Program-made: the position numbers and the translations under genes | Part shown: piece after piece, positions 1-64,000 of the stretch | How positions within the stretch are numbered: position 1 is the first letter of the stretch | How the letters are laid out: the number at the start of each line of letters is the position of its first letter | NCBI GenBank assembly: GCA_019745975.1 | Contig: JAIESQ010000067.1 | Coordinates: forward strand, 1 to 64,000 | DNA length: 64,000 bases | Source: Pirellulales bacterium | GTDB taxonomy: Bacteria > Planctomycetota > Planctomycetia > Pirellulales > JAEUIK01 | Direction: 5' to 3' | Notes under the pieces: generated by a model | What the model was told of the DNA's origin: nothing | Database searches by the model: none | What the model saw: the letters and a program-made list of their open reading frames with translations, nothing else

Positions 1-251
1 GTGCTGTTATTGAGCTCCTCGGGAGTGAATCCAGCCGTCGCCACGCTGAGGCGCACGAGAGCCAGGTCCTTCTGCGCGACGGGAGTGGTCGCATCGCTAT
101 CGCGCAGCACGATCATTCTGGCGGGATTGTCCATCTCGATCGGGTTGTCCACTGCGGTGATCAGCCCGCTGTTATTCGACCCCGGCGGCTCGAATCCCCA
201 GAGCGTACCGACCGTGTTCGTAGCGGGCAACCGATGGCGAGGCCGGCGCAT
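1..251 (-). CDS. hypothetical protein, N-terminal part only (runs off window)
   Basis: The minus strand reads open from an ATG at 251 to the window edge (about 83 codons, no stop). The product looks like a real protein: balanced composition, with stretches such as NPIEMDNPARMIVLRDSD and ATAGFTPEELNNS. The plus-strand reading of the same bases is Ser/Arg-rich and implausible. No domain is recognised. It would be divergent from mcsA with about 220 bp between the two starts. An in-frame GTG lies three codons upstream of this ATG, so the start is uncertain. The C-terminus lies outside the window, so no function can be given. Confidence 0.4.
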   Translation of the reverse strand, partial: MRRPRHRLPATNTVGTLWGFEPPGSNNSGLITAVDNPIEMDNPARMIVLRDSDATTPVAQKDLALVRLSVATAGFTPEELNNS

Positions 252-474
252 GACACGCACGGATGGGCGATTGTATGTCTCGCGTCTCAAACAGCTTGCG
301 GCGCGGCGCGGGGCAGGCGACCTCAGATTGACAGCGCTAGGGGCACTGTTAGAATCCCTTTGGCTTACCTCGCCTGGATCCTGCACTCCAACGACACCTG
401 CGAGCGGGCCGGGTTCGGCGCCGCCTTTCGCCGATGGCCATAACTTGCTTTGGCCACAAGCCTTGGAATCGGCC

Positions 475-987
475 ATGAAGTGCCAAAAGTGTGAAAAGCC
501 GGCGACCTTCCACATCACCGAGCTCACTAGCGGCAAACCGCAAGAGCTGCACCTCTGCGAAGAGTGCGCGCGCGAGTACCTGACGCAGCCTGAGGGAAAC
601 GAGACGGCTGCCTCGCCGAGCCTGGCGGGGCAGTTAGCCCAGCATCTGGCGATCGGCCAAACCGCGCAGGAGCTGGCCCGGCTCGACCAGCAGTCGTGCC
701 CCGTCTGCGGCATCACGTTTTTCGATTTCCGCAACAAGGGGCGCCTCGGCTGCCCGCACGACTATGTCTGCTTCCAGACCGAGCTCGAGAAGCTGCTGTT
801 GAACATCCACGGCGAGACCGAGCATGTGGGCAAGCGCCCCGCGCGATCGCAAGGGGGCACCGACGAGCAAACGCAGCTCATTCGCCTGCGGCGCGAAATG
901 AAAGAGGCGATCGACGAAGAGCACTACGAACGGGCCTCGGAACTGCGCGATCAGATGCGGAAGATCAAGGGCGATTCGGATCAATAA
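475..987 (+). CDS. mcsA: McsA-like zinc-binding activator of protein arginine kinase (UVR domain)
   Basis: The 170-aa product has the McsA layout. The N-terminus carries two CxxC pairs (C3/C6 and C28/C31), a second cysteine cluster follows (C75/C78, C93, C99), and a C-terminal UVR (UvrB/UvrC) motif reads IRLRREMKEAIDEEHYERA. In Firmicutes McsA binds metal and activates the arginine kinase McsB, which marks proteins for ClpCP degradation. The reading frame stays open to position 1, but family homology begins at the ATG at 475 (MKCQKCEKPATFHIT); the upstream reading is low-complexity. mcsB starts 16 bp downstream, so the two are probably co-transcribed. No CtsR or ClpC gene is in view. Confidence 0.9.
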   Translation: MKCQKCEKPATFHITELTSGKPQELHLCEECAREYLTQPEGNETAASPSLAGQLAQHLAIGQTAQELARLDQQSCPVCGITFFDFRNKGRLGCPHDYVCFQTELEKLLLNIHGETEHVGKRPARSQGGTDEQTQLIRLRREMKEAIDEEHYERASELRDQMRKIKGDSDQ

Positions 988-1003
988 CCCAACGGTTCGG
1001 TCG

Positions 1004-2098
1004 ATGGTCGAACGCCACGTGGATCTCGAGAGCTTGGCACGGCGCTGCGGCGAATGGCTGCGCGGGACCGGTCCCCAGTCCGACATCGTCATGAGCAGCC
1101 GCATCCGCCTGGCCCGCAACCTGGCTGAGTTTCCGTTCATCAGCCGGGCCTCGACGGGCGACCGCAACGAGATCGAGCAAGCGCTGCGGGGAGCGGTGCT
1201 CGACGCCGGCGGCGCGATGCGCCTGGACTATCTCGACGTCAATCAGCTCGAAGGGATCGATCGCCAGTTTCTCGTCGAGCGGCAGCTCATCAGCCGCGAG
1301 CACGCCGAGAGCGAAGGGGCCCGCGGCGTGGCCATCGACTCGGGCGAGCAGGTCAGCCTGATGATCAACGAAGAGGATCATCTCCGCATTCAAGTGATGC
1401 ACAGTGGGCTCGATTTGCGGAACGCCTGGACGGAGATCAGCCGCATCGACGACCTGGTGGGCGAGCGTGTCACCTATGCGTTCAGCGAGAAGCTGGGGTA
1501 TCTGACCGCCTGCCCCACGAACGTCGGCACCGGCATGCGCGTGAGCGTGATGCTGCACTTGCCGGCGCTGGTGCTCACGCGGCAGATCGAGAAGGTCTTC
1601 CGCTCGCTGCAGAAGATTAACCTGGCGGTCCGCGGCTTGTACGGCGAAGGCTCGCAGGCGATGGGCGATTTCTACCAGATCAGCAATCAAATCACGCTCG
1701 GCAAGAAGGAAGAACAGCTCGTCGAGCAGGTGGGCGACGTGGTGCCGTTCATCATCGACTACGAGCGCCGCGCCCGCGAAGCCCTGATCAAGGAAAGCCA
1801 CGAGAACCTGCACGACCGGGTGAGCCGGGCGTACGGCATCCTGCGCACCGCGCAAACCATCAGCTCCGAAGAGACGATGCACCTGTTGAGCAGCGTGCGG
1901 ATGGGGGTCAACCTGGGGCTGATCAACGACCTGGAGATTCCCACGATCAACCAGCTTTTCATTCACACCCAGCCGGCCCATCTGCAAAAGCTACGTGGGG
2001 TGGAGCTCGACACGGCCGACCGCAACATCGAGCGGGCCCGTTATCTGCGCCGGCACTTGAACAAAGACGACGGCCGCGACAGCGGACAGCAGAATTAG
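1004..2098 (+). CDS. mcsB: protein arginine kinase McsB
   Basis: 364 aa, the normal length for this family of phosphagen-kinase-like enzymes that phosphorylate protein arginines. Diagnostic motifs are visible: SSRIRLARNL (residues 31-40) in the nucleotide-binding region, the acidic loop NEEDH (122-126), and CPTNVGTGMR around C170, the conserved active-site cysteine segment. Near the C-terminus RNIERARYLR resembles the RDxxRA phosphoarginine-binding motif of Bacillus McsB, with Asn in place of Asp. It follows mcsA by 16 bp. No strong Shine-Dalgarno is visible, so translation may be coupled to mcsA. The stop overlaps the 3' end of the convergent membrane-protein gene by 4 bp. Confidence 0.95.
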   Translation: MVERHVDLESLARRCGEWLRGTGPQSDIVMSSRIRLARNLAEFPFISRASTGDRNEIEQALRGAVLDAGGAMRLDYLDVNQLEGIDRQFLVERQLISREHAESEGARGVAIDSGEQVSLMINEEDHLRIQVMHSGLDLRNAWTEISRIDDLVGERVTYAFSEKLGYLTACPTNVGTGMRVSVMLHLPALVLTRQIEKVFRSLQKINLAVRGLYGEGSQAMGDFYQISNQITLGKKEEQLVEQVGDVVPFIIDYERRAREALIKESHENLHDRVSRAYGILRTAQTISSEETMHLLSSVRMGVNLGLINDLEIPTINQLFIHTQPAHLQKLRGVELDTADRNIERARYLRRHLNKDDGRDSGQQN

Positions 2099-2607
2099 GC
2101 GGGCGACAGTCGCATCAGCAACTCGCGAGCCGTTTGCTCCGAGAGCCCCCGCGCGAAGTCGCACTTTCTTCGTCCCGATTCGTAGTGCAAACGATACCGT
2201 GGTTTCTGCGCACTACTCCAACTGGTTTCGAATTGCACGCCGAGCGCGCCTGGCCGCAATTTAAAGCGCCTCGTCGTGCGAACACCGCATAGCCGCCGCG
2301 AAATAGTTAGCGTCGTTGGGCTGGCAATGATCGTCTCGCAGCGCGGGAACGTCCAGACGGTGTCTCTGGTGAAATATGACAAGAACGCGAACACAAGAAT
2401 CGCATTGAAGATTCGTACGAGTGTCTCGACTACCAAGAAATCAGCAAGACTCACCACGGGCCACAAAATCGCTAGTGGCATGAGAATCGAGGCGGCCAGC
2501 GATCCAATCACCAGCGCCGACGCCACGCCGTGAGTACCGTACGTGACTTCCGTGCCGTCGGCCGGCAAGTACCGCAATGTTGTGGTAATGCGTGGTTCGG
2601 CAACCAT
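2095..2607 (-). CDS. hypothetical membrane protein, two predicted TM helices
   Basis: 170 aa, family not recognised. Two hydrophobic helices occupy roughly residues 28-50 (VASALVIGSLAASILMPLAI) and 56-80 (DFLVVETLVRIFNAILVFAF). A basic soluble C-terminal half follows, rich in beta-like stretches such as RRFKLRPGALGVQFETSW. The layout is reminiscent of small proteins with a membrane hairpin followed by a PH-like domain, but this is only an impression. The start lies 6 bp after the stop of the antitoxin-like gene, so the two are probably one transcript. The end overlaps mcsB (convergent) by 4 bp. Confidence 0.75.
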   Translation of the reverse strand: MVAEPRITTTLRYLPADGTEVTYGTHGVASALVIGSLAASILMPLAILWPVVSLADFLVVETLVRIFNAILVFAFLSYFTRDTVWTFPRCETIIASPTTLTISRRLCGVRTTRRFKLRPGALGVQFETSWSSAQKPRYRLHYESGRRKCDFARGLSEQTARELLMRLSPA

Positions 2608-2613
2608 GTCCGC

Positions 2614-2856
2614 TTATCGCGAAGCGTAGGCGTCGCGAAGCAGGTTATCCGCGTCCCACTCGACCGTGCGGCCGGCGGCTACATCGGCCTCTGCGATTGC
2701 CAGTTCCCTAACAATCCAGTCGTCGAGCAACTCGCGCGCCTGCTCGCGATCGAATAACAGATAGACGCGCTTTGTCTCGTCGTCCTCAATCTCCACGGGC
2801 TGCCCGGGGTGCCGCGCAAGCGCTTCGCGCATTTCAGGAGTCAATTTGGGTGCCAT
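2614..2856 (-). CDS. small antitoxin-like protein (orphan)
   Basis: 80 aa. The N-terminus MAPKLTPEMREALARHPGQP with the following VEIEDDETKRVYLLFD matches, residue for residue in spacing, the antitoxin-like protein at 37314-37580 (MTPKLSDEQRLAINDAPECP, then VVVVDDLTQRRYVLVP). The C-terminus (AIAEADVAAGRTVEWDADNL) is charged and resembles the tail of ParD/CC2985-type antitoxins. No toxin is adjacent: upstream is a P450 and downstream a membrane protein. The frame is open further upstream, but the ATG at 2856 is where the shared N-terminus begins, and a TATAAT box lies 6 bp before it. Antitoxin function is inferred from similarity to the paired copy. Confidence 0.7.
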   Translation of the reverse strand: MAPKLTPEMREALARHPGQPVEIEDDETKRVYLLFDREQARELLDDWIVRELAIAEADVAAGRTVEWDADNLLRDAYASR

Positions 2857-2868
2857 GCCAAAATTATA
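2857..2868 (-). promoter_or_regulatory. candidate -10 box directly upstream of a start codon (leaderless?)
   Basis: Reading the minus strand, TATAAT (2868-2863) is followed by TTTGGC and then the ATG at 2856. A perfect -10 hexamer 6 bp before the start codon would place the transcription start at or next to the A of ATG, as in leaderless mRNAs. No convincing -35 hexamer lies 16-18 bp upstream, and there is no Shine-Dalgarno. Confidence 0.3.
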
Positions 2869-2946
2869 CCAACATCGATGCACGACGCGCCAAGCACGAG
2901 AAAACATGGCGGTTTCCCTGGGCTGGGACTGAACCGCATCAAGCAC

Positions 2947-4383
2947 TCACGCGCGTCGCGCGAACTGCAGCCGCAGCGGATCGCGCGGGTGCACGACGAT
3001 GTCGCACTTCAAGCGCGGCGCGCCTTGGCCGCTCGCCAAGTCCCATCGGAACTGTCGCAACAAACCGGCCAGCACCAGCACGCACTGCGCGTGCCCCATT
3101 TGCTTGCCGACACAACTGCGCGGCCCTGCCCCGAACGGCAGATAGACGTACGGCGGCCTGTGCTTCTCACTGGCATCGCGAAACCGCTCGGGCCGAAACT
3201 CGTGCGGCCCGTTCCACCAGCGCGGATCGCGATGAATCACATTCAAGGGGACCATCACCAGGCTGCCGCGTCGCAAGCGGTAGCCGGCGATCGTCACCGG
3301 CCGCGCGACCTGACGCGTCAAGGCGTACACCGGCGGATAGAGCCGCATCGTTTCTTGAACAACGCGCGTCACTTCGACCAATCGCGGCAAATCGCCCAGT
3401 TCGAGTGGTCGCGCGCCGATTTCGCGCGCTACTTCGTCGGCCGCGCTCTCCTGAATCGCAGGATGCAACGCCAACAGATACGTGGCGAACGTCAGCGTCG
3501 CTCCGACGGTCTCTTTGCCCCCCATCAGCAGGTTGACCGCTTCGTCGCGGGCCCGTGCCGGCGTCATACCGGCGGTGCGCAAGCTGCGATCGTGCGCCAC
3601 GAGGAGTTGTCTGAGCAAGTCGTCGGTGTTGGCGGCTGTCTCGCGTCGTCGCGCGGCGTCGAGCAGGATGTCGTCGAAGGTGCGCATCGCCCGGCGCAGG
3701 CGGTTCTTGCTGGGGATCGGCAACCAGTCGGGCCACGGAGACCAGCTTTCCAGCTCGGCGATACCGGTTTCGTGCATCACATTGGCGGCGCGGTGCATTG
3801 GATCGATGGCCGCGGGAGCTTCAATTCCCAACAGCGCTCGCACGTTGAGTCCAAAGGCCAGCCGATCCGTGGCGGCGGCGACGTCGACTTCGCCGGCGCG
3901 GCACCCGGCCGATACGTGTTCGGTTTCGGCGGCCACGGCGGCGGACAGCTTGTCCGTGGTCATCTGCTGCATGGCAAAGCGCACCTTGCGGCGCTGCTGC
4001 TGCCAATCGGAGCCTTCGTTCAACAACAAGCCGGTGCGCATCCAGCGCTTGAAGTACGTCTTAACCGTCTGCGGTTTATGAAAGGCGTCGGTGTGCTTGA
4101 CGTGGATTTCGCTCACCTGTTCGGGATGCGAAAACTGATAGATGCGGATCGGCCCGATGCGATAACCAACGCAGTCGCCGTAGTCGCGCGCGAGTTCGGC
4201 GGCGAATTCCAGCAAATCGTTCCTGAGCCGCCCCACGTGCCGCCAACCGAAGAGGCCATTGGGCGGGCCTGGCGGGTACTTGCCCTGCGCCAGTGGCACG
4301 GTTGGTGCGGCGCGGCGAAGACTGGGCCCGAGCGAGGTGATCGTTCCGGACATCGTCGGCGACAGCTCCGTGGGTTCGCGCAC
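2947..4383 (-). CDS. cytochrome P450
   Basis: 478 aa, typical bacterial P450 length. All core motifs are present: the I-helix segment LLMGGKETVGAT (about 286-297), the ExxR pair in QETMRLYPP (E344, R347), the FRPERF meander, and the heme loop PFGAGPRSCVGKQMG with the heme-ligating cysteine at about 424. These enzymes perform O2-dependent mono-oxygenation with external electron donors. No ferredoxin or reductase gene is adjacent, so the redox partner must lie elsewhere. The substrate is unknown; the proline-rich KYPPGPPNGLFG near residue 35 resembles the hinge of fatty-acid/terpenoid-type P450s. An alternative start is M11. Confidence 0.95.
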   Translation of the reverse strand: MREPTELSPTMSGTITSLGPSLRRAAPTVPLAQGKYPPGPPNGLFGWRHVGRLRNDLLEFAAELARDYGDCVGYRIGPIRIYQFSHPEQVSEIHVKHTDAFHKPQTVKTYFKRWMRTGLLLNEGSDWQQQRRKVRFAMQQMTTDKLSAAVAAETEHVSAGCRAGEVDVAAATDRLAFGLNVRALLGIEAPAAIDPMHRAANVMHETGIAELESWSPWPDWLPIPSKNRLRRAMRTFDDILLDAARRRETAANTDDLLRQLLVAHDRSLRTAGMTPARARDEAVNLLMGGKETVGATLTFATYLLALHPAIQESAADEVAREIGARPLELGDLPRLVEVTRVVQETMRLYPPVYALTRQVARPVTIAGYRLRRGSLVMVPLNVIHRDPRWWNGPHEFRPERFRDASEKHRPPYVYLPFGAGPRSCVGKQMGHAQCVLVLAGLLRQFRWDLASGQGAPRLKCDIVVHPRDPLRLQFARRA

Positions 4384-4713
4384 GGCGGGCAGTCCGCCGT
4401 CGTGGCGACCGACGCGAGTGTTATTGATAGCTGCGCAATCAATGAACCAAGTGGGGCGCTCGAGGATCTGGGCTCCCGGCCTTCCGCTGGTCGGCCGGGG
4501 GTCATTCTCCGCGCAGCGAGGAATAATGTGACACGCTCGTGCTGGCTATTCAATCCAAGGCGCGACCGCGGCGCGACTGTTACGCGGCCTGGCAAGGTCT
4601 GCCAGCCCCAGGCTAGCCGCGACACTGAAAGATACGACGGCCGCGCCCAAATCCGTCATGGAGAGTGGCTGATTTCACGCGGCAAAAATGGGATCGACAG
4701 AGTTTGTCGCCGT
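4384..4713. other. 330-bp intergenic region with one inverted repeat
   Basis: It lies between the P450 start and the DUF1501 stop, both on the minus strand. No credible gene is seen. The only structure noticed is a perfect 7-bp inverted repeat, CCCGGCC (4475-4481) and GGCCGGG (4493-4499), with an 11-nt loop and no T-run. It may sit in the P450 leader or end the DUF1501 transcript. Confidence 0.5.
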
Positions 4714-6123
4714 TCAGGCCAGCAAGTCCGGTACAACATCTCCCGTCGGCACCAGGCGATGGGGCCGGCGAAGCGGGTCGTAGATCTCCCGCGTCGGATC
4801 GATCCCCAAGGCGTGATAGATCGTGGCGACGACATCGCCGGGCGTCAGCGGGTTTTGTGCCGGAAACGCGCCGATTTTGTCGCTGGCGCCGTAGATGAGT
4901 CCCTGCCGGAAACCGCCGCCAACCAGCATCAGGCTGTAGCAGAAGTTCCAGTGATCGCGGCCGGCATCCGACGCGTTGATGCGTGGCGTGCGGCCGAAGT
5001 CGCCGAAGATCGCCACGATCGTGCGCTCGAGCAAGCCGCGATCTGCCAAATCGGCGATCAAGCTGCTGGCCGCGGCGTCGAGTTGCGGCAACAGGGTTCC
5101 TTTCAGCTTCTTGAAATTGCCGCCGTGCGTGTCCCAAGTGGCGTTGGCGTCGGGGGCCCAACTCACGGTGACGAAGCGCGTGCCCGCTTCGATCAACCGC
5201 CGGCCTAAGAGCACGCTCTGGCCGTAGATGTTGCGTCCGTAGGCATCCCGCACATTGTCAGGTTCTTCGCCGAGGCGGAACGCCCGTTGCGACGCTTCAC
5301 TGGTCAAAAGTTCGAGCGCTTGGCGCTGAAACTGGTCGAGCCCGTCGTACTGTGCCTGGCCGGCGTGAGTGGCGAGGTGAGCGTCGACGTCGCGAAACAA
5401 CTGCCGTCGCAACGCAAGCCGCTCGAGCGAGACATCGGCCGTGAGCGTCAGCTCAGGCACGCCGAAGTCGGGCGCATTGGGATCGCGCAGCACGAACAGC
5501 GGGTCGCGCGACGCGCCGAGGAACCCGCCGAAGAAACCAGGCTGTGGCGGTCCGCCGGCGCCCTCCTTGGTGATGTACGGCAGACAAACTTGCGGTACTA
5601 CGATCCGCTCGGGCGGACGCAGCATCGTCATCACGGAGCCAGGCGATGGGTAGTCGGTTGGTTGGGCGCCGCCCCCCAGCTCGCCGCGGTCGTGGCCGGT
5701 CAGCGCGCAGTAAACGGCCGCGGCATGCGCGTTGTTCACGCTATGGTGCATCGAGCGCACGACGGTCGCGCGGTGCATCTGCTGGGCGAGTCGCGGCAGA
5801 TGCTCGCCTACGCGGTAGCCGGGCAACGAGCTGTCGATCGGCGCGAATTCGCCGCGAATGCCGTCGGGGGCTTCGGGCTTGAGGTCCCACATGTCGAGGT
5901 GGCTGGGACCGCCGTTGAGGAACAGGATGATGCAAGCGTCGGCGCGGGGAGCGGAGCGGTCGGCGGCCGCGGCAGCACGCAACAGGCGGGGGAGTGTTAG
6001 CCCCATCAACCCTAGCCCGCCCGCCTGGATCAGGTGCCGGCGCGAGATTGGCTGCCGACCGCTAGCGGCGGGGGGCGGGAGGGCCTGCGATCCTGCACGG
6101 CATTGGTCCGAGCGGTGGAGCAT
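4714..6123 (-). CDS. DUF1501 family exported protein (sulfatase-like fold), copy 1
   Basis: 469 aa from the ATG at 6123. The N-terminus carries a Tat-type signal, SRRHLIQAGGLGLMGLTLP, followed by ACIILFLNGGPSHLDMWD, the metal-binding opening typical of DUF1501 proteins. Later motifs include NAHAAAVYCALTGHDRG, DTHGGNF and FGDFGRTPRIN, all features of the alkaline-phosphatase/sulfatase superfamily core. DUF1501 is greatly expanded in Planctomycetes and usually sits next to a DUF1549/DUF1553 cytochrome gene; none is adjacent here. The open frame extends to 6309, but the upstream part is Arg/Ser-rich and lacks family features. Biochemical role unknown. Confidence 0.92.
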   Translation of the reverse strand: MLHRSDQCRAGSQALPPPAASGRQPISRRHLIQAGGLGLMGLTLPRLLRAAAAADRSAPRADACIILFLNGGPSHLDMWDLKPEAPDGIRGEFAPIDSSLPGYRVGEHLPRLAQQMHRATVVRSMHHSVNNAHAAAVYCALTGHDRGELGGGAQPTDYPSPGSVMTMLRPPERIVVPQVCLPYITKEGAGGPPQPGFFGGFLGASRDPLFVLRDPNAPDFGVPELTLTADVSLERLALRRQLFRDVDAHLATHAGQAQYDGLDQFQRQALELLTSEASQRAFRLGEEPDNVRDAYGRNIYGQSVLLGRRLIEAGTRFVTVSWAPDANATWDTHGGNFKKLKGTLLPQLDAAASSLIADLADRGLLERTIVAIFGDFGRTPRINASDAGRDHWNFCYSLMLVGGGFRQGLIYGASDKIGAFPAQNPLTPGDVVATIYHALGIDPTREIYDPLRRPHRLVPTGDVVPDLLA

Positions 6124-6552
6124 GGCTCGAGGGCTTCCTGCTGCGGAACACGGCGTACTCAAAATCTTATCTGCTCGGCACTTGAGTGTACGCGCATGCG
6201 TGCGGGAGTGCAAATCGCCAGCAGCGCGAATCGTCGCGGGCTGACGTGGCGATAAGGCCACCAGCAGCCCAACTGGTCGGCCCGCCAGCCCGCCGCTTGC
6301 GGACGACAAACTTTATCTAGCCGCTCGACGACCCGCAGGAGGAACGACCGCGCACTCCGGAAGTCTCCGCGCGATCGTCTTGTAAGGCGTCGCGCGCTGG
6401 TCGCCGTGAAGAAATCGGCCGACACGGCTGAACGACAAAGCGCCTTTGGAACGATGACCAACTGAAGAGGTATATCGCGCGGCATCCGCAGCGCCAGCGA
6501 CTGCGCGCGGCCACGAGGCGATCGACACCGACCCTGCCTAGGAACTCCCCGC
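6124..6552. other. 429-bp divergent intergenic region, no gene seen
   Basis: It separates the divergent DUF1501 and secreted-protein genes, so it should hold both promoters. Open frames exist on both strands but have arginine/serine-rich, low-complexity translations. No clear promoter, terminator or RNA structure was found. Confidence 0.5.
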
Positions 6553-7221
6553 ATGCCCACCGCAAGAGTTGCCAAGCATCGAGCGAATGCAGTTGCCGCG
6601 AGCACTCGCGGCTGGGCTGGCAAGGCGCCAACACGGCTAGCGCTAGCGATCTTCGTGGGTTTGTCGACATCAGCCGCCGAGGTCCAAGCGAAACACGTCG
6701 GACCAGTCAACACGATGTTTCGCTGGATCGGCGTCTGCTACAGCGTTGGCTATCATGCGCAGGAGTGCTGCCCGTGCGCCGCGGCGGGCCAGCCGCTGTA
6801 CGGTTCACCTTGCGCGCAGGGGTACCTCAATCCGCAGCCGCGCGGACCGATCGTGCTGCAGGAATGCGACCACGGCATGTATTCGCCGTCGCATCTGTAC
6901 TGGCAGGGGGGCGATACTTCTCCGTATCAAGGCGAAATGATCACCGCGCCGACCGAGGTAACCGCGCCTGCCGAGACGGAGACCACTGTGCCAACTGACG
7001 CGGCGCCGGCCAACGATCCGCCCCCGGCCGGCCCGGACGAGGCGGAACCGGCCCCCGAGCCCGCCCCGGCACCTTCGGCTTCTTCACCGCGCGGCCCGCG
7101 TTACCGTTCGACGAAGTCGTCGCGCAGCGTGTCGGGCGCGCGGTCGTCGCGTTCCGCCAACAGCCGCGGCCAGCGCTATGTCCCCGGCCCATCGCGTTCG
7201 TCGGCTGTGCAAAGCCGGTAA
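6553..7221 (+). CDS. hypothetical secreted protein, Cys cluster then Pro/Glu-rich and Ser/Arg-rich tail
   Basis: 222 aa, no recognised family. Residues about 25-47 form a signal-peptide-like segment (PTRLALAIFVGLSTSAAEVQ). The central part is Cys- and Tyr-rich (GVCYSVGYHAQECCPCAAAG, with further Cys in SPCAQGY and LQECDHGMYSP). After that comes an acidic Pro/Glu/Ala region (about 125-175) and a strongly basic Ser/Arg tail (SSRSVSGARSSRSANSRGQR). This charge-block architecture suggests a cell-surface or wall-associated structural protein; that is inference. A strong intrinsic terminator follows 35 bp after the stop. Confidence 0.7.
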   Translation: MPTARVAKHRANAVAASTRGWAGKAPTRLALAIFVGLSTSAAEVQAKHVGPVNTMFRWIGVCYSVGYHAQECCPCAAAGQPLYGSPCAQGYLNPQPRGPIVLQECDHGMYSPSHLYWQGGDTSPYQGEMITAPTEVTAPAETETTVPTDAAPANDPPPAGPDEAEPAPEPAPAPSASSPRGPRYRSTKSSRSVSGARSSRSANSRGQRYVPGPSRSSAVQSR

Positions 7222-7256
7222 GCAGGCGCCCTGCGCGCCCGCCGTCGCAACAAGCC

Positions 7257-7293
7257 AAGAAACCGCCTGGGCCGCCTTCGGGCGGCTTTCTTG
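7257..7293 (+). terminator. rho-independent terminator of the secreted-protein gene
   Basis: A GCCGCC-TTCG-GGCGGC hairpin (7271-7286) has a stable UUCG-type tetraloop and is followed by TTTCTTGTT. The outer arms AAGAAA (7257-7262) and TTTCTT (7287-7292) also pair, so the structure may work on both strands. It lies 35 bp after the stop of the preceding gene. Confidence 0.8.
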
Positions 7294-7302
7294 TTGCGCG
7301 GT

Positions 7303-7314
7303 TACAATGGCCTC
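7303..7314 (+). promoter_or_regulatory. candidate -10 box 6 bp before a start codon
   Basis: TACAAT (7303-7308), then GGCCTC, then the ATG at 7315. The geometry is the same as at 2857-2868. A TTGTTG hexamer at 7291 is too close to serve as a -35. Leaderless transcription is possible but unproven. Confidence 0.25.
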
Positions 7315-7608
7315 ATGAGAGATGAACCACTAACGCGGGCTTACCTGGAACTGGTTCGATGGGTGATTCTGGATATTCGGATGCGATCACACGGCGAAAA
7401 TCGCCTGCCCGACGAGCATCTATTTGACCTCATGGACGCCATCCACAACGTCCCCGAATTCTTGATCGGAACGAACGGTTGGTTTACCCCCGAGAGAATG
7501 CGGGAATATCTCGCGGCATACGACGAGCGGTGGTCGAAGAACGGAGGCCTGAATTTGGTAAGGAGATTAGACGAGGCCCTATCTCGTAGCGGTCAAATCT
7601 CAAGCTGA
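7315..7608 (+). CDS. hypothetical small protein
   Basis: 97 aa, soluble, no signal peptide. Not assigned to a named family, but it reads like a conserved helical protein: LTRAYLELVRWVILDIRMRS, then LPDEHLFDLMDAIHNVPEFL and FTPERMREYLAAYDERW. It sits alone between a terminator and a 216-bp gap before the amidohydrolase. The frame is open from 7291, but the ATG at 7315 is preferred because the preceding residues are encoded by the tail of the terminator region. Confidence 0.7.
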   Translation: MRDEPLTRAYLELVRWVILDIRMRSHGENRLPDEHLFDLMDAIHNVPEFLIGTNGWFTPERMREYLAAYDERWSKNGGLNLVRRLDEALSRSGQISS

Positions 7609-7824
7609 CCGAGACCCAATTCAAATTAGGACACCACCCGAATTCCCCCGCGTTGCGGTCGGCCTGTCCCCCCGCTTAAAATGCCGGCACTCGCGGAATT
7701 GCCCCGCCGGGCGGGAAATCGCCGAGCGATACCTCCAGGCAAGGTCACCTAGCGGTGGCGCGCCACGCCCCGGGCGGTTGGCGAAGCCCGTCCCCTTGCC
7801 CGCGAGAGCGAAAAGTCTCCTCGA

Positions 7825-9093
7825 ATGAAGCTCGCTGCCGGCACGCTCGTCATTCGCAACGGTCAGATCGTCGATGGCACCGGCGCCCCGCCGGTGGCCG
7901 ATGGCGTTGTCGTTGCCCAGAATGGGCGGGTCACTTTCGCTGGATCGGTCGGCCAGGCACCAGAAATCCCGCCCGACGCCCGGCAGATCGACGCGCTGGG
8001 GGGAACCATAATGCCGGGCCTGGTCGAAGCCCACTATCACCCCACGTATTTCAACGTGGCCGACCTGGCAGACCTCGACATCAAGTACCCGGTCGAATAC
8101 GTCACGCTGCTGGCCGCGGCCAACGCCAAGCTCGCGCTCGAGTGCGGCTACACGGCCGCGCGCAGCGGCGGCAGCCTGCACAACATCGACGTCTGGCTGA
8201 AGCGCGCCATTGAGAACGACATTCACCTCGGCCCGCGCTTGGCTGCCAGCGGCCGCGAGATCTGCGGCTCGGGCGGGTTGATGGATTGGAACCCCGACTA
8301 CCTGCAGCTCGGCATGCAGGGGTTGATCCTTTTGGTCAACGGCCCCGACGAAGCCCGCGCCGCCACCCGCAAGCTCGTCAAGGATGGCGTCGAATGGATC
8401 AAGACCTACCCGACGGGGGACGCGGCCAGCGACCACGCCGATCATCACAGCCTGTGCATGACATTTGAAGAGATGGCGGCAGTCGTCTCCGAAGCGCACA
8501 ACTACAAAACCAAAGTCACTGGCCACTGCCGCGCGAACGAGGGGATCAAGAACGCGCTGCGAGCTGGCTTCGACACCCTCGAGCATGGCACGTTCATGGA
8601 CGCCGAAGCGCTCGATCTGTTGATGAAGCGCAACACGCCGGTCGTCCCGGCACTGCAGTTCGAATTGGCCAGTGTCGAACACGGCCCCGATTTCGGCATG
8701 AGTCAAAAGGTCGTCGACGGCCACCAGGAAACGCTCGACGCCGGCTGCGAAAGCGCTCGCATGATCCTGCGGGCCGGGGGGCGGATCGGCCTGGGGGGCG
8801 ATTATGGCTTCGCCTGGAACCCGCACGGCGATTACGCTAAGGAGATCAGTTTTTTCGTGAACTATGTCGGCTTCACGCCGCTGGAGGCCATCCGCTGCGC
8901 GACATTGACTGGCGCCGAGATTATGGGGCGCGCCGACGAGTTCGGCACGCTCGCGCCAGGGAAGTTGGCCGACGTGCTGGTGGTCGACGGCGACGTGATC
9001 GCCGATATTCGTTTGCTCGAGGATCGGCGGCGGTTTGTCGCCGTCGTGCAAGGAGGCGTCGTCAAGGCAGGGCGGCTGGCTACGGCCGCCTGA
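7825..9093 (+). CDS. amidohydrolase superfamily protein (imidazolonepropionase/prolidase-like)
   Basis: 422 aa metal-dependent hydrolase. The N-terminal beta-sandwich (TLVIRNGQIVDGTGAPPV) leads to the metal motif VEAHYHPT (H70, H72). A lysine in GVEWIKTYPTGD is a candidate carboxylated bridging Lys. TGHCRANEG and DTLEHGTF supply the later histidines and LGGDYGFAW the catalytic Asp. GTLAPGKLADVLVVDGD is the usual C-terminal sandwich strand. No signal peptide, so cytoplasmic. The substrate cannot be told: relatives cleave peptides, imidazolonepropionate or organophosphates. It precedes two ThuA-like genes on the same strand, 81 bp upstream. Confidence 0.9.
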   Translation: MKLAAGTLVIRNGQIVDGTGAPPVADGVVVAQNGRVTFAGSVGQAPEIPPDARQIDALGGTIMPGLVEAHYHPTYFNVADLADLDIKYPVEYVTLLAAANAKLALECGYTAARSGGSLHNIDVWLKRAIENDIHLGPRLAASGREICGSGGLMDWNPDYLQLGMQGLILLVNGPDEARAATRKLVKDGVEWIKTYPTGDAASDHADHHSLCMTFEEMAAVVSEAHNYKTKVTGHCRANEGIKNALRAGFDTLEHGTFMDAEALDLLMKRNTPVVPALQFELASVEHGPDFGMSQKVVDGHQETLDAGCESARMILRAGGRIGLGGDYGFAWNPHGDYAKEISFFVNYVGFTPLEAIRCATLTGAEIMGRADEFGTLAPGKLADVLVVDGDVIADIRLLEDRRRFVAVVQGGVVKAGRLATAA

Positions 9094-9174
9094 AGATCGC
9101 GTTGGCCGTGGCCGCATTCGCAACGGTGAGGCGGCCGCGCGGACGTAAACTCGCTCACCGCTGGACAACCATCC

Positions 9175-9972
9175 ATGCTGCTTTACACGTTTTCGCTCTG
9201 GCTGGCGAGCCTGACGCTCGGTTTCGCCAACGAGCCGGCTTCGATCAAAGTGCTGCTGGTCACGGGGTACAACCACCCCGCTCACCCGTGGCGCGACACC
9301 ACGCTGGCGATCCAGGATGTGCTCAAAGTCGATCCGCGGTTTGACGTGCGCGTGGTCGAGGACCCGGCGTTTCTCGAATCGCCGGCGCTGGCGAACTACG
9401 ACGTCGTGCTGTTGAACTTCGCCGACTACCAGCGGCCGAACCCCGGCGCGAACGCGCGCACCAACGTGGCTCAAGTAGTCGAAGCCGGCAAAGGGCTGGT
9501 TGTGCTCCACTTCGCCAGCGGCGCCTGGGACGAAGACGCCGATTACGTCAAAGTGGCGGGCCGCGTCTGGAAAGAAGGGACCAGCGGCCATGACGCCCGC
9601 GGGCCGTTCCGGGTCGAAGTGATGAAAATCGACAATCCGATCGTCAAAGGGATTGAGCCGTACGACACCGACGACGAGTTGTATTATTCGCTGGTCGGCG
9701 ATCAACCGGTCGAAGTGCTGGCCACTGCCAGGTCGAAGCTCACCGGCAAGGACGAGCCGATGGTGTTTACCTTCCCGCTGGGCAAGGGGCGCGTGTTCCA
9801 CACCACGCTGGGGCACGACGCCACGGCGATCCAAATCCCTGGCAGTGCCGAAATCTTACGGCGCGGTTGTGCTTGGGCCGCCGGCCAGGAACCGGCTGCT
9901 CCACCGCCGCCGCCGGCAGCCCCGGCCGCGGCCGCCGCACCTGCGCCCGCCGCGGCGCCATCAGGGTCGTAA
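9175..9972 (+). CDS. ThuA-like domain protein, exported, copy 1
   Basis: 265 aa. It has a signal peptide (MLLYTFSLWLASLTLGFANE) and then a ThuA/glutamine-amidotransferase-like fold: IKVLLVTGYNHPAHPWRDTT, YDVVLLNFADYQRP, GLVVLHFASGAWDE, DELYYSLVG and FPLGKGRVFHTTLGHD. These features match the ThuA-like domains common in planctomycete secreted proteins linked to sugar metabolism. The last 35 residues are a pure Ala/Pro linker-like tail (PPPPPAAPAAAAAPAPAAAP) with no domain beyond it. The next ThuA-like gene starts 13 bp downstream, so the two are probably co-transcribed and may act on related substrates. Confidence 0.88.
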   Translation: MLLYTFSLWLASLTLGFANEPASIKVLLVTGYNHPAHPWRDTTLAIQDVLKVDPRFDVRVVEDPAFLESPALANYDVVLLNFADYQRPNPGANARTNVAQVVEAGKGLVVLHFASGAWDEDADYVKVAGRVWKEGTSGHDARGPFRVEVMKIDNPIVKGIEPYDTDDELYYSLVGDQPVEVLATARSKLTGKDEPMVFTFPLGKGRVFHTTLGHDATAIQIPGSAEILRRGCAWAAGQEPAAPPPPPAAPAAAAAPAPAAAPSGS

Positions 9973-9985
9973 GGAAGTCGAAGCG

Positions 9986-10978
9986 ATGATTCGCAAGCCG
10001 ACTCGCGACCGCTGGCGCACTGTAGCTCTAGAAGCAGTTTCAAAGCAGGTTTTGGGTGCCACTGCTGGCTTGCCCAGCAGTGCAGGGCGCGACACAGCAC
10101 TGCTAGACGAGCTAGCAGTGGCACACGACGCCGGTTTATCGTCAGTTTTGAAACTGCTTCTCATCGTCGCGTTGTTGGCGACGATCGTGGTTGGCTCGAC
10201 GCACGCGGCCGACAAGCCGCAGCGCGTGCTGCTCTTGGCGCAAGGGCCCGACGGCCACCCCGCTGGCACGCACGAGTTCGTGGCCGGCCAGGCGCTCTTG
10301 GCCGAGTGGCTCAAGCCAATCACCGATCTCGAAGTGCAATTGGTTCGCGTCGACGAGCCGTGGCCCAACGGTCCCGAGCTGCTCGCGGCGGCCGACTGCG
10401 TCGTGCTCTACGTCTGCGAAGGGGCCAAGTTCATGCAGGCCGACGAGCGCCGCTGGCAGGCGTTTCAGAACTGCGCCGCGCGCGGCGCGGGGCTCGTCAC
10501 GTTGCACTGGGCCTGCGGTTGCAAGGCACCCGAGCCGATCCCCGGTTTCCTCGTGCTCATGGGCGCTTGCCACGGTGGCCCCGATCGTCGCTACACGGTC
10601 GTCGAAACCGAGCTGCGCCCGGCCGAGCCGCGTCACGCGATCGCCCGAGGGCTGGGTGAGTTTCGCATTCGCGACGAGTTCTATTTCGCGCTGAAGATCG
10701 GTCCCGCGCCGGGCGTGCTGCATCCCGTGCTGACCGCCACGATCGAAGGCCGCCAGGAAACGGTTTGCTGGGCGTGGGAGCGGGCCAAGCAAGGCGGAGC
10801 CACCGGCGGCCGCTCGTTTGGCTTCACGGCGATGCACTTCTACGACAACTGGCATCGCCCCGAGTATCGCCGGCTGGTCACCCAGGGCGTGCTCTGGACG
10901 CTGGGGCGCGACATCCCTGAAAACGGAATTGAGATTCCGGCGGCAGCGAAGTCCGACGACTTATCGGCAGCTCGCTGA
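9986..10978 (+). CDS. ThuA-like domain protein, exported, copy 2, with palindromic element in its N-terminus
   Basis: 330 aa from the ATG at 9986, which has AAGGAAG 8 bp upstream. The mature domain is ThuA-like: RVLLLAQGPDGHPAGTHEF, CVVLYVCEGAKFM, GLVTLHWACGCK, DEFYFALKI and SFGFTAMHFYDNW. The N-terminus is odd. Fourteen residues (MIRKPTRDRWRTVA) are followed by 44 codons of a 132-bp palindromic element (10030-10161), and only then by the hydrophobic signal core LKLLLIVALLATIVVGSTHA. Translation could instead start at TTG 10148 inside the element's right arm (TTG AAA CTG CTT), but no Shine-Dalgarno precedes it. It follows the first ThuA gene by 13 bp and is convergent with the isomerase gene. 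Confidence 0.88.
   Translation: MIRKPTRDRWRTVALEAVSKQVLGATAGLPSSAGRDTALLDELAVAHDAGLSSVLKLLLIVALLATIVVGSTHAADKPQRVLLLAQGPDGHPAGTHEFVAGQALLAEWLKPITDLEVQLVRVDEPWPNGPELLAAADCVVLYVCEGAKFMQADERRWQAFQNCAARGAGLVTLHWACGCKAPEPIPGFLVLMGACHGGPDRRYTVVETELRPAEPRHAIARGLGEFRIRDEFYFALKIGPAPGVLHPVLTATIEGRQETVCWAWERAKQGGATGGRSFGFTAMHFYDNWHRPEYRRLVTQGVLWTLGRDIPENGIEIPAAAKSDDLSAAR
10030..10161. repeat. 132-bp palindromic element, copy 1 (in frame in a signal-peptide region)
   Basis: The terminal inverted repeats AGAAGCAGTTTCAAA (10030-10044) and TTTGAAACTGCTTCT (10147-10161) are perfect 15-mers. Inside are two hairpins: CACTGCTGG-CTTGC-CCAGCAGTG, and CACTGCTAG with loop ACGAG and CTAGCAGTG. Its reverse complement aligns end to end, without gaps, with the copy at 50385-50516. 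The length is 44 codons, with no stop in the host frame. No ORF for a mobilisation protein fits inside, so it would be non-autonomous. Confidence 0.9.
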
Positions 10979-10997
10979 CCCAGGCGCGCCAACGCCG

Positions 10998-11828
10998 TCA
11001 CCCGCCCGCTGTCAGCTTCTCCAGGCACGCCTGCATGTACTCGATGCTGCCGCGCGCGAGCCGCTCGGGCCCAGGGCTGTAGTCGAAGACTTCAACGGAG
11101 ACCCAGCCGCAGTAGTCGATTTCGCCGAGCGCTGCGAAGATCGGCAGAAAGTCGACCTCACCCATCCCCGGCCCGAGCCGATTGGGATCGTTGGCGTGAA
11201 AGTGTTCCAAGAGCGCGCGATTGGCGCGAATGATGTCGGCCACTGGCGGCCCTTCACTCGACGTCGCCTTGACGTCGAGGTGCAGCCGGCAGTTGGGGGA
11301 GCCGACGCGCTCGACGAGCTCGACACCGTCGGCAGCGTGGTTCAGAAAGTCTCCTTCGGCCGGCCCCAGCGGCTCGACCGCCAACGTCACCTCCAGGTCT
11401 TCGAGCGTGCAAATCGCCTCGCGGAAGACTTCCGACGCATAGTCGAGTGCCTGTTCTGGCGTCACGCCCGGCAACAAGTTGCGCTGCTGCGGCGAGCCGA
11501 AGACGAGCACGCGTCCTCCCAGGTCGTGGCAGAGCCGCGCCAATTCGCCCAGATACTCGGCGGTGCGGCGGCGCGTCTGGGGGTCGGGGCTCGTCAGGTA
11601 GTAGCCCGTGGTTTTGGCCAGCAGCCAGTGCAGGCCCACGATCTCCAGGTCGGTGTCGTCGGCCAGGCGGCGGATTCGCGTGCGCGTTTGCCGATCGATC
11701 TGTTTGGCGTCGGGGGCCAGCGTGAAGGGTGCAATCTCGATACCGGTGTAGCCGCAATCGCGGGCGAACCCGAACGCCTTTTCGTGTGGCCAGTCGACGA
11801 ATGTCTCGTTGCAGATCGCGAATTTCAT
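10998..11828 (-). CDS. sugar phosphate isomerase/epimerase-like TIM-barrel protein
   Basis: 276 aa, AP-endonuclease-2/xylose-isomerase-like TIM barrel. Typical strands and metal ligands are visible: MKFAICNETF, CGYTGIEIAPFT, LEIVGLHWLLAKTTG, RVLVFGSPQQRN, VTLAVEPLGPAEGDFLN (metal Glu), CRLHLDVKAT (Asp), LEHFHANDPNR (His) and GWVSVEVFDYSPG (Glu). Such proteins interconvert sugars or inositol derivatives and are common beside ThuA and DUF1080 genes in planctomycetes. The ATG at 11828 (MKFAIC) is preferred over an upstream ATG at 11840; GAGGAG lies about 15 bp upstream. It is convergent with the ThuA-like pair. Confidence 0.88.
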   Translation of the reverse strand: MKFAICNETFVDWPHEKAFGFARDCGYTGIEIAPFTLAPDAKQIDRQTRTRIRRLADDTDLEIVGLHWLLAKTTGYYLTSPDPQTRRRTAEYLGELARLCHDLGGRVLVFGSPQQRNLLPGVTPEQALDYASEVFREAICTLEDLEVTLAVEPLGPAEGDFLNHAADGVELVERVGSPNCRLHLDVKATSSEGPPVADIIRANRALLEHFHANDPNRLGPGMGEVDFLPIFAALGEIDYCGWVSVEVFDYSPGPERLARGSIEYMQACLEKLTAGG

Positions 11829-11881
11829 GATCGTCGACAATGCTCCTCAGGCGAAACGGTGATGGGGCCATAATCGGTCTA

Positions 11882-12010
11882 GGGTGGCACGGACTTCGTC
11901 CGTGTCGCGCAGCGACAAGAGGAAAATGTGTTGCGTGGCCCTCGCGAGCAGCCACCGTTTCCCAACAGACCTCTTGTGCCTACGGCACCCCGATGCAATC
12001 GGGGCCACCC
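11882..12010. repeat. 129-bp imperfect palindromic element (GGGTGGC/GCCACCC ends)
   Basis: The ends GGGTGGC (11882-11888) and GCCACCC (12004-12010) are inverted. Inside, CACGGAC-TTC-GTCCGTG (11888-11904) and CCCCGAT-GCA-ATCGGGG (11988-12004) form two small hairpins, and CAAGAGG (11916-11922) pairs with CCTCTTG (11970-11976). The whole can fold as one cruciform. It lies between the isomerase start and the methyltransferase stop. No gene is in it. Confidence 0.75.
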
Positions 12011-12075
12011 GAAGCGAAACACACCGTAAACTCAGTGTCACCGACGATACCAGGCGGCCGGCTTTCCAGCTGCCC

Positions 12076-13014
12076 TTACAAGCCTGGCAATTGCGGCTGC
12101 TTCTTCAGCCGCCGACGAGCCGCCGCCCGCTGACGATCCCCTTTTTCGTCGAGCCGCACGCCGTCGGCAGTCGACGGGGCGCTGACCAAGGGCTCGGCCG
12201 CCCCGTCGAGCGGATCGCCGGGCCGGGCCGCCGCGAGCCGCTTGTTGATTCGCGCCGCGTATTCTTCCGACAGTTCGAAGCCCAGAAACCGCCGCTTCAG
12301 TTTCTTGGCCACCGTGAGCGTGGTGCCGCTGCCACCGAAGGGATCGAACACCAGGTCGCCCTCGTTGCTGGTGCTCTTGATGATCCGTCCCAGCAGTTGC
12401 TCGGGCATCTGGCAGCCGTGCCAGCCGGCGCGCTCCTTGAACGTGCCGCAAACGCGCGGGAAGTACCAGGTGTCTTCGTCGGGGTGAAACCCGTCGGTTA
12501 AATCCTGCGGCCTGAGAATCCAGGTGTCGTCCGGCAGTCGGCCCTGCGGATTGGCGCGCGAGTCGCCATAGACCAACTGCCGCGCCGAGGGGACGCGAAT
12601 CGCGCCGTCGTTGAATGTGAACGTCTTGCCGTCCTTGACGAAGTAGAACAGGTGGGCGTGTGACCGGCTGAACTTCGCCTTGCAATTGACGCCGAACGTG
12701 TAGTACCAGACGACCCAGTTGCGGCACGTCAGGCCGTGCTCGCGCGTGAGCATCACCTTCAGTTCGGCGGCGAACTCATCGCCGATCGCCAGCCAGAACG
12801 TGCCGGTAGATTTGAGCACGCGGACCACTTCGCGCGTCCAGTCCCGGCACCAATCGAGATAATCGTCGCCGTGGCGGCGGTCGTCGTAGACGTCGTAGTC
12901 GTAGCCGATGTTGAACGGCGGATCGGCGAACGCCAGATCGACCGTGCCATCGTCGATGCACCGCATGCCGGCCAGACAATCCCCCTGGTGGAGTGCATCC
13001 AGCTCGATTGGCAT
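12076..13014 (-). CDS. solitary DNA (N4-cytosine or N6-adenine) methyltransferase
   Basis: 312 aa from the ATG at 13014. The catalytic motif DPPF (residues 31-34, in [17 protein letters not shown]) comes before the AdoMet-binding FGGSG (226-230, in [13 protein letters not shown]), which is the permuted beta-class order. [17 protein letters not shown] and the DxFxxSGT-like end match MboII/HinfI-type enzymes. The last 50 residues are a charged, Arg-rich tail. No restriction endonuclease, specificity subunit or helicase is adjacent, so it is an orphan, perhaps regulatory or an anti-restriction relic. The target sequence is unknown. The longer open frame to 13149 is Arg-rich and was not used. Confidence 0.92.
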
Positions 13015-13321
13015 CACAAGTCTCCGTACTGCCAAGATTCCGTCGCTGTCCCGCCGGTGCCCACTCTGATCATGCTCACGGTTGCGGCAACGGCGCCGCG
13101 GCGGGGCACTATTGGCCCTCAATCGTAGCAGGCGGCCGCTTGGTCTCAAGCCATGCCCACAAAAGCCGCCCCGGCCACGTCAGCGGCGCTAGTGCTTCGT
13201 CAACCCTAAGAATTAGGGTTGGCGATGCACGACCGCCGAGTACGTAAGTGGCTCGGCGGCAAGAATGTTCTAGTGCTCTGCCAAATCACTTCGAACCCGA
13301 ATTTCAAGCTTTGCCAGAGCG

Positions 13322-13915
13322 CTAGTCCGGTGGCGCCTGCATCCGCGTCGCGAAGTGCATCCCGAGCGCTCGGGCGAACTGCTCAAACCGTTCGCGCTCC
13401 TGGGGCGTAAGCGCCTGCAGCCGAACCGTCACGTGCATCATGATCCCCCGCAACTGGTCGCCGATATCGAAGTTCGCGACCGGCTCCTTGCGCGGCTTGC
13501 GGCGGGGGAGCGGCCAGGTGCGCACACGGGCCATCTGCTGTTCGAGATAGCGGCGTTTTTCGCCGTCGCGGCGCAAGCGCGAAAAGCGCCACACCTTGTC
13601 GTTGAGCCACAGCCAGGTGAGGTCTTTGTAGTTCTCGTTGAAGCGCTTCCACTCCTCGTCGCTGAGCTGCGACAAGGCAGGCTGCCAATCGGTGCCGCGG
13701 ACAAATTCGCGTTCGATGCGTCGGGCCAGCCGCATCTTCATTTCCGGCCCGCGACCGGGATACGCGATCGATTCCAACTCGCGTGCCAAGATGCTGGGGT
13801 CGTCGATCGTGGTTTGGGGAATCCCCACGCGCCAGACCTCAACGGCGGCCGCGGCCGAGATCAGCGCCAGCACTCCAAACACGCTGGCCCCCACGAGCTT
13901 GCGCAGTTTTCGCAC
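13322..13915 (-). CDS. membrane-anchored hypothetical protein
   Basis: 197 aa with a GTG start at 13915, preceded by a good Shine-Dalgarno (GGAAAGGAA, 6 bp away). The N-terminus is a membrane anchor (RKLVGASVFGVLALISAAAA). The rest is highly charged and helical: ARELESIAYPGRGPEMKMRL, LSQLSDEEWKRFNENYKDL, RRYLEQQMARVRTW and LTPQERERFEQFARALG. It has no recognised domain, but the repeated charged helices resemble small planctomycete envelope proteins of unknown function. Stands alone between the methyltransferase and hemW. Confidence 0.75.
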   Translation of the reverse strand: MRKLRKLVGASVFGVLALISAAAAVEVWRVGIPQTTIDDPSILARELESIAYPGRGPEMKMRLARRIEREFVRGTDWQPALSQLSDEEWKRFNENYKDLTWLWLNDKVWRFSRLRRDGEKRRYLEQQMARVRTWPLPRRKPRKEPVANFDIGDQLRGIMMHVTVRLQALTPQERERFEQFARALGMHFATRMQAPPD

Positions 13916-14179
13916 GGTACATTCCTTTCCGTTAGCAGCCTGGAGGGCTGTCGACTCGGCGACCGAGTTCGCGAGCCTGGCTGCTCTTGCACGATTATAC
14001 GGCCCCGGGGCGTCGCGGGTTGGTCGGTAGTGGCGCTTCCTACTCCTCGGAGCGGGGCGGAAAGCTGCGGCCCGCGGAGGGCCGTCCAGGCGGATGGCTG
14101 CCCACATCACCTCGATCGCCTGGTGCGTGGCTCGCGCAGCGACGCTCGGCCAGACACAGCGGGCTGGCAACGTGCTGCC

Positions 14180-15391
14180 TTAGCGCCGCAAGAAGTTGGG
14201 CCAGAGGGCGTCGCTGACCATCAGCCCCGCGCGCGTGAGCCGTAATTGCCCCTGGCGCTCCTCGACTAGTCCCAAATCGACGTAGCGCGCCAGGTCGCGG
14301 CCGACCAGGCTGTCGATCTCCAATCCGGTGCGGCGGCGAAACTCGTCGCGGCCGATCCCCGCGCGACGCCGCAGCGCCAGCACCAAGAGCTCGCGCGCGC
14401 GATCCTCGGCGTCGAGCGTTTCGCTTTCGGCCACCGGCGACTGACCGCGCTCCAGCCGCGCCATCCAGTTGAGCGTGCTGCGGTGATTGACCTCGCGGCG
14501 GCCGCCCACATAACGCGCCGCGCCAGGACCGGCGGCGTAATACTCCTCGCCGGCCCAATAGACCTCGTTGTGCCGGCAGCGATGCCCTGCTCGGGCAAAG
14601 TTCGAGACTTCGTAGTGCTCCAGACCGGCGGCGGTCAAGTGGTCGATCGCCAACGCGTAGAGGTCGCGCTCGATTTCCTCGGGCAACTGCACCAGCTCGC
14701 CGCGCAGCTTGCGGCTCCAGAAGCGCGTGCCGCGCTCGAAGGTCAGACCGTACGTCGAGACGTGATCGGGCTCGATTTCCAGGGCCGCGTCGAGATCGGC
14801 CTGCCACTGGTCCAGCGACTCGCCCGGCGCGCCGAAGATCAAATCGAGCGACACGCTGTGAGCGAAGCCGCGTGCGAGCTCGACTGCCTGGCGGATTTCG
14901 GCGGGCCCGTGATCTCGTTCGAGCAATCGCAACTTGTCGGCGTGGAATGATTGGGCCCCCAGGCTCACGCGGGTCACGCCGGCAGCAGCCAGCACAGAGC
15001 CGCGCTGCTTTCCAAGCAAGCCTGTCAAATCGTTGGGGTTGGCTTCGATCGAGAACTCGCCACCTCGCGCCAGCGGAAACCAATGCCGCGCCAGCTCGAG
15101 CAGGCGCGCCAGTTTGTCTGGCTCAAGATGGGTCGGCGTCCCCCCGCCAACGAACAGCGTATCGACGTCGCGCGGGCGCTGGACGAGCGCCAACTCGTGC
15201 GCGAGGCAATTCAGGTAGCGATCGACGAGGTCGTCGTGGCCGGCGATGAGCGTGAAGTTGCAATACCCGCAGCGATGGCGGCAAAACGGCACATGCAGAT
15301 AGGCGGCGCGGGGAAGCACGGATTGCCTTCGTTGCGCGTCGTCCAGCGCTGGCGTACCGGACATGGCCGCCTCAACCTGCGCGTCGCTCAC
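14180..15391 (-). CDS. hemW: radical SAM heme chaperone HemW (coproporphyrinogen oxidase-like)
   Basis: 403 aa. The radical-SAM cluster motif is CRHRCGYC (C37, C41, C44), the CxxxCxxC spacing of HemN/HemW. Other motifs: VDTLFVGGGTPTHL, VTRVSLGAQSFHADKL, SLDLIFGAPGESLDQW and YEVSNFARAGHRCRHNEVYW (the HNxxYW motif of HemW). The C-terminus has the HemN_C winged helix (ELLVLALRRRAGIGRDEF). HemW delivers heme to respiratory enzymes and lacks the extra N-terminal Cys region of true HemN. The start is GTG at 15391, overlapping the upstream amidohydrolase stop by 4 bp (GTGA), so translation is probably coupled; ATG at 15364 is the alternative. Confidence 0.92.
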   Translation of the reverse strand: MSDAQVEAAMSGTPALDDAQRRQSVLPRAAYLHVPFCRHRCGYCNFTLIAGHDDLVDRYLNCLAHELALVQRPRDVDTLFVGGGTPTHLEPDKLARLLELARHWFPLARGGEFSIEANPNDLTGLLGKQRGSVLAAAGVTRVSLGAQSFHADKLRLLERDHGPAEIRQAVELARGFAHSVSLDLIFGAPGESLDQWQADLDAALEIEPDHVSTYGLTFERGTRFWSRKLRGELVQLPEEIERDLYALAIDHLTAAGLEHYEVSNFARAGHRCRHNEVYWAGEEYYAAGPGAARYVGGRREVNHRSTLNWMARLERGQSPVAESETLDAEDRARELLVLALRRRAGIGRDEFRRRTGLEIDSLVGRDLARYVDLGLVEERQGQLRLTRAGLMVSDALWPNFLRR

Positions 15392-16404
15392 GGGGCCAGT
15401 CCGAGCAGTCGGTGGGCGTTGTCGCGATAGATTTTGGCCCGCACGTCGGCCGGCAAGTCGATGCCTGCCAGCAATTCAAACTGCGGCACCCCCTGCCCGG
15501 GCGAAAGGTAATCGGTGCCGAAGAGCAGGCGATCGGCGCGGCGGATGAGAAACTCGCGGCCGAACTTGAGATCGCGCGCGATGGCGCCCGCTCCGCTGCC
15601 GGCCGACATGTCGCCATACAAATTTGTGTAACGGTCCATCAGCGTGTCGATCGCGCCGCCGGGCTGCACTTCGCCGCGCGGATAGCGCGCCAGGTCGGCG
15701 GCCGAGACGCCCCCGGAGATCGACGCCCACCACCCCGGTCCGTGGCCGATAAAAACGGTATCGGGGCAAGCCGCGAGCATGCGTTCGAGCCCTGGCAAGC
15801 CTGGCTTGTCGAGATTACGCTCGTTGTCGAGATGAAACAGGACTGGCAGCTTGAGCTCGCCGCAAGCGCGATAGATGACTTCACTGCGCGGATCGTCGAT
15901 CGCCAGCCCCGGCTTGTGTTCGCCGAAGCCACGCGCGCCGGCCTCTTGATAGCGGCGCAACATCGCGTTCATGCCGGCCTGGCCATCGGAGTAGCTGGCC
16001 CTGGGATCGATCGCGCAAAACGGGACGAGCCGATCGCGATGTGGTCGCGTCTGCTCCAACACAAAGTCGGTCGTGAGCGGGTAGCTCGACGCTTCCGGAT
16101 TCACCAGCGGCAGTACGATCGCCTGGGCGATGTGATGGGCGTCCATCCAGCGCAGCAAGTCCGCGGCAGTGAGCACCTCGGTGCGATTCCAGGTCTGACC
16201 CAAGTGGGTGTGGATGTCGACCAGCGGTCCCAATTTGGGGTCGACACCGGCCGCGGGCGACGCAGGTTCCGCGGTTGCGATCTGGCCCCGCTCGGCTGTG
16301 GCTAGCGCCGCGACGCCCGCGAGGCCAGCTCTCATGAACGAGCGGCGCGAGTGGTTGTCCTCCGACGGTACGGTGCGGGTTTTGAAACTGAAGTTAGTCG
16401 GCAT
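15388..16404 (-). CDS. Tat-exported amidohydrolase_2 family metal-dependent hydrolase
   Basis: 338 aa. A Tat signal (HSRRSFMRAGLAGVAALATA) precedes the catalytic barrel. Metal motif: LVDIHTHLGQ (HxH). Further ligands are LPVLFHLDNERN, DTVFIGHGPGWWAS and LLFGTDYLSPGQG (catalytic Asp). The end KIYRDNAHRLLGL is the usual closing helix of amidohydrolase_2 (AIM/ACMSD-like TIM-barrel) proteins. These act as hydrolases or decarboxylases in the periplasm in planctomycetes; the substrate is unknown. It overlaps hemW by 4 bp, which looks like an operon by position although no shared pathway is evident. Confidence 0.9.
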   Translation of the reverse strand: MPTNFSFKTRTVPSEDNHSRRSFMRAGLAGVAALATAERGQIATAEPASPAAGVDPKLGPLVDIHTHLGQTWNRTEVLTAADLLRWMDAHHIAQAIVLPLVNPEASSYPLTTDFVLEQTRPHRDRLVPFCAIDPRASYSDGQAGMNAMLRRYQEAGARGFGEHKPGLAIDDPRSEVIYRACGELKLPVLFHLDNERNLDKPGLPGLERMLAACPDTVFIGHGPGWWASISGGVSAADLARYPRGEVQPGGAIDTLMDRYTNLYGDMSAGSGAGAIARDLKFGREFLIRRADRLLFGTDYLSPGQGVPQFELLAGIDLPADVRAKIYRDNAHRLLGLAP

Positions 16405-16497
16405 GGGTCGCCTGACATCCGCGAGCAGATCAAGAACGAACCGACTATAAGTCGCTCGCGCGGCAAAGGCTAGCCGATCGACGTCGCAGAGGTGGGG

Positions 16498-16731
16498 TCA
16501 TTGCAAATTCTTTTCCGCGGCCATTTTCGAACCCTGTTCTGTATTGGGTGGCGGAGGTTTCTTACCCTTCACCAACGTCACGCCAATGGCGGCTAGGGCG
16601 ACCATGACCAGAATGACTGCGATTTCCGCAAGAAGCCGATCGCCACTGTGCTTGAGCGTTTCAGGAATGGCCCCAATGATCGCACCAGTCATCCACACAA
16701 TTAGCACCCAACCGAGAATCTTTTTGCCCAT
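16498..16731 (-). CDS. small two-TM membrane protein
   Basis: 77 aa from the ATG at 16731, which has GGAAGGAA directly upstream. Two hydrophobic helices: KKILGWVLIVWMTGAIIGAI (about 3-22) and LLAEIAVILVMVALAAIGVT (about 33-52). A short polar tail KGKKPPPPNTEQGSK follows. No named family. It lies 32 bp downstream of the 91-aa gene and on the same strand as rtcB. Function unknown. Confidence 0.6.
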   Translation of the reverse strand: MGKKILGWVLIVWMTGAIIGAIPETLKHSGDRLLAEIAVILVMVALAAIGVTLVKGKKPPPPNTEQGSKMAAEKNLQ

Positions 16732-16763
16732 CGTTCCTTCCCAAAAAGCTAGGGGTTCTTTCT

Positions 16764-17039
16764 TCACTGCATGATCGACTGCAGGATAATATCGTCTGGC
16801 ACGTCAAAGTAGCCGTGCGGCTGCCGTACCGTATCGCAGAAGTGCAATGCCGACTTGGGGCGTGGCAGCAGTTCGTCCAGCGTGAGTTGGCCGCGAGTGT
16901 AGTCGCTATACTCGTCAACCATCTGGTCCAAAAAGTCCGCCTGAGATTTCGAGACTACTGTCGCCGGCGTCGCGCAGCGAACGAGCTGCCTGCGATACGG
17001 CGCTCGGCTCTCAATCTTCGGCCCGGCTGCCGTCGCCAC
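16764..17039 (-). CDS. conserved small hypothetical protein overlapping the 3' end of rtcB
   Basis: 91 aa, GTG start at 17039 inside the end of rtcB (29-bp overlap), which suggests coupled translation. The N-terminal 30 residues are basic. The rest looks like a conserved core: FLDQMVDEYSDYTRGQLTLD, then ELLPRPKSALHFCDTVRQ and YFDVPDDIILQSIMQ. The FCDxVRQxxGYxDxPDDIIL pattern recalls small planctomycete proteins of unknown function. No membrane segment or signal. The start is uncertain because no ATG is in frame. Confidence 0.65.
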   Translation of the reverse strand: MATAAGPKIESRAPYRRQLVRCATPATVVSKSQADFLDQMVDEYSDYTRGQLTLDELLPRPKSALHFCDTVRQPHGYFDVPDDIILQSIMQ

Positions 17040-18402
17040 TCATTTTGACGACTTTGGGATCGAACCGCGCGATCACTTCGACCAGGTCGCGCTGCTGGGC
17101 CATGACTTGCTCGATGTTCTTGTAGACGCCCGGCACTTCGTCGGCGCCGGCCGAGAGCACGCGGACGCCGCGCCGCTCGAGATCCTTTTGCACGGCTTTC
17201 CACGTGTACTTTTGCTTCGCCTGGCTGCGCGACATCTGCCGGCCAGCGCCGTGCGACGCCGAGTTCAAACTGGTCGGCTCGCCCAGTCCGCGGACAACGA
17301 ACGCCGGATCGGCCATCGAACCGGGAATCACGCCCAACTGCCCACGGGCCGCCGGCGTTGCCCCCTTGCGGTGCACGATCACCTCGCGGCCGCCGTGCTC
17401 CTCGCGCCAGGCGAAGTTGTGGTGGTTCTCCACTTGCGCGAGCACCTCGCCGCCGAGCAACTGGCCGACGAACCGATGGATGACGTCGTGGTTGGCCGCC
17501 GCGTAGTTGCCCATCAGGTTCATGGCGGCCCAATACTCTTGCCCGGCTTCGGTCGCCAGGTCGAGCCAGGCCAGGCGGCCCAACTCGGCGTATCGCACCG
17601 GCAACTGGGCCCGGGCCAGGTTGCTGTACTGATCGCAAACCGCCGAGCCGGTGCCGCGGCTGCCGCTATGCGTTAATAGCGCGACGTACTCACCGGCCGG
17701 CAGATTCATGTCGGCGCTCGGTTCCGTGAGCGTCAGCAATCCGAACTCGGCGAAGTGATTGCCCGAGCCCGAGGTACCCAACTGCGACCACGCCTTGTCC
17801 TTGTTGCGGCGTGTGATCTCGGTCACCGTCCAGTCTTCGTCCATCACCGGGTGGCGCTGTTTCTTCTCGTAGGTCTTGCCGACGCCGAAGCGCGTTCCCT
17901 TCTCGAGTGCCTGCTCGAAGCGATCGAGCTTGCGCGTTTGGGTCAATTCCGCGACCGGCACGTCGAACACCGAGAGCTTCATCCGGCACGCGATATCGAC
18001 ACCGACCGCGTACGGGCAAACGGCCCCCTCAAGCGCCAGCACGCCACCGATCGGCAGACCGTAGCCGACGTGGGCGTCGGGCATGAGCGCGGCCCCGACC
18101 GCCATCGGCAGGCTGCACGCTTGTCGCATCTGCGTGTGCGATTGTTCGTCGATCCCATCGGCGCCCCAAGTGCGGTAGCTGATCGGTTCCTTGGGCGTGA
18201 AGGCCGCGGCCGCCACGAGATCTTCAGCCAGCTCATGAAAGATGGGGTCGTCTTGATACTCGGCCGGGCTGGCGACGACCTTTTCGATCATCTGCTTGAC
18301 TTGCTTGCCCTGGCCCGCCTTTGCGGCGCGCTGGATGCCCACCAGCGCGGCCTTGAAGCACTCGCGCGGGACGCCGAGCTTTTCGAGCTGATGGTTGTTC
18401 AT
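17011..18402 (-). CDS. rtcB: RtcB family RNA ligase
   Basis: 463 aa from the ATG at 18402, with GAGGA 8 bp upstream. Conserved Mn/GTP residues can be placed: MPDAHVGYGLPIGG (107-120), VGVDIACRM (133-141, metal Asp136 and Cys139), SGSGNHFAEF (His216), THSGSRG (His245), ENHHNFAW (His327/328), HRKGATPA (His344, the guanylylated histidine in characterised RtcB), and GAGRQMSRSQAK. RtcB joins 2',3'-cyclic phosphate and 5'-OH RNA ends. The Cys motif reads DIACRM instead of the common DIGCGM, so it may belong to a divergent subgroup. The open frame continues upstream through a palindromic repeat (18441-18606), but the family N-terminus starts here. Confidence 0.93.
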   Translation of the reverse strand: MNNHQLEKLGVPRECFKAALVGIQRAAKAGQGKQVKQMIEKVVASPAEYQDDPIFHELAEDLVAAAAFTPKEPISYRTWGADGIDEQSHTQMRQACSLPMAVGAALMPDAHVGYGLPIGGVLALEGAVCPYAVGVDIACRMKLSVFDVPVAELTQTRKLDRFEQALEKGTRFGVGKTYEKKQRHPVMDEDWTVTEITRRNKDKAWSQLGTSGSGNHFAEFGLLTLTEPSADMNLPAGEYVALLTHSGSRGTGSAVCDQYSNLARAQLPVRYAELGRLAWLDLATEAGQEYWAAMNLMGNYAAANHDVIHRFVGQLLGGEVLAQVENHHNFAWREEHGGREVIVHRKGATPAARGQLGVIPGSMADPAFVVRGLGEPTSLNSASHGAGRQMSRSQAKQKYTWKAVQKDLERRGVRVLSAGADEVPGVYKNIEQVMAQQRDLVEVIARFDPKVVKMSGDGSRAED

Positions 18403-18440
18403 GGGCGTGGTCCTCAACGTTTGACTTACAGGAGCGGAAG

Positions 18441-18606
18441 GTGTGCCACTGCTTGCCGGTGGTTGGCGGATCGAATTGCGTCTATAGGCAATCCCGGCAA
18501 GCAGTGCCGTTGCGTCACTCGTTTCAACTTGGCACTGCTTGATCGTCGGCCGCGACCATTTTCGGCAAGGCCGAACCCTCCGGCCGACGACCAAACAGTG
18601 GCACAC
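18441..18606. repeat. 166-bp palindromic element upstream of rtcB, related to the 132-bp family
   Basis: The ends GTGTGCCACTG (18441-18451) and CAGTGGCACAC (18596-18606) are perfect inverted repeats. Inside are two hairpins: TGCCACTGCTTGCCGG pairs with CCGGCAAGCAGTGCC (18494-18508), and GGCACTGCTTGATCG... pairs with the closing CAGTGGCAC through GTCGGCC and GGCCGAC. The core GTGCCACTGCT(T/G)G is shared with the elements at 10030 and 50385, but the GAAGCAGTTTCAAA ends are missing, so this is a subfamily. It sits in the rtcB 5' region. Confidence 0.8.
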
Positions 18607-18817
18607 GGAAGGTCGCACATCCGCGGCCATCCGTATCCCCTTCGTGACTAGCGACGATTCTGTTCTGTTCATCCTACCGCAATGGGACAATGGCCAGCGA
18701 TTGCGGGTTCACCGGGGATCGATCGACGGCGGGCACGTTGGAGTCGTACCACTCGTCAGGTACACTCGCAGCGAGACCCATCGCAAGACCACTGCACCCC
18801 GTCCGGACCGACTTCCC

Positions 18818-19771
18818 ATGCCTACGATACTGCGATTCCGTTACGCTGGCTCGCTGCCAATGCTGTTGCTCGTTGCCTTGGTTGCCCGACCGTCGCCGGC
18901 GGCCGACGAGCCCTGCCCTTGCAAAGTGATCGACGATGTTGTCTACGGCCACAAGGACGGGCTGGCCCTGACACTCGACGTCGTCACGCCCGAGAAGAAT
19001 GCCAAAGGGCTGGGCGTGATCCTCGTCTCCAGTGGCGGCTGGCATTCAGACAAGTCGGACATCCCCGCACGCAACCTCAAGCGAATGAACGAAGAGCACT
19101 GGGTGCAAGGGTTGCTCAAGGGAGGCTACACGCTCTTCATCGCCAGGCATGGCAGCGGGCCGCGCTATCACGTGCCGGAGATGGTCGAAGATATTCGCCG
19201 GGCGGTGCGCTTCGTGCGGCTGCACGCCAAAGATTACGGCGTCGATCCCGAGCATTTGGGGATTACCAGCGGCTCGTCGGGAGGGCACTTGTCGCTGATG
19301 GTAGGGCTCACGGCGGACGACGGGCACGCGAATTCCGAAGACCTGGTCGAACGCGCAAGTAGCCGAGTGCAGGCGATCGTCAGTTGGTTTCCGCCGACCG
19401 ACCTGGTGAATTGGCGCAAGCCGGGGGGCTACACAGCGATCGTGAAGGCCCGGCCGGGCATGTTCGAGGAAATGTTCGGCGAGATCACCGACATCGAGGC
19501 GCAATTGAAGTCGATCTCACCAATCGAGTTTGTTTCGACCGACGACCCGCCACTCTTGCTGTTGCATGGCGATCTCGACCTCGTTGTGCCGCTGCAGCAG
19601 TCGGAAGTGCTCCGCGACAAGTACGTGGCGACCAAGCTGCCCGTCAAGCTGATCGTGCATCACAAGGGAATGCACAGCGAGTGGCCGGGCATCATGGACG
19701 ACTACCCGGCGGTGTGGGAGTGGTTCGATAAGTACCTCGGTAACGAGGCCAGCAAGACGGTCGCTGAGTAG
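18818..19771 (+). CDS. secreted alpha/beta hydrolase (esterase-like)
   Basis: 317 aa from the ATG at 18818. A signal peptide (GSLPMLLLVALVARPSPAAD) precedes an alpha/beta-hydrolase domain. The nucleophile elbow is GITSGSSGGHLSLM (Ser in GSSGG), the acid is in LLLLHGDLDLVVP, and the histidine is in IVHHKGMHSEW. YGHKDGLALTLDVVTP is the usual opening of esterase/lipase and BD-FAE-like proteins, and GVILVSSGGWHSD is in the oxyanion-hole region. It probably cleaves esters, perhaps acyl groups on polysaccharides, in the periplasm; the substrate is inference. Divergent from rtcB, with the palindromic element between them. Confidence 0.88.
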   Translation: MPTILRFRYAGSLPMLLLVALVARPSPAADEPCPCKVIDDVVYGHKDGLALTLDVVTPEKNAKGLGVILVSSGGWHSDKSDIPARNLKRMNEEHWVQGLLKGGYTLFIARHGSGPRYHVPEMVEDIRRAVRFVRLHAKDYGVDPEHLGITSGSSGGHLSLMVGLTADDGHANSEDLVERASSRVQAIVSWFPPTDLVNWRKPGGYTAIVKARPGMFEEMFGEITDIEAQLKSISPIEFVSTDDPPLLLLHGDLDLVVPLQQSEVLRDKYVATKLPVKLIVHHKGMHSEWPGIMDDYPAVWEWFDKYLGNEASKTVAE

Positions 19772-19861
19772 ACACGCGGAACTAAGCGCCGCAATAGGTC
19801 GCAAGCCGCGCCGCAAGGTTTCTTCATCGCGAACTGAATTTGCCAAGAAGGATCAGGAAAT

Positions 19862-20626
19862 ATGGAGCTTGAATCCAAAGCGGCAATCATCACTGGTGGA
19901 GGAACCGGTGTTGGCCGGGCGACGGCCCTTGAACTAGCCCGGCGGGGCTGCCATGTGCTGGTGAACTACTCGCGTTCGCGCGACGAGGCCGAAGCAACCG
20001 CCGCCGAAGTCGAGAAGCTCGGCGTCCGCGCGATCGCCTACCAGGCCGACGTGGCCAGCGACGCCGCCTGCCGAGCGATGGTCGACGAAGCGGTGCGTGC
20101 GTTCGGCCGCCTCGACGTGCTGGTGAATAACGCCGGCACCACCACGTTCATCATGCACGCCGATCTGGAGCGCGTGACCGAAGAAGATTGGGACCGCATC
20201 CTCGGCGTCAATCTCAAGGGGGCGTTCTTCTGCTCGCGCGCCGCAGCCAAGCCAATGATGGCCACCGGCGACGCGGCGATCGTCAACGTGGCCAGCGTGG
20301 CTGGCATCGCCGCGATCGGCAGTTCGATCCCGTATGCGGCCTCAAAGGCCGCGCTCATCAACATGACGATTTCGCTGGCCCGCGTGCTGGCCCCCGCGAT
20401 CCGCGTGAACGCCGTGGCGCCGGGCTTCATCACGGGCCGCTGGCTGGAGAACGGATTGGGGCTGGCGTACGAAGTGGTCATGAAGGCGATGGAAGACCGC
20501 GTGCCGATGCACCGCGTCTGCGAGCCCGAGGATGTCACCGCCGTGATCATGAATCTGATTGCCAACTCGCCGATGGTCACCGGGCAGACGATCGTCTGCG
20601 ACGGAGGGATGTTGATTAGTGGGTAG
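19862..20626 (+). CDS. SDR family NAD(P)-dependent oxidoreductase
   Basis: 254 aa classical short-chain dehydrogenase. Cofactor motif TGGGTGVG (TGxxxGxG) near residue 11, NNAG at about 90, catalytic Ser in VNVASVAG, and YAASK (YxxxK) at about 160. RVNAVAPGFITGRW and GQTIVCDGGM are the usual C-terminal elements of FabG-like proteins. NYSRSRDE after beta-2 suggests NADPH preference. The ATG at 19862 has GGATCAGGAAAT upstream. It could be a 3-oxoacyl-ACP reductase paralogue or a sugar/alcohol dehydrogenase; the sequence does not decide. Confidence 0.93.
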   Translation: MELESKAAIITGGGTGVGRATALELARRGCHVLVNYSRSRDEAEATAAEVEKLGVRAIAYQADVASDAACRAMVDEAVRAFGRLDVLVNNAGTTTFIMHADLERVTEEDWDRILGVNLKGAFFCSRAAAKPMMATGDAAIVNVASVAGIAAIGSSIPYAASKAALINMTISLARVLAPAIRVNAVAPGFITGRWLENGLGLAYEVVMKAMEDRVPMHRVCEPEDVTAVIMNLIANSPMVTGQTIVCDGGMLISG

Positions 20627-20737
20627 GGGGAAAGTGTTCGGTTTTCAGCGAGGCTGCGTAGGCAGGCAGGCTCAGATTGAGTATCCGCGCTATGCTCCGC
20701 GATCACGTTTACAAAAGACTGAAGCGACTTTCCATCC

Positions 20738-21163
20738 TTGAGTGGGGGGGTGATCGGCGCGATCATCACGGTGCTTCTGGCATTGGGTCTCAATCTCAGC
20801 GCCGGCCATGGAACACACTCACTACAGATCGAAATTGACAATCGTGGCGTTGGCGCAATACGTGCTGTGAAATGCGCCCTCGTGCCACGGAAGTCCAGCG
20901 AAGCGCAGGTGATTACTGACTCGAACGAGCACAAGGTACGTTGGCGGACGGTCGTCGAGCCCTTTGATGGCAAGCCGGTGTCCATTGGCGTCCCATTTTT
21001 CTATCGCAAGCAAGACTGGCTTGGCATCAAGTTAATCGACGAGTTTAGTCAGACTGAGCGACTGCTCTTGTCGGCCGAGTACCAGGATGTCCGGCGTGTG
21101 GAGAAAGTGGTGCAGATTCCGGATGTTCGCTTCAGCGATTCCGTTAAAGTCGTGTTTCCATGA
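20738..21163 (+). CDS. hypothetical exported protein, tandem paralogue A
   Basis: About 141 aa with a TTG start at 20738, or GTG at 20750 (no ATG is available before the hydrophobic segment). The N-terminal membrane/signal segment is VIGAIITVLLALGLNLSAG. The rest looks like a small beta-sandwich: SLQIEIDNRGVGAIRAVKC, VEPFDGKPVSIGVPFFYRKQ and VVQIPDVRFSDSVKVVFP. It resembles the next gene in order and motifs (IEIDN/VTIDN, KPVSIGVP/QPIGLRIP, and a closing KVVFP/TVVLP), so the pair are tandem paralogues. The stop overlaps the next start by 4 bp (ATGA). Family unknown. Confidence 0.7.
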   Translation: MSGGVIGAIITVLLALGLNLSAGHGTHSLQIEIDNRGVGAIRAVKCALVPRKSSEAQVITDSNEHKVRWRTVVEPFDGKPVSIGVPFFYRKQDWLGIKLIDEFSQTERLLLSAEYQDVRRVEKVVQIPDVRFSDSVKVVFP

Positions 21164-21606
21164 ATCGCAAACGGCTGGCGAGCGTGGTTTTTTTGGGCTC
21201 CCTGGCGGGGCTGGCGCTGACTGTTGGCGGGTTGCTATTGGGAAACGTTGCGGTTTGGAGCGGGTATTTTCCGCTGACCGTGACGATCGACAACACGACA
21301 GATTCGGCGATCAGCTCCATCGAGCTTGATGCGTTCGCACATCTTGAGCAGGCTGAAGGCTACATCGCGGGACTTCGTGGCGAGTGTTCGGACGCCCGCG
21401 CGACGGTCGGGCCGTATGCAGGCCAGCCGATCGGGTTGCGTATCCCCACTGGCGGACGCGAGAGCCGTGTATTCGGCGAGACGGCCTACGTTCAGAGAGA
21501 ACACCTCGTCGTGATCGCGCGCTGGGCCGATGGCACTGAAACGGCCAAATATGTCACGATCCCCAACGGCCGCAAGCTGCGATCGCTTACCGTAGTCTTG
21601 CCCTGA
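21160..21606 (+). CDS. hypothetical exported protein, tandem paralogue B
   Basis: 148 aa. The N-terminal helix RLASVVFLGSLAGLALTVGG acts as anchor or signal. The domain that follows mirrors the preceding protein: PLTVTIDNTTDSAISSIELD, GQPIGLRIPTGGRES, HLVVIARWADGTETAKYV and IPNGRKLRSLTVVLP. It starts in a 4-bp overlap with its neighbour, so translation is coupled. No family name can be given. The twin may bind one another or a common ligand; that is speculation. Confidence 0.78.
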   Translation: MNRKRLASVVFLGSLAGLALTVGGLLLGNVAVWSGYFPLTVTIDNTTDSAISSIELDAFAHLEQAEGYIAGLRGECSDARATVGPYAGQPIGLRIPTGGRESRVFGETAYVQREHLVVIARWADGTETAKYVTIPNGRKLRSLTVVLP

Positions 21607-21638
21607 ATTTCAGCGCGCCATTCGTGCAGTCGATGACG

Positions 21639-21651
21639 TACACTGAACTCT
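21639..21651 (+). promoter_or_regulatory. candidate -10 box 7 bp before a start codon
   Basis: TACACT (21639-21644), GAACTCT, then the ATG at 21652. This matches a TANNNT box placed for a near-leaderless transcript of the alcohol dehydrogenase gene. The match could be chance; no -35 was recognised. Confidence 0.2.
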
Positions 21652-22932
21652 ATGACCGACCGCGACACCGCTTTTGAACTTTCGACTTCGAACATCCGCT
21701 TCGGGCAAGGAATTACCCACGAAGTGGGCATGGACCTGGCCGACCACGGCGCGCGGCGCGTGCTGCTGGTGACCGATCCGCAGATGGCGCGCCTCGCGCC
21801 TGTCGCCACGGTACGCGAGTCGCTCGAGCGCGAACGAATCGAATACGAGCTGTTCGACGAGGTGCGCGTCGAGCCGACCGATGATTCGTTCGCGGCGGTG
21901 ATCGCCGTGGCCGCGGCAGGCAACTTCGACGCTTTCGTTGCGGTGGGCGGCGGTTCGACGATCGACACCGCCAAGGCAGCCAATCTGTATTCGAAGTACC
22001 CGGCCGATTTTCTCGACTACGTCAATCCGCCGATCGGGCGCGGCCAGCCCGTGCCGGGGCCACTCAAACCGCTGATCGCGATTCCAACCACCGCCGGCAC
22101 TGGTAGCGAAACCACGGGCGTGGCGATTTTTGACTTCGTGAAACTGAAGGCCAAGACCGGCATCTCGCATCGGCGACTGCGGCCGACGCTCGGAATCGTC
22201 GATGCCGACAACACGAGCAGCTTGCCGCCGGCGGTGGCCATTGCGACGGGCTTCGACGTGCTCTGCCACGCGATCGAATCGTACACAGCAATCCCGTACG
22301 ATACGCGCCCCAAGCCCGAGCGCCCGTTGCTGCGGCCGGCGTATCAGGGTTCGAACCCGGTAAGCGATCTGTGGTCGCTGGCGGCGCTACGCATGGTGGC
22401 CAACTATTTGCCACGCGCCGTCGCCAATCCAACTGACGACGAAGCCCGCGCTCAAATGCTGCTGGCCGCGGCCTACGCCGGCATCGGCTTCGGCAACGCG
22501 GGCGTTCACTTGCCGCACGGCATGTCGTATCCGATTTCTGGCCTGGTGAAGACGTATCGCCCGCCGGGGTACGAGGTCGATCACGCGATGGTGCCGCACG
22601 GGGTATCGGTGATTCTGTCGGCGCCGGCCGTGTTTCGCTTCACGGCGCCCTCCTGCCCGCAGCGGCACCTAGCGGCGGCTGAAGCGCTGGGTGCTGATAT
22701 TTCCAAGGTGAAGCCTGCGGACGCCGGCGCGATCTTGGCCGATCGGCTGATCGGCATGATGCGGTTCTTCAATCTGCCGAACGGCCTGGCGGCGCTGGGC
22801 TACACGCGGGCCGATATTCCGGCGCTGGTGGCCGGCACCTTGCCGCAACACCGGGTGACGAAGCTCTCGCCGCGCCCGGCGGGCGAGGGCGATCTCGCGC
22901 GGCTGTTCGAGGAATCGCTCACCATCTGGTGA
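21652..22932 (+). CDS. iron-containing alcohol dehydrogenase, hydroxyacid-oxoacid transhydrogenase (HOT/ADHFE1) type
   Basis: 426 aa group III dehydrogenase. Cofactor motif AVGGGSTIDTAKAANL (about 103-118), IPTTAGTGSETTGVAIFD, GISHRRLRPTLGIVDADNT and the metal-binding FDVLCHAIESYTAIPYD. FGNAGVHLPHGMSYPISGLV and DHAMVPHGVSV carry the later His ligands. The combination with SHRRLRPTLGIVD is typical of HOT/ADHFE1 enzymes, which transfer hydride from 4-hydroxybutyrate to 2-oxoglutarate. The C-terminus reads LARLFEESLTIW. A degraded second copy of exactly this C-terminus lies 1 kb downstream (23948-24005), after an intervening membrane-protein gene. Confidence 0.92.
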   Translation: MTDRDTAFELSTSNIRFGQGITHEVGMDLADHGARRVLLVTDPQMARLAPVATVRESLERERIEYELFDEVRVEPTDDSFAAVIAVAAAGNFDAFVAVGGGSTIDTAKAANLYSKYPADFLDYVNPPIGRGQPVPGPLKPLIAIPTTAGTGSETTGVAIFDFVKLKAKTGISHRRLRPTLGIVDADNTSSLPPAVAIATGFDVLCHAIESYTAIPYDTRPKPERPLLRPAYQGSNPVSDLWSLAALRMVANYLPRAVANPTDDEARAQMLLAAAYAGIGFGNAGVHLPHGMSYPISGLVKTYRPPGYEVDHAMVPHGVSVILSAPAVFRFTAPSCPQRHLAAAEALGADISKVKPADAGAILADRLIGMMRFFNLPNGLAALGYTRADIPALVAGTLPQHRVTKLSPRPAGEGDLARLFEESLTIW

Positions 22933-23023
22933 ACACGATCTCGAATTCGGCGCATCCGGCGCCAAGGAATGTCGGCGACGAGCGAATCATCCAGGAAGGC
23001 AATTCAGCTCGAGGCATTCCCCG

Positions 23024-23932
23024 ATGCGGGATCAAGAACCTACGGCCGAACCGCCGCGGCGCATCCGCTGGTCGCTGAAGGCATTACTGCTTGCAGTAAC
23101 CGGTTGTGCGCTATTGTTCGCGACGTTCTCGTGGAATCGGAGCCTTGTGCCGGGGCTGGTGTTGTTGACGATCGATCTGGCGGCACTGCTGGTGGCCGGA
23201 TCAGTCGTGACCTGGGGACGCCCTCATGTGCGAGAATCCATTGGTGCGGCCGCCTACCTTGTAATGCTGCCGCTGGTGCTGCGCTGGATGCCAGTCTGGC
23301 TGCCTGGCACCAATCTTTCGGAGGTCATCTACACCGTCGCGCGACCCGCGTACATCATGTTGCCGGCCGCAGTCTTCGAGTGGCAGGCGCTTGCTACGGC
23401 TGGCACCAGTCCGTCGGATGAACTTCGTGTGCGCCACGCGGCGCAGTGGAGCTTGTTTCCGCCACTAGCGCTGGGGACGTTTCAAGCAGTCGCGCTTCAG
23501 TTTGTCGACGATCCGACGCGCGTACGTGACGCCGTGAGCCGCCTACAACCGGTTGCCGCCACGCTGTTCGCGCTACCTTGGGCGCTGGCGTGGCGCGCTC
23601 AAATCACCCAGCGACATCCGACGCAGGCCAGTCGAATTGACACCGTGGGCAAGTGGTTGCTGCTGGCTAGCGTCGCCACGATTCCGTTGTTAATTGGCGG
23701 CGCGATGTTCGCCGCATGGCTCGATGGGAGCCGCGTCAGTTGGCTCCTGGCCGTGATCATCCTGGCGTTTACCTGGTGGATTCCGCCGACGCTCCTGTTG
23801 ATTGCGTTGGCGATACAGATCTGGCGTCACCGCTTTTACGGCTGGCTGAACTGGGCGGTGTGCTTGCTCTATGCACTGCCAGTTGCTTGGATTCTTGGCG
23901 CGCTGGTTATCGACGACCTGCGTGGTCCCTGA
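23024..23932 (+). CDS. hypothetical polytopic membrane protein
   Basis: 302 aa with six or more hydrophobic helices, for example LKALLLAVTGCALLFATFSW (18-37), LVPGLVLLTIDLAALLVAGS (41-60), VGKWLLLASVATIPLLIGGA and WLNWAVCLLYALPVAWILGA. The N-terminal PPRRIRWSLKALLLAV resembles the basic-then-hydrophobic start of the planctomycete RRWxQFRLSTWFVLV proteins at 36555 and 37656. No transporter motif is seen. It is flanked by the intact dehydrogenase and by that gene's decayed C-terminal copy, so it may have been inserted into a former dehydrogenase tandem. Confidence 0.8.
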   Translation: MRDQEPTAEPPRRIRWSLKALLLAVTGCALLFATFSWNRSLVPGLVLLTIDLAALLVAGSVVTWGRPHVRESIGAAAYLVMLPLVLRWMPVWLPGTNLSEVIYTVARPAYIMLPAAVFEWQALATAGTSPSDELRVRHAAQWSLFPPLALGTFQAVALQFVDDPTRVRDAVSRLQPVAATLFALPWALAWRAQITQRHPTQASRIDTVGKWLLLASVATIPLLIGGAMFAAWLDGSRVSWLLAVIILAFTWWIPPTLLLIALAIQIWRHRFYGWLNWAVCLLYALPVAWILGALVIDDLRGP

Positions 23933-23947
23933 CGCGATGAATCCTAC

Positions 23948-24005
23948 CCTGCGGGCGAAGAGGACCTCGCGCGGCTTTTTTGACGAATCCTTGACGATCT
24001 GGTAA
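23948..24005 (+). pseudogene. remnant of a second dehydrogenase C-terminus
   Basis: After removing one extra T in a T-run near 23984, this stretch reads PAGEEDLARLF-DESLTIW-stop. The intact dehydrogenase ends PAGEGDLARLFEESLTIW-stop. Many differences are synonymous (for example gag/gaa, ctg/ctt, acc/acg), so it is not a recent duplication. It looks like the last 18 codons of a diverged homologue whose upstream part has been lost or replaced. Confidence 0.7.
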
Positions 24006-24048
24006 GGCAACGTCGATCCGAAAACAACACAAGCCGCGGCGCGATTGC

Positions 24049-25098
24049 CTACACGATCAACATGGCATCGCCGTAGCTATAGAACCGATAGCGCTCGCGA
24101 ATCGCTTCGGTATACGCGCGACGTATGAGTTCCAGGCCGCCGAAGGTGCTAACCAGCACCAGCAGCGTCGTCCGCGGCAGGTGGAAGTTCGTCAACAGCG
24201 CGTCGACCGCGCGAAACGTGTGGCCAGGCCGGATAAACAACTCGGTTTGCCCTTCCCACGGCTGCAGCGTGCCTGTGAGCGCAGCGGCCGATTCCAAGGC
24301 CCGCACCGACGTGGTGCCAACGGCGATCGAGCGCCCGCCTGCCGCGCGCCGCGCGTCAATCAGCTCGACAGCCTCGGTCGGCACGCGCGCCCATTCGCGG
24401 TGCATCGTGTGTGCATCGAGCGTGGCGGCGCGAATCGGTCGGAAAGTCCCCAAGCCGACGTGCAAGGTAACGCGGGCGGTCGCCAGTCCCCGCGCCTGCA
24501 GTTGTTCGAGCAATTCGTGGGTGAAGTGTAAGCCCGCGGTCGGCGCGGCTACTGAGCCGGGTGTGGCAGCGTAGACCGTCTGATACCGCGCGGCGTCGGC
24601 CGGCTGCCTTGCGCCGCCGCGGATGTAATCGGGCAGCGGCGTGTAGCCCACGCGCTCGAGTATGTCGTAGGGTGGGCCGTCGATCTCGGGATGCGCGCGC
24701 CAGCTTCCATCGGCCAGCCGCTCGACGAGTTGCAGCCGCAGGTCGTCGCGGGCCTGGGGAGCGGCCAGCTCGATCCACTCCCCCGGCTGTAGCCGCCCTC
24801 GCGCTTTGCAAACCAGCACCCAGTGCCCCGCCGCGTCCGCCTCGACAAACAGCCCGTGCCAGCGGCCGCCGGTCTTCGCACGACGCCCGACCAGTCGGGC
24901 CGGCACCACGCGCGACTCGTTGAGAACCAGGCAATCGGCCGGCCGCAGCAGCTCCGGCAAATCGCGCACGCGCCAATGAGACAGCGCCTGACGCTGGCGA
25001 TCCACGACTAGCAGGCGGGCAGCGTCGCGATTGGCCGCGGGCTGCTGAGCGATCAGCTCGCGTGGCAGCGTGTAGTCGTAGTCGTTCAAGTCCGCCAT
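24049..25098 (-). CDS. queA: S-adenosylmethionine:tRNA ribosyltransferase-isomerase QueA
   Basis: 349 aa from the ATG at 25098 (MADLNDYDYTLP). QueA moves the ribosyl part of SAM onto 7-aminomethyl-7-deazaguanine in tRNA, making epoxyqueuosine. Family signatures are clear: DYDYTLPRELIAQQP, LVLNESRVVPARLVG, GSVAAPTAGLHFTHELLEQL, VTLHVGLGTFRP, HREWARVP and TNFHLPRTTLLVLVSTFGG. Length is normal. An upstream ATG at 25134 adds 12 non-conserved residues and was not used. No other queuosine gene is nearby. A perfect 8-bp inverted repeat lies 57 bp upstream (25155-25177). Confidence 0.95.
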   Translation of the reverse strand: MADLNDYDYTLPRELIAQQPAANRDAARLLVVDRQRQALSHWRVRDLPELLRPADCLVLNESRVVPARLVGRRAKTGGRWHGLFVEADAAGHWVLVCKARGRLQPGEWIELAAPQARDDLRLQLVERLADGSWRAHPEIDGPPYDILERVGYTPLPDYIRGGARQPADAARYQTVYAATPGSVAAPTAGLHFTHELLEQLQARGLATARVTLHVGLGTFRPIRAATLDAHTMHREWARVPTEAVELIDARRAAGGRSIAVGTTSVRALESAAALTGTLQPWEGQTELFIRPGHTFRAVDALLTNFHLPRTTLLVLVSTFGGLELIRRAYTEAIRERYRFYSYGDAMLIV

Positions 25099-25154
25099 AT
25101 CACCGTCTATCGGCCTAATTCCCTCCAACGACAAACTCGCCGTGAACTCTACAG

Positions 25155-25177
25155 ATCAGGCGGACCAAGCGCCTGAT
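25155..25177. promoter_or_regulatory. inverted repeat in the queA / outer-membrane gene divergent region
   Basis: ATCAGGCG (25155-25162), loop GACCAAG, CGCCTGAT (25170-25177). It lies between two divergent genes, has no T-run on either side, and could be an operator or part of a leader hairpin. No regulator is known. Confidence 0.35.
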
Positions 25178-25319
25178 GCGGCGCGTGACATGCAAAGCCA
25201 ACGAAACATTAGCTGCAGATCAATTTGGTCGATGAACTGCCAGGCGACTGAAGTCCGATCTGGCACACACCCCCGCGCTCGACTTCGGCCGACAACGCTA
25301 CCAACTTAAGAGTCACACC

Positions 25320-26405
25320 ATGTTAGTTGTCAGCCCTTGGGTTGCGCTGTTCGGTCCCCTGCTTGCAACCGGCGCCGGTCCGGCGGCTTATCCTCCGCAA
25401 CCGGCACCCCCAGCCTATTCGGTCGCCGCGCACACCGAAACCAGAGAGGTAATGACGGCGGCACGCCTGGCGGAGCTTGAGTCCACCGTCGCGTCGCTTG
25501 AGACTCAAGTCAACCGGCAAGCCACGAACGCCGGCACGAGCGTTGTCTACCGCGCGCCGCAACCCAACGCCTGGCTGTTGGGCAACTATCCGAGCGGTTG
25601 GAACGTCGGCTACGAATCGGTAATCGTCAAGCCGTTCTTTCAAGCCAACGATGTAATCACGAATCTGACCACTGGTTCGTACTCGTAGGACTATCAATAT
25701 ACCCCTCGCATCTGGCTGGGCTATGTCGGCGCGACGGGACTGGGCGCGCGAGCACGCTACTGGCAGTTCGATCACACCTCGGGCGGCGCGTCGCGCGACA
25801 TCGATCAGGGGGACGGCAACACCCTGACGATCGCGTCGCGCAATCGCCTGCGCGTGTACACGATCGACCTGGAGCTGACCCAGCGATCGGTCTGGGGCCG
25901 GTTCCTGTTCAATTTCGCCGCCGGCGGGCGCTATGCGGAGTTTGGCACGGCGCTCAACGCCAATCTGTCGGCTCCCGGCTTGACGGGCACAGGCTTCCTG
26001 GGCCTGAATTTCGCTGGTGGAGGGCCAACCCTGGCAGTCGAGGCCTGGCGCCCGTTGATCGGCGGCTTCGCGTTCTACGGCAATGGCCGCGCATCGCTAC
26101 TTTACGGAAATTCGACCGCGACATTCGCTTCGACCACCGTCAACGAAGCGGTTGCTCGGCAGTTCGCGCAGTCGACCTTGTTGCCGATTATTGAAATGCA
26201 ACTCGGCGTGCAGTGGACAACGCTCGTTGGCGGAGCGACATTCTTCGTGCGGACCGGGGCCGAAGCCCAGCTTTGGAATAACGTCGGGCAACTCCCCAAT
26301 CCCTTCGGCAATAACAATGGCGGCGGCCCCGATTTCGTGCAGTTCAGCAACCTGGGGAACGTCGGCTTCTTTGGCGTGACCGCCACCGCAGGCTTCGCCT
26401 ACTGA
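25320..26405 (+). pseudogene. Lpg1974-like outer-membrane beta-barrel protein interrupted by an in-frame amber codon
   Basis: One reading frame runs from the ATG at 25320 to the stop at 26405 (361 codons), broken only by TAG at 25686-25688. Before the stop are a signal peptide, a short coiled coil (AARLAELESTVASLETQVNR) and GNYPSGWNVGYESVIVKPFF. After it the frame continues TPRIWLGYVGATGLGARARYW, then alternating barrel strands (RLRVYTIDLELTQRSVWGRF, FAAGGRYAEFGT, VGFFGVTATAGFAY). This is the layout of planctomycete Lpg1974-family pore proteins. Composition is unchanged across the stop, so the lesion is recent, a sequencing error, or a readthrough site. The next internal ATG would miss the first strands and the signal peptide. 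Confidence 0.75.
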
Positions 26406-26538
26406 TTCTTGCCGCGCGGGCTTCGATTACATTGGAAACCGACGATCGCGCCAGCGCGCGACGGTCGCAGCAAGTGCGTTGCCGCGAAAGCACGGGCGAC
26501 GCGCGCTATTCGTTTCCAAGCCTTCCGACTGAAGCCCT

Positions 26539-27720
26539 TTGACGAACATTCACCACGAACCTCAACCCGTCGCGCTGTGCATCACCGAGCTTGAGCCGGG
26601 GGGTGCCGAGCGCATGCTCACCGAGTTGGCCTTGCGGCTCGATCGGCAACGGTTTACTCCACGTGTGTACGTGCTGGCATCGCGGCCATGTGGCGCGTGC
26701 GACGAACTTGTCGCGCGCCTGGAAGCCGGCGGCGTGCCGACGGTGTTTCTGGGACTGAATCATGGCTGGCAGTTGCCAGCCGCGATCTTCCGCTTGGCGG
26801 GGCAGTGGCGCCGCGAACGGCCCACGCTCATCCAGAGCTTTCTGTATCACGCGAATCTCGTTGCCCGGCTGGCGGCGCGCATGGCGCGCGTGCCGTTGGC
26901 CGTCAGTGGCCTGCGCGTGGCCGAGCCTGCGCGCCGTTGGCGGCGGTGGATCGATCGGGCGACTTCGCGGTTCGTGAATCGCTATGTCGCGGTGAGCCAG
27001 GACGTTGCCGAGCACGCCCAGCGCGAGGGAGGCTTGCCGGAGGCGAAGTTGACAGTGATCCCCAACGGCGTCGAACTGTCGCGCTTTGTCGACGCGCGAC
27101 CGATCGACCCGGCGGCGCTGGGCGTCTTGCCTGGCAAGCAATTCTTCGTGTTCATCGGTCGACTCGAGGATCAGAAGCGCCCAGCGTGGCTATTGCAGTT
27201 GCTGACCGACGTCTTTCAACGACTGCCCGACCACGACCTGGTGATGATCGGCGAAGGGGCGCAGCGCGCGGCACTCGAACAACTCGCACACGAGCTGTCG
27301 ATCGCGTCGCGCGTGCATTTCACGGGGCGGCGCGACGACATACCGGAGGTTCTGGCGGCGGCCGCGGCGCTCGTGCTCCCGTCTGGCTGGGAAGGGATGC
27401 CCAACGTCGTGCTCGAAGCGATGGCCGCCGGCCGGCCGATCGTGGCGTGCGACGCGTCGGGCGTGCGCGAACTTCTGGGTCCTAGCAGCCGGCAAGTGAT
27501 CAAGTCCGACGATTCGCGGGGTTTCGCCGAGCGGCTCGTGGAAATCGGGCGGAATCACGCCGAAAACCGCGAAATCGCGGCCGAAAACCGCCGGCGGGCG
27601 GCGAATTTCAGCCTCGAGCGGATGGTCGCCGCGTACGAGCAATTGTGGGAAGAAACACTCGCTTCGGCAGCTCTTGCGCGGGCAACCGCGGGGCAGCCAA
27701 GAAAACAAAAACAAAGCTAG
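26539..27720 (+). CDS. GT4-family glycosyltransferase
   Basis: 393 aa, GT-B fold. N-terminal TELEPGGAERMLTELALRL contains the GGAE motif of family 4 transferases. RYVAVSQDVAEHAQ and VIPNGVELSRF mark the domain linker, FVFIGRLEDQKRP opens the second Rossmann domain, and PSGWEGMPNVVLEAMAAGRP carries the nucleotide-sugar-binding E(x7)E. It adds a sugar to a lipid-linked or cell-surface glycan; donor and acceptor are unknown. The start is TTG at 26539, the first start codon in frame, with no clear Shine-Dalgarno. It stands alone. Confidence 0.92.
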   Translation: MTNIHHEPQPVALCITELEPGGAERMLTELALRLDRQRFTPRVYVLASRPCGACDELVARLEAGGVPTVFLGLNHGWQLPAAIFRLAGQWRRERPTLIQSFLYHANLVARLAARMARVPLAVSGLRVAEPARRWRRWIDRATSRFVNRYVAVSQDVAEHAQREGGLPEAKLTVIPNGVELSRFVDARPIDPAALGVLPGKQFFVFIGRLEDQKRPAWLLQLLTDVFQRLPDHDLVMIGEGAQRAALEQLAHELSIASRVHFTGRRDDIPEVLAAAAALVLPSGWEGMPNVVLEAMAAGRPIVACDASGVRELLGPSSRQVIKSDDSRGFAERLVEIGRNHAENREIAAENRRRAANFSLERMVAAYEQLWEETLASAALARATAGQPRKQKQS

Positions 27721-28419
27721 CAAACGTCCAAGTGCTTCGCTGCAAAGAGGCTGCGGCGCGGCATCGTTTCAGGTGGTTTTGACACTCCGAAAACCAGCTT
27801 GACGCACCCCCCGAAGTGGATATTCTTGGGCCCAGCGGTGCACCTGACACGCTCACTCATGCAGCGTCTCCAGCGGACGCGGCCCCAAGTGGCGAATGTC
27901 AGGCAAACCGCGCCAGGTGACCTTGCGACCGCCTTTTTTTCTGGCCGCCGGCCCAGCTTCCCTGCCGGTTGTGTTAGTTCGTTGCACCCGCGGCGTTGAG
28001 TGTTGCGCGACGTTGCGCGTTCGCGCGACGCAATCGCGAATCGATGCCGCGGCCAGTTCAGACCGCTGTCCAATCGATCGTTTGTCTCCCAAAGACACGA
28101 AGGAGCCATCGAGTAGCGCCTCGCGCAAGAGGATTTTCACCAGTCACCGGCCACCGACTGTTGAACTGCCCGACGCGTTCGGGCAGCACCTCTTTGCGGG
28201 CCGCAGGCAGGACGCCTCGCGGCTGCGGGCCGTGGAAACGTTCGTCCCCCCCGACGGACGCCTCCGCGGGCACTCGGCCCCGCGAGGGCGCAAGGACGCG
28301 CCCGGGGGCGAGTGCGGATACAGCACACCTTAGGCAGATCGGCTCGCGTGCCGCTTATCTCAACACCTCCTTCGTCGCGCGGTTGTTTCGATTGGCCGCC
28401 TTCTGACTGCGCTAGCGCC
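27721..28419. other. 699-bp gap before rsmH, no gene seen
   Basis: Open frames exist on both strands, but the translations are Arg/Ser/Pro-rich and show no family features, and no MraZ-like sequence was found. The clearest structure is a perfect 8-bp hairpin CTGCCCGA-ACGCGT-like loop-TCGGGCAG (28166-28186). I looked for RNase P RNA, tmRNA and SRP RNA signatures and found none. A long leader or unknown ncRNA remains possible. Confidence 0.45.
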
Positions 28420-29361
28420 ATGGCCGCCGGTGGAACTCAACATGTCCCGGTGCTCTTGGCAGAAGTGCTGGCAGCGCTGGATCCCCAACCGGGCCAGACG
28501 ATCGTCGATGGCACCGTTGGTGGCGGTGGGCACGCCGAGGCCATCGCCGATCGCGTAGGGCCGACTGGCCTCGTCGTGGGCCTCGATCGCGATCCTTTGG
28601 CGCTCGAGCGCGTCGAGCAGCGGCTCGCGGGCCGCCCGGTGAAATTGATTCAAGCAAATTACAGCGACCTGCCCGAATTGCTGGCGCAATTGGGGATTTC
28701 GGGCGTCCACGGCGTGTTGCTCGACCTGGGGCTATCGAGCGATCAATTGGCCGATCCCGAGCGTGGGTTTTCGTTCGCCTCGAGCGGGCCGTTGGATTTG
28801 CGCTTCAACCCTCTCGAAGGGGAGCCCGCTTGGCGGCTCGTCGAGCGCCTGAGCGCCGAACACTTGCAGCAATTGTTTAGCCGTTACGGCGAAGAGCGGT
28901 TCAGTCCGCGGATCGCACGGCGTATCGTCGAGGTGCGCCGCCGACAGCCGATTCGCACCTCGGCCGAGTTGGCGGAGCTAGTCTGCTCGGTCGTGCCGCG
29001 CAGCCACGACACACGCATCCATCCGGCCACGCGCGTCTTTCAGGCGCTGCGCATCGCTGTGAACGATGAGCTGCGTTGGCTGGAAATCGGCTTGCGCCGC
29101 ATCGTCGATTGTCTGCTCCCCGGGGGCCGCTTGGCGATCATCAGCTTCCACTCGCTTGAGGATCGTCGCGTCAAGGAAGCATTTCGCGACGATGCGCGGC
29201 TCGATGTCGTGACGCGACACCCCGTGACGGCGTCGCCTGCCGAGCTCGGCCGCAATCCCCGCGCGCGCAGCGCCAAGCTGCGTGTGGCCCTGCGCAAGCC
29301 GGATGCCACGACGGAACACGCCAACCTACCACCGAAAAAGGCTTTGTCTCCGCCGCGCTAG
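28420..29361 (+). CDS. rsmH: 16S rRNA (cytosine(1402)-N4)-methyltransferase RsmH (MraW)
   Basis: 313 aa from the ATG at 28420. It opens with QHVPVLLAEVLAALDPQPGQ and TIVDGTVGGGGHAEAI (AdoMet motif). Other family hallmarks: LVVGLDRDPLALERV, GVLLDLGLSSDQLADPERGF, GPLDLRFNP, ATRVFQALRIAVNDEL and LAIISFHSLEDRRVKEAF. The end PRARSAKLRVALR is conserved. RsmH methylates C1402 in the ribosomal P site. In most bacteria it opens the dcw division/cell-wall cluster; here no mraZ, ftsI or mur gene follows, only a membrane LysM protein, consistent with the reduced dcw cluster of planctomycetes. The open frame starts further upstream, but homology begins here. Confidence 0.95.
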   Translation: MAAGGTQHVPVLLAEVLAALDPQPGQTIVDGTVGGGGHAEAIADRVGPTGLVVGLDRDPLALERVEQRLAGRPVKLIQANYSDLPELLAQLGISGVHGVLLDLGLSSDQLADPERGFSFASSGPLDLRFNPLEGEPAWRLVERLSAEHLQQLFSRYGEERFSPRIARRIVEVRRRQPIRTSAELAELVCSVVPRSHDTRIHPATRVFQALRIAVNDELRWLEIGLRRIVDCLLPGGRLAIISFHSLEDRRVKEAFRDDARLDVVTRHPVTASPAELGRNPRARSAKLRVALRKPDATTEHANLPPKKALSPPR

Positions 29362-29433
29362 ACGGCAGCACGATGCTGCCAGACGCGGCCCCCCGAACAT
29401 GCGAATCAGGCAATCGATCAAGGAGGATCGACC

Positions 29434-31011
29434 ATGGGCAAGGATGTCAAAATTGGACTGAGCGTGCTGGCTTTGCTGTTTGGCCTGTTGGGGTACGTTT
29501 GCTACCAAAAGTTCCGCAGCCCCAGCGTGCATTCGCCCGAGGCGCTAGCGCAGTTGCGCGAGAAATTCGCGAAGGAAGCTGGCGGCGAGCCGGCGGCCCA
29601 CGCAGGCGACGAGGGCACAGCGGCGAATCTCGGCGCCAACGGACAATCGCTCGATACCGCCGCGTCGGTGGCCGCCAGCAACGCCTGGAACAGCGCGCCG
29701 GCCGATGGAGCAGTCGATCCCGTGCAATACACGGCGGCAGGTGAAGAAGTCAGTGCCGTGGCGCCGGCGACAGGCGATCAAGATACTGGGGCCGCTAGCG
29801 CTTGGACGATCGACAACGAACCGGCAGCCGACGGTGCAGCACCGGACGCGTCCACCGCGCCGGGCGATGCAAGCCCGTTTGGCGCGCCGGATCAACTTGC
29901 CGACACCGCTGGTGGTGAAGAGCCCGTTCCGCCGGCAGCCGATCAGCCCGCCGGCGAAGTACCCTACGAGGCGGAGGCGGCCACCGAGGCTCAGGGTGCG
30001 GCGCTCGCCAGCGAAGAGTTCGCGCCGGCCCAATGGCAAGGAAGCGAACCGGTCGAATCGAGCGGACAACCCGATCGGCAAGTGTTGCCTGGCGAAGAGG
30101 CGTTTGCCGACGAACCGGCAATCGAAGAACCGGCCACCGACCAAGCTCACGAACGCTCGCCGCTGAAGTTCGACGATGGCGACGGGCCTCCGCCGGCCGA
30201 AACCGCGAACACTGCCGCTGACGGCTCGTTGCCTCCCACTGAGGACTCGCCACAAGATCTATCAGGCGACGTTAGCCAGCCCAGCGCCGACGTGCGTTGG
30301 ACGGGTGGCCGTCGTAGGGCCTCGGCCGCAACCAGCGCGCCCCAGCCGTTCCAGCGGCCGACCGACGAGTCCGCTATAGGCCAGGTCGCGCCACACACGC
30401 AGCCAGAAACCGTCGCTGAGCCGGCGACTGCCTTCGACAGCCAGCCGCACGCTGCGGCGGCCGAGCCCTACGCGCCGGCGGGCGGCGCCAGCGGTCGAAC
30501 GCAGCAGCGCGACGAGTACATCGTGCAGCCGAACGACAACTACTGGACCATCTCCAAGCAGCTCTACGGCACCGGCGCTTATTTCAAGGCGCTCTACGAA
30601 TTGAACCGCAAGCAGTTTCCGCGGGCCGACCGCTTGAAGACCGGCGACGTGATTCTGGCCCCGTCGGTCGAGGTACTTGCCCACCGATTCCCCGATCTCT
30701 GCCCAACGCCCAGGCATCACCAGGCGCTCGCGCAAGAGCGCGCGGCAACCCGCGCGGTGAGCCAGCGCGGCGTGCCGGCCGGAGCCCGCGTGTACGTCGT
30801 GGAGGAAGGAGACACCCTCTTCGATATCGCGCGCTACGAACTGGGCAAGGCCACGCGATGGGTGGAAATCTACGACCTCAATCGCGACGTGCTCGGCGAA
30901 GACATCGACTACTTGCGACCTGGCACGCAACTGATGCTGCCGCACGCCGCAGGGCATGCTGAAGAGGCTGATGCCATCACGCAACGGCCCGGCGACGCCT
31001 ATCGACGATAA
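29434..31011 (+). CDS. membrane-anchored protein with long acidic linker and two C-terminal LysM domains
   Basis: 525 aa, with a near-perfect Shine-Dalgarno (AAGGAGG) 8 bp before the ATG. An N-terminal helix (VKIGLSVLALLFGLLGYVCY) anchors it. Residues about 35-355 are Ala/Glu/Pro/Asp-rich and probably disordered. LysM1 starts at about 361 (EYIVQPNDNYWTISKQLYGT) and LysM2 at about 452 (VYVVEEGDTLFDIARYELGK), each with an NRxxFP or LNR core. LysM binds peptidoglycan or chitin-like glycans. It follows rsmH by 72 bp, the position where FtsL-like or other division proteins usually sit, so a role in the division or wall machinery is a reasonable guess. Confidence 0.88.
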   Translation: MGKDVKIGLSVLALLFGLLGYVCYQKFRSPSVHSPEALAQLREKFAKEAGGEPAAHAGDEGTAANLGANGQSLDTAASVAASNAWNSAPADGAVDPVQYTAAGEEVSAVAPATGDQDTGAASAWTIDNEPAADGAAPDASTAPGDASPFGAPDQLADTAGGEEPVPPAADQPAGEVPYEAEAATEAQGAALASEEFAPAQWQGSEPVESSGQPDRQVLPGEEAFADEPAIEEPATDQAHERSPLKFDDGDGPPPAETANTAADGSLPPTEDSPQDLSGDVSQPSADVRWTGGRRRASAATSAPQPFQRPTDESAIGQVAPHTQPETVAEPATAFDSQPHAAAAEPYAPAGGASGRTQQRDEYIVQPNDNYWTISKQLYGTGAYFKALYELNRKQFPRADRLKTGDVILAPSVEVLAHRFPDLCPTPRHHQALAQERAATRAVSQRGVPAGARVYVVEEGDTLFDIARYELGKATRWVEIYDLNRDVLGEDIDYLRPGTQLMLPHAAGHAEEADAITQRPGDAYRR

Positions 31012-31091
31012 TCGAGCTGGCTGCAAGTGGTGAAAACGCCGGCGCGGCCCGCTCGCCAACGCTGCGCACGCAGGCTAAACTCAGCAGGGCC

Positions 31092-31850
31092 GTGACAGCA
31101 CCTGCGATCGAGTTGGAAATCGCGCCACCCCGCGCAACGTTGTGGTTCAACCGCCCCGAGGCTGCCAACGCGCTCGATCGCGCGATGTTCTCCGCGCTGG
31201 CGGCTGCAATCGAAGCCATTGAGGCCCGCGCCGACGTCGGCGTGATCGTACTGCGGGGTCGCGGTCGCGGCTTCTGCGCGGGGGCCAATCTCGACGAGCT
31301 GGGGCAGCTCGAACCGCGGTCGGCTATCGAAGCGACGTTAGCCTGGCCGCAACTGCTCGACCGGCTGGCGGCCCTGCCGATTCCGCTCGTCGCCGCCCTG
31401 CACGGCTACGCGCTCGGGGGCGGCTTCTTGATTTCGCTCTACTGCGATGTGCGGCTGGCGGTCGCAGGAACGCGGATCGGCTTTCCGGCGGCGTCGCAGT
31501 TCTGGCTGCCGCCCTGGGGATTGTCGCGGCTGGCGGCCTGGATCGGACCGGCGCGAACGCAGCAGATGTTGTTGTTCACGCCAGAACTCGATGCCGCGGC
31601 GGCTCGCATGCTGGGGCTCGTCGAAGACGTGGCGCCGGCCGATCAGTTCGAAGCGCTCGTCGACGAGGCGGCGTCGCGGCTGGCTGCTTGCCGCCGCGAC
31701 GTCGTGCTCGAAGCGCGGCGATTCTTCGCGGCGCTGGCAGGTCGCTCGCATGCCGAATGGGACCAGTTATCGGCCGAGGGCTTCGCACGCACGTTTGCTT
31801 CACCGGCGGCGCAGCAGGCGATCCGCGCGATCCTGGAGCAATCGAAGTGA
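31092..31850 (+). CDS. crotonase-fold protein (enoyl-CoA hydratase/isomerase family), catalytic glutamates not conserved
   Basis: 252 aa with a GTG start at 31092. Crotonase elements are clear: ATLWFNRPEAANALDRAMFS, VGVIVLRGRGRGFCAGANLDEL (first oxyanion segment) and PLVAALHGYALGGGFLISLY (second). In the usual active-site region, where hydratases read PE(I/V)xLG and later an ExxL Glu, this protein has FPAASQFWLPPWGLSRL and RTQQMLLF, so both classical Glu residues appear to be missing. It may be a CoA-ester isomerase, hydrolase or decarboxylase rather than a hydratase. A thioesterase gene follows 60 bp downstream. Confidence 0.88.
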   Translation: MTAPAIELEIAPPRATLWFNRPEAANALDRAMFSALAAAIEAIEARADVGVIVLRGRGRGFCAGANLDELGQLEPRSAIEATLAWPQLLDRLAALPIPLVAALHGYALGGGFLISLYCDVRLAVAGTRIGFPAASQFWLPPWGLSRLAAWIGPARTQQMLLFTPELDAAAARMLGLVEDVAPADQFEALVDEAASRLAACRRDVVLEARRFFAALAGRSHAEWDQLSAEGFARTFASPAAQQAIRAILEQSK

Positions 31851-31910
31851 AGTCAACAGTAGTCGCTGAATCGAACGGACCACTTCCACGACTCGACAAA
31901 AAGAACCACG

Positions 31911-32309
31911 ATGAAGAGCACTCTTGTTCCCGGTATTCAAGGCGAGCACAAGCACCGGGTCGTTTCGGAGAATCTCGTCAGTCATTTCAATCCGCACGGG
32001 CCAGCCGTGCTGGGGAGCCCCTTCTTGCTGTTGTTGATGGAAAGCGCCGCCTGGCGCGCGATGGCGCCGCATCTGGAACAAGGTGAGGATTCGGTGGGCG
32101 TGGGCTTCGACTTTCGGCACCTGGCCCCGACTCCGCCGGGGATGATCGTCGTGGCCAAGGCCGAAGTGCGCGAGGTTAGCGGCCACATGGTGACGCTCTC
32201 GATCGAAGCGCACGACGAACACGAAAAAATCGGCGAAGGGACGCACGTGCGGGCGGTGATCGACCTCGAGCGGTTCAAGAAGCGGCATCGCAAGAAGGTC
32301 GAGGGGTAG
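31911..32309 (+). CDS. hotdog-fold thioesterase, FlK-like
   Basis: 132 aa. Hotdog-fold features: VLGSPFLLLLMESAAWRAMA (the acidic catalytic helix), DSVGVGFDFRHLAPTPPGM and IVVAKAEVREVSGHMVTLSI. The HLAPTPPGM segment with a downstream EVxxVxGxxVTxxxEAHDEHEKIGEGTH matches FlK/thioesterase-superfamily proteins that hydrolyse acyl-CoA esters. No signal peptide. It lies 60 bp after the crotonase-like gene on the same strand, so the two may process one CoA ester. The substrate is unknown. Confidence 0.85.
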   Translation: MKSTLVPGIQGEHKHRVVSENLVSHFNPHGPAVLGSPFLLLLMESAAWRAMAPHLEQGEDSVGVGFDFRHLAPTPPGMIVVAKAEVREVSGHMVTLSIEAHDEHEKIGEGTHVRAVIDLERFKKRHRKKVEG

Positions 32310-32322
32310 CTGCGCGGAACGC

Positions 32323-33633
32323 TCACGCTGCCGGTTCGGCCGGACGTTCCCAATGTTGGATCGCTGCCAGCTCATGCGATAGCGCCGGCACCAACAGCCA
32401 GGCCAAGGCCGGCAAGGCGCTTCCTACAATCACCAGCAATTGATACGACGGGAGCGGACCGAAGCGATCGAGCGCCTGATCGTAAAGCAAACCGCCGAGC
32501 CAGCAGGCCAGCGTCGCGCTGATGTTCGTCAGGGCCATGAAGAGCGCGAAGAGCGTCCCAGCCGCTTTGATCGGACAGGTGCGCGCCGCCAGGTCGAGCA
32601 TGACGATCAAGCCCGTCATGTGGAAAAAGCCGACGGCGAACGAGACCACGAAGGCGCTGGGCCGATCGACCAAGGCCCAATAGGCTAGCGTGCTGACACT
32701 GCCGCAAACGATCGACAACTTGAGCAGCAGCCCGAAGCGCACCCGCCGACAGTAGAACGAATAGCTCACGCTGGCCACCAGGCAGCCGAGCGCCAGCACC
32801 GAAATCGAATCGCCGAACAACTGCTCGCCGAGCTTCAGATCGTCGGTCATGTGCAAGTAGAGGATCGCGTTCGAAAACGGATTGAAGCTCCAGACGAATA
32901 GAAACAACGCCACCAAGGCGACCGAGCGCGTACGGGCCGCGGCGGCGAGCGTGCGCGTGGCCAACTGCAGGCTGCCTTCGTTGTCGAGTCGCGCCGGTTC
33001 GCGCACGACCACGAGTGCCAGCACCGCCACGCCCGCCGACAGCACCCCGCAGATCAGAAAGCCCCAGTCTTCGAGGTGGGTCTGCGAAAGATAGCCCCCC
33101 CAGGCGCCATCGATGATCGTAGCAGCCCAGATCGCCGCCCACTGCACCCCCTGCAAGCGCCCGGTGATGCCCAGTGGTTGACCCCACTCGACCATCAAGG
33201 CATCGACCACCACGCTCGACCAGGCTACGGCGGTTGTGGGGATCAGGATCGCCAGCAACAGGCGCCACCAATCGCCCGACGGGGCGGGAAAAACGTACAG
33301 CGCCAGATAACTGACAGCCGCCACGGCGCTGGTAAGCGCCAGGTAGCTCTTACGCCGGCTGCCGGCCAGCGGCACGAAATCGGAGAGCAGCCCGTAGATC
33401 GGCTTCACGCACCAGGGAACCACCATCAACGACGTAAACAGGACGATGTCGCCCGGCCGGGTGCTCCACGATTTAAGAATCGACTTGACCGGTTGGGAGA
33501 GCAGCCCTTCGGTGGGCTCGCCGACTCCTTGCACGAAGTACATCGTGCCAAGCAGGATGCATAGGCCCAGCGTCTGGCGCGCGGTAGCGCGGGCGGTATT
33601 GGACGTTTCGTGCACGCGGATGACTCCACGCAT
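32323..33633 (-). CDS. MFS transporter, BT1/folate-biopterin transporter type
   Basis: 436 aa from the ATG at 33633, with about 12 hydrophobic helices. The segment VVPWCVKPIYGLLSDFVPLAGSRRKSYL (contains KPxYGLLSD and RRKSY) between helices 2 and 3 is the signature of BT1 family carriers. AVAWSSVVVDALMVEW and GRLQGVQWAAIWAATIIDGA are also typical. Transported compound unknown; relatives move folates or pteridines, or signal molecules. The frame extends upstream to an ATG at 33696, giving 21 extra residues. The ATG at 33633 was preferred because a perfect inverted repeat (33641-33663) lies just before it. Convergent with the thioesterase gene. Confidence 0.88.
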   Translation of the reverse strand: MRGVIRVHETSNTARATARQTLGLCILLGTMYFVQGVGEPTEGLLSQPVKSILKSWSTRPGDIVLFTSLMVVPWCVKPIYGLLSDFVPLAGSRRKSYLALTSAVAAVSYLALYVFPAPSGDWWRLLLAILIPTTAVAWSSVVVDALMVEWGQPLGITGRLQGVQWAAIWAATIIDGAWGGYLSQTHLEDWGFLICGVLSAGVAVLALVVVREPARLDNEGSLQLATRTLAAAARTRSVALVALFLFVWSFNPFSNAILYLHMTDDLKLGEQLFGDSISVLALGCLVASVSYSFYCRRVRFGLLLKLSIVCGSVSTLAYWALVDRPSAFVVSFAVGFFHMTGLIVMLDLAARTCPIKAAGTLFALFMALTNISATLACWLGGLLYDQALDRFGPLPSYQLLVIVGSALPALAWLLVPALSHELAAIQHWERPAEPAA

Positions 33634-33640
33634 AGCGACC

Positions 33641-33663
33641 GCGCACGATCGTGATTCGTGCGC
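33641..33663. promoter_or_regulatory. perfect inverted repeat just upstream of the MFS gene
   Basis: GCGCACGA (33641-33648), loop TCGTGAT, TCGTGCGC (33656-33663). It ends 8 bp before the preferred start codon, a position suited to an operator or translational hairpin. If the longer ORF start (33696) is used, it lies inside the coding region. Confidence 0.4.
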
Positions 33664-33784
33664 GTCTGCATTAAGCGTACGCGCCGTGGCCAGCATCAGG
33701 GAGAAAAGCTGGCGAAAAATTCAGCTTTCGGCGGCTTGGCAAGCGAACAAAAGCCTCGCGGCGTGATTCCAACGCCGAGCGACG

Positions 33785-36343
33785 TCAGCCGCCAGCCGGC
33801 GCGTCGCGCTGCATCACCAGCGCGCCGGCCAATGTGGCGACCGGCAAGTCGGTCGGCACGACCGACAGGGCATAGTCGGCAATCGCCAGGTTATAGCGCG
33901 TCAGATCGGTAAGAAACGCCTGCGAATCGCGGCACTGCCGCTCGAGCAAGCGCAACACCTCGGTCAATGAGCTGCGACCGGCGGCGTACTGCGCCAACAA
34001 GTCGGAACGCAGGCCATCGACTTCGACCACTTCGGCGGCTCGTGCCGTCACGGCGCCGTACGACTGCGAAATCATCGCTGCCCGCTGCCGCACAGCGGTT
34101 GATTCGGCCAGCACCGGTGCCAGCTCATCGAGCTTCGTGCGATAGCGGCCAGCGTGCGGGGGAGTGCCGGCCAGGTACCAGGGACGGTCGAGCGGCTGCG
34201 AAAGTTCGAGGTTGAGCCGCCACTCGGCGACGAACAACTCGGTGACCACCTGCTCGCACTGCGCCTGAGCGGCCAGCGAGTGGGCACGCCAACACAGGGC
34301 ATCGGCGGCCCCCTCCGTCGCGCCGCGCCGCGACAGCACTAGCGATCCCAATGCCGCCAACAGTTGCGAACGCTCCACGCACACGCCCACGCAACTTGCC
34401 TGCTGCCGACAATTCCAATAGTTGACGACCGCCGAGCGTCGTCGCTGAGTGAGGCTGGGATTCGCGCCAGACCGAGCCGCCGAAGCTGCGGTCAAGCACT
34501 GTTCGATCGTTAGCGGCGCAACCGACGGTGACTCGGAACCTTCAATGCGCTCGATCGCGCGATCCGCTGACGCGGCCAGCCGGGCGACAAGCTGCTGCGC
34601 CTGGCGATGCGGCGGCTCGCTCGTCACGTCTCCGTAGAGGCGCGTATTGCTCAGCACTGCGGCAATCTCGGCAGGCGCTGCGCGGCGGGCGCTAGCCGCG
34701 CTCGCGCCCGTCGCGGCACGATAGGTCGAATGCGAATTGTCCGGTTGCGTTTCGGTCGGCGGCGCAGGCTCGATCGACACGTCGGGGGGACCGTCGAATT
34801 GCAGTTCATCGGTCGAGGGAACGTCCGATGTTTTGGCCGGAGGCGACGTGGTCGGCGGCGCGGCACTCGAGCCGCCGCGCCGAGCATTGGATCCGCTCCG
34901 ATTGGGCTGCCGGCTCGCCTCCCCGGCTGCCGCGGGCGCGGACGCCGCCGCGCTTGCATCGGGCTCTGCATGCGGCCGACTCGGCGCCGCGCCGCGTCGC
35001 TGGCTCGGGGCGTTGAAGCTCGCCGCACCGACACCATCGTCGCCAAGCGCTCCAGGGCGTGCCTCGGGTACAGCCACCTCGGCAGGAGTGGCCGCGCCGG
35101 CGGGCGCTCGCGCGGGAGCCGTGTGCCCAGGCGTGATCCGCGCGGTGCGCGGCTTGATCAACAGCGCGGCCAACGAGACTTCGCTGGCGCCCGCGGGAGC
35201 GATGAGTGTGGCGTAATCGCCAATGTCGTCGTTATACCGCCGCACGGCTGCCACGAATCCTTGCCGCTCGGCGACGAGCAAGTCGAGCGCCTCGAGCACC
35301 TCGGCGAGCGGGCATTCACCGCGGCGATAGGCGTCGAGTCGGGCGTCGAGCGCGTCCTCGCAGGCGATCACGGCGGCCGTGCGCGTTAGCAACTCGCGCT
35401 GACGTAGCGGAAGCGTGCGGTCGAGGCGCCACGCCTCGCTCGGGGCGGCGCGACCGGCGAACACCGCGCGGAACTCCGTGCGGTAAGGCCCGACGTGCGG
35501 GGCATCGCTCGCCAGCGCCGGCCGGTTGCCGCGGACGAGCTGCGCCAACTGATGCTGAGCTTCGACCGCCGCGACGAGCGCCTCCTGAATGCGGGCCCGC
35601 GACGTGCTAAGCGCTGCCGCCAGTTGAGCGCGATCGGGATCATCGAGCGCCGAATTGGCCGGCGCCGCGCGATACTTCCATTCGTGACGACCCGCGGCCT
35701 CGGCCTCGCCCGAGGGCGCGGAAAACCGCGGCTCCCCTTCGGTGGCGGCGGCCGGGTCGTCGGCCACCGGTGGTCCGTCTTGCAACGGCGCGCCCTCGGG
35801 AGAGACGTCACCGACATCGGTCGAGTCCGCCGCCGGCGCGCCCGACTCGGCGCTCGGATCCGCTTGGTCGGTGGGCGGCGCCGCCTCCTGATAGTGCTCG
35901 GCGCCGGCCGGTTCGTTCGGCGGCGCTAAATCGCCGCGCTCCGCCTGCAACTGCGCGAGAAAGTGGGCTTCGGTGCGACGATTGTGATAGTCGGCCGTGG
36001 CCGCTGCCAGGTTCCAATAGGCGCGTATCACGGCGGGCCGGCTGCGCGGGTCGATGGCCGACCCGAGCGCCTGCGTCAGCGACATCGGATCGCCGATGAG
36101 CTCGTCGTCGGCTTTGGGTGCCAGCGAATCGGCCAACAGTTGCACGGCGTCGAGCGCCAATTGCTGTGAGCGCCCCGCCCCGTGGGCGACCGCGCCGGCT
36201 GCCGGCGCTGCAGCCGTCGGCACTGTGGCGGCCGCCGGTCGGGCGGCCGGGGCTTTCGAAGTCGAAGCGGGGCGCTGGTCGGGCGCCGATTGGCCGGTCG
36301 CCCCAACCGCACAAAGCAAGGCCACGAGCGCGGAAGCGTTCAT
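33785..36343 (-). CDS. exported protein with two TolC-like modules (internally duplicated)
   Basis: 852 aa. Signal peptide MNASALVALLCAVGATGQSA. Two homologous modules are separated by a low-complexity Pro/Ala/Ser region (about residues 400-555). Module 1 includes VIRAYWNLAAATADYHNRR, RRGECPLAEVLEALDLLVAE and VRRYNDDIGDYATLI. Module 2 repeats it: VVNYWNCRQQASCVGVCVER, YAAGRSSLTEVLRLLERQCR and LTRYNLAIADYALSVVP. The pattern (long helices, (S/P)LxEVLxxLxLL, then RYNxxIxDYAL) is that of TolC/OMF-type outer-membrane efflux proteins, here without obvious barrel strands. It is not next to an RND pump, although one lies 7 kb away. It may be a scaffold rather than a working tunnel. Confidence 0.8.
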   Translation of the reverse strand: MNASALVALLCAVGATGQSAPDQRPASTSKAPAARPAAATVPTAAAPAAGAVAHGAGRSQQLALDAVQLLADSLAPKADDELIGDPMSLTQALGSAIDPRSRPAVIRAYWNLAAATADYHNRRTEAHFLAQLQAERGDLAPPNEPAGAEHYQEAAPPTDQADPSAESGAPAADSTDVGDVSPEGAPLQDGPPVADDPAAATEGEPRFSAPSGEAEAAGRHEWKYRAAPANSALDDPDRAQLAAALSTSRARIQEALVAAVEAQHQLAQLVRGNRPALASDAPHVGPYRTEFRAVFAGRAAPSEAWRLDRTLPLRQRELLTRTAAVIACEDALDARLDAYRRGECPLAEVLEALDLLVAERQGFVAAVRRYNDDIGDYATLIAPAGASEVSLAALLIKPRTARITPGHTAPARAPAGAATPAEVAVPEARPGALGDDGVGAASFNAPSQRRGAAPSRPHAEPDASAAASAPAAAGEASRQPNRSGSNARRGGSSAAPPTTSPPAKTSDVPSTDELQFDGPPDVSIEPAPPTETQPDNSHSTYRAATGASAASARRAAPAEIAAVLSNTRLYGDVTSEPPHRQAQQLVARLAASADRAIERIEGSESPSVAPLTIEQCLTAASAARSGANPSLTQRRRSAVVNYWNCRQQASCVGVCVERSQLLAALGSLVLSRRGATEGAADALCWRAHSLAAQAQCEQVVTELFVAEWRLNLELSQPLDRPWYLAGTPPHAGRYRTKLDELAPVLAESTAVRQRAAMISQSYGAVTARAAEVVEVDGLRSDLLAQYAAGRSSLTEVLRLLERQCRDSQAFLTDLTRYNLAIADYALSVVPTDLPVATLAGALVMQRDAPAGG

Positions 36344-36554
36344 CCGTGAGAGACTCCAAATCCGTGGTGGGGCGGGATTTCAGCGGCTCGAATGTACCCC
36401 CTTCGGCGGGTGGCTGGCCAGACCAACCGGCAGTGGGTCCGTCGAGACTGTCCCAGCCACGGCCATTCGTTCTTTCAAGGTATTATGGACCAAAGAAATG
36501 GGTGGCATGCCTACTGAGTTACTCCGAAGTGGGCACGCGGCCACGACTTGGTAC

Positions 36555-36983
36555 ATGACTACGCAAGCGCAAGCGTGGACCATGGCACCCCAAACGGCCC
36601 TACGTGAAAAAGTGCACGACCCTGGACCCACTTGCCCGCGCCGCTGGTTCCAGTTTCGCCTAAGCACCTGGTTCGTGCTTGTGGGGATTCTCGGCTGGGC
36701 GATGGCGTGTTGGCCGTGGGTTGTCCGCGAAGAACAAGACGTCGCCGTCAGTCGCAGCGACTTTCTCGCGGGCAAGGATCCTCTTGGCTATAAGCATGCT
36801 CGGACCATCGGAGGCGGAATTGAGCAAATCGACGACGGTCCTATCAATTACTTTGTGCGAAACGAGCGGCGCAAACTGAGCACCGGCCTCGCCTGGCCCG
36901 CGGCAGCCCTGGCCGCCTTCCTCGCCTGGAAAGCCGCGAGGGTGATTCGGACGCGATTCAGGAAACCCCCAGCGCCGCTTTGA
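36555..36983 (+). CDS. small membrane protein of the RRWxQFRLSTWFVLV type, copy 1
   Basis: About 142 aa from the ATG at 36555; ATG 36582 is an equally possible start, and neither has a good Shine-Dalgarno. The key segment is RRWFQFRLSTWFVLVGILGW, followed by AMACWPWVV, a soluble loop, and a second helix WPAAALAAFLAWKAARVIRT. The copy at 37656-37910 has RRWLQFRLSTWFVLVAILGW and LAAFLAWNAAWALFGRFKKP, so the two are paralogues, also at the DNA level. The 3' end overlaps the toxin gene stop by 26 bp on the opposite strand. Function unknown. Confidence 0.65.
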   Translation: MTTQAQAWTMAPQTALREKVHDPGPTCPRRWFQFRLSTWFVLVGILGWAMACWPWVVREEQDVAVSRSDFLAGKDPLGYKHARTIGGGIEQIDDGPINYFVRNERRKLSTGLAWPAAALAAFLAWKAARVIRTRFRKPPAPL

Positions 36984-37317
36984 GTGCCTCGTTGACCTGG
37001 AGCATGATCGAGGCCGAGGCGACGCCAATTTTGCGCGTGATCTGGGCGGATTCGACGGTGTACAGATTCTCGCAGGTAATCGCCGAAATGTGGAGCAACC
37101 CCGACGCGGCGCCCTCTCCGGCTGTTGGGTCGACCAGAACTTGCGTCGCCGCCCGAGCCACGCGCTTCGTTGTCGTCGTGATGCCGGCGATCACGGTGTT
37201 GGTTACCCGCGCATTGAGGGCATCCGCCTGCACGACCACTGCGGGCCGCAGTTTTCCGCCCCGCCCCGAGGAGAACGGAAACGCCACCAGCACGATATCG
37301 CCGCGCGAGACGTTCAT
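36958..37317 (-). CDS. MazF/PemK-like toxin
   Basis: 119 aa. It has the PemK/MazF opening: VSRGDIVLVAFPFSSGRGGK then LRPAVVVQADALNARVTNTV (RGDIVLVxFPF...KxRPAVVVQ). Family members are sequence-specific mRNA interferases. The C-terminal half (DPTAGEGAASGLLHISAI) carries the conserved L/H region. It overlaps the antitoxin gene by 4 bp (ATGA), the standard toxin-antitoxin arrangement with the antitoxin first. The ATG at 37317 fits both the family N-terminus and the overlap; a longer frame to 37527 is out of family. The module is framed by paralogous small membrane genes on the opposite strand. Confidence 0.9.
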   Translation of the reverse strand: MNVSRGDIVLVAFPFSSGRGGKLRPAVVVQADALNARVTNTVIAGITTTTKRVARAATQVLVDPTAGEGAASGLLHISAITCENLYTVESAQITRKIGVASASIMLQVNEALKAALGVS

Positions 37318-37580
37318 TGCGGCGTGCGATGCGCGTCGTAGTCGTTGTAGGCATCGAGCGCCGGGTCGTCCCAGCCGGCGGCCAGCGCCGCCTGCTCCTG
37401 GGCAGCGTAGGTCTCGCGAATGTCGAGAACGCCCGACGTTACCACGGCCTGCAGGCGCGTGTAGACGTCTTCGGGCACCAGCACGTAGCGCCGCTGCGTC
37501 AGGTCGTCGACGACAACGACCGGGCATTCCGGAGCGTCGTTGATCGCCAGCCGTTGTTCATCGCTCAGCTTGGGAGTCAT
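37314..37580 (-). CDS. antitoxin of the MazF-like module
   Basis: 88 aa. The N-terminus MTPKLSDEQRLAINDAPECP with VVVVDDLTQRRYVLVP suggests a small beta-rich DNA-binding or dimerising domain. The C-terminus (TYAAQEQAALAAGWDDPALD, then AYNDYDAH) is acidic and likely the toxin-neutralising tail, typical of planctomycete partners of MazF. It overlaps the toxin start by 4 bp. The same N-terminal motif occurs in the orphan protein at 2614-2856. A TANNNT box (TAGGCT) lies 6 bp before the ATG. Confidence 0.88.
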   Translation of the reverse strand: MTPKLSDEQRLAINDAPECPVVVVDDLTQRRYVLVPEDVYTRLQAVVTSGVLDIRETYAAQEQAALAAGWDDPALDAYNDYDAHRTPQ

Positions 37581-37592
37581 AGAATAAGCCTA
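37581..37592 (-). promoter_or_regulatory. candidate -10 box 6 bp before the antitoxin start
   Basis: Minus strand: TAGGCT (37592-37587), TATTCT, then the ATG at 37580. Only the TANNNT pattern fits, so support is weak. Listed because the spacing equals that at 2857-2868 and 7303-7314. Confidence 0.2.
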
Positions 37593-37655
37593 TCCCCGCG
37601 GCGACAATCGGTCAAAAAACCGCCATGCTGCAATGGTCCGCAGGTTGAAGTGGTG

Positions 37656-37910
37656 ATGCAATTCCTGCCCCCGCGCCGCTGGTTGCAGTTCCGCTTGAGC
37701 ACGTGGTTCGTGCTCGTGGCGATACTTGGTTGGGCGATGGCTTCACGGCCGTGGTTGATTGAGGTGCAACACGTCCCGCCATTCGAGCCGTGGTACTTAC
37801 CGAATCCGTTTCTTGCCCTACCGGCTCTTACCCTCGCCGCCTTTCTCGCCTGGAATGCCGCGTGGGCATTGTTCGGCCGGTTCAAGAAGCCTGCGGATTC
37901 TCCGCTGTAA
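37656..37910 (+). CDS. small membrane protein of the RRWxQFRLSTWFVLV type, copy 2
   Basis: 84 aa from the ATG at 37656; GTG codons at 37650 and 37653 are alternatives. It has RRWLQFRLSTWFVLVAILGW near the N-terminus, AMASRPWLIEVQ after it, and a second helix LPALTLAAFLAWNAAWALFG, ending in a basic tail RFKKPADSPL. It is shorter than copy 1 because the central loop is smaller. The TA module lies between the two copies. Function unknown; the basic-then-hydrophobic start could act as an anchor or as a signal for membrane insertion. Confidence 0.7.
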   Translation: MQFLPPRRWLQFRLSTWFVLVAILGWAMASRPWLIEVQHVPPFEPWYLPNPFLALPALTLAAFLAWNAAWALFGRFKKPADSPL

Positions 37911-37933
37911 CAATTTTGACTTTCTAGAATTCC

Positions 37934-38334
37934 GACTGACCCACTACCAGAAATGCCCATGCGGGGACCATTCAACCAGGACTCGCCGGTTTATGGGCAT
38001 AAACTGCCAAGCGATCAGGCAGCACGACTCCCGGCGGGTCGCTATTGAGTGGCCACGCCATTTCGAGATGCTGATGGATGCGACCATCCCGCCGGGGAAG
38101 AATGGGAACTAAAGGCAGTGTTGTTTGTCCCATACGACGGGGAGCTTCTGCTAATTGTCTCATTGGACGACAAGCCCGATTTCTATGTCATTCCGCTGCA
38201 AGATAGCGAACCAGAACAACTTGGCCTTACCGGAAATATCCTGAAACATATCACTCGTCTAGATACGCAATCCTGATTTCAAACTGGCCGCTACCGCGAT
38301 TTCGGATTTCTCAGGATTAGACTGACCCACTACC
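37934..38334. repeat. direct repeats flanking a decayed segment
   Basis: GACTGACCCACTACC occurs at 37934-37948 and 38320-38334. It is part of a longer similar stretch (TTTCT...ATT..GACTGACCCACTACC..AAT). The two bracket about 370 bp that holds a degraded ORF. This could be a target-site or recombination scar, or a decayed non-autonomous element. Confidence 0.5.
37953..38276 (+). pseudogene. decayed small gene with in-frame stop and frameshift
   Basis: Frame A begins at the ATG at 37953 (MPMRGPFNQDSPVYGHKLPS) and hits TGA at 38046, then resumes at GTG 38049 and ends with a convincing C-terminus, KAVLFVPYDGELLLIVSLDD and KPDFYVIPLQDSE. In the middle, the +1 frame reads RRVAIEWPRHFEMLMDATIPP, which is more protein-like than frame A there. 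Two compensating indels would join all three pieces. If translated from GTG 38049 the product is 75 aa. No family recognised. Confidence 0.45.
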
Positions 38335-38397
38335 CGCAATTTGACATCCCCGCTGCGCCGGGGGTAAATTCAAGCTCGGCCCGGTGCGCCAGCACAA

Positions 38398-38466
38398 GTA
38401 GGTCAGGCACCCCCGTGCCTGACATGATCCGCCGGTTTTTGTCAGGCACAGGAGTGCCTGACCTAC
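38398..38466. repeat. 69-bp twin-hairpin palindromic repeat
   Basis: The outer arms GTAGGTCAGGCAC (38398-38410) and GTGCCTGACCTAC (38454-38466) are perfect inverted repeats. Inside are two hairpins built from the same 9-mer: GTCAGGCAC-CCCC-GTGCCTGAC (38402-38423) and GTCAGGCAC-AGGA-GTGCCTGAC (38441-38462). It ends 36 bp before the DUF1501 start. Such GTCAGGCAC repeats resemble REP-type elements. Confidence 0.85.
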
Positions 38467-38502
38467 AGACTTTGCATCCACTTCACTCGGGGGTTCGTGA
38501 CC

Positions 38503-39966
38503 ATGCTCTGCATTCCCGGTCGGCCTGGCAAGGATCTGTGCGATGGCCTCACGCGCCGCGAGCTGTTGCGCGTCGGCGGATCGGCGGCGCTAGGCATCAC
38601 GTTGCCGAGCTTGCTTCGCCTGCAAAAAGCCTCGGCCAACGAGTCGGCGCAATCCGGCGGACCCGGCTGGGGCAAAGCCAAGAGTGTCATCCTTCTCTAC
38701 TTGCAAGGCGGGCCCAGCCACCTCGACCTCTGGGACCCCAAGCACGACGTCCCCGACAACGTCCGCAGTCCCTACCAGGCGATCGACACCAAGCTGCCTG
38801 GCGTGCAAGTCGTCGAGACCATGCCGAAGCTCGCCGGCGTGCTCGACAAGGCGACTCTCATCCGCTCGATGAGCTACACGCCGATCGGGCTGTTCAACCA
38901 CACGGCCGCCATTTATCAGATGCTCACCGGCTACACGGCCGACAAAGTGAGCCCGTCGGGACAGCTCGAGCCGCCGAGCCCCAAAGACTTCCCCAATGTC
39001 GGCTCGAACATCATTCGGCTCAAGCCGCCGACCGAACCGATGCTGCCGTTTGTGATGATGCCTCGCCCGCTGCAAGAGAGCAACGTGGTCGGCAAGGCAG
39101 GCACGGCGGGCTTCTTGGGCCGGGCCTTTGATCCGTATTATCTCTACCCGCCCGGCGACGACATGGACATGGACAAGATGGAGCGGGTGAGCGTCGACGA
39201 TTTGAAATTGCGCCCCGAAGTGAGCATGGCCCGGCTCGAGCGCCGCGCCCGACTGCGCGACCTGATCAACGGCGGGATGCCAGCCATCGAAAAGGCGGTT
39301 GCCCGCTACGACCTCAACGAATACTACAGCCAGGCGCTGGGGCTGGTGCTGTCGGGCAAGGCGCGCGACGCCTTCGACCTGAAGCTCGAGAAGGACGAGA
39401 CCCGCGATCGTTACGGCCGCAACACCTTCGGGCAAAGCTGCCTGCTGGCGCGGCGCTTGATCGAAGCGGGCACGCGGTTCGTCGAAGTCAACTGGCCCAA
39501 GGTTGCCAACTCCGACAACCACTCGTGGGATACCCACACTGGCCTGACGCACCGCATCAAGAACCAGGCGGCCCCGCTGCTTGACGGCGCGCTCAGCTCG
39601 CTGATCGCCGACCTGGACGAACGCGGTTTGTTGAATGAGACGCTCGTGGTGGCCGTCGGCGAGTTCGGCCGCAGCCCCAAGCGCGGCGTGAGCACGTCGG
39701 GCAACGTCAATAACGACGACGGCCGCGATCACTGGCCCTATTGCTATACCGCCTGCGTCGCCGGTGCGGGGATCAAACGCGGTTTCGTACACGGCAAGTC
39801 GGATGCCACCGGTTCGGCACCGCTTGAGAATCCGGTCCATCCCAACGACTTGCTAGCGACGATCTACCACAGCGTGGGGATTTCGCCCGACACGATTGTT
39901 TACAACCACCTGAACCAGCCCCGCGAGCTGGTCAAGGGGACGACGGTCACCGGCATTCTCGCGTAG
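38503..39966 (+). CDS. DUF1501 family exported protein (sulfatase-like fold), copy 2
   Basis: 487 aa from the ATG at 38503; a GTG at 38497 is possible but too close to the GGGGG ribosome-binding tract. Tat-type signal: [20 protein letters not shown]. The domain opens with [20 protein letters not shown] and continues [46 protein letters not shown] and [12 protein letters not shown]. It is more like the large DUF1501 subfamily (longer insert after ENFGRxP) than copy 1 at 4714. The twin-hairpin repeat 38398-38466 lies in its 5' region. No DUF1549/1553 partner is adjacent. Confidence 0.93.
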
Positions 39967-39989
39967 CAATCCTCAGAGCCATACTGTCG

Positions 39990-40009
39990 CCGGGGGTCTG
40001 TAACCCCGG
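39990..40009 (+). terminator. weak hairpin after the DUF1501 gene
   Basis: CCGGGG (39990-39995), loop of 8 nt, CCCCGG (40004-40009), with GT/AC extending the stem. AATTCAACCGG follows rather than a T-run, so terminator function is doubtful. A second small hairpin, ACCGG-TTTTG-CCGGT, follows. Confidence 0.3.
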
Positions 40010-40140
40010 AATTCAACCGGTTTTGCCGGTCTCTTGCTCCGCCCCTGCCGGCAGTCCAAAATAGCCGGCTGTCGCCGCGCGAGCGCGCGATTCTTGCCTA
40101 AATCGTCCCGCCGCCCTTGTTGTTTGTGGAGCATCGAACC

Positions 40141-41142
40141 ATGTCGCCGAATACTCGCTGGTTGTGGGCCGTCGCCGTGGGCCTGTCGTTGTCGAGCCGT
40201 CTGATCGCAGAAGAGTCGGAGAACAAGCCCGAAGCCATCACCGACACGAGCAAAGCGGGGGCCGACTTCGCGATCCAGGGCGAGTACATCGGCGAGTTCA
40301 ACTTGGGGGATGGTGTCGATCAGAAGTTCGGTCTGCAAGTGATTTCGCTCGGCGAAGGCAAGTACCAGGGGGTCGCCTACTTCGGCGGCCTGCCCGGCGA
40401 CGGCTGGGACGGCTTCAGCAAGTTGCCCCCGACGGACGGCGAATCGGTCGACGGCGTGGTCAAGCTTGTCGCCAACGAAGGGAGCGCTGAAATCAAAGAT
40501 GGCCAGGTGACCATCAAGACCAACGACGATCAGCAGCTCGGCACGATGAAAAAGACCGAGCGCAAGAGCCCGACTGAAGGTCAGGCTCCTCCCGAGGGAG
40601 CGATCGTGCTGTTCGATGGCTCATCGGCCGACGCCTTCGAAGGAGGCAAGCTCACCGCCGACAAATTGCTGGCCGGTGGCTGCAAGAGCAAGCAGAAGTT
40701 CCAGGACTTCACGTTGCACCTGGAGTTCCGCACCCCCTTCATGCCAAAGGCCAAGGGGCAGGCGCGCGGCAACAGCGGCGTCTACTTGCAAGATCGCTAC
40801 GAGGTGCAAGTGCTCGATTCGTTCGGCCTCGAAGGTTTGGACGACGAGTGTGGCGCGATCTATTCGAAGAAAGCTCCACGCGAGAACATGTGCTATCCGC
40901 CGCTCTGCTGGCAGACCTACGATATCGAGTTCACCGCGGCGAAGTTCGAGGGCGACAAGAAGGTCAAGAACGCCACGGTCACGGTCAAACATAACGGATC
41001 CGTAATCCACGAGAACGTTGAAGTCGACGGCCCAACAGCCGGCGGCGCGGCGGAGACCGCCGAGCCCGGCGCGATCCAACTGCAAGATCACGGCAATCCC
41101 GTGGTGTTCCGCAACATCTGGATTGTGGAGAAGAAGGGTTAA
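40141..41142 (+). CDS. DUF1080 family exported protein (3-keto-disaccharide hydrolase-like)
   Basis: 333 aa from the ATG at 40141. Signal peptide: TRWLWAVAVGLSLSSRLIAE. The DUF1080 jelly-roll domain is shown by EGAIVLFDGSSADAFEGGKL, DFTLHLEFRTPFMPKAKGQ, GNSGVYLQDRYEVQVLDSFG, CYPPLCWQTYDIEFTAAKFE and GAIQLQDHGNPVVFRNIWIV. DUF1080 proteins in planctomycetes bind or hydrolyse modified sugars. The N-terminal 110 residues (FNLGDGVDQKFGLQVISLGE) form a separate all-beta domain seen beside DUF1080 in this phylum. A strong terminator follows. Confidence 0.92.
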   Translation: MSPNTRWLWAVAVGLSLSSRLIAEESENKPEAITDTSKAGADFAIQGEYIGEFNLGDGVDQKFGLQVISLGEGKYQGVAYFGGLPGDGWDGFSKLPPTDGESVDGVVKLVANEGSAEIKDGQVTIKTNDDQQLGTMKKTERKSPTEGQAPPEGAIVLFDGSSADAFEGGKLTADKLLAGGCKSKQKFQDFTLHLEFRTPFMPKAKGQARGNSGVYLQDRYEVQVLDSFGLEGLDDECGAIYSKKAPRENMCYPPLCWQTYDIEFTAAKFEGDKKVKNATVTVKHNGSVIHENVEVDGPTAGGAAETAEPGAIQLQDHGNPVVFRNIWIVEKKG

Positions 41143-41181
41143 GATCCTCTCCTTTGATTGGCAACATTTCAGTTTCGTAAG

Positions 41182-41219
41182 GCCAGGCCGCGCTCGAATG
41201 CACGGCCTGGCTTTTTTTT
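41182..41219 (+). terminator. rho-independent terminator of the DUF1080 gene
   Basis: Stem GCCAGGCCG (41182-41190) with CGGCCTGGC (41203-41211), loop of 12 nt, then eight T residues (41212-41219). A textbook intrinsic terminator 40 bp after the stop. Confidence 0.95.
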
Positions 41220-41394
41220 CGCACTCCTTGCGCGCTCAGACGTAGAATTATCTGCCGAGGGAGGTTGCGCTCGTGCGCGACCAGCGCGCCGCCGGGGGGC
41301 CGCGCCCGATTGAGGTTGACCACGATTGGGCGATTCAGTACTTACGCCCCAGGTTCATGCGCTTCGGATTGGTCAACGGGTTTTGGGGGTGCCG

Positions 41395-42897
41395 ATGCCC
41401 ACGCTAACGACTGGCGATGGACCAGCGGCGGGAAGCCGACGAGCTCCGCAGCGCGCGATCGGCCTGCTGTTGGTGTGCTTGCCGCTCGTTGCGCTAATCG
41501 GCTGGTACTGGCGCAGCGGTCGCCCAGAGCGCGGGCCTGACCTGAATCACGGCGGCAGTTCCGCGGTCGCCGGCGACACATCGGCCACGCTGGTCGTTGC
41601 CCGCGAAGCCTGCGAGGTGATGGGCGTGCACCGCTCGGCAGTCGAACCGGCCGGGAATCCGCCGCCGCTGCGCCTGATCGGCTCGTTGTTCGTCGATGCG
41701 GACCGGCTAATTCACGTGCGCAGCCGCTTCGACGGCGAAGTCATCTCGATCGCACCGAATGAATGCTCGACGGCGACGATCGACCAGGCAGTTGATCAGC
41801 CACCCACTTCGACTCGGCCGGAGCCCCCTTTGGGCGCGGGGCGCCGGGCCCTGCGTTTTGGCGATCGCGTCAAGCGCAACCAGGTACTGGCCGTGATCTG
41901 GAGCAAGGAAGTCGGCGAGAAGAAAAGCGATTTGATCGACGCCTACTCGCAGTTGACTTCGTCGACGTTGACCCTCGAACGGTTACGTACGATCGAGCGC
42001 GGCGCGGTCGCCGAGCGCACCGTGCGCGAAGCCGAACGCGCGCACGAAGCCGATGTCATCGCCGTCGACCGCCTCGAGCGCACCTTGCGCAGTTGGCATG
42101 TCGGCGAACAGGAGATCGAAGAAGTGCGGGCCGCTGCGCAACACTTGCGCGAGTCGGGCGGCAGCCGCGATAACATCACCGAGGAGCGGCGCTGGGCCGA
42201 GATCGATATCCGATCGCCGATCGACGGCATCATCGTCGAAAAGAATGTCGCGGCCGGCGACCTGGCCAACCCCGACGAAGTGCTGTTCAAAATCGCCGAC
42301 CTGAGCCGGCTCGGCGTGCTCGCTCAGGTATATGAAGAAGACCTTCCCAAGATCGCGGCCCTCGCTCCCGACGAACACCGCTGGCTGGTGCGACTGAAGG
42401 CCAACCCCGCCGCGCCGCCGATCGCTGGTACGTTCGAGCTGATTGGCAACATCGTCGATCCACGGCAGCACGCGGCCGCGATCGTCGGCTGGATCGACAA
42501 CACCGATGGCCACTTGTTGATCGGCCAGTTCATTACCGCCGAAATCCAGTTGCCCGCGCCCGTCGACGAAGTGGTCGTGCCGGCGAGTGCCTGCCTGGAG
42601 CGCGGGGCGGCCGCGGCGATCTTTGTCGCAGCCCGGGCCGACGGCAATCGATTCGAACGCCGGCAAGTGGCGATCACCCGCCGGGCAGGCGAACGCGTGT
42701 TCGTGCGCTCGCACCCCTCGTCGTGTGAAGCCGAAGCCGGCTGCGCGCCGTTGGCGGTCGGTGAATGGGTGGTCGACGACGGCGCCGTCGAACTAGAAGG
42801 CGCCTGGGCTCAACAACAAACCAATTCGCCCACGACAGACGAGCGCCGTGATGGCGCCAATCCTGCCAGCGCGATAGCGCTCCCAGAGCATCATTAA
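41395..42897 (+). CDS. RND efflux periplasmic adaptor (membrane fusion protein)
   Basis: 500 aa from the ATG at 41395 (GGGGGT upstream). The anchor helix is RAIGLLLVCLPLVALIGWYW. Barrel/lipoyl features: LIGSLFVDADRLIHVRSRFD, RFGDRVKRNQVLAVIWSKEV (first lipoyl half), a coiled-coil pair (SQLTSSTLTLERLRTIERGA and RAHEADVIAVDRLERTLRSW), RSPIDGIIVEKNVAAGDLAN (second lipoyl half), and a beta barrel EVLFKIADLSRLGVLAQVYE. It couples the RND pump 92 bp downstream to an outer-membrane channel. The sequence lacks the Met-rich CusB metal site, so the metal cannot be named. No outer-membrane factor gene is adjacent. Confidence 0.9.
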   Translation: MPTLTTGDGPAAGSRRAPQRAIGLLLVCLPLVALIGWYWRSGRPERGPDLNHGGSSAVAGDTSATLVVAREACEVMGVHRSAVEPAGNPPPLRLIGSLFVDADRLIHVRSRFDGEVISIAPNECSTATIDQAVDQPPTSTRPEPPLGAGRRALRFGDRVKRNQVLAVIWSKEVGEKKSDLIDAYSQLTSSTLTLERLRTIERGAVAERTVREAERAHEADVIAVDRLERTLRSWHVGEQEIEEVRAAAQHLRESGGSRDNITEERRWAEIDIRSPIDGIIVEKNVAAGDLANPDEVLFKIADLSRLGVLAQVYEEDLPKIAALAPDEHRWLVRLKANPAAPPIAGTFELIGNIVDPRQHAAAIVGWIDNTDGHLLIGQFITAEIQLPAPVDEVVVPASACLERGAAAAIFVAARADGNRFERRQVAITRRAGERVFVRSHPSSCEAEAGCAPLAVGEWVVDDGAVELEGAWAQQQTNSPTTDERRDGANPASAIALPEHH

Positions 42898-42989
42898 CGC
42901 TCAACACCAACGCCTGCGCCGCGCGACCATCGCGGTCGTCGCGTGCGACGCCGATCCGGCGCGGGGCGATCGGCTCAAGGTACTTGGCC

Positions 42990-45900
42990 ATGATTCGTCA
43001 CCTCATCCGCTGGTCGCTCGATAATCGACTGGTGGTGTTCCTGTTCGTCGCCGGCTGGATCGCGGCGGGCCTGTACTCGCTTTCCCACCTCAATATCGAG
43101 GCCTACCCCGACCCCGCCCCCGCCGTGATCGAAGTCATCGCCCAGCGGCCGGGCACCTCGGCCGAAGAGATCGAGCGACAAGTCTCCGTGCCGCTCGAAG
43201 TAGCCTTGGCCGGTATGCCGGGGCTCAAGTACACGCGCAGTAAGTCGGTGTTTGGCCTTGCGCACGTGCGCAATCAATTCGAGTATGGAATCCCCTACGA
43301 CCGGGCCCGGCAGGAAGTGCTCAATCGGCTAGCCGGCGCCGATTTGCCTGCCGACGTCACGCCGAAGATCTCGCCGACGTCGACAGTCGGCGAAATCTAC
43401 CGCTACGTGCTGAGCAACCCGCGCGATGCCGACGACAACGAAGTCTACAAACTGCACGACCTCAAATCGCTGCAAGATGGCACGCTGGAGAAGAAATTTC
43501 GCCGCATCCCGCGGATCGCCGACGTCGTCAGCTTCGGCGGGCAGGTCAAGCGCTACGAGGTGCAGCCCGATCCAGACCGCCTGCGGCAATACGACATCAC
43601 CCTCGAGCAAATGCAAGTCGCCATCGCCGAGAGCAACGGTAACGTCGGTGGCGATTTCGTCAGCTTAGGGCCGACTGTGCAGGCGGTACGCGGGCTGGGG
43701 CTCATCGGTCAGGGGCGCGATCCGGTGCTCGACGCACTGCTGCAACGCGACGCGACTTCGGCGACGCGCGTGCTCCGCGCCGCCGAGGAGGATCGCCTCG
43801 ATCAAATCCGCCATATCGTGCTGGCCGCGACCAACAACGTGCCAGTGCTGGTCGAGCACCTCTGCCCGGGCGCGAGTGCGCAGCAAGGCGACGGCGGGGG
43901 CGTGCTCGTAGGTCATCACACGCGCTTCGGCAACGTTTCGGCCTCGCTGCCACAGTTCGACGCCCGCGGCGAACAACTTCGCGATGCCAACGGCCGGCGC
44001 CTCTGGCGCGATCTGAACGACACCGTGCAGGGCATCGTGCTACTGCGCAAGGGGGAGCCCTCACTCCCGGCGCTAGCCGATGTCAAGTCGACCGTGCAAT
44101 CGCTGAACGACACGCCAGGACAGCTCTTGCCCGGCGTCAAGCTGGAAACCTTCTACGATCGCAGCGAGCTCGTCGCACGCACTACGCACACCGTGCGCGA
44201 GAACGTGCTCGTGGGGCTGGGGCTCGTCACGTTGATCCTGCTGGTCTTTCTGAATAACGCCCGCAGCGCCTTCATCGTGGCGATCAACATTCCGCTGGCG
44301 CTTCTGTGTGCCTTCGCCGCGCTGCACCTCCGGGGTCGTTCGGCCAACCTGCTGTCGCTAGGTGCCGTCGACTTCGGCATCATCGCCGACTCGTCGATCG
44401 TCGTGGTCGAGAGCATCTATCGCTTTCTCGCGCTCAACACGCACCGGCAATGGGCCTGGCGCGATCGTATCGCCAGCGCCGTCGGCGGTGTCGAACGCAG
44501 CTTGTTCTACGCCACGATCATCATGGTCTGCGCGTTGTTGCCGCTGTTCACGATGCAAGGACCTGAAGGACAGATCTTTGGGCCCATGGCCGAGACCTAC
44601 GGGTTTGCCCTAGCCGGCGCCCTGGTGCTGTCGCTAACGCTTTCGCCGGTACTCTGCGGACTGTTGTTTCGCAATACGGCGCCGCGCGGCGATAACTTCC
44701 TGGTTCGCGGCCTCAAGCGATTGTTTCTTGGTCAACTCGCTTGGATGCTCGCGCATCGCCGCGTGGCGATGGCCACCGCAGTCGGGCTGTTAGTCGTCAC
44801 GCTCGGCCTGATGCCGCGTATCGGCCGCGAGTTCATGCCGGAACTCGAAGAGGGCAATCTGTATATTCGCAGCACGTTCCCCGTAATGGTCTCGCTCGAC
44901 GAGGTCGCGCGCAAGGCAACCAGCGCTCGCGAGTTGCTCAAGAACCACCCCGAGGTTGCCTCGGTGATGTCGCAGTGCGGCCGGCCCGACGACGGCACCG
45001 ATCCGACCGGTTTCTACAACGCGGAGTTCCTGGCGACGCTCCATCCTCACGACCAATGGCCCGCGACCGTCGAGCGGCACGGCTGGCGGCGTTGGCTCTT
45101 CGGCGCGCGGCGACCAGCCACGAAGTCCGAGCTGGTGACCCGCGTGCAAAACGAACTCAACGGCAAGCTGATCGGGGTCGACTGGAACATCTCGCAGTAC
45201 ATCCGCGACAACGTGCTGGAAATCCTCTCAGGCGTCAAAGGCGACAACTGCGTCAAGATCATCGGTCCCGACCTGCCGAAACTCGAGCGCCTGGCCAACG
45301 AGGTCAAACATCGTCTGCAAGCCGTGCCTGGCATCGCCGGCGTGGGGGTCTTCGCGATCCAGGGGCAGACGAACCTCGAGTTTCCGATCGACCGCGCCAA
45401 GTGTTCGCTCTGGAATGTCAGCGTGGCCGACGTGCACGATGCCTTGGAGACTGCGGTCGGCGGCAAGGCCTTTAGCGAGATGGTCGAAGGTGAGCGCCGC
45501 TTCGACATCACGTTGCGCTGGCCTGAAGCCGCGCGCCGCGACTCCGACGATATCCTCGATATCCCGATCGAAGTGGTGAAAAACCGCCGCCAGGACGACG
45601 ACACATCGGCCGCCGGCCGGCAATTGGCCTTGGCCGGCAATCGCTCGTCGGCCCTGAGCCTGACCGGCAGTTCGATCGACTCCACGTACAACCGTGGCGA
45701 TACGATCCCGCGCCGGCCGCTGCGCGACCTTGTCACGCCGCTCGACGATCTGGGTCGGCCAGACCCCAACGGCCGCTTCGTCAAGATCGGCGCCTCGACA
45801 ATCTATCGCGAACAAGGGCAGCGATTGATCGCCGTCAAATTCAGTGTGCGCGGGCGCGATCTGGCCAGTGCCGTGGCTGAGGCGCAATCGCACGTCGCGC

Positions 45901-46478
45901 CGCTCGTCGGTCAGCCCTATCGGCTGGAATGGAGCGGCGAGTTCCAACAAATGCAGCAAGCCGTGCGTCGCCTGGCCGTGACCATCTCGCTGGCTTTGGC
46001 CCTGATTCTGGTGTTGCTCTATCTGGCGTTGCGTTCGTGGCTCGATGCCATTGTCGTTTTCTCGAACGTGCTGGTGATGTCGATGGGCGGCATCTGGGCT
46101 TTGTATCTCACTGGCACGACGCTAAACGTCTCGGCCGGCGTGGGATTTGTCTCCGTGCTTGGCGTCGGCATGATGAACGGCCTGCTTATGGTCGCCGGCT
46201 TCAACCAAGGACGAGGTCAGGGGCTGCCGGTCAACGAAGCGATCCGCGCCGGCACCGAGCGGCTGATTCGCCCGCTGTGCATGACCGCGCTGGCCGCCAT
46301 TTTTGGGCTGTTGCCGCCAGCGTTGTCGCAGGGAATCGGCTCCGAGACCCAGCGCCCCTTGGCCATTGTCGTCGTCGGCAGCATGATCATGACGCTGGCG
46401 ATGTTTAATCTCGTCGGGCTGCTGTACAGCTTTTACGGACACCGCGAGCGCGACGCCGAAGTAAGCCTGGAGCACTAA
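42990..46478 (+). CDS. heavy-metal efflux (CzcA/CusA-type) RND transporter
   Basis: 1162 aa. N-terminal helix and porter domain: MIRHLIRWSLDNRLVVFLFV, GTSAEEIERQVSVPLEVAL. The proton-relay helix 4 reads GAVDFGIIADSSIVVVES, with Asp at about 461 and 467 and Glu at about 474 as in CzcA (DFGxxxDxxVxxxE). Twelve TM helices are visible, in two groups flanking two large periplasmic loops. It exports metal ions or other cations by proton antiport. The neighbouring adaptor supports a tripartite pump. TTG 42984 is possible, but ATG 42990 was preferred. Confidence 0.93.
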   Translation: MIRHLIRWSLDNRLVVFLFVAGWIAAGLYSLSHLNIEAYPDPAPAVIEVIAQRPGTSAEEIERQVSVPLEVALAGMPGLKYTRSKSVFGLAHVRNQFEYGIPYDRARQEVLNRLAGADLPADVTPKISPTSTVGEIYRYVLSNPRDADDNEVYKLHDLKSLQDGTLEKKFRRIPRIADVVSFGGQVKRYEVQPDPDRLRQYDITLEQMQVAIAESNGNVGGDFVSLGPTVQAVRGLGLIGQGRDPVLDALLQRDATSATRVLRAAEEDRLDQIRHIVLAATNNVPVLVEHLCPGASAQQGDGGGVLVGHHTRFGNVSASLPQFDARGEQLRDANGRRLWRDLNDTVQGIVLLRKGEPSLPALADVKSTVQSLNDTPGQLLPGVKLETFYDRSELVARTTHTVRENVLVGLGLVTLILLVFLNNARSAFIVAINIPLALLCAFAALHLRGRSANLLSLGAVDFGIIADSSIVVVESIYRFLALNTHRQWAWRDRIASAVGGVERSLFYATIIMVCALLPLFTMQGPEGQIFGPMAETYGFALAGALVLSLTLSPVLCGLLFRNTAPRGDNFLVRGLKRLFLGQLAWMLAHRRVAMATAVGLLVVTLGLMPRIGREFMPELEEGNLYIRSTFPVMVSLDEVARKATSARELLKNHPEVASVMSQCGRPDDGTDPTGFYNAEFLATLHPHDQWPATVERHGWRRWLFGARRPATKSELVTRVQNELNGKLIGVDWNISQYIRDNVLEILSGVKGDNCVKIIGPDLPKLERLANEVKHRLQAVPGIAGVGVFAIQGQTNLEFPIDRAKCSLWNVSVADVHDALETAVGGKAFSEMVEGERRFDITLRWPEAARRDSDDILDIPIEVVKNRRQDDDTSAAGRQLALAGNRSSALSLTGSSIDSTYNRGDTIPRRPLRDLVTPLDDLGRPDPNGRFVKIGASTIYREQGQRLIAVKFSVRGRDLASAVAEAQSHVAPLVGQPYRLEWSGEFQQMQQAVRRLAVTISLALALILVLLYLALRSWLDAIVVFSNVLVMSMGGIWALYLTGTTLNVSAGVGFVSVLGVGMMNGLLMVAGFNQGRGQGLPVNEAIRAGTERLIRPLCMTALAAIFGLLPPALSQGIGSETQRPLAIVVVGSMIMTLAMFNLVGLLYSFYGHRERDAEVSLEH

Positions 46479-47037
46479 GCAGCCACCGAATTGGCGCTTG
46501 CTGGTCGGCGCCGTCAGGAAATCCGGCGAGGGGTGACTCATCGCCGGCAGGCTTGCGGAATTGCTCACCTCGTGGGTGGATTTGTAGTAGAGTTGCTTTG
46601 GCCGGATGCCGCAGCGGGCCGCCAAAGCCGTGTTCCGGGGTGAATCGGCTTTCGCAGGCCGCACAGTTTGCCGACTGCCGCGTCGACAAAAAAAGAAGTC
46701 GGACCGACGCCGTTTTCTGCCGATATGTTCTTCTGTCGCGGGGGCCGACAACGAAGCCTGCCGCGAGCACGAGGATCAAGCCTTTTGTCGCTGATTCCGA
46801 CGGAGGTGCCAAACCAATAACGCGTGAGTCCAGGACCCTAGCGATGGCCAGCGCCCAGCGCGGCCTGTCCTGCGCTCTTCTCGCAGCGACTCCACCGTCG
46901 CAGGTGCGACAAAAGGCTTGATTCCCCAGGGCCGGAGCATCCCCGCGATGCGCCGGCCCTTCGTGTTTGCCACAACGCCCGTGGGAGAAGACCTCTCGCG
47001 CATTAGGGACGCACGTCAACAACCCGGTCGAATCGAC
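46479..47037. other. 559-bp convergent intergenic region holding a palindromic repeat
   Basis: It lies between the RND pump stop and the response-regulator stop. Open frames here translate to Arg/Ser/Cys-rich sequence without family features. No terminator was found. A 16-bp inverted repeat (46776-46921) is listed separately. Confidence 0.5.
46776..46921. repeat. 146-bp element with 16-bp terminal inverted repeats
   Basis: TCAAGCCTTTTGTCGC (46776-46791) and GCGACAAAAGGCTTGA (46906-46921) are perfect inverted repeats 114 bp apart, with a shared CGACGG/CCGTCG pair just inside. No coding capacity. It resembles a small MITE-like element and has no visible sequence similarity to the other palindromes in this window. 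Confidence 0.65.
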
Positions 47038-48300
47038 TCAGGTGACCGCGGCGACAATATCCTCAATTTCTGCTGAGCCGTTCGCGCCAAACTCGCCGGC
47101 CTCATCGCGGCGGCCGCCGCGGCCCAGCATCCCGTGCAAATCCATGAATTCGCGGGCCCGGGCGCGGAAGGCGTCGACCACGGCCGGATCAAAGTGCTTG
47201 CCACTCTGTTGTTCAATCATCAATTGAGCGACTTCCGGATCGTAGGCCGACTTGTAAACGCGCACGCTGGTCAGGGCGTCGTAAACATCGGCCAGTGCCA
47301 CGATCCGCGCCGCCAAGGGAATCTCCTGCCCCTTGAGCCCCGTCGGATAGCCGGTGCCGTCGAAGCGCTCGTGATGATAGCGGGCAATGTCGGCCGCCAT
47401 CCGCAGAAAGCCGCCGCAACCGCTGTGCATGGCGGCGCGCTCCAGCGCCCCGGCGCCGATGACCGTATGCCGCTTGAGGATCGCGAATTCACGTTCGCTG
47501 AGCCGGTCGGGCTTGAGCAGGATCGCGTCGGGGATGCCGACCTTGCCGATGTCGTGCAACGGGCTCGAACGATAGATATCTTCGACGAACTGTTCGTCGA
47601 TCAAACTCGTGTAGGGGCCTTCCTTGCGGAGTTGTTCGGCCAGGATCCGGCAGTAGGCGCGAATCCGCTCCAGGTGCTGCCCCGTTTCCGGATCGCGCGA
47701 TTCGGCGAGCTGGGCCAAGGCAAACACCGCCACGTCGCGCGTGTCGACCAGATCGCGGGCCCGCTCGGCCACCGTGCGCTCTAGCCGATCGCAGTGCAGA
47801 CGCGCCTGCCGCGCCAGGTCCCATTTGCGCGTCAAGGCGATCGCCAACTGGCTCACCTCGACGTTGTCGAACGGCTTCTTGAGGATCAACAGGCGGTCGG
47901 TCCGCTCCAGCCGCTCCAAGATCTGTTCGAGCGAGTAGTCGGAGTGAGCCGTGCAGATCACGACTTGCAGATGCGGGTCGATCCCCCATAGGCGGCGCAC
48001 GGTCTCCACGCCGTCGCAACCGGGTGGCATGCGGACGTCAACAAAGGCCAGCGCAAAGGGGCGGTCGCCGTCGATCGAGCGCTGCACCAGCGCGAGCCCC
48101 TCTTCGGCCTGGCAGGCGTGCGCCAGCTCGAACTCGCAATAGGCGTGCGACTCGGCCAGCGGCCGCCCGAAGAGCGCCGCCGCGGCTTTGTCGAGCATTT
48201 TGTTCGGCGCCGCGGGCCGGCCCAGGATTTTGCGGAAGTCGTCGTGGATCGACTGATTATCGTCGATCACCAGAATGCGCCGATTGGGCTCCGCGCTCAT
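47038..48300 (-). CDS. response regulator with HD-GYP c-di-GMP phosphodiesterase domain
   Basis: 420 aa. The receiver domain opens RILVIDDNQSIHDDFRKILG and places the phosphoacceptor at Asp88 (ALAFVDVRMPPGCDG), with Lys in LILKKPFDN. An insert of about 35 residues lies between helix 1 and strand 2. A coiled-coil linker follows, then HD-GYP: RSSPLHDIGKVGIPDAILLK (HD 249-250), RYHHERFDGTGYPTGLKGQE (GYP 317-319) and ARIVALADVYDALTS. HD-GYP domains hydrolyse c-di-GMP to pGpG or GMP. It overlaps the upstream sensor kinase by 4 bp, which identifies it as that kinase's target. Confidence 0.93.
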   Translation of the reverse strand: MSAEPNRRILVIDDNQSIHDDFRKILGRPAAPNKMLDKAAAALFGRPLAESHAYCEFELAHACQAEEGLALVQRSIDGDRPFALAFVDVRMPPGCDGVETVRRLWGIDPHLQVVICTAHSDYSLEQILERLERTDRLLILKKPFDNVEVSQLAIALTRKWDLARQARLHCDRLERTVAERARDLVDTRDVAVFALAQLAESRDPETGQHLERIRAYCRILAEQLRKEGPYTSLIDEQFVEDIYRSSPLHDIGKVGIPDAILLKPDRLSEREFAILKRHTVIGAGALERAAMHSGCGGFLRMAADIARYHHERFDGTGYPTGLKGQEIPLAARIVALADVYDALTSVRVYKSAYDPEVAQLMIEQQSGKHFDPAVVDAFRARAREFMDLHGMLGRGGRRDEAGEFGANGSAEIEDIVAAVT

Positions 48301-49985
48301 ACGGGCACCTCGACCGCCTCAAGCGGCAATTCAATAGTGAAGGTTGCCCCAGTTCCGGGGCCCTCGCTGGCGGCTGCCAGCTTGCCCCCCATCTGCTGCA
48401 CGGCATTGGCCGACGCGTGCAGCCCGAAGCCGTGCCCGCCCGCCTTGGTCGTGAAGCCGTGCGAGAAGATGCGTGTCAGGTTCTCGTCGGCGATCCCCAG
48501 GCCGTTGTCGCTCACTTCGATGCGCACGGCGTCTTGCGGCGTGCGATTGATGCGCAACACCAGCCGCGGATCGCCGCGGCCGCTTTCCAGCAGGGCGTCG
48601 CGGGCGTTCTGCAGCAAATTCACCAGCACCTGCAACAGCTTCTGCTTTTGTAGCCGGATCTCGGGCAACGGTTCGAACTGGCGCACGACCTCGACCTGGT
48701 ACTTCGCGATCCAGGGAGCGTGCAGCCGCAGCGCGTCGTCGAACAACTGTTCGAGCGACACGGCCTCCACAAGCCCCGAAACGCCGGCGTACGACTGCTG
48801 CATGGCGACGATCTGCTTGATGTGATCGATGTTGTGCACCAGCGCGCCGACCTCGTCCAATAGCGCCTCGCGCTCGACGCGCAGCTCCGCGGCCAGCAGA
48901 CTGAGGAATTCGGGCACTTGCCCGCCGCGCGGGTCGTTGCTCAGGAACTCTCCCAAGCGCTCGCGCTGCTCGTTGACAAGCTCCGCCAGCCGCTGCACTT
49001 GCGGTACGCTGCTGGTGCGCAGCCGTTCGGCAACCAGCGTGCACGATACGTTGACGCTGTTGAGCACGTTCCCCACGTTGTGCAACACGTCGGTGGCGAT
49101 CTCGGCCATGCCGGCGCGATGCGCGGCTTCGATGAGTTGCTCGTGCAGCGTGACGAGCTCCTCTTCGGCCCGCTGACGCTCGGCGATTTCCCGGCTTAAC
49201 TTGACGTTGGCGCGCGAGAGTTGGGCCGTGCGCGCATCCACGCGCTGTTCGAGCAAATCGCGGGCTTCTTGCAGTTCCTTATCGCTTTTCGCGATGCGCT
49301 CGAGCATGCGATTGAATTCGTCGCACAGGATGCCGAGCTCGTCGTTCGCCCCCTTTTGCACGCGCACCGAATAATCGCCCGCCGCCGCAATCTGCTGCGC
49401 GGTTCGTGTGAGCCGTAGGATCGGTTCCGTCACCAAGCGCTGCAGCCGGCTCGAGATCAACACCGCAGCGCTTAACGAGGCCAATATCACTAGCGCGACC
49501 ACCCGCAGGTAATGCAGCAACTCGGCCCGCAGATCGTTCAGCGCGGCGTGCAGGTAGACACTTCCCACCGGCCGGCCATCGAGATGCACCAGCCCCAAGA
49601 CGCCCAGATGCCCGTCATCGGTGAAATAGGCGCCATTTGCGGGCGGCAGCGGCGGTGGCGACGTGGTCGATGTCGTGCCCGGCGCGCGATATCGGGCGAA
49701 GACCTTGCCCTCGTTATCGTGCAGGCTGGCATACACGACCGAGGGATGTGCCTGGAGCGAATTGAGCACGCGCTCGGCCCGCCGCAAGTCGCCTCGTGCC
49801 AGGGCATTGACGGCGCCGACGCCCAGGGTGTCGGCGAGGGCCAACAGATGGTCTGTCTTGGCCGAGCGCATCATGCGCAGATCGTTGGTGACGAACACCG
49901 CGCATGACATGCACAGCGCCGTGCCGGCGCTCACCGCCAGCAACAGATTGAGCTTCGTCCTTAACGAAGGGTGACGCCGATGCAT
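48297..49985 (-). CDS. sensor histidine kinase (CHASE8-like, HAMP, coiled coil, HATPase)
   Basis: 562 aa from the ATG at 49985. TM1 is LNLLLAVSAGTALCMSCAVF. A CHASE8-like periplasmic domain follows (SAKTDHLLALADTLGVGAVN ... SVVYASLHDNEGKVFARY), then TM2 (LRVVALVILASLSAAVLISS) and HAMP (RLVTEPILRLTRTAQQIAA). After a coiled coil comes an unusual H-box, IATDVLHNVGNVLNSVNV (His302), then the N-box VLVNLLQNARDALLE, G1 SDNGLGIADEN and GGHGFGLHASAN. The HNVGN H-box differs from classical HisKA (HExRxP) but recurs in planctomycete and cyanobacterial kinases. The stop overlaps the HD-GYP regulator start (ATGA). A longer open frame to 50102 was rejected as Arg-rich. Confidence 0.9.
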   Translation of the reverse strand: MHRRHPSLRTKLNLLLAVSAGTALCMSCAVFVTNDLRMMRSAKTDHLLALADTLGVGAVNALARGDLRRAERVLNSLQAHPSVVYASLHDNEGKVFARYRAPGTTSTTSPPPLPPANGAYFTDDGHLGVLGLVHLDGRPVGSVYLHAALNDLRAELLHYLRVVALVILASLSAAVLISSRLQRLVTEPILRLTRTAQQIAAAGDYSVRVQKGANDELGILCDEFNRMLERIAKSDKELQEARDLLEQRVDARTAQLSRANVKLSREIAERQRAEEELVTLHEQLIEAAHRAGMAEIATDVLHNVGNVLNSVNVSCTLVAERLRTSSVPQVQRLAELVNEQRERLGEFLSNDPRGGQVPEFLSLLAAELRVEREALLDEVGALVHNIDHIKQIVAMQQSYAGVSGLVEAVSLEQLFDDALRLHAPWIAKYQVEVVRQFEPLPEIRLQKQKLLQVLVNLLQNARDALLESGRGDPRLVLRINRTPQDAVRIEVSDNGLGIADENLTRIFSHGFTTKAGGHGFGLHASANAVQQMGGKLAAASEGPGTGATFTIELPLEAVEVPV

Positions 49986-50313
49986 GCCCAAACCAGTTGG
50001 AACAAGAACGCTAACTGCCAGCGCGCAGCACAACGCGCCCCGGGGGGCCGTTCGACGGCTGCGCGCTCGGCGCGGCATGCCCCTAGTAGCAAGGTAGGCC
50101 ACAGATCAGGCCCGACTTGCCGGATTTACTGGCCTGGCGAAGCGACCGTTCCGGCGCGGTCGCGGGGCCGCAACCATCGGTGGGGACACAAGTCGTCGCG
50201 CTGGCGCAAGTGAACCAACTGGAACGACCCGAAGCTGTCGGCACCCCTCTGGCGCGGTAGCATAGTGCCGGCCCTCGGCAGCTCGAAACTGCTCGTTCTG
50301 AAAGGAAATCGCG
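49986..50313. other. 328-bp divergent intergenic region
   Basis: It lies between the start of the histidine kinase (minus) and the cysteine hydrolase gene (plus), so it should contain both promoters. No further gene or clear motif was seen; the open frames that cross it are Arg/Pro-rich. Confidence 0.45.
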
Positions 50314-51603
<1,290 letters not shown>

Positions 51604-51609
51604 CAGGCT

Positions 51610-52872
51610 CTACCGGCGGATCACCTTCACCCCGTCGACGACCGTGTCGCTGGGATGCACGATCACCACGTCTCCCGCCGAGAGCCCCTCGAGCACCTCT
51701 CCTTCGAGCGCGTTGCTGTGCCCTAGCTTGATCGGCGTGAACACGGCGCGGTCGCCCACGACGCGAAACACGGCCCAGTCGTCCCCCTGGCGAAAGAGCG
51801 CGCTGGCGGGCACTTTGACGATGTCCTCGCCTTGCCAAACGACGATTCGCGCCTCGACACGGTATCCATCGCCCAAGGCGGTGCGCTTTTCCGGCGGGTC
51901 GGTGAAATCGACCACCACGTCGACGCGCTGTTCTTCGACCCCCAGCGCGGACACTTTGGTGAACGCGGCCGGTTCGACGAGCCGCACGCTCCCCTCCAGG
52001 GGATACTCGCCCCCCCAATGCACGAGCCGCACCAGCGCGCCCGGCTTGATGGCTACCGCGTCGCTGGAAAGCACATCGATTTCGATTTCGAGATCCACGG
52101 GATTGCCGACCTCGATCAGACCGGTGCCGGCGGTGACCACGCCGGCGCTTTCTTCGAGCACGTGCAGCACGCGTCCCGTGATGGGGGAACGAATCTCGAT
52201 GCGCGGCACCGGGGCCGCCGCCGAGCGGGCCGCCGCGGTCGAGGGGGCATTGTTGAGGCTCCCCTCGGTTTCGCTGCTATCGTCATCCAGATCAGCGGCA
52301 TCCGGGCGTGAACGCACCAGCGCCGCTTGCGCTTGCTCGAGTTCGAATTTCGCGATCTGTACCGCGAATTCCGCTGCTTTGAGCTCTTGGCTGCGAGTGC
52401 GCACCAGCAGTTCGGCGTCCTCCAGCTCGCTTTCGGTGATCCCGCCGCGTTCTTTGAGCGTGCGCTTGCGGCGGAATTCACTCTGCGCGTACTCGAGCCC
52501 GGCGCGGGCCGCTTCCAGCCGCGGTGTAGCTTGTTGCAGCGACGCGTCGGCCGCCTTGACGCGGGCTTCGGCTTCCGCCTGTTCGCGCTTGTCCAACAGC
52601 GCCGGATCGTTCGGCTCGATCACCGCCAGGAGCGTTTTGCCGGCGCGCACCTCGTCGCCAGGATCGAGCTCGATGCGCCGCAATCGCCCCCCCAGCGGTG
52701 CCGAAACCGTGTACCGCTCCTTGATGCGGGTCTTGCCTTCTTCGTCGACCGTGACTTCCAGATCGCCGCGCACGACCTGGCCCACGTCGACCGGCACCGC
52801 GCGCGGCCAGAAGGCGTACGTCAACCCCGCGATCAGGAGCACGGCCAATAAGATGGGAATCAGTCGTCGCAT
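51610..52872 (-). CDS. HlyD-family efflux adaptor protein
   Basis: 420 aa from the ATG at 52872. N-terminal anchor: LIPILLAVLLIAGLTYAFWP. First barrel/lipoyl part: GDLEVTVDEEGKTRIKERYT and APLGGRLRRIELDPGDEVRA. A coiled-coil pair (QAEAEARVKAADASLQQATP and EFAVQIAKFELEQAQAALVR) follows, then RIEIRSPITGRVLHVLEESA, with the C-terminal beta barrel IEVGNPVDLEIEIDVLSSDA and closing VVIVHPSDTVVDGVKVI. It is a membrane-fusion adaptor for an RND or ABC exporter. Downstream (minus strand) no pump gene lies adjacent, and the ACAD upstream is unrelated. The frame is open further, but this ATG begins the anchor. Confidence 0.88.
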   Translation of the reverse strand: MRRLIPILLAVLLIAGLTYAFWPRAVPVDVGQVVRGDLEVTVDEEGKTRIKERYTVSAPLGGRLRRIELDPGDEVRAGKTLLAVIEPNDPALLDKREQAEAEARVKAADASLQQATPRLEAARAGLEYAQSEFRRKRTLKERGGITESELEDAELLVRTRSQELKAAEFAVQIAKFELEQAQAALVRSRPDAADLDDDSSETEGSLNNAPSTAAARSAAAPVPRIEIRSPITGRVLHVLEESAGVVTAGTGLIEVGNPVDLEIEIDVLSSDAVAIKPGALVRLVHWGGEYPLEGSVRLVEPAAFTKVSALGVEEQRVDVVVDFTDPPEKRTALGDGYRVEARIVVWQGEDIVKVPASALFRQGDDWAVFRVVGDRAVFTPIKLGHSNALEGEVLEGLSAGDVVIVHPSDTVVDGVKVIRR

Positions 52873-52900
52873 GCGACCCGCGGTCAGACCGGCCCTTCGT

Positions 52901-54034
52901 TCAGCGCGCCAGTTCGCGCACGATGATGTTGCGCTGAATCTCGCTGGTCCCTTCGTAGATCTGCAGCACCTTGGCGTCGCGATATAGCTTCTCGACCGGG
53001 AACTCGGTGCTGTAGCCCATGCCGCCGAAGATCTGCACGGCCTCGCTGGCGGCCCAAGTGGCAGTGTCGGCCGCGAATGCCTTGGCGTAGGCAGCCGCCA
53101 TCGTGTTGCGCTGACCATGATCGAGCTGCCACGCCGCCTTGAGCGTGAGCAGCCGGGCCGCTTCGTAACGCATCGCCATGTCGGCCAGCTTGTGACCGAT
53201 CGCCTGGTGCTCGATGATCGGCCGCCCCATCGTGCGGCGCTCGCGGGCGTAGGCCAGCGCCTCGTCGAGGCAGCGGCGGATCAGCCCCACTGCCGAGGCG
53301 GCGATCATCGGCCGCGAGCGGTCAAAGACCTTCATGGCCACCAGAAAGCCTTCGCCTTCAGCCCCCAGCAAATTGGTGGCCGGCACTTCGACATCGATCA
53401 AATTCAACTCCGCCGCAGGCGAAGCCCGCTGTCCGAGCTTCTCGAGCTTCTTGCCGACCGACACCCCCGGGTAGTTCATCTCGACCAGGAACGCGCTCAG
53501 CCCGCGATGGCCGGCTGCCGGATCGGTCTTGGCGAACACGACCGCGAAGCTCGAAACCGTGGCGTTCGAAATCCAGATCTTGGTGCCGTTGAGGACGTAT
53601 TTGTCTTTTTGGCGGACGGCGCGCGTTGTTAAGCCGGCGACATCAGAGCCCGCCCCCGGTTCGGTGGCGGCGTAGCAGCCGAACTGCCCGTCGGTCAGCC
53701 GGCCGAGGTATTCCTTTTTCTGCTTGTCGGTGCCGGCCACCATCAGGGCGTCGGCCGGCACGGCATTGAGTCCCAAGGCGCCGCCGATGCCGGTGCAGCC
53801 CCAGGCCAGTTCCTCGGTGACGATCGCTTGCTCGAAGCCGCCCAGCCCGCCGCCGCCAAACTCGGCGGGGATCGTCAGGTGCAACAGCCCGAGCTTGAGC
53901 GCCGCGCGTTGCAGTTCGTGCGGGAACTTCTGCTCGCGATCGTGCGCCGGCGCGGCCGGCACGATCTCCTTGACGGTGAAGTTACGCGCCAGCTCGCGTA
54001 GCATGCGCTGTTCGCTGGAAAGATCGAAATCCAT
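52901..54034 (-). CDS. acyl-CoA dehydrogenase
   Basis: 377 aa, full length for the family. Motifs: SSEQRMLRELARNFTVKEIV at the N-terminus, FGCYAATEPGAGSDVAGLTT (flavin-binding signature), WISNATVSSFAVVFAKTD, and QIFGGMGYSTEFPVEKLYRD near the C-terminus. The catalytic base is Glu361 in QIYEGTSEIQRNII, as in medium- and short-chain enzymes. It oxidises acyl-CoA to enoyl-CoA with FAD, passing electrons to ETF. No ETF gene is nearby. The next minus-strand gene (HlyD) begins 28 bp downstream. Confidence 0.95.
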   Translation of the reverse strand: MDFDLSSEQRMLRELARNFTVKEIVPAAPAHDREQKFPHELQRAALKLGLLHLTIPAEFGGGGLGGFEQAIVTEELAWGCTGIGGALGLNAVPADALMVAGTDKQKKEYLGRLTDGQFGCYAATEPGAGSDVAGLTTRAVRQKDKYVLNGTKIWISNATVSSFAVVFAKTDPAAGHRGLSAFLVEMNYPGVSVGKKLEKLGQRASPAAELNLIDVEVPATNLLGAEGEGFLVAMKVFDRSRPMIAASAVGLIRRCLDEALAYARERRTMGRPIIEHQAIGHKLADMAMRYEAARLLTLKAAWQLDHGQRNTMAAAYAKAFAADTATWAASEAVQIFGGMGYSTEFPVEKLYRDAKVLQIYEGTSEIQRNIIVRELAR

Positions 54035-54130
54035 GGCGAGTCGTCAAAAGCGGGCGATCGGTAGCGGTTTGAATCTCTCAGCCTACCGCCCAGGCGGAGA
54101 ACCTGCCAGCCGAACAAGTTGCCGCACGCC

Positions 54131-54979
54131 TTAGCTGCTGGCGCTGCGGTAACTGGCCAGCGCCCGCTGAAAGATCCAGCGCGAAACCGCCAGGCTCGCC
54201 AGCGTCGCCACGAAGGCGCAAATAGCAAGCCACCAGTTGTCGGGATCGAGCGGTTTGGCCAGCAGCCGGGCCGGTACGTTCACCACGATCAGCACCGGAA
54301 TCATATAGGTGAAGAACAGCCGCAGCGGCGTGCCGTACGTGCCGCGGTAAATCTCCATCGGATAGCGCGAGAAGTTGATCACATAGAACCAGTAGTCGTA
54401 CAAGCTCTCGTTGCGACCCAGCCAGACGGCACACGCCGCCAGCGGCATCATCAGGCTGTAGAGCACCGCCACGCCGCAGAGAACATAGAACGGATAGAGC
54501 ACACACTCGACGACGCTCGGGCGGTGGCCGATCTGCACCAGCGAATAGCCCAGCAGCACCGCCGCCACGGCGAAATTCGACAAACTCGACCACTCGATTC
54601 TCGAGAGCGACACGAGAAACTGCGTATCGATCGGCTTGACCAGCGCGAAGTCGAGGCGCCCCGTGCGAATGTGTTCGCCGAACTCGTTGGCGTTGGGCAT
54701 GAAGAACGCCTGCACCAGGCTGTTGATGAACATCCCCGTCGCCAGGAAGACGAAGAACTGATACTTCCCCCAGCCGGTCCCCACTCCCAGCGATGTTGTG
54801 AAGCTGAAAATCAAGACGTAGAACGCCAGGTTCATCAACATCCAGACAATCGACGTGGCCGCGTCGATCAAGAAGTTCGCACGGAACGTCATGTCGCGCA
54901 CCAGGCTGTTGCGCGCGAAGGTGGCGGCCACGCGCAGGTAGCGCGCGATCTCGTCAGTACGAGCACGGGGCACGGCCAT
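54131..54979 (-). CDS. ABC-2 type permease, DUF990 family, second subunit
   Basis: 282 aa from the ATG at 54979, preceded by GGAGG 8 bp away, within the end of the upstream gene. Six hydrophobic helices, for example SIVWMLMNLAFYVLIFSFTT, FFVFLATGMFINSLVQAFFM, FAVAAVLLGYSLVQIGHRPS and LLAKPLDPDNWWLAICAFVA. TGRLDFALVKPIDTQFLVSL is a conserved DUF990 segment. DUF990 permeases usually come in pairs with a dedicated ATPase. The partner ATPase is not adjacent. The next gene (54984-55799) is the first subunit, 4 bp away. Confidence 0.88.
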   Translation of the reverse strand: MAVPRARTDEIARYLRVAATFARNSLVRDMTFRANFLIDAATSIVWMLMNLAFYVLIFSFTTSLGVGTGWGKYQFFVFLATGMFINSLVQAFFMPNANEFGEHIRTGRLDFALVKPIDTQFLVSLSRIEWSSLSNFAVAAVLLGYSLVQIGHRPSVVECVLYPFYVLCGVAVLYSLMMPLAACAVWLGRNESLYDYWFYVINFSRYPMEIYRGTYGTPLRLFFTYMIPVLIVVNVPARLLAKPLDPDNWWLAICAFVATLASLAVSRWIFQRALASYRSASS

Positions 54980-54983
54980 CCGC

Positions 54984-55799
54984 TTAACCTCCGTAGGCAC
55001 TATAGCGCTTCACGCCGTAGTGAAAACTCGCCCGGCAGGCCACGCCGAAGAACACCACCCAGGCTGCCTGCACGATCAAGCCGATGACCAGCTCCTGTCC
55101 CGTCACTTTGCCCAGAAAGACCGCCGCCGGAAAGTAGGCCAGAAACTTCAGCGGCAGCGCCTGCACGAAATGCCCCAAAAAACCCGGCAGCATGTCGATC
55201 GGAAACATGTGCCCCGAGAAGAAGAAACTGAACAGCATGTAGACGAACAACAGCGAGCTGACTTCGAGGAACCAGAAGCCGACCATGCCGATCGTCGCTT
55301 CGAGAAAGAAGCCCAGCAAAAACGACATCACCAGCGACGCGAAAAACGCCGCCAGCACCGCCGGCTCGGGCCAGCCGCCGAAGAATCCTCGCGCCAGATA
55401 AAACACCAGCGCGAAGGGGGCGATCGCCACGATGTAGTAAACCAGCTTATGCGCCACCCGCTTCAACAGCAGAAACCCGACCATGTCGATCGGCTGAATC
55501 AGGTACTTTTTGATCGTGCCATCGCGGATGTCGAGCGCGACATTGCTGGCCAGGCCTGGCATGCTCGAAAACGCCCGCGCCACCTGGGTGAGCAGGAAGT
55601 AGGCCATGAAGTCGGGGTACGTGTAGCCGGCGATTGGCTGGTTGCCGTTGGACTCGAAGATCGCGGCCCAGAGAAAGATCTGGGTCACGAACGGCAAAAA
55701 CCGCATCAGCGTGCCGACCGCGAAATCGCCGCGATAGACGAGCCGCTCCGAGAGCGAGATCGACAGCACGGTCCACCAGGTTTGCACGCGGGCAAGCAT
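54984..55799 (-). CDS. ABC-2 type permease, DUF990 family, first subunit
   Basis: 271 aa with six helices: TLMRFLPFVTQIFLWAAIFE, VARAFSSMPGLASNVALDIR, YLIQPIDMVGFLLLKRVAHK, LVYYIVAIAPFALVFYLARG and LLGFFLEATIGMVGFWFLEV. The IRDGTIKKYLIQPIDMVGFL motif matches the KPIDxxF pattern of its partner. The ATG at 55799 has no strong Shine-Dalgarno. The stop (TAA 54984-54986) lies 4 bp before the next start. The upstream giant protein ends 77 bp away on the same strand. The ATPase that would complete the exporter is not seen within this window on this strand. Confidence 0.88.
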   Translation of the reverse strand: MLARVQTWWTVLSISLSERLVYRGDFAVGTLMRFLPFVTQIFLWAAIFESNGNQPIAGYTYPDFMAYFLLTQVARAFSSMPGLASNVALDIRDGTIKKYLIQPIDMVGFLLLKRVAHKLVYYIVAIAPFALVFYLARGFFGGWPEPAVLAAFFASLVMSFLLGFFLEATIGMVGFWFLEVSSLLFVYMLFSFFFSGHMFPIDMLPGFLGHFVQALPLKFLAYFPAAVFLGKVTGQELVIGLIVQAAWVVFFGVACRASFHYGVKRYSAYGG

Positions 55800-55876
55800 C
55801 GAGTGCGATTGTCGCGACCGCCGGCGTTAAGGCAAGGCGGGCCGGGGCCAGTCGCCGCAGAAGCTGGTTGCTGTGC

Positions 55877-58800
55877 CTACTTCTTGGGCGTCGCGGCCTT
55901 CGTGGCCCCTTCGGTGTACGCCCGAAACTGATCGGCGTACTCGGCCGGCGGCTTCGAGCCGCGCGATTCACGCAGGCGGTTCACCTGGTCGGGTTTGGCC
56001 GACTGGCGGATCGACACACCGCGCCGCTTGAGATTCAAGTCGTTGATCACGCGCTCATACTGCTCGCGGGCTTTCTCCCCTTCGGGGCCTTCCTGACCGG
56101 CTGCCTTGCGCAGCGCTTCCCAACGGCGGACGAACTTCTCGATGTCGTCGCGCGTCCAGCCGAGCTTCTTCAACAGCTCGGGATCGAGCTGGTCGTCGGC
56201 GAGTTGATCTTTGAGCGACTCGATCACCAGGTCGGTCTGCTGGCGAGCGAACTCGGCGTTGGCCTCTTCACCACCGAGCGCTTCTTGCGGCGGCGCGCCG
56301 GTCTGTCCAGGACCTTGCGGGCGACCGGCGCCGGTGTTGATGCCCGGGCCATTAGGCTGACCCGTGCCGCCGGAGTTGCCGCCGACGGGTGCGTCCGACT
56401 CGCCGGGCTGCTGGTCGGCCGGCTGGTCGGCACCTTCTGGCGTCGACGAAGCATCATCCTGCTGCGACGGTGGCTGACCATCAGCCGAATTGGGCTGCCG
56501 CGGCTTGTCGGTCGATTGCGGCGGCTTGCGCCCCGACCCGCCCTCCCCCGGCTGACCCGACGAAGAAGGCGAGCCCGACTCACCCTGCGGCTGGCTCGAC
56601 TGACCCGACGAACCGGCGCCGTCGGTCTTCTGACCCGAGCCTTGTCGCGGTTGTTTGCCGGGCGTCTTGTTGCCGGCCTGATCCGACGCGTCGCCATCAC
56701 CGGCGCCCGGTGCCTGACCCGAGCCTTGATCGGCAGCGGTGTTCTCCCCCGCCGAACCAGTCCCCGGTTTGTTGGCTTTCTGCCCCCCCCCTTGTTGACC
56801 GCCACCTTGTCGATCGCCCGACTCGGCTCCTTGCGAATCGGACTCATGCGGCTTGGGGCTCGAAGCGTTGTCGCCGACATCGTCGTTCGACGGATCGGTC
56901 TCCGACGAGCCTTCCTGATTCTTGTCCTTCGTCCCTTGCTGCTGATCGATGCGGCCGCTGGGCTTGTGATTCTCGGGCTGCTGGCCCGCGCCACTTTCGC
57001 CGGTCGAGTTGTTGGGATCGCCGCCGGTCGCCTCTTCGTCGTGGCGTTCTTCCTCCGATTGTGGTTTGTCGCGCTGGGGTTTGGCGGGCGGAGCCGTGCG
57101 GTCTCCCGCGCCCGAGCCCGATCCTTGCTCGCCGGGGTCGTCTTGCTTCTGCGGCTCGCTCGCCGCCGTGCTTTGGCCGTCCCCTTCGTCGGGCTTCGGT
57201 TTGTCGGGCTTGTTCGCACCCGCGGTGTCGGCCGCCTGTTCGCTCGGCGACGCGCCCCCCTCTTGCGGGCTGGCCTTCTGCGGTGGCTTCGGCTTGCGGC
57301 CGGCGGATGGTTTCGAATTCGGTTCGGTCGAACCTCCCTCGTTGGGGTTCGCGCCGGATTCGCGCTCGGACTTATCGCCCGGCTGGCCCCCGGGGCGACT
57401 CGATCCATCTTGCGAGGCATCACTGGCGCCATCCTGACCCGGCTTGTCTGCGCTACCGCCTTCTTCGGGCGAACCTTCACCAGACTCCGGCTGGCCGGCA
57501 CTCTCAGGTTTGTTTGGTTTGTTGCCGGGCCTTGGCTTCGGCTTCGCACCCGGCTGACCGGCACGGTCGGGTTGACCAGCGTCGGACGTCGCGCCATCTT
57601 GTTCGCCCGACTCGCCGGACTCCGTCGATTGCGGCTTCGGTTGCTTGCCCCCCGGCTTGCGAGCGCCGGGCTTCTTGCCCCCTTGGGTTTGGTCAGGCGC
57701 ACTCGACTCTGGCGTTGATCCATCAGGTTCGGCGTTGGCGTCACCCGAGCCGCCAGGCTTGCGCCCTGGGCGCGGCTTGCCACCTTGCCCGCCCGACGCA
57801 GGCTCGCTCGACGAGCTTTCGGAGCCCCCCTCGGGCTTCGACTCGCCCTGGCCTTGGCCCGAAGCGCCCTCTTGCTTGCTGCCGCCCGATTGCTCGCCAG
57901 ACTGATCACCCGATTGCTCGCCCGACGGCTCCTGCGACTGGCCCCCCGATTCCGACGACTCGCCCCCCTCATCGCCGCTTTGCGCATCGCGCGGCTTGTC
58001 ACCGTTTTGTTCTTCGCTTTGCTGTTGCTCGTCGGGCTGTTGCTGGCGATCCGACTCCGTGGAGGAGTTTTCCTCAGACTGCTGCTCGCGTGGCTTGTCT
58101 TCGCGCGGCGACTGGCCGTCCTGTTCGTCGCGGTACGCGATGATGTCTTCCATCGCTTCGGCGGCGTCGCGCTCGGGGTCCTTGCGATCGGTTGGCGATG
58201 CCGAAGGCTCGGCTCCCTCGGCCGCGTTGTTGCTGGCGACCTCCGACTCGCTGCCCTGCTGCGATTCGTCATCGCCCGCTGTCGTGCTTTCGGCCGCCAC
58301 CGTTTCATCGGTATCGCGGACCGCTTCCTCGGCCTTCTTTTCGGCTTCGGCCAATTGGCGCTGCCGCTCGGCTTCGTCGACCGCCGACGTGATGCGAATG
58401 CGATGTTTGACCGTGTGCGCTTCGTTGGCGACCGGCTGGCGGTTGTCGCGAGCTTCGGCCCAATACTCGATCGTGTCGCCGGCCGCAACCGCGCCACGCT
58501 CGAGCGTGCTGGCATCGAAAACCAGCGAACCGTCGAAGCGGCCGCCGCGCGGTTCATCGAGCAGCACTTCGGTGCGCAGCTTGGCGCCCCCTTTCTTCTC
58601 AAAGAAGACGGTCACGCGGCGCAGCTTGAAGTCGCGATCGGCCGCCCGCAGCGCCAGCGGCAGCGCGCCATTGAGGGCTAGTTGGACTTCGTCGCGACCT
58701 GGCTCGGTGAATTGAATCTCCGGCGGTTGATCGGCAAGCACTTCGATCGTGTGTCGCACGGGGTGGGGGTTCTCGTGCCCCGCCTGGTCGAGAAACCGCA

Positions 58801-60022
58801 CTTGATAATTCTTGTGCTCGGGCTCTCCCTGCTTGTTGAGCGCCAGCAGGAAGTTGCCGCTGGCCATCTGCCCGCTGAGCGACAGTGAAACGTCGCGGCC
58901 GCCGTCGGCATCGAAGTCGATATACGCGTTCTTGATTGGCACGTTGGCCCGGGCCGTGATCGTGACCGTCGTGCCATCGATCCCCTGCAGATCCCCCTGG
59001 CGCTCGACGACCCGGTTGGGCACGTCGGCATAGGCCGGATAGGCGTATTCGACCCGTTCGACCAGGATGGCCGGCGCGGTCACCACTTCGAGCTGAAACC
59101 GCGGTGACTCGGCGTCTCCCGCGCGCAAGCGGTATTCGGTGTTCTGTTGCAGCGTGCCGCTGCCGCCAGGCAGTTCAGCCTCGAAGTACGACGCGTAGCC
59201 TTCGGTCGAAGGCTGCATGGCGATCGGCTGATCGACGTTCTGGCCGTCGGCCGTGCTCCACAAGAGCGTGATCTCTTCCCCCTTGCGCACGCCGCGCACG
59301 CGCGCCGAAACGCGCACGCGATCCCCCTGAAAGACGCGCGTGCTCCCCGGCTCAATGGCGTCGATCGACACGCGCGTCGCCGGCGCGAGATCGGCCCACG
59401 GCGCGGCCACGCGGCGGAACGTCCGCCAGGGGTCTTTCGGCGACAGCAGCCAGTACGCGCACACCAGCGTCACCAGAGCGACCAGCACGTAGCCCAGGCG
59501 GATCAGCCCCGAGCGGTCGACCGCCCCCTCGACCGGCACGCGCTGCAAATCGCTGGCCGCGCGCTGTTCGATGGCGACGAAGATCGGCTCCGCCACCCGT
59601 TCGCGCTCGCGGCGCAACAGCAGAAAATTGATCACGCTGTTCTTGAGCGTCGGCTGCGTCTTCTCGATCGAGTACGCCGCATAGACCGGATTCACGCGCT
59701 TGCCCAACAGCGGCACCACGCGCGCCGCCAGGTACCAGCCGGCCCCGGCCAGCAACCCGACCAGGGCCAAGAGCCGCGTCCAGACGCCCAGGCCTCCCGG
59801 CAGCACCCAATGATCGACGACGACCAACAGTAGAAAGTACGCGATCAAGCCAACGAGCAGCTTCAATAGGCTCGTGGCGATCTCCACTCCCTTGACCTGC
59901 CCGCGAGTGCTGCCCAATTGGGCTTCGATGAACCGCTCGCACTCGACGAGCTTGGCGTCGCGCGGGGGCTTGCCCCCTACCGCCTCGCGAACGATTGAGC
60001 TGGATTCGAGCGTGGATGACAT
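55877..60022 (-). CDS. giant membrane-anchored protein with about 700-residue Gln/Ser/Gly/Pro-rich disordered region
   Basis: 1381 aa from the ATG at 60022. Three TM helices: about 51-70 (SLLKLLVGLIAYFLLLVVVD), 83-106 (RLLALVGLLAGAGWYLAARV) and 174-194 (RLGYVLVALVTLVCAYWLLS). Then comes a periplasmic Ig-like part (about 200-540; for example SGTLQQNTEYRLRAGDAESP and YAYPAYADVPNRVVERQGDL). From about 555 to 1250 the chain is almost wholly E/Q/S/G/P/D/K/N (such as GEQSGDQSGEQSGGSKQEGA). A conserved C-terminal segment closes it (LADDQLDPELLKKLGWTRDD ... SKPPAEYADQFRAY). It is a DUF4175-like family in planctomycete MoxR/VWA clusters by memory; no such neighbour is present. A very long antisense ORF is a by-product of the biased composition. 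Confidence 0.85.
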   Translation of the reverse strand: MSSTLESSSIVREAVGGKPPRDAKLVECERFIEAQLGSTRGQVKGVEIATSLLKLLVGLIAYFLLLVVVDHWVLPGGLGVWTRLLALVGLLAGAGWYLAARVVPLLGKRVNPVYAAYSIEKTQPTLKNSVINFLLLRRERERVAEPIFVAIEQRAASDLQRVPVEGAVDRSGLIRLGYVLVALVTLVCAYWLLSPKDPWRTFRRVAAPWADLAPATRVSIDAIEPGSTRVFQGDRVRVSARVRGVRKGEEITLLWSTADGQNVDQPIAMQPSTEGYASYFEAELPGGSGTLQQNTEYRLRAGDAESPRFQLEVVTAPAILVERVEYAYPAYADVPNRVVERQGDLQGIDGTTVTITARANVPIKNAYIDFDADGGRDVSLSLSGQMASGNFLLALNKQGEPEHKNYQVRFLDQAGHENPHPVRHTIEVLADQPPEIQFTEPGRDEVQLALNGALPLALRAADRDFKLRRVTVFFEKKGGAKLRTEVLLDEPRGGRFDGSLVFDASTLERGAVAAGDTIEYWAEARDNRQPVANEAHTVKHRIRITSAVDEAERQRQLAEAEKKAEEAVRDTDETVAAESTTAGDDESQQGSESEVASNNAAEGAEPSASPTDRKDPERDAAEAMEDIIAYRDEQDGQSPREDKPREQQSEENSSTESDRQQQPDEQQQSEEQNGDKPRDAQSGDEGGESSESGGQSQEPSGEQSGDQSGEQSGGSKQEGASGQGQGESKPEGGSESSSSEPASGGQGGKPRPGRKPGGSGDANAEPDGSTPESSAPDQTQGGKKPGARKPGGKQPKPQSTESGESGEQDGATSDAGQPDRAGQPGAKPKPRPGNKPNKPESAGQPESGEGSPEEGGSADKPGQDGASDASQDGSSRPGGQPGDKSERESGANPNEGGSTEPNSKPSAGRKPKPPQKASPQEGGASPSEQAADTAGANKPDKPKPDEGDGQSTAASEPQKQDDPGEQGSGSGAGDRTAPPAKPQRDKPQSEEERHDEEATGGDPNNSTGESGAGQQPENHKPSGRIDQQQGTKDKNQEGSSETDPSNDDVGDNASSPKPHESDSQGAESGDRQGGGQQGGGQKANKPGTGSAGENTAADQGSGQAPGAGDGDASDQAGNKTPGKQPRQGSGQKTDGAGSSGQSSQPQGESGSPSSSGQPGEGGSGRKPPQSTDKPRQPNSADGQPPSQQDDASSTPEGADQPADQQPGESDAPVGGNSGGTGQPNGPGINTGAGRPQGPGQTGAPPQEALGGEEANAEFARQQTDLVIESLKDQLADDQLDPELLKKLGWTRDDIEKFVRRWEALRKAAGQEGPEGEKAREQYERVINDLNLKRRGVSIRQSAKPDQVNRLRESRGSKPPAEYADQFRAYTEGATKAATPKK

Positions 60023-60296
60023 GCAGGTGCCGCTCTCGGTTCGCAATCCCGTAGCAAAGCTCGATCGACGGGGTCGTTCTCTCGCCTGACCTATTATAGA
60101 CGCCGCGTAACGGGGGCAGCACGCGATTTGCCCGCCGGCGAAACCGCCATTACGTTGGATGCTGTCGCGCTGGTCGACGCTCTGGCCGTCTGAAGGGATC
60201 GTAACCTTCGGTGGCGTCCAAAGTTTGCTTCGCCCCCGCGCGTTTCTGGTCAACCTCCCGCCAAACCAACATTTCGGAAAGTTCGAGCCGGCGCCC

Positions 60297-61892
60297 ATGT
60301 CCACCACCGCCCCCGTCGACGCTCTGCACCTTCACCCCTCGGACAATATCGCCGTGGCGGCCCGCTCGTTGCCTGCTGGCACCCGGCTCACGCTAGGCGG
60401 CCGCACCGTCGAACTCACCGAACCAGTCGCCATCGGCCACAAAGCCGCGCTGGTGCCAATCCCCAATGGCGAGCGCGTGCTCAAGTACGGCCAGACGATC
60501 GGTTTCGCCACGCAAGCGATTCCAGCAGGAGCCTGGGTCCATAGCCACAATCTGGCGGCTGGTGAGTTTGCCCGCGATTACATGTATGCGGCGGAAACAC
60601 CCGCGGCGCCGGCTCCGATCACCGATCGCACGTTCCAGGGCTATCGACGCCCCGATGGCCGCGTCGGCACCCGCAACTACCTGGCAGTCATCTCCAACGT
60701 GAACTGTTCGGCGACCGTGGCGCGCATCGTCGCCCAGAAGTTCGACGCCGGCCTGCTCCAGAAGTTCCCCAATGTCGACGGCATTCTGCCGATCACGCAC
60801 AAGACCGGCTGCGGCCTGCAATACAAAGGGGAGGACCACGCACAACTCAACCGTGTGCTGTCGGGCTTCGCCAGGCACCCTAACATCGGCGGCTATCTGC
60901 TCGTGGGGCTCGGCTGCGAAACCGCCACGCTCGGCAGCCTCGTCGAAGCCGGGCATCTCGTGCAGATCAGCGGGCCGGACGGCCGCGTCCTACCCGAACA
61001 CGCGACGGGCCCCAGCGGAAACGGCACGCACGTCGCCCGGCCGATCACGCTAAGCATGCAAGACCTCGGCGGCACGACGCGCACCGTCGAGGCGGCGCTT
61101 GAGCATCTGGCCGCAATGTTGCCGCACGCCAACGACGTGCGCCGCGCGAGCGTGCCCGCCAGCGAGCTGGTGCTGGGCACCAACTGCGGCGGGTCCGATG
61201 GCAACTCGGGCGTCACGGCCAACCCCGCGCTCGGCGTGGCCAGCGACATGGTCGTGGCGGCCGGCGGCACGACGATCCTCGCCGAGACTCCAGAGATCTA
61301 CGGCGCCGAGCACCTGCTCACGCGCCGTGCGGTTAGCCGTCAAGTCGGCGAGCGGCTGGTTGAGCTCATTCGCTGGTGGGAAGAGTACACCGGCAAGTTC
61401 GGCGTCGAGATCGACAACAATCCCTCGCCAGGCAATAAGGAGGGCGGGCTGACAACCATCTACGAAAAATCGCTCGGCGCGGTGGCCAAAGCCGGTTCGA
61501 CTGCCATGACCGGCGTCTACCGCTACGCCGAACAGGTCACCGCCCGCGGCTTCGTGGTCATGGACACGCCGGGCTTCGACCCCCCGAGCGTGACCGGCAT
61601 CGTGGCGGGCGGGGCGAACGTCGTTTGCTTCACGACCGGTCGCGGCAGTTGCTTCGGCTGCAAGCCGACGCCCTCTATCAAAGTGGCCACCAACACGCCC
61701 ATGTACGAGCGGATGATCGACGACATGGACGTCAACGCAGGCGTGATCCTCGCAGGCACTCCGGTGGCCGAAGTGGGGCGGCAGATCTTCGACCTGATGC
61801 TCGAAGTGGCCAGCGGCCGCAAAACCAAGAGCGAGCTCTTGGGCTACGGCGAAGAGGAGTTCGTCCCCTGGAGCATCGGGCCGACGCTGTAG
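60297..61892 (+). CDS. altronate/galactarate dehydratase family protein (UxaA/GarD)
   Basis: 531 aa from the ATG at 60297. The N-terminal SAF-like domain reads LPAGTRLTLGGRTVELTEPV and the linker GYRRPDGRVGTRNYLAVISN. The UxaA catalytic part has NVNCSATVARIVAQKFDAGL, ITHKTGCGLQYKGEDHAQLN, LVLGTNCGGSDGNSGVTANP, and conserved Cys residues that bind iron in this family. The end CFTTGRGSCFGCKPTPSIKV is also typical. It dehydrates altronate or a related sugar acid to the 2-keto-3-deoxy acid. Length is normal for a fused UxaA. The giant-protein gene is divergent, with 274 bp between the starts. Confidence 0.9.
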   Translation: MSTTAPVDALHLHPSDNIAVAARSLPAGTRLTLGGRTVELTEPVAIGHKAALVPIPNGERVLKYGQTIGFATQAIPAGAWVHSHNLAAGEFARDYMYAAETPAAPAPITDRTFQGYRRPDGRVGTRNYLAVISNVNCSATVARIVAQKFDAGLLQKFPNVDGILPITHKTGCGLQYKGEDHAQLNRVLSGFARHPNIGGYLLVGLGCETATLGSLVEAGHLVQISGPDGRVLPEHATGPSGNGTHVARPITLSMQDLGGTTRTVEAALEHLAAMLPHANDVRRASVPASELVLGTNCGGSDGNSGVTANPALGVASDMVVAAGGTTILAETPEIYGAEHLLTRRAVSRQVGERLVELIRWWEEYTGKFGVEIDNNPSPGNKEGGLTTIYEKSLGAVAKAGSTAMTGVYRYAEQVTARGFVVMDTPGFDPPSVTGIVAGGANVVCFTTGRGSCFGCKPTPSIKVATNTPMYERMIDDMDVNAGVILAGTPVAEVGRQIFDLMLEVASGRKTKSELLGYGEEEFVPWSIGPTL

Positions 61893-61962
61893 AGTTCGGC
61901 GAAGTAGAATCTGGGTGGCGTGCTTTCGTAGAAGTATCCGACGCACCGCTGAGAACCGGAAC

Positions 61963-62211
61963 ATGAAGGACTCAATGACTGGCATCGTTCACGGCAAGAT
62001 CATCGAACTCGATGAAGAGCCTGGCTTGCCCGACGGCCAAATGGTACTGGTGACCTTGAGTCGCGCGTCCGCCGTCCCATCGGACGACGAAGGTCGCGAG
62101 ATTCTGCGTCGCGCAGCGGGATCGTGGACCGACGACATCGAAGGTCTCGACCAGTATCTCGAATGGAACCTCCAGCAACGACGACCCAACCTGCAAGCCC
62201 TCGCTGACTGA
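61963..62211 (+). CDS. small antitoxin-like protein (orphan)
   Basis: 82 aa from the ATG at 61963 (ATG 61975 is possible). The N-terminus MTGIVHGKIIELDEEPGLPD with GQMVLVTLS resembles AF2212-like/VapB-type antitoxins (xxxAxxxGxIxLxEEPxLPEGxxVxVTL). The tail REILRRAAGSWTDDIEGLDQ and YLEWNLQQRR matches the C-terminus of planctomycete antitoxins that pair with PIN-domain toxins. No PIN toxin follows: a 415-bp gap leads to an ABC ATPase. Either the toxin was lost or the protein has another role. Confidence 0.6.
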   Translation: MKDSMTGIVHGKIIELDEEPGLPDGQMVLVTLSRASAVPSDDEGREILRRAAGSWTDDIEGLDQYLEWNLQQRRPNLQALAD

Positions 62212-62626
62212 ACAATTTGCCCGAAGCCCAGCCCTGGTAAGACGCTCAGCCCCCCCAAAAACCGCCCTAAACGCCGCTGCCGCTTCGCTCTAGACATCCG
62301 CGCCCCAGACACTATCTTCTTTAGGGGGGTCGCCGAGGGATTGGGCTGTCCCGACGCCGGTCTCTGAGGCCTGAAAAACCGGTCTCCCCCGGCCGTGGCC
62401 GCAGACCGAACCCGCTGGCTAGCGTCGGACGATCGGGTTACGTTTGTACCGATTGGCGCGCTCTCCTTCCCCGCCGGACGCGCGCCCGACGCCGCGCCGC
62501 CCCCGCCTGTGGCGTTTTGTCCTCGACCAGCGACCCACCAGCGACGTAATAGAAAAATCGCCGCGGTCCCGCCCCGGGGCTCGCCGCCAGCTTCTTCACG
62601 AATCGACCGCTCGGAGTTTTCCAGGC
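62212..62626. other. 415-bp gap without a gene
   Basis: It follows the antitoxin-like gene. Open frames translate to Arg/Pro-rich sequence. No PIN-domain toxin, terminator or RNA motif was seen. The region is expected to hold the promoter for the ABC ATPase; no clear -35/-10 pair was found. Confidence 0.45.
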
Positions 62627-63361
62627 ATGATCGACCAGGCCAAGACCCCGATGATCGAAGCCCTCGGGCTGAGCAAGTACTACGGCGACTTCGCCGCCAT
62701 CGAGAACGTCTCGTTCAAGGTTCACCAGGGGGAGATTGCCGCCTTCTTAGGCCCCAACGGCGCCGGTAAAAGCACGACGATGAAGCTCTTGACCGGATAC
62801 CTCTCGCCGTCGGCGGGCGCGGCCAAGATCGCCGGCCACGACATGAATACCGATCGCCTGGCCGGCGCCGTGCGCCTCGGCTACCTGCCCGAGAACGGTC
62901 CGCTCTACCCCGACATGACGCCGCGCGATTTGTTGAACTTTTTCGCCGACGCCCGCGGGCTCGAGGGGAAGCACAAGCGCGAGCGGATCGAGGAAGTCGT
63001 CCACTTGTGCGATCTGAGTCACGTCATCGGCAAGGCCATCGGCAAGCTGTCGCGCGGCTACCGGCAGCGCGTCGGCATGGCGCAGGTGCTGCTGCACGAG
63101 CCCGACGTGCTGATCATGGACGAGCCGACGGCCGGGCTCGACCCCAACCAGATTCGCGAGGTCCGCAACACGATCCGCAAGCTGGGCGAAAACAAAACCA
63201 TCCTGCTCTCGACCCACATCCTGCAGGAAGTGCAGGCGATGGCCAGCCGCGTGCTGTTCATCGACGAGGGGCGGCTCGTCTACGACGGGCCAACGAGCGA
63301 GTTCGGCCGCCACGGCGCCTCGCTCGACGAGCGCTTCTACGAGCTCACCGGACACAAGTAA
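62627..63361 (+). CDS. ABC transporter ATPase (GldA/NatA-like)
   Basis: 244 aa from the ATG at 62627. Walker A GPNGAGKST, signature LSRGYRQRVGMAQ, Walker B VLIMDEPTAGLDP and the switch His in LLSTHILQEV. MIEALGLSKYYGDFAAIENV opens the domain. It pairs with the permease that starts 24 bp downstream. This arrangement (ATPase then ABC-2 permease, with MNFKVISAIFRRNF as permease opening) is typical of gliding-motility-like GldA-GldF exporters and their planctomycete relatives. The substrate is unknown. The open frame extends upstream to 62444, but family homology begins at this ATG. Confidence 0.95.
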   Translation: MIDQAKTPMIEALGLSKYYGDFAAIENVSFKVHQGEIAAFLGPNGAGKSTTMKLLTGYLSPSAGAAKIAGHDMNTDRLAGAVRLGYLPENGPLYPDMTPRDLLNFFADARGLEGKHKRERIEEVVHLCDLSHVIGKAIGKLSRGYRQRVGMAQVLLHEPDVLIMDEPTAGLDPNQIREVRNTIRKLGENKTILLSTHILQEVQAMASRVLFIDEGRLVYDGPTSEFGRHGASLDERFYELTGHK

Positions 63362-63385
63362 CCGTCAACTTCGGGTGATCGCGAC

Positions 63386-64000
63386 ATGAACTTCAAGGTC
63401 ATCAGCGCCATCTTCCGGCGCAACTTCATCAGCTACTTTTCCAACCCGACCGGATACGTGTTCATTTGCGTATTCGTGTTGTTGAGCGGGTTCGCCACCT
63501 TCTGGCCGAACGAGTTCTTCAACGCCAACCTGGCGAACCTCGACCAGTTGAACCGCTACTTGCCGCTCATTCTGCTGGTCTTCATTCCGGCCATCACGAT
63601 GAGCATCTGGGCCGACGAAAAGCGGCAAGGGACCGACGAGCTACTGCTTACCCTGCCGGCCGCCGACTTGGACATCGTGCTCGGCAAGTTTCTGGCGGCG
63701 GTCGCCATTTACAGCGTGGCCCTGTTGTTTTCGCTCACCAATGTCGTGGTGCTCTCGTTGCTGGGCGTGCCCGATTTCGGCTTGATCGTCGGCTCCTACA
63801 TCGGCTACTGGCTGGTGGGCGTGGCCATGCTGTCGATCGGCATGGCAGCCTCTTTCCTGACCGGCAACCTCACGATCGGTTTCATCCTGGGGGCCGTGTT
63901 CAACGCTCCGCTGGTGTTTATCAACTCGGCCGACGTGCTGTTCGGCGCCAAGTACTCGCCCTACGTCAAGCAGTGGAGCCTGGCCGAGCAGTTCCGCGAC
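63386..64000 (+). CDS. ABC-2 permease, N-terminal part (GldF-like), runs off window
   Basis: 205 codons to the window edge with no stop. Six helices are visible so far: PTGYVFICVFVLLSGFATFW, LNRYLPLILLVFIPAITMSI, LGKFLAAVAIYSVALLFSLT, VGSYIGYWLVGVAMLSIGMA and LTIGFILGAVFNAPLVFINS. The loop WADEKRQGTDELLLTLPAAD is the hallmark of ABC-2 permeases such as GldF/NatB (EKRxGTxELLLTxP). It starts 24 bp after the ATPase. In this phylum the gene is often followed by a GldG-like auxiliary, but that part lies beyond the window. Confidence 0.92.
   Translation, partial: MNFKVISAIFRRNFISYFSNPTGYVFICVFVLLSGFATFWPNEFFNANLANLDQLNRYLPLILLVFIPAITMSIWADEKRQGTDELLLTLPAADLDIVLGKFLAAVAIYSVALLFSLTNVVVLSLLGVPDFGLIVGSYIGYWLVGVAMLSIGMAASFLTGNLTIGFILGAVFNAPLVFINSADVLFGAKYSPYVKQWSLAEQFRD

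Follow-up and report, generated by a model that had tools for sequence, protein, structure and literature searches.

The palindromic element lodged in a ThuA-like gene of the window (the whole 64,000-nt stretch of Pirellulales DNA that was analysed) is in all likelihood a MITE that enters genes in frame at CTAG-like targets, in the manner of the Rickettsia palindromic elements (RPE), and is retained where the peptide that it adds is expendable. The host protein matches Pfam ThuA PF06283 at E 2.2e-16; its ATG at 9986 follows TAAGGAAGTCGAAGCG and its TGA lies at 10976-10978. The features of the window are:

9175 to 9972, + strand: upstream ThuA-like gene, 265 amino acids, on the same strand 13 bp before the host gene (ORF list, sequence)
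9973 to 9977, + strand: Shine-Dalgarno (SD)-like GGAAG, 8 nt before the ATG at 9986 (sequence)
9986 to 10978, + strand: host gene, ThuA-like secreted protein of 330 amino acids including the 44-residue insert (translation, Pfam)
9986 to 10029, + strand: original n-region of the ThuA-like signal peptide, MIRKPTRDRWRTVA(L), obtained by splicing out the element in silico
10030 to 10161, no strand assigned: 132-bp palindromic MITE, adding 44 codons in the host frame
10030 to 10044, + strand: left terminal inverted repeat AGAAGCAGTTTCAAA, consensus CTAGAAGCAGTTTCAAAACC
10056 to 10082, + strand: REP 1, GTGCCACTGCTGGCTTGCCCAGCAGTG, the order-wide REP
10097 to 10124, - strand: REP 2, inverted, GTGCCACTGCTAGCTCGTCTAGCAGTGC
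10147 to 10161, - strand: right terminal inverted repeat, outward TTG AAA CTG CTT CTx, that is (M/L)KLLL
10148 to 10150, + strand: internal TTG, a possible but disfavoured alternative start
10163 to 10207, + strand: IVALLATIVVGSTHA, comprising the leftover hydrophobic core and the cleavage region, after which comes the mature ADKPQRV
50314 to 51603, + strand: host gene of the second copy, MRPLQTFRLDAPRDYATRAKRLSL, element, MKHLLVMGAALATGSWLLSSADEP, with a weak isochorismatase-domain match
50385 to 50516, no strand assigned: second full copy of the element, in a signal peptide and in the opposite orientation relative to its own host gene

The 265-residue ThuA-like gene is probably an operon partner of the host gene. 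The ends of the element are complementary at 15 of 15 positions, its two inner inverted repeats are CACTGCT hairpins and its 44 codons are stop-free in the host frame; the earlier note on this DNA had all of these points right, coordinates included. Folding of the element as RNA yields a single long hairpin at -76.7 kcal/mol, with a z of -8.4 relative to shuffled sequences. The host layout is MIRKPTRDRWRTVAL, element, IVALLATIVVGSTHA, and MIRKPTRDRWRTVAL-IVALLATIVVGSTHA is restored once the element is spliced out. In eleven ThuA orthologues (46-54% identity) the signal peptide is of the usual kind and carries no insert, as in MKFVRLGLIVLLLLAVTQTFGAEA and MFRRCVAVAALAALLLATPGTAAEKK. The copy at 50385-50516, which the earlier note had overlooked while finding that at 10030-10161, has the same anatomy. 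The window also contains, at 18440-18510, a lone hairpin that is unrelated to the element; it has GTGCCACTGCTTGCCGG...CCGGCAAGCAGTGCC and is probably a REP of another type.

Searching the genome (6.98 Mb in 204 contigs) with the 15-nt arm at no more than one mismatch returned 149 matches, against 0 for a reversed-pattern control. A model built from 28 copies found about 110 copies, and with flanks of ±3 kb we delimited 117 near-full-length ones, 80 of which measure exactly 132 bp between AGAAGC and GCTTCT and show a mean identity to the consensus of 88%. Conservation at the ends reaches CT/AGAAGC...GCTTCT/AG (slashes mark the insert), which makes the net insert 132 bp exactly for either candidate target, TA or CTAG; judging from the flanks, one or other of these would be duplicated on insertion. 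CT precedes and AG follows the insert, with a weaker T at -5 and A at +5, a symmetric, palindromic, CTAG-like signal that is similar in signal-peptide and non-coding copies. The exact 28-nt REP is kept in 70 and the exact 27-nt REP in 86 of the 117 copies; of the 234 arms, by contrast, no more than 60 are exact, and 80 copies show 61 versions of the 12-nt spacer. This far better preservation of the REP hairpins than of arms and spacers is seen in non-coding copies too; it may reflect gene conversion or a function at the DNA or RNA level.

The 18 nt of the outer ends, TAGAAGCAGTTTCAAAAC, recur without a single difference at both ends of a 924-bp element from another genome of the same order (G158, L214:1499-2422), which has TA at its ends and carries two overlapping ORFs, DUF4096 (IS4/5 transposase) and DDE_Tnp_1. 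Since its ends are identical to those of this autonomous IS4/5-type element, we regard the 132-bp element, which is transposase-free, has terminal inverted repeats of 15-20 nt and is present in 117 copies, as a non-autonomous MITE. In its own genome only a 40-residue remnant is similar to the G158 transposase. The same 18-nt ends also bound MITEs of 102-123 bp with other contents in three further genomes (G037, G091 and G253), and from one genome to another the shared ends appear to have acquired different palindromes. In three G037 MITEs with these ends (L215, L216 and L217), the inner hairpins are GGGGACAGTCCCC. An IS630-type origin, suggested by the TA/CTAG ends, was dropped once the ends had been traced to the IS4/5-type element; a DDE_3 search for such a source matched two genes.

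Between these ends lies a pair of RAYT-type REPs, a composition that the earlier note had left unrecognised. About 60% of 58 sampled genomes, almost all belonging to the same order, contain REP 1 with hardly any change, and in the element's own genome three Y1_Tnp (RAYT) genes (L070, L072 and L074) have inverted copies of this REP in their flanks, so that one genome holds both the two inverted REPs and the RAYT gene that characterise REPINs. The GTAG or CGTC tag described in PMC3733652 is absent beside the hairpin, the REP reading GGGTGC-CACTGCTGG...CCAGCAGTG. Such a REP pair, common across the order and accompanied by RAYT-type genes with flanking inverted REPs, could mean that the whole element is an ordinary REP/REPIN moved by RAYT, with the outer arms merely part of it. 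We consider this improbable, as the outer ends occur without REPs on the IS4/5-type element and on other MITEs, and a symmetric CTAG-like target suits a DDE element better; moreover, the arms are mostly missing from the RAYT-flanking REPs, and RAYT ends (Tyr-type) were rejected as their source. The whole composite of ends and REP pair was found once in G024, which belongs to another family of the order. A search of Rfam with the element gave nothing near a gathering score, and the exact 28-nt hairpin had no match in IMG/VR and occurred in GTDB contigs at only five loci, from two other planctomycete MAGs, where arms were unrecognisable in the stretches shown.

In order to classify the insertion points, we removed the element in silico from each copy, called coding flanks with a codon model that had been trained on this DNA itself, and used 6000 random positions and 489 CTAG sites of that DNA as backgrounds. 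With genes called by our own codon model and signal peptides by a simple rule, 31 of the 117 insertion points lay within a signal peptide, downstream of the start codon and upstream of the cleavage region. Among random positions the share was 2.5% (about ten times lower, P 6e-23), and among CTAG sites it was 5.1% (odds ratio 6.7, P 2e-10). No coding sequence followed downstream of 58 copies (50%, versus 25% of random positions and 55% of CTAG sites), and 15 copies (13%) lay in mid-gene, versus 63% and 30%, respectively. Per site, signal-peptide copies outnumber even those at intergenic CTAG sites, and tolerance alone may not be the whole story behind their excess. On a stricter list of 22 signal-peptide copies, 18 are among the 69 best-scoring copies and four among the other 48; as these copies are mostly better preserved, decayed non-coding copies may have been under-counted and the enrichment inflated.

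Random spread between genes, with no excess of in-frame or signal-peptide locations, was what the earlier note had named as fatal to its reading, and the distribution observed is of the opposite kind. Its wording that the family is aimed at signal-peptide DNA is nevertheless unsupported as it stands: the enrichment is strong, but intergenic copies make up half of the total and about 13 lie inside other genes, and selection after insertion explains most of the pattern. The approximately 5-fold excess over the CTAG-site background would also be expected if the transposition machinery itself had a preference for signal-peptide DNA or for the 5' ends of genes whose products are exported. Such active targeting appears unlikely, since it fits poorly with the intergenic and mid-gene copies and with a target signal that is alike in signal-peptide and non-coding flanks, and since post-insertion selection together with better preservation of in-frame copies can yield an excess of this kind. 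Even with random insertion followed by selection as the preferred reading, the excess left over CTAG sites may come from better in-frame preservation, from a benefit or from targeting.

Signal peptides that hold a copy (here shown as a slash) include MPIRKRLPALVST/LATTIVLAAPRVSAAE, MSPKPWLAVALTV/IVALLMTPRASVAA and MLVRALRISL/LVVSFCAPVATAEE, as well as the lipobox-containing MRIATPSAFLNSIS/LVIVSLLLVSAC and MNYNARSAAS/LALRWTSIVGAWLSLALATGC; at two further loci (L126 and L180) a copy stands before a type IV pilin-like leader. All ten host proteins tested had Pfam matches: the ThuA-like protein, two ceramidase-like proteins, two 3-keto-disaccharide hydrolases, two HlyD-type proteins, a prolyl oligopeptidase, a gamma-glutamyltranspeptidase and one weak isochorismatase. 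For the prolyl oligopeptidase (an S9-peptidase, L210), the six orthologues with a readable N-terminus all have insert-free, ordinary signal peptides, and in the other orthologues shown no signal peptide could be delimited. The insertion-free orthologues that the earlier note had called for thus exist for both the ThuA-like protein and the S9-peptidase.

The third phase of the element carries stops, and because the target itself then reads TAG, only two phases are possible for CTAG in coding DNA. All four usable combinations of phase and orientation give an open consensus; 1.6-5% of shuffled centres achieve this too, and taken alone it is only suggestive. In the CTA-Gxx phase, used by 18 of the 22 strict signal peptides, the element ends in ...LKLLL; eight of these copies point one way and ten the other, bringing unrelated 44-residue passengers. 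The xCT-AGx phase encodes RSSFKTGIEPTSGATASSSSSAVSNFALLGKPAVAPKPGFETAS in one orientation, and it is this reading that 11 of 13 mid-gene inserts employ. Although the 22 strict copies were picked without requiring an open element, 21 of them have a length of 3n and no stop in the frame used, where the non-coding copies, read in the same way, predict 9.4 (P 1.8e-7). No conserved amino acid sequence was found in the insert, the substitution N/S ratio being 1.98 in signal-peptide copies and 2.20 in non-coding ones. A frame that is kept while N/S is unconstrained indicates that stops and frameshifts have been removed, as for a stretch that is translated but expendable. Judging from this selection on frame, the element would be translated, and the most likely start lies upstream, at ATG 9986 in the ThuA-like gene.

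Long open frames are typical of GC-rich DNA, and four open frames are not rare, so that intergenic repeats lying before genes might seem in frame by chance. This explanation is hardly credible: unless it is an artefact of the gene caller, the preservation of frame refutes it, and the enrichment over matched random and CTAG sites, the insert-free orthologues and the in-frame interruption of conserved genes speak against it. A portable signal-peptide start was also considered, in which TTG-AAA-CTG-CTT-CTA would bring a start codon and (M)KLLL and the upstream ATG would be a relic, much as the earlier note had allowed for a start at the internal TTG. All frame-0 copies, in both orientations, read LKLLL or a near variant straight into the hydrophobic core, the internal TTG has become ATG in the copy at 50385-50516, and upstream starts are weak, though only in a few copies (L161 and L187). 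We disfavour this reading as quite improbable, because an internal start would not require the 3n length and open frame that were found to be preserved from the upstream start; besides, most strict copies have a good ATG with SD and a basic n-region upstream, and no SD precedes the TTG of the first window copy.

About 13 copies interrupt other genes in frame, MnmE and MiaA among them, and 11 of these copies share one orientation and frame that gives a serine-rich linker, GATASSSSSAVS...LLGKPAVAP. In MnmE the insert directly follows DTAGVARQTSPA and the alignment to solved structures breaks there; this element is absent from all nine aligned relatives, eight of which are uninterrupted. The ninth (L273, G015) has a different insert of about 30-40 residues in the same loop, after DTAG, suggesting that this loop repeatedly accepts inserts. 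In MiaA the insert likewise interrupts the alignment to 2qgn. An exact CTAG at the junction is found in none of 13 mid-gene copies, versus 8 of 22 signal-peptide copies and 18 of 73 elsewhere, perhaps through re-tuning of junction residues. A PQQ-type beta-propeller gene of the same genome (L125:2629-4191) has two inserts: its signal peptide holds a partial REP-pair (...PARRMHCWTSQQWHPIVLVFSFVLASTAAAEDW), and its mature portion a complete 132-bp element.

We propose that a transposase acting in trans, presumably of the IS4/5 type, inserts the element into CTAG-like palindromic targets, about TNNCTAGNNA. With 132 bp, or 44 codons, and a consensus open in both CTAG phases and in both orientations, such an insertion would not break the gene. 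Insertion would be random, most copies within genes would be lost by selection and those in signal peptides and protein loops would stay. In signal peptides, the K-L-L-L-(V/A) end would rebuild the start of the hydrophobic core, and the insert would be cleaved off with the signal peptide, presumably by signal peptidase, leaving the mature protein unchanged; in protein loops, one particular frame would supply a flexible linker of Ser, Ala and Pro. Among such tolerated insertions, that in the window's ThuA-like gene would be a signal-peptide case. It is conceivable, if rather doubtful, that the K-L-L-L-V/A end serves as a ready-made n/h boundary, with insertion into signal peptides favoured by targeting or selection and the element acting as a mobile module that remodels export.

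RPE are palindromes of 100-150 bp, present in many copies and inserted in frame in conserved genes (Ogata 2000, 2002, as reviewed in PMC10969869 and PMC2229807). The element resembles them in palindrome size, in its many copies, in its in-frame insertion in conserved genes (MnmE, MiaA and others) whose orthologues lack it, in favouring one peptide frame and, presumably, in that the host enzymes are still made, and the likeness to RPE drawn in the earlier note is borne out by these in-frame copies. It differs from RPE in belonging to a different phylum, in having ends tied to an IS4/5-type element and a REP pair inside, and in that its main coding niche is the signal peptide, which is unreported for RPE in PMC10969869 and PMC2229807. 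The planctomycete element would thus work like RPE, the likeness being one of behaviour.

Translated MITEs are known from enterobacteria (PMC2229807, PMC10969869), and in YPAL/RU-2 of Yersinia the translated frame partly forms a predicted signal peptide, in YPO1552 (PMC2229807). Both there and here a translated MITE contributes to a signal peptide; YPAL/RU-2, however, concerns one conserved locus, read as the birth of a new gene, whereas here some 20-30 signal peptides of established families are involved and frame preservation was tested. REPs are known in planctomycetes (PMC3733652), and with REPIN/RAYT systems (PMC3116915, PMC3733652) the element shares the two inverted REPs and the Y1_Tnp genes flanked by the same REP, but it has extra outer arms, its REPs lack the GTAG/CGTC tag of the two described super-families, and REPs are typically extragenic. 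Its closest likeness in the ends is to the G158 IS4/5-family element, with identical 18-nt terminal repeats, from which it differs in being 132 rather than 924 bp long and without transposase ORFs. Our literature search found no MITE family concentrated in signal peptides.

The element would extend RPE-like, gene-riding palindromes beyond Rickettsia, and its favoured refuge within coding DNA would be the signal peptide, a segment removed from the mature protein. It would also provide a testable rule, that a 3n length, an aim at CTAG and openness in both CTAG coding phases allow entry into genes without breakage. Annotators of such genomes should expect miscalled starts and signal peptides in dozens of exported proteins. 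If the reading as a mobile signal-peptide module were true, the export of many proteins would have been remodelled by it.
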